Below, piece by piece: positions 1-6,208 of a DNA stretch of 6,208 bases. Under the pieces are notes generated by a model. That model made no database searches and was not told where the DNA came from. It saw nothing but the letters and a program-made list of their open reading frames with translations. Position 1 is the first letter of the stretch; each line of letters starts with the position of its first letter. The stretch is from Xanthobacteraceae bacterium (GTDB lineage: Bacteria; Pseudomonadota; Alphaproteobacteria; Rhizobiales; Xanthobacteraceae). The stretch spans positions 1 through 6,208 of the forward strand of contig JASHVC010000141.1 of NCBI GenBank assembly GCA_030039655.1, given 5' to 3'. Made by a program: the position numbers and the translations under genes.

Positions 1-1
1 A

Positions 2-1315
2 GACGTTGGAGGCTTGGTGCCAGGCTCATCCGGAGCGGCAGCGCGCGAAATCTACCACGACGGCCTGTTACTGCCGCCGGTGCGCTTCCAGACCGAGGCG
101 GGCATCGAAGAGTCGATCGAGGCGATCATCGCCAACAACAGCCGCGTCAGCGAAGTCGTGCTTGGCGATCTGCGCGCGCAGGTCGGCTGCACACGCATCG
201 GTGTCGCGAAGCTCACGGCCTTGTGTGAGGAATATGGACGGGACACGGTCAGTTCGGTGATGACGAGCCTGATGACCATGACCGAACGCCGTGTTGCCGC
301 CGAGATTGGAGGTTGGCCAGACGGCACCGCCGAGGCCGAAGCTTTTCTCGATCACGATGGTGCCGTGCGGGACCAACCGGTGGGGATACATCTGCGAGCC
401 ACCAAAGCGGGCGAACGGCTGCGCTTGGATTTTACCGGCACCGCGCCACAGACGCTCGGACCGGTCAATCTGGTGGCGCCGACCGGAGAGGCAGCGGCGC
501 TGCTTGCAGTGCTGGCCATGTGCGATCCAAGCATTCCGGTCAATTTCGGCCTGCGCGGCGTGGTCGATATCGTGCAACCGGAAGGTTCGGTGATCAACGC
601 GCGCCATCCCGCGACGGTCAATCTCTACTTTCCGACGGCGCATCTTCTTTATAACACTGTGCTCGCGGCACTGGGCGACATTAATCCTGCACGTGCAGTC
701 GCGTCATCGGGTCTCGGCTCAGGCGCGGTCACGATCGGCTACCGCAAATCGCGTAGTGGCAAGCCCGCTGTGCTCTATGAACTTCTCAATAGCTCGTTGG
801 GCGGCACGAGCAGCGGCGACGGCGCTGCGATTGTGATGGCGATGAATCATTTTACCCCGGGCGCGCCGGTCGAGATTTTTGAGAGTGAGTATCCGTTGCG
901 CGTGCGTGCCTTTGATCTGATTTGCGATTCTGCGGGCGCTGGTCGTTATCGCGGCGGCCTCGGCTATGCGCGTGAATTCGAGGTTCTGGAAGATAGTGTG
1001 TTGACGGTGCGCTCGTCCAACCACATTTTCGCGGCGCGCGGACAAGCTGGCGGACAATCACCTCGGGCATCGCGCGTTATCCTAAATCCGGATAGGACCG
1101 ACTGCGAGGAACTCAGTGCAATCGAAACCCGTCACCTTAAGGCCGGTGACGTAATCCGGTTTGAGCGGAGCGGAGGTGCTGGCTTTGGTGACCCTTCATC
1201 GCGCGCTCCTGAGGCCGTGAGGGACGATGTCCGTAACGGTTATGTCAGCGCGCCGGCGGCAGCCGACGCGTATCGTCAGCCGCGAGACGATAGCGAGCTT
1301 GATGGTGAGAGTTGA
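2..1315 (+). CDS. hyuB: N-methylhydantoinase B / HyuB family protein, 5'-truncated by the window
   Basis: This is the C-terminal part of a Hydantoinase_B family protein (beta-type subunit of ATP-dependent hydantoinases and 5-oxoprolinases, which usually works with a HyuA partner). The frame is open from base 2 and already reads DVGGLVPGS, an internal family motif followed by REIYHDGLLLPPVRF, so the TTG at 14 is not the true start and roughly 100-130 N-terminal residues lie outside the window. Further family landmarks in order are RLDFTGTAPQTLGPVN (about 420-470), HPATVNLYFPTAHLLYNTV (about 603-660), FESEYPLRVRAFDL (about 880-920), SAGAGRYRGGLGYAREFEV (about 929-985) and the C-terminal GDVIRFERSGGAGFGDP (about 1144-1194). 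The last corresponds to the usual GGGGYGDP-like ending, followed by a short tail, so the C-terminus looks intact. A HyuA-type gene would be expected upstream. The family is clear; the actual substrate (hydantoin, oxoproline or another amide) cannot be read from the sequence. Confidence 0.9.
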   Translation, partial: DVGGLVPGSSGAAAREIYHDGLLLPPVRFQTEAGIEESIEAIIANNSRVSEVVLGDLRAQVGCTRIGVAKLTALCEEYGRDTVSSVMTSLMTMTERRVAAEIGGWPDGTAEAEAFLDHDGAVRDQPVGIHLRATKAGERLRLDFTGTAPQTLGPVNLVAPTGEAAALLAVLAMCDPSIPVNFGLRGVVDIVQPEGSVINARHPATVNLYFPTAHLLYNTVLAALGDINPARAVASSGLGSGAVTIGYRKSRSGKPAVLYELLNSSLGGTSSGDGAAIVMAMNHFTPGAPVEIFESEYPLRVRAFDLICDSAGAGRYRGGLGYAREFEVLEDSVLTVRSSNHIFAARGQAGGQSPRASRVILNPDRTDCEELSAIETRHLKAGDVIRFERSGGAGFGDPSSRAPEAVRDDVRNGYVSAPAAADAYRQPRDDSELDGES

Positions 1316-1431
1316 TTTGTTTCATCGGTCCTTGCCATCGGTGTCAACGGGACGCTAGAGCCTGACAGGCCCAACCACCGCTATCATGTTACTTTTGAGC
1401 GCCGAAGCGTGAAGAACTCGCTTACTCACTA

Positions 1432-1679
1432 TTAGACACCGGGATGGCCGCCCTGCCTGACGATGTCGCAGAGCACGGTCTCGTAAGCTAACGGCCATTT
1501 TAGCGCGCGCGGCTCAAGGGGTGAAACACCGCCCCTCGGGCTCACAAGATTTTGCTGGAACCTCTGCGCCGCAAAAATATCATACGCGTGCGTGAGCTCC
1601 GACAGCCACAGGCCGGTCGGATGGGTCGGATCAGCAAAGTGGGCCACGTTGCTAACGATGTCCAATATCGTCGTCGATG
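1432..1679 (-). pseudogene. N-terminal fragment of a DJ-1/PfpI-family protein
   Basis: On the - strand this frame reads STTILDIVSNVAHFADP, then THPTGLWLSELTHAYDIFAA, then LVSPRGGVSPLEPRALKWP (about 1677 down to 1495). That is the characteristic N-terminal third of DJ-1/PfpI (ThiJ-like) class I glutamine-amidotransferase-fold proteins, which are often annotated as chaperone, protease or glyoxalase-like. Similarity fades after KWPLA and the frame stops at 1432-1434. The central region with the nucleophile-elbow Cys and the glutamine-amidotransferase-like GGHG segment is not recognisable. The frame is open further back to a TTG at 1716, but residues before STT do not look like the family. The fragment lies head to head with a + strand fragment of the same family, so it is a dead gene piece. 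Confidence 0.75.
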
Positions 1680-1750
1680 GCCACCTTGTTACCGGCCAGG
1701 ACCCTTGGTCAGCCAAAGCGACCGCCGACCAGGTGGCTGCTCTCCTTTAG
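1664..1750 (+). pseudogene. C-terminal fragment of a DJ-1/PfpI-family protein
   Basis: The + strand frame reads NIVVDGHLVTGQDPWSAKAT then ADQVAALL and a TAG stop at 1748-1750. The pattern VVDGxLVTGQxPxSAxxxA followed by a short helix and stop is the usual C-terminus of DJ-1/PfpI family proteins. It has no start or N-terminal domain of its own. It overlaps the 5' end of the oppositely oriented N-terminal fragment by a few bases around 1664-1679, where the same bases encode IVVDG in one sense and the start of STTI in the other. The simplest explanation is that an inversion turned the front half of one gene around; two separate gene relics are an alternative. Confidence 0.62.
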
Positions 1751-1939
1751 GAAATGGCTGGGTCAGGTCGCCGACCGCACGACCTTTCTACTAACCTGTT
1801 GCGAGCCCTAGTCCGCAGAGGTCAATTCCGCGGCCGACCTCGGCTCAGGTGTATGGATCGACTGCGATTGCTTCGCAAACATACCCGTGTTGTCGCCCCA
1901 CTGATCCGATTCATCAATTCGCCGCTGGGGGTGACGGGC

Positions 1940-2018
1940 TGGGTAACATGTCGCCGAGCGGGAATGTAGCGGATTTTGATTCCGACATTCGGAGGTTCGA
2001 TCCCTCCCGCCCCAGCCA
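1940..2018 (+). pseudogene. Degenerate tRNA-Gln(TTG)-like sequence
   Basis: The 3' half is almost canonical for tRNA-Gln: anticodon loop TTTTGAT at 1974-1980 (anticodon TTG), variable CATTC (1986-1990), T stem and loop GGAGGTTCGATCCCTCC (1991-2007), acceptor strand CGCCCCA (2008-2014), discriminator G and CCA (2016-2018). The 5' half is damaged. The D arm GCCGAGCGGGAATGT has two changes in its 3' strand relative to a GCC/GGC stem. The anticodon stem has a G-A mismatch (1969 with 1985). The 5' acceptor strand should be TGGGGCG, but the sequence is TGGGTAACATG at 1940-1950, which is four bases too long and mostly unpaired. I read it as a tRNA pseudogene or attachment-site remnant and not a working tRNA. 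Confidence 0.72.
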
Positions 2019-2019
2019 G
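1975..2019 (+). repeat. Left copy of the tRNA-Gln 3'-end direct repeat (att-like)
   Basis: This 45-bp segment matches 5382-5426 at 42 of 45 positions in the same orientation, differing at 1985 (A/T), 1989 (T/A) and 2015 (G/A). The exact core is the 25 bases 1990-2014, covering the T arm and the acceptor 3' strand. Integrases of islands and phages commonly use the 3' end of tRNA genes as attachment sites, so the pair is consistent with attL/attR. The island interpretation is inferred; the repeat itself is directly visible. Confidence 0.85.
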
Positions 2020-2245
2020 CCATGAGCATGGCAAACTTCGACACGTGCAAACTCACCCGGTCGGCAACCTCGCGCCATTGCTTCCTGGATGACGGAGTTG
2101 AGTGCCCTCTGGGCCCTCCGCCGAGTCTCGAGAAAGACCGGAAGTAGCTGCCCTTCCGAAGGCTCGGGATGCGCAGATCGCCCGTGCCGGGGCGCGTCTC
2201 CGAGTCCCAATCGCGATAACTGTCGCGCTGGGCAGAGCTGATCGC
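2020..2245 (-). pseudogene. IS256 (mutator)-family transposase fragment, frameshifted
   Basis: Reading the - strand from about 2245, one frame gives AISSAQRDSYRDWDSE, then TRPGTGDLRIPSLRKGSYF. This matches the N-terminal region of IS256-family transposases (typically RNGYRxRxWxTRAGTxxLxIPKLRKGSYFP). At about 2133 the match shifts to another frame, which continues FLETRRRAQRALNSVIQEA and then MARG, equivalent to the family's FLEPRRxAEKALxAVIQEAYxxG. Similarity becomes weak (VEVCHAHG, possibly from VDDLVxAMG) and ends at about 2020, immediately next to the CCA of the tRNA-Gln-like sequence. The catalytic DDE domain, the C-terminal two thirds and the terminal inverted repeats are missing, so this cannot be active. 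IS256-family assignment is good; the exact subgroup is not known. Confidence 0.75.
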
Positions 2246-2355
2246 GTCGCGGTCATCGTGGTTATTCCTTGCGTCCGCGTGGTTGTATCCCAATAAAACT
2301 TCGCCCAAAATCACCGGGGGGACTGCCTCCTGCCCGCCGTCGCCAGAGTCTGACG

Positions 2356-2369
2356 GCCGCCCTGGCGGC
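2356..2369. other. Short GC-rich inverted repeat
   Basis: GCCGCC at 2356-2361 pairs perfectly with GGCGGC at 2364-2369 across two central bases, giving in practice a 5-bp stem with a 4-base loop. It sits about 75 bases before the start of the glycosyltransferase cluster. There is no following T run, so it does not look like an intrinsic terminator; it could be a leader hairpin or chance in GC-rich DNA. Confidence 0.3.
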
Positions 2370-2425
2370 TAGGCAGCGGCGGCATACGCCACTATCGGGG
2401 ACCTGACCGATAAAGGATCAACACC

Positions 2426-2433
2426 AAGGAAGG
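2426..2433 (+). promoter_or_regulatory. Shine-Dalgarno-like AAGGAAGG before the GT2 gene
   Basis: AAGGAAGG at 2426-2433 is the only strong ribosome-binding-site-like sequence before the glycosyltransferase. It is 10 bases from the GTG at 2444, which opens the GT2 frame. It also lies close to an ATG at 2436 in another frame that would encode only a 36-residue peptide (MHCEDRVRGL...) ending at about 2546. The GTG is preferred because its product begins directly with the family's first beta strand. Confidence 0.5.
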
Positions 2434-2443
2434 CATATGCACT

Positions 2444-3379
2444 GTGAGGATCGGGTTAGGGGTCTGCGCCCGAGACGAAGGGTCGACGATCGTCGCCACT
2501 TTGACATCTATCGTCCAGTCCGCTTCTTTCGCGGCGGAGTCGTGTGACTGGCAGCTGATCGTGTGCGCGAATGGTTGCACAGACGGTACGGTGCAAGCAG
2601 TTACAGAATGGATCGAAGTCCAAGCGGACACGAGGATCAGCCTGTGCGAACTCGAAGACGCAAACCTTGTCGAGGCGCAGAGGGTTATTGCCGCGCGGCT
2701 CACTCAGCAAGGTGCTGACATTCTCGGATTCTTCGACGGGGATATACTGGTCGCGCCCGATTGCATCCCACGCCTCATGGAGGCAGCGGCAGATAAGTCG
2801 GTTCGGGCTGTGTACGCCACCTCAATCCCGCTCTCCAGCGGAAGCGAAACTCTGGTTCAGAGAATGTTGAACCAGTATGACCGCGACACCGGAGTTTTTT
2901 CGCGGAGAAAGCATCTGCACGGTCGTGCGTTTCTCGTAAAAGAATGGAATATCCCGCGAGTGTCACCGCCGCTCCTCGCCGATGACATATTTTTGTCATG
3001 CGACTTTCTGCTTCGCTATGGAGAGTGCTCAATCAAATTATGCCCTGAAGCAATTGTCTATTTCCATCAGGTGTCGACCATTACAGATTTCTATAGGTCC
3101 TACAAACGAAGGCGAATCGAACTTGAAAAATGCTTACAGCTGAATCCTCGCTTTGGGCTCCTACCACCGGACCAGCTAAACAGACGGGTCGTCTGGCGCA
3201 ATATAGCTGTCGAGCCCCCACAGGCGATCGCATTGTGGCTCGCCTTCTTTGCCCTCAGGCTTTATTTCCACGTCAGGTTTTTGGCGGAAACGTCCATGCC
3301 GTGGAGTTCCACTGTGTGGTCGCCGACGACTTCTACCAAGAAGCCCTTGCCGATTCCGAATACCGACGGTGGCCCATGA
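2444..3379 (+). CDS. Glycosyltransferase family 2 protein
   Basis: A 311-residue GT-A fold glycosyltransferase that should transfer a sugar from a nucleotide sugar to a lipid- or saccharide-bound acceptor at the cytoplasmic face. The N-terminus RIGLGVCARDEGSTI is the first beta strand with the nucleotide-binding loop. CANGCTDGT (41-49) is the usual N/D-x-S/C-x-D-G-T motif. FFDGDILVAPD (96-106) carries the DxD metal site D98-G99-D100. LLADDIFLS (177-185) is the ED/DD acceptor-side motif with the likely catalytic acid, and YKRRRIE (220-226) sits where processive members carry QxxRW. Residues 260-273 are hydrophobic and could anchor the protein to the membrane. The start is GTG, chosen because no in-frame ATG precedes the first strand. 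The last 35 or so residues (MPWSSTVWSPTTSTKK...) look unlike the family and may be a run-on after a rearrangement. The stop overlaps the start of the HAD remnant by ATGA (3376-3379). Donor and acceptor are unknown. Confidence 0.85.
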   Translation: MRIGLGVCARDEGSTIVATLTSIVQSASFAAESCDWQLIVCANGCTDGTVQAVTEWIEVQADTRISLCELEDANLVEAQRVIAARLTQQGADILGFFDGDILVAPDCIPRLMEAAADKSVRAVYATSIPLSSGSETLVQRMLNQYDRDTGVFSRRKHLHGRAFLVKEWNIPRVSPPLLADDIFLSCDFLLRYGECSIKLCPEAIVYFHQVSTITDFYRSYKRRRIELEKCLQLNPRFGLLPPDQLNRRVVWRNIAVEPPQAIALWLAFFALRLYFHVRFLAETSMPWSSTVWSPTTSTKKPLPIPNTDGGP

Positions 3380-3569
3380 CTCCCACCCGACTGATTGCCA
3401 GCGACCTTGATGGGACGCTTTTGCGCAACGATTTAGCTTTTGCCTTCGTCACGGCGCGCCCCCCGCGAACATTAAGAACCTTGCCGAGTCGGCGGGTATT
3501 ACTGGCGTGGCAGTTTGCTCCATCGGCGCAAGCTACATTGTGAGCTTCCATTTCCACCAAGCGCCATGA
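3376..3569 (+). pseudogene. Remnant of a Cof-type HAD-superfamily hydrolase
   Basis: From the ATG at 3376 the frame reads MTPTRLIASDLDGTLLRND, which is the HAD motif I (DxDGT/L) N-terminus of Cof-like sugar-phosphatase-type hydrolases. It then jumps straight to FAFVTARPPRTLR, a segment that in intact members lies some 25 residues further on, so an in-frame internal deletion is likely near 3430. At about 3475-3477 the match moves to the next frame and continues NLAESAGITGVAVCSIGASY (3477-3536), where intact proteins have a VxGVAVCxNGA-like segment. That second frame ends at TGA 3567-3569, overlapping the GT11 start codon. Motifs II-IV and about 200 residues are absent. The relic is wedged between two glycosyltransferase genes with a 4-bp ATGA overlap on each side; it cannot be a working phosphatase. 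Confidence 0.75.
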
Positions 3570-4543
3570 TCCTCGGCCGATATACGCCGCACAGCGGCCT
3601 TGGAAACAAGATGACTCAGTTCGCGAGCCTATTCTCTCTCGCCGAAGATATTCGCTCTCCTCTACGAATACCGCCAATTCGGGGGTTTCCTTTAACCGAA
3701 AAGGTAACATGTTTGTTGTTGTCGGAAGAAAAAGCTCGGGCCGCCGACGCTAGCCCCATACCTGGACGCCACTACATAAACAGAGGCTGGAGTCGGCGCC
3801 TCTTGGGCCGCACAGTCGTTGCCCATCGGTCAAGCTATTTAGAAAACACATATAACTTTCATCACCATAAGGCCGTTCTGTCATCAATCTTTCGGCTTCC
3901 ATCGTACCCAGTTCGCGACTTCCGTTTCTATCAGGGGCCGCGTGACCGGCTGAAGCCTACCCACATCGGTTCAATTCGGCCAACTGACCTAATGATCTCG
4001 CTTAGGGTCGGAGACTTTGTCAGCAAGCCGGATGCGGACGAGAGATGGCGGCAATGCGTATATTCACGTTTTTTAGGATATTCGTATTTTAGGTTGATAT
4101 TGGAGCAGGTTGGCTTTGGCCGGCTTTTCATTACTTCTGACGAGCCGTTTCACGCGTTGACAGAAGATTTCGATCGGTTCGACCCAATTAGAGTCGAGAA
4201 TGAAGATCCAATAAAAACGATGGCTTTGGTACGACGGTTCGCCCGCATCGCCATCTCTGAAAGCACGTTCAGCTGGTGGGCGTCATACCTTAGTGACGCT
4301 GAAGAGATTTATTTTCCTATTTCGATAAGCGGCCTCTGGGGAATCAATGAGGCCTGGGATAAGGCGTCCGCCTGTTGGAAGCCGCTAAATCCGCTTAATG
4401 TCCGCGACTCTGATTTGTATTTTCGTGTGGACGAAGATCGCTACAGGTACGTTCATCAGGCTTCCGGTATTATCTACCGCTACCGTGACGCACCGGGAAA
4501 GCGAAGTGTAGATGAATTCGAGCGCCTAACTGTCGAAAAATAG
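3566..4543 (+). CDS. GT11-like glycosyltransferase (alpha-1,2-fucosyltransferase family)
   Basis: A 325-residue protein with the conserved blocks of glycosyltransferase family 11 (alpha-1,2-fucosyltransferases and relatives, GT-B fold, GDP-sugar donor). SGLGNKMTQFASLFSLAE (10-27) corresponds to the family's GGLGNQMFQYAxxxxLA. LMISLRVGDFV (142-152) corresponds to the HxRRGDY donor-binding motif, although His and the second Arg are replaced. LFITSDEP (187-194) corresponds to FxIFSDD, and ISESTFSWWASYL (230-242) is the diagnostic NSTFSWWGAWL-like motif. The ATG at 3566 is preferred over an upstream TTG at 3515 because family members begin only a few residues before the GLGN block; no strong Shine-Dalgarno site is visible, and translational coupling through the ATGA at 3566-3569 is possible. 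The gene is noticeably A/T-richer than hyuB, which suggests transfer. Fucose is inferred from family membership; another GDP-sugar is possible because the HxRRGD motif is altered. Confidence 0.75.
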   Translation: MILGRYTPHSGLGNKMTQFASLFSLAEDIRSPLRIPPIRGFPLTEKVTCLLLSEEKARAADASPIPGRHYINRGWSRRLLGRTVVAHRSSYLENTYNFHHHKAVLSSIFRLPSYPVRDFRFYQGPRDRLKPTHIGSIRPTDLMISLRVGDFVSKPDADERWRQCVYSRFLGYSYFRLILEQVGFGRLFITSDEPFHALTEDFDRFDPIRVENEDPIKTMALVRRFARIAISESTFSWWASYLSDAEEIYFPISISGLWGINEAWDKASACWKPLNPLNVRDSDLYFRVDEDRYRYVHQASGIIYRYRDAPGKRSVDEFERLTVEK

Positions 4544-4577
4544 GGTGCAGGCGCTATCAACCTCGGCGTTTCAGGAC

Positions 4578-4582
4578 AAGGG
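4578..4582 (+). promoter_or_regulatory. Ribosome-binding site AAGGG that selects the NDK-like start
   Basis: AAGGG ends seven bases before the ATG at 4590, an optimal spacing. An alternative in-frame GTG at 4545, only one base after the GT11 stop, would add 15 residues (MQALSTSAFQ...) that do not resemble the kinase family, so 4590 is the better start. Confidence 0.55.
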
Positions 4583-4589
4583 CATAGGG

Positions 4590-5129
4590 ATGAAGAACGA
4601 AGTAGTCCACGTTATGCTCAAACCTGATACGCTTGAACGTGGGATTCGTGACAAAATTGTTCGGGAATTGGAAGCAGTTGCCGGACCCGTATTTGTTGCG
4701 ACAAGGATGAGGCTGACGCTTGAGCAAATCGAAGCTATATACATCAGGTTCCCAAACCCTCACTCGAAAGACTTCGTATTCAACTATTTTACTTCACGAG
4801 ATACGGAACACTTGGCATTCTTAGGGTCGGGCGGCCTGCACGGCATAATCCATCGTATAAAAGGTGGGGTACGTTCTGGAACGGGAATTCGCGGTAAATA
4901 TTTCTGTAATTACATCCGTTATACGAAAGAGGACGTGGAGGCTTGGCTGCAAGGAACATCCAGTCGGGCCGAGGAGATAGACCTCGAAATGTTCGGCCGA
5001 GACATTCTCCACGTGGCAGACAATCAAGAGGACAGCATTCGTGGACTTCAGGCCGTTATGGGTCCGCGCTTTATCGACATAATGCGTGCGATGAGCGCCA
5101 ACGGCCACGACCCTTTCTCGCCGAAATGA
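4590..5129 (+). CDS. Divergent nucleoside-diphosphate-kinase-like protein
   Basis: A 179-residue protein with the outline of nucleoside diphosphate kinase, which moves the gamma-phosphate of ATP to NDPs through a phospho-His. VVHVMLKPDTLERG (5-18) matches the first strand with the K-P-D motif (K11 would contact phosphate), ATRMRLTLEQIEAIY (37-51) matches the AxRMxxLxxxxAxxfY segment, and SGTGIRGKYF (96-105) matches GTIRgdF with R101. DILHVADNQEDS (138-149) aligns with NxIHgSDsxesA, making H141 the catalytic His. Differences from ordinary NDK (about 140 residues) are a stretch of 39 residues between R101 and H141, against about 12 in the classical enzyme; Asn before the His replaced by Asp (D138); HGSD changed to HVAD; and a longer C-terminal tail. 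The last codons overlap the next gene as ATGA (5126-5129). It may be a specialised NDP/NTP-handling enzyme serving the neighbouring glycosyltransferases; activity is uncertain. Confidence 0.75.
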   Translation: MKNEVVHVMLKPDTLERGIRDKIVRELEAVAGPVFVATRMRLTLEQIEAIYIRFPNPHSKDFVFNYFTSRDTEHLAFLGSGGLHGIIHRIKGGVRSGTGIRGKYFCNYIRYTKEDVEAWLQGTSSRAEEIDLEMFGRDILHVADNQEDSIRGLQAVMGPRFIDIMRAMSANGHDPFSPK

Positions 5130-5386
5130 ACAAGGATGATGATTTCAAATTTCTCCAAATCAACTTGGAAGCAATAAATCGCCGTGGAGATGAAGCTGCG
5201 CTGGGTCGGCTGCGATATCACCTTGGGGTCATTTCCAACGCGGCGGTTCGATTCCAGCTTGGTATCAAAGCTGACATCGGACTAGACATCGCGAGCATTC
5301 GAAGCACCCGATGGCTTCTACGTTCACACAGACGCGATATGTTGTCGGAAACGCCAATTAAATCAACGGACTCTCACGGCCTTTGA
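5126..5386 (+). CDS. Small protein of unknown function, possibly truncated by the att-like repeat
   Basis: An 86-residue frame that starts at the ATG overlapping the NDK-like stop (ATGA), so it is probably translated by coupling. I do not recognise the family. The first half (MNKDDDFKFLQINLEAINRR to about residue 45) is helical-looking with alternating charge and hydrophobic residues, including LGRLRYHLGVISNAAVRFQL; the second half is Arg- and Ser-rich (RSTRWLLRSHRRD). There is no signal peptide, membrane segment or metal motif. Its TGA stop (5384-5386) falls inside the anticodon loop of the right tRNA-Gln-like repeat, so the natural C-terminus may have been lost or replaced when that junction formed. 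The context supports real expression; the sequence gives no function. Confidence 0.5.
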   Translation: MNKDDDFKFLQINLEAINRRGDEAALGRLRYHLGVISNAAVRFQLGIKADIGLDIASIRSTRWLLRSHRRDMLSETPIKSTDSHGL

Positions 5387-5425
5387 TTCCGTCATACGGA
5401 GGTTCGATCCCTCCCGCCCCAACCA
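5377..5425 (+). pseudogene. 3' half of a tRNA-Gln(TTG) gene
   Basis: CTTTGAT (5381-5387) forms an anticodon loop with TTG at 5383-5385. The flanking ACGGC/TCCGT strands (from 5376 and 5388) pair at four of five positions. CATAC, the T arm GGAGGTTCGATCCCTCC (5398-5414), acceptor strand CGCCCCA (5415-5421), discriminator A and CCA (5423-5425) follow. Upstream of about 5376 there is no D arm or 5' acceptor strand; the DNA there is the end of the small + strand gene. It is therefore a 3' fragment only, as left when an integrating element duplicates the end of a tRNA gene. Confidence 0.75.
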
Positions 5426-5426
5426 G
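5382..5426 (+). repeat. Right copy of the tRNA-Gln 3'-end direct repeat (att-like)
   Basis: Partner of the segment at 1975-2019 in direct orientation, 42 of 45 bases identical and 3407 bp away. The exact 25-base core is 5397-5421. Together the two copies bracket the IS256 relic and the glycosyltransferase cluster. To its right the DNA returns to an ordinary transporter-component gene on the other strand after about 130 bases with no recognisable content. Confidence 0.85.
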
Positions 5427-5554
5427 AGCGGAGACGTCACGGAGTTTTGGTAGCCTCGCAGGTTGTTTGGCGGATTGCTGCGATTGTTGATGATGTCCGG
5501 CCGACGTGTCGCGTAGGCTTACTGTCGGGTTTAAATTTTGAACACGGACAACGG

Positions 5555-6208
5555 CTAAGCTGTCTGCAATCCTGCTCGCTGGATTGCACCTTTCGCTGCG
5601 GGTCCAGCAAGAAACTTCGCCAGTGCTTGTCCAGTGATGGGATCCTTTGCATTGATCGGCATGCCGGCGGTAATCACAGTGATGTATTGAACCTCGGCTG
5701 GCAGCGGGCCTATGAAGTCGATACCTTGTGACTTCACCAGTTCACTGATCTGTTGGAAACCGATTTCCGCCTCGCCGCTAGCGACGATGGTGCCAATTGT
5801 CCCGCCGGACGGAACGCTGCGAAGTTTCGTTTTTATGTCGGCGCCGATTCCCATGCGCTCGAATAAACCGGCAAGATAGACTCCACTCGGCCCCGTCGAG
5901 TAGCCAACGGTCCTGGCAGCAATCACCGCGTGTTTAAGCGAGTCCGCCGAGCTAATATCCGGACGCGGCGCTCCTTGGCGGACCGCGACCCCGATACCGC
6001 TACCGGCCACATCAAGGAGCCCGGTGGGCGCAATTTTCCCGATCTTGATGAGCTCTTCGATTGCCCCCTTCGATGCAACAACTAAGTCATAACACTCTCC
6101 AGCCTCCATTCGTTTAATGATGTCGACCGTTCCCGCCCAAGTGATAGCCGCTTTTCGTCCATTTGCTTGCTCGAACTGCGGTATTAGCTCAAGATAAGCC
6201 TCACGCAT
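5555..6208 (-). CDS. ModA-like periplasmic solute-binding protein, 5'-truncated by the window
   Basis: 217 residues of a type-II periplasmic binding protein of the molybdate-binding-like family (SBP_bac_11 type). In order, MREAYLELIPQFEQANGRK opens the first lobe, CYDLVVASKGAIEELIKIGK (about residues 39-58) is the DVVIxA-like segment, GIGVAVRQGAPRPDI (71-85) is the highly typical hinge region VGVAVRkGAPkPDI, GYSTGPSGVYLAGLFERMGI (102-121) and GEAEIGFQQISELV (144-157) follow, and IGPLPAEVQYITVITAGM (166-183) corresponds to GPLPxExQ near the end. The ATG at 6206-6208 is the last codon in view and is probably internal: homologous proteins have an export signal and first strand before this point. 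The stop is TAG at 5555-5557. The ligand may be a small anion or an organic compound; true ModA function is not shown, and no ABC permease or ATPase gene is in view. Confidence 0.85.
   Translation of the reverse strand: MREAYLELIPQFEQANGRKAAITWAGTVDIIKRMEAGECYDLVVASKGAIEELIKIGKIAPTGLLDVAGSGIGVAVRQGAPRPDISSADSLKHAVIAARTVGYSTGPSGVYLAGLFERMGIGADIKTKLRSVPSGGTIGTIVASGEAEIGFQQISELVKSQGIDFIGPLPAEVQYITVITAGMPINAKDPITGQALAKFLAGPAAKGAIQRAGLQTA

Follow-up and report, generated by a model that had tools for sequence, protein, structure and literature searches.

Worn tRNA-Gln(TTG) ends around a 3.4-kb glycosyltransferase segment: most likely a decayed piece of a tRNA-integrated island or island array

The stretch of DNA analyzed here, 6208 bp long and referred to below as the window, looks like one whole contig (Table 1; G and L numbers are our handles for genomes and loci). 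On its left flank lies hyuB, whose product shares 68–75% amino acid identity with seven loci of Beijerinckiaceae/Hyphomicrobiales and similar MAGs, and on its right flank the gene of a solute-binding protein (SBP), for which the best match among 199 genomes of the family reaches 48% identity. The hyuB gene places the window in an uncultured alphaproteobacterium near Beijerinckiaceae/Hyphomicrobiales. Two pieces of tRNA-Gln(TTG), copy 1 and copy 2, enclose the DNA in between. A preliminary description of the window had placed a transposase relic within this interior: One is indeed present, although it comprises only a short IS256 piece, and its DNA is 74–79% identical to plasmid-borne IS256 copies among the best matches listed. 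The stretch at 1492–1735, to the left of copy 1, was rejected as a transposase relic, as it resembles a type-1 glutamine-amidotransferase-like gene, a product name that is based on two database matches and that we take to denote the DJ-1/PfpI type. The HAD-like relic had no NCBIfam match. With respect to base composition, the GT2, GT11, and NDK ORFs (GC 0.496–0.548) lie below hyuB (0.617) and the IS relic (0.623); this step is not clean, because the flanking SBP gene is itself rather low (0.558) and the internal HAD-like relic reaches 0.581.

Table 1. Features of the 6208-bp window, with positions counted from its first base.
Feature	Positions	Strand	Basis
hyuB, hydantoinase B/oxoprolinase, 3' 437 codons, 5' end off contig; left flank	2..1315	+	Pfam PF02538, 333 bits
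Rearranged relic of type-1 glutamine-amidotransferase-like gene	1492..1735	N-terminal part -, C-terminal part +	blastn and tblastx to Burkholderia arboris (L019)
Copy 1, tRNA-Gln(TTG) pseudogene, tRNA positions 7-75	1950..2018	+	63/69 to native tRNA-Gln
Left direct repeat (core of copy 1)	1975..2019	+	42/45 to 5382-5426
IS256-family transposase relic, N-terminal piece, two overlapping frames	2064..2260 (about)	-	tblastn E 1.5e-10 and 8e-6 to IS256 transposase of L020
GT2-family glycosyltransferase ORF, 311 aa	2444..3379	+	Pfam PF00535, 43.9 bits, over cut-off
Weak, short HAD-hydrolase-like relic (relic reading by eye)	3376..3543	+	Pfam HAD 14.4 bits, cut-off 27, E 0.051, scored on 3130-3543
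GT11-like (fucosyltransferase family) ORF, 325 aa	3566..4543	+	Pfam PF01531, 25.3 bits, cut-off 23.9, scored on 3515-4543
Divergent nucleoside-diphosphate-kinase-like (NDK) protein, 179 aa	4590..5129	+	
ORF without relatives, 86 aa, stop codon inside copy 2	5126..5386	+	Search returned only itself
Copy 2, right direct repeat, tRNA-Gln(TTG) 3' fragment, from position 32 (or, at most, from 27) through 75, with one further base	5382..5426	+	41/44 to native over 32-75
SBP_bac_11 solute-binding protein, 217 aa, 5' end off contig; right flank	5555..6208	-	Pfam PF13531, 124.8 bits

The readable cargo between the two tRNA pieces consists of the GT2 gene and a pair of GT11 and NDK genes, which probably serve to build or decorate a surface glycan. 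The GT11-like protein exceeds the Pfam cut-off of its family and has 19 relatives besides the window's own, and the fold test assigned the 179-aa protein to the NDK fold. Within the family of the latter (A2), His141 is invariant in all 19 aligned rows and may occupy the position of the NDK active-site histidine; in the alignment with 3vvt, it falls on the GxNxxHxSDS segment in a further stretch that scores an insignificant 0.8 bits, and not in the main one. The GT11-NDK pair recurs in metagenomes; one contig of 28,116 bp with such a module encodes P0021, an NDK that is 97% identical. A GT11 profile run against 397 genomes of the order, without a positive control, gave no match at E 1e-10; in viral contigs a single-protein GT11 query found nothing and the profile two loci (37% and 25%), and in neither does the stretch encode an NDK-like relative; no NDK was found in plasmids and phages. 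In our literature search we found no paper joining NDK, fucosyltransferase, and glycosyltransferase in a metagenome gene cluster.

The direct repeats that the preliminary description had reported were recovered at their exact coordinates: They agree at 42 of 45 bases in the same orientation, with about 1e-14 pairs as good expected by chance from base composition, and of the four families of direct repeats listed for the window, theirs is the longest (59 nt, 85%). Intact tRNA-Gln(TTG) genes were called by ARAGORN in all five fetched loci, that is, in five of six HyuB-related genomes, with none found in the sixth. Because these intact genes match both repeats, the repeats are 3' ends of tRNA-Gln(TTG), and the identity originally assigned to them holds. 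Measured against the tRNA-Gln of G002 (locus L009; that of G615, locus L077, gives an equal result), copy 1 agrees at 63 of 69 bases over tRNA positions 7–75 and at 43 of 44 over positions 32–75, and copy 2 at 41 of 44 over 32–75 or at 44 of 49 if counted from 27; the versions of G001, G003, and G005 are less alike (85–86% to copy 1). The earlier reading of both copies as the part from the anticodon loop to CCA fits copy 2, which begins in the anticodon arm and is unrelated to the native gene upstream of position 27–32 (7 of 31 bases over positions 1–31), but is too narrow for copy 1, a nearly whole tRNA relic. The latter has lost the 5' strand of its acceptor stem, with tRNA positions 2–6 all differing from the native gene. 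As had been stated before, neither copy is a working tRNA gene: ARAGORN finds no intact tRNA in the window and the Rfam tRNA model scores 23.6 bits at 1949–2009, below its cut-off of 29 bits. The arrangement, a fuller copy 1, DNA downstream of its 3' end, and a shorter 3' fragment (copy 2) on the same strand, is the layout of a tRNA-integrated island, and the displaced 3' fragment is oriented as the other tRNA copy, which here is itself a pseudogene.

An integrase had not been visible at first sight, and the searches agree: Pfam returned none among the nine window ORFs scanned, and tblastn of the window with integrases of related loci gave a best real match of E 0.14. Two frames of L096 with lower values were set aside: One, whose sequence takes in the tRNA end, matches copy 1 and copy 2 (E 9e-4 and 0.002); the other, on the opposite strand, matches 1826–2040 (E 0.005 and 0.015) and is not an integrase frame. 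The window thus differs from islands that carry an integrase inside. Several of the seven hyuB loci extend little beyond hyuB; none of the seven has an SBP gene near hyuB and none a tRNA-Gln; two have a tRNA-Trp or a tRNA-Thr. The exact core pattern of the repeats was absent from the viral contigs.

The region of 900 bp upstream of tRNA-Gln is similar in 14 of 15 large-genome relatives (5.5–8.8 Mb), and in four of five loci of HyuB-related genomes a tRNA-Pro gene adjoins tRNA-Gln. No part of this upstream region was found in the window by tblastx, and ARAGORN finds no tRNA-Pro next to copy 1. Because both are missing, copy 1 probably does not lie at the native tRNA-Gln locus, as far as a host lineage known only approximately allows; we infer that copy 1, too, was displaced and does not represent the original gene gone dead.

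With the whole native tRNA as query, we searched 46 genomes, seven of which had been taken for extra copies, 34 (of 47) for matching the core pattern, and five as top matches; a search with the core pattern had missed shorter fragments, because the pattern begins at tRNA position 32. A full-length tRNA-Gln match is present in all 46, at 84–85% identity in G124 and G294 and at higher values in the others, and 15 of them contain partial copies, 23 in total after seven matches had been dropped: tRNA-Arg in G615, G336, and G441 (checked) and, of the same class by look, in G627 and G411, as well as tRNA-Thr in G599 and tRNA-Trp in G350 (both checked). The left limits of the partial copies fall at positions 19–33 in 17 cases, a range that includes the left limit of copy 2, at 46–51 in three, and elsewhere in three (5, 15, and 38); the two clusters lie close to the subsites that Islander describes in the anticodon and the T-stem. 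On the right, 19 copies reach position 75 and four end at 67–72. The one most similar to copy 1 is found in G141 (5–75), where ARAGORN still calls a tRNA, followed at some distance by that of G256 (15–75). Moreover, where a partial copy and the full gene stand on one contig (12 cases), the copy is in ten of them downstream of the gene and on its strand, 1.5–697 kb away (P = 3.8e-5 against an expectation of 1/4, the events not being independent); the two exceptions are in G511 and G490. These observations show that islands in relatives use the same tRNA-Gln end as an integration site. It is one of several such sites rather than a unique one, because the control tRNA-Pro(CGG) also has partial copies to its 3' end in the same genomes (at least seven by eye, without an ARAGORN check).

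Several types of recombinase adjoin tRNA-Gln, since both tyrosine integrases and large serine recombinases are found there. On the B. japonicum plasmid pS11L-1, a fragment is followed after about 290 bp by a gene with the annotation tyrosine-type recombinase/integrase, which matches a PHROG integrase at 8e-22 and scores 25.7 bits with Pfam, just below the cut-off of 27.1. Relatives of this integrase occur in four of 40 genomes searched, in two of them (G336 and G490) beside tRNA-Gln or its fragment and in the other two with no tRNA-Gln fragment beside them. G294 has an integrase gene directly after a tRNA-Gln fragment and G205 integrase N-terminal pieces after one, and both look like stacks. 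Genes of large serine recombinases lie 347 bp downstream of tRNA-Gln in G002 and 224 bp downstream in G005. Upstream of the core, ten fragments (from G468, G490, G033, and plasmid pS11L-1) have a conserved arm of roughly 100 nt in common and, by this sequence likeness, are an element family with a common end; nhmmer found no match to either arm model in the window up to E 10. The segments enclosed in relatives vary: The tRNA-Gln pair of G615 encloses 15.8 kb with a D5/DUF5906-type gene and a recombinase-like gene, that of G336 only 1.5 kb, in which a shortened integrase-like gene (DUF6538) lies. For the recombinase-like family A3 and the integrases A4, hhalign aligned the catalytic boxes at E 0.0075 but with a probability of 5%. 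G490 (locus L102) has two same-strand tRNA-Gln 3' fragments with an ORF for a 432-aa adenylate/guanylate cyclase in the roughly 1.65-kb segment between them, in which no integrase was found; the 1.4-kb segment of G141 has a single ORF that reaches 130 aa or more (its length is 408 aa, and it has no family match) and likewise no integrase was found. In G667, a 14.6-kb segment follows an intact tRNA-Gln, with no integrase among the five ORFs scanned of 14 listed, nor by tblastn.

Two worn copies of a tRNA end around a stretch of DNA are the usual footprint of a genomic island. Islands at tRNA genes with crossovers in the anticodon loop are standard (PMC4383910); Islander begins from tRNA genes and then tests for an integrase. 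The window resembles these islands in its same-strand downstream tRNA 3' fragment with a limit in the anticodon arm and differs from them in having neither an intact tRNA nor an integrase. A monopartite symbiosis ICE of Bradyrhizobium, about 0.68 Mb in size, is reported to use tRNA-Gln as its attachment gene (PMC9174649): This gene, compared at the level of tRNA-Gln as such, and the order, Hyphomicrobiales, are shared with the window, whereas the window segment measures 3.4 kb and has no conjugation genes. The tRNA-Gln of G511 is followed 697 kb downstream by a weak (82%) fragment, a distance that may be set beside the size of this ICE. For Methylophilaceae, an island marked by repeated tRNA ends has been described (PMC10872708), and for Alteromonas the duplication of a tRNA 3' end as well as additive islands (PMC5217437). 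Cargo accompanied by recurring tRNA 3'-end repeats is what the window has in common with such a system, which occurs in other bacteria and at another tRNA; additive islands hold several cassettes that vary between strains, and the window's 6.2-kb contig displays one segment. Tycheposons, tRNA-associated cargo elements with a tyrosine recombinase (via PMC10872708), are comparable by description in their tRNA-associated cargo and differ in that searching the window with the integrases of related loci yielded no recombinase. In the main text of a paper on integration hot spots in Sinorhizobium, 'Gln' appears nowhere (PMC11476347). The closest analogue is the G490 segment with its two same-strand 3' fragments, intervening cargo, and no integrase found; its fragments bear the conserved arm, those of the window do not.

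Taken as worn attachment-site ends, the repeats would result from site-specific recombination at tRNA-Gln(TTG), with the 3.4 kb between them as one decayed segment, and we consider this explanation likely. The elements using the site would cross over mostly in the anticodon arm of tRNA-Gln; integration would restore the tRNA on one side of the island, with a displaced 3' tRNA fragment left on the other, and repeated integrations would stack segments parted by such fragments. The DNA from copy 1 to copy 2 would be one stacked segment, now immobile or nearly so, whose integrase was lost or never lay within it and which afterwards suffered IS insertion and gene decay. The reading of the repeats as island ends is well supported, the window as a whole most likely represents one decayed segment from an island or from an array of islands, and we infer that this particular segment arrived by the tRNA-Gln recombination route. 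The suggestion of an island or tandem array made at the outset is partly supported, by the tRNA ends, the geometry, the lack of an integrase match with the queries tried, and the use of the same site in relatives; of its variants, the decayed element and the segment of a tandem array fit best and the trans-mobilised form is possible. In a tandem array, each member has its own tRNA fragment and integrase; the window has two tRNA pieces and no integrase, and the contig ends hide the rest. Several observations speak against the explanation: the missing integrase, intact tRNA, and conserved arm, the start of copy 1 at position 7, outside the anticodon arm, the two of four genomes with a pS11L-1-type integrase that lack an adjoining tRNA-Gln fragment, the unclean GC step, and the existence of further tRNA sites.

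The unusual left limit of copy 1 would suit an ordinary duplication or an IS-mediated rearrangement as the origin of the second tRNA piece, and the IS256 relic beside copy 1 and the rearranged relic at 1492–1735 indicate non-specific rearrangement nearby. Copy 2, however, begins where most partial copies in relatives begin, and the polarity is that of islands, which makes such an origin distinctly unlikely. That unrelated pieces were joined at a conserved tRNA end during metagenome assembly is conceivable for a window that looks like one whole contig, the longest contig listed for its own GT11 and 86-aa proteins likewise measuring 6208 bp; yet each copy has its own substitutions relative to the native tRNA and to the other copy, and the 86-aa ORF ending inside copy 2 is listed on two contigs (perhaps not independent), so that we regard an artefact as highly improbable.

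We also considered whether the segment might be a passive cassette with two tRNA-Gln 3' ends as its borders and no integrase of its own, which integrases of resident elements at the same tRNA excise and insert in trans, so that additive arrays result. Other short cargo segments bounded by tRNA-Gln without an integrase found (G490, G141, and G667), possible helper integrases for the site in other genomes, and the recurrence of the GT11-NDK pair all point in this direction; against it, no circular form, empty site, or second copy of the cassette at another tRNA-Gln end is known, the interior shows decay, and the repeats differ from each other at three of 45 positions, which leaves this origin rather unlikely. 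Its generalization, in which the tRNA-Gln(TTG) 3' ends of Hyphomicrobiales would serve as boundary repeats in an integron-like store, whose small cassettes (one to a few genes, no integrase) would be moved in trans by the integrases of co-resident elements at the same tRNA, the window's GT11-NDK cassette among them, we deem unlikely.

Returning to the reading as a decayed island segment, the kind of element is already known, as tRNA islands and a symbiosis element at tRNA-Gln have been published, and the window adds a further example. It links a probable surface-glycan module with a tRNA-Gln landing site that recurs in Hyphomicrobiales, and the survey of relatives reveals other small tRNA-Gln-bounded segments without a detectable integrase. 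If such segments are mobile, integrase-less islands could be interpreted as passive cassettes instead of debris.

Besides the full-length gene, some related genomes carry partial 3' copies of tRNA-Gln(TTG), which we read as island ends, and some copies of this tRNA lie close together (Table): The paired 3' fragments of G490, which are situated 95 kb downstream of a full tRNA-Gln in that genome, enclose an adenylate/guanylate cyclase ORF, and the two copies at locus L039, the second of which has a changed 5' acceptor strand, are separated by a 408-aa ORF with no family match.

Two kinds of genes adjoin this tRNA, namely large serine recombinases (Table) and a family of 491-555-aa proteins, which in three genomes (loci L077, L079 and L105) is preceded at a distance of 8-284 bp by tRNA-Gln(TTG) or its fragment. 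Scans of the L077 and L079 members against Pfam, PHROG and NCBIfam gave no significant match. Relatives annotated as 'hypothetical' are encoded on Bradyrhizobium conjugative plasmids near relaxase or conjugation genes. Across five sequences of the family, R358, K387, R471, H472, H494 and Y503 are invariant, and this set looks like a tyrosine recombinase signature, with weak support from hhalign.

Within the window, the N- and C-terminal parts of the amidotransferase-like relic lie on opposite strands and join at ~1660, which implies an internal inversion. The pairing of the GT11-like (fucosyltransferase family) ORF with the NDK-like (nucleoside diphosphate kinase-like) ORF seems to be kept across metagenomic contigs (8 of 19, judged from equal-sized contigs).

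Coordinates of features in the window and at the fetched loci (L)
Feature	Position	Genome and context
tRNA-Gln 3' fragment pair, 1.7 kb apart	L102:3712-5453	G490
Pair of nearly complete tRNA-Gln copies with 1.4 kb between them	L039:5241-6791	
491-555-aa family member	L077:1409-2884 (-)	
491-555-aa family member	L079:1538-3205 (-)	
491-555-aa family member, in broken pieces	L105:2717-4118 (-)	
Large serine recombinase gene	L036:8834-10624	G002, 347 bp downstream of tRNA-Gln
Large serine recombinase gene	L041:5505-7175	G005, 224 bp downstream of tRNA-Gln
Type-1 amidotransferase-like gene relic	window 1492-1735	
GT11-like and divergent NDK-like gene pair	window 3566-5129	

The control tRNA, tRNA-Pro(CGG), likewise occurs in partial copies that extend to the 3' end (among the matches listed, in G141, G468, G589, G336, G546 and G493); because of these copies, it looks like a further integration site in the genomes also examined for tRNA-Gln.
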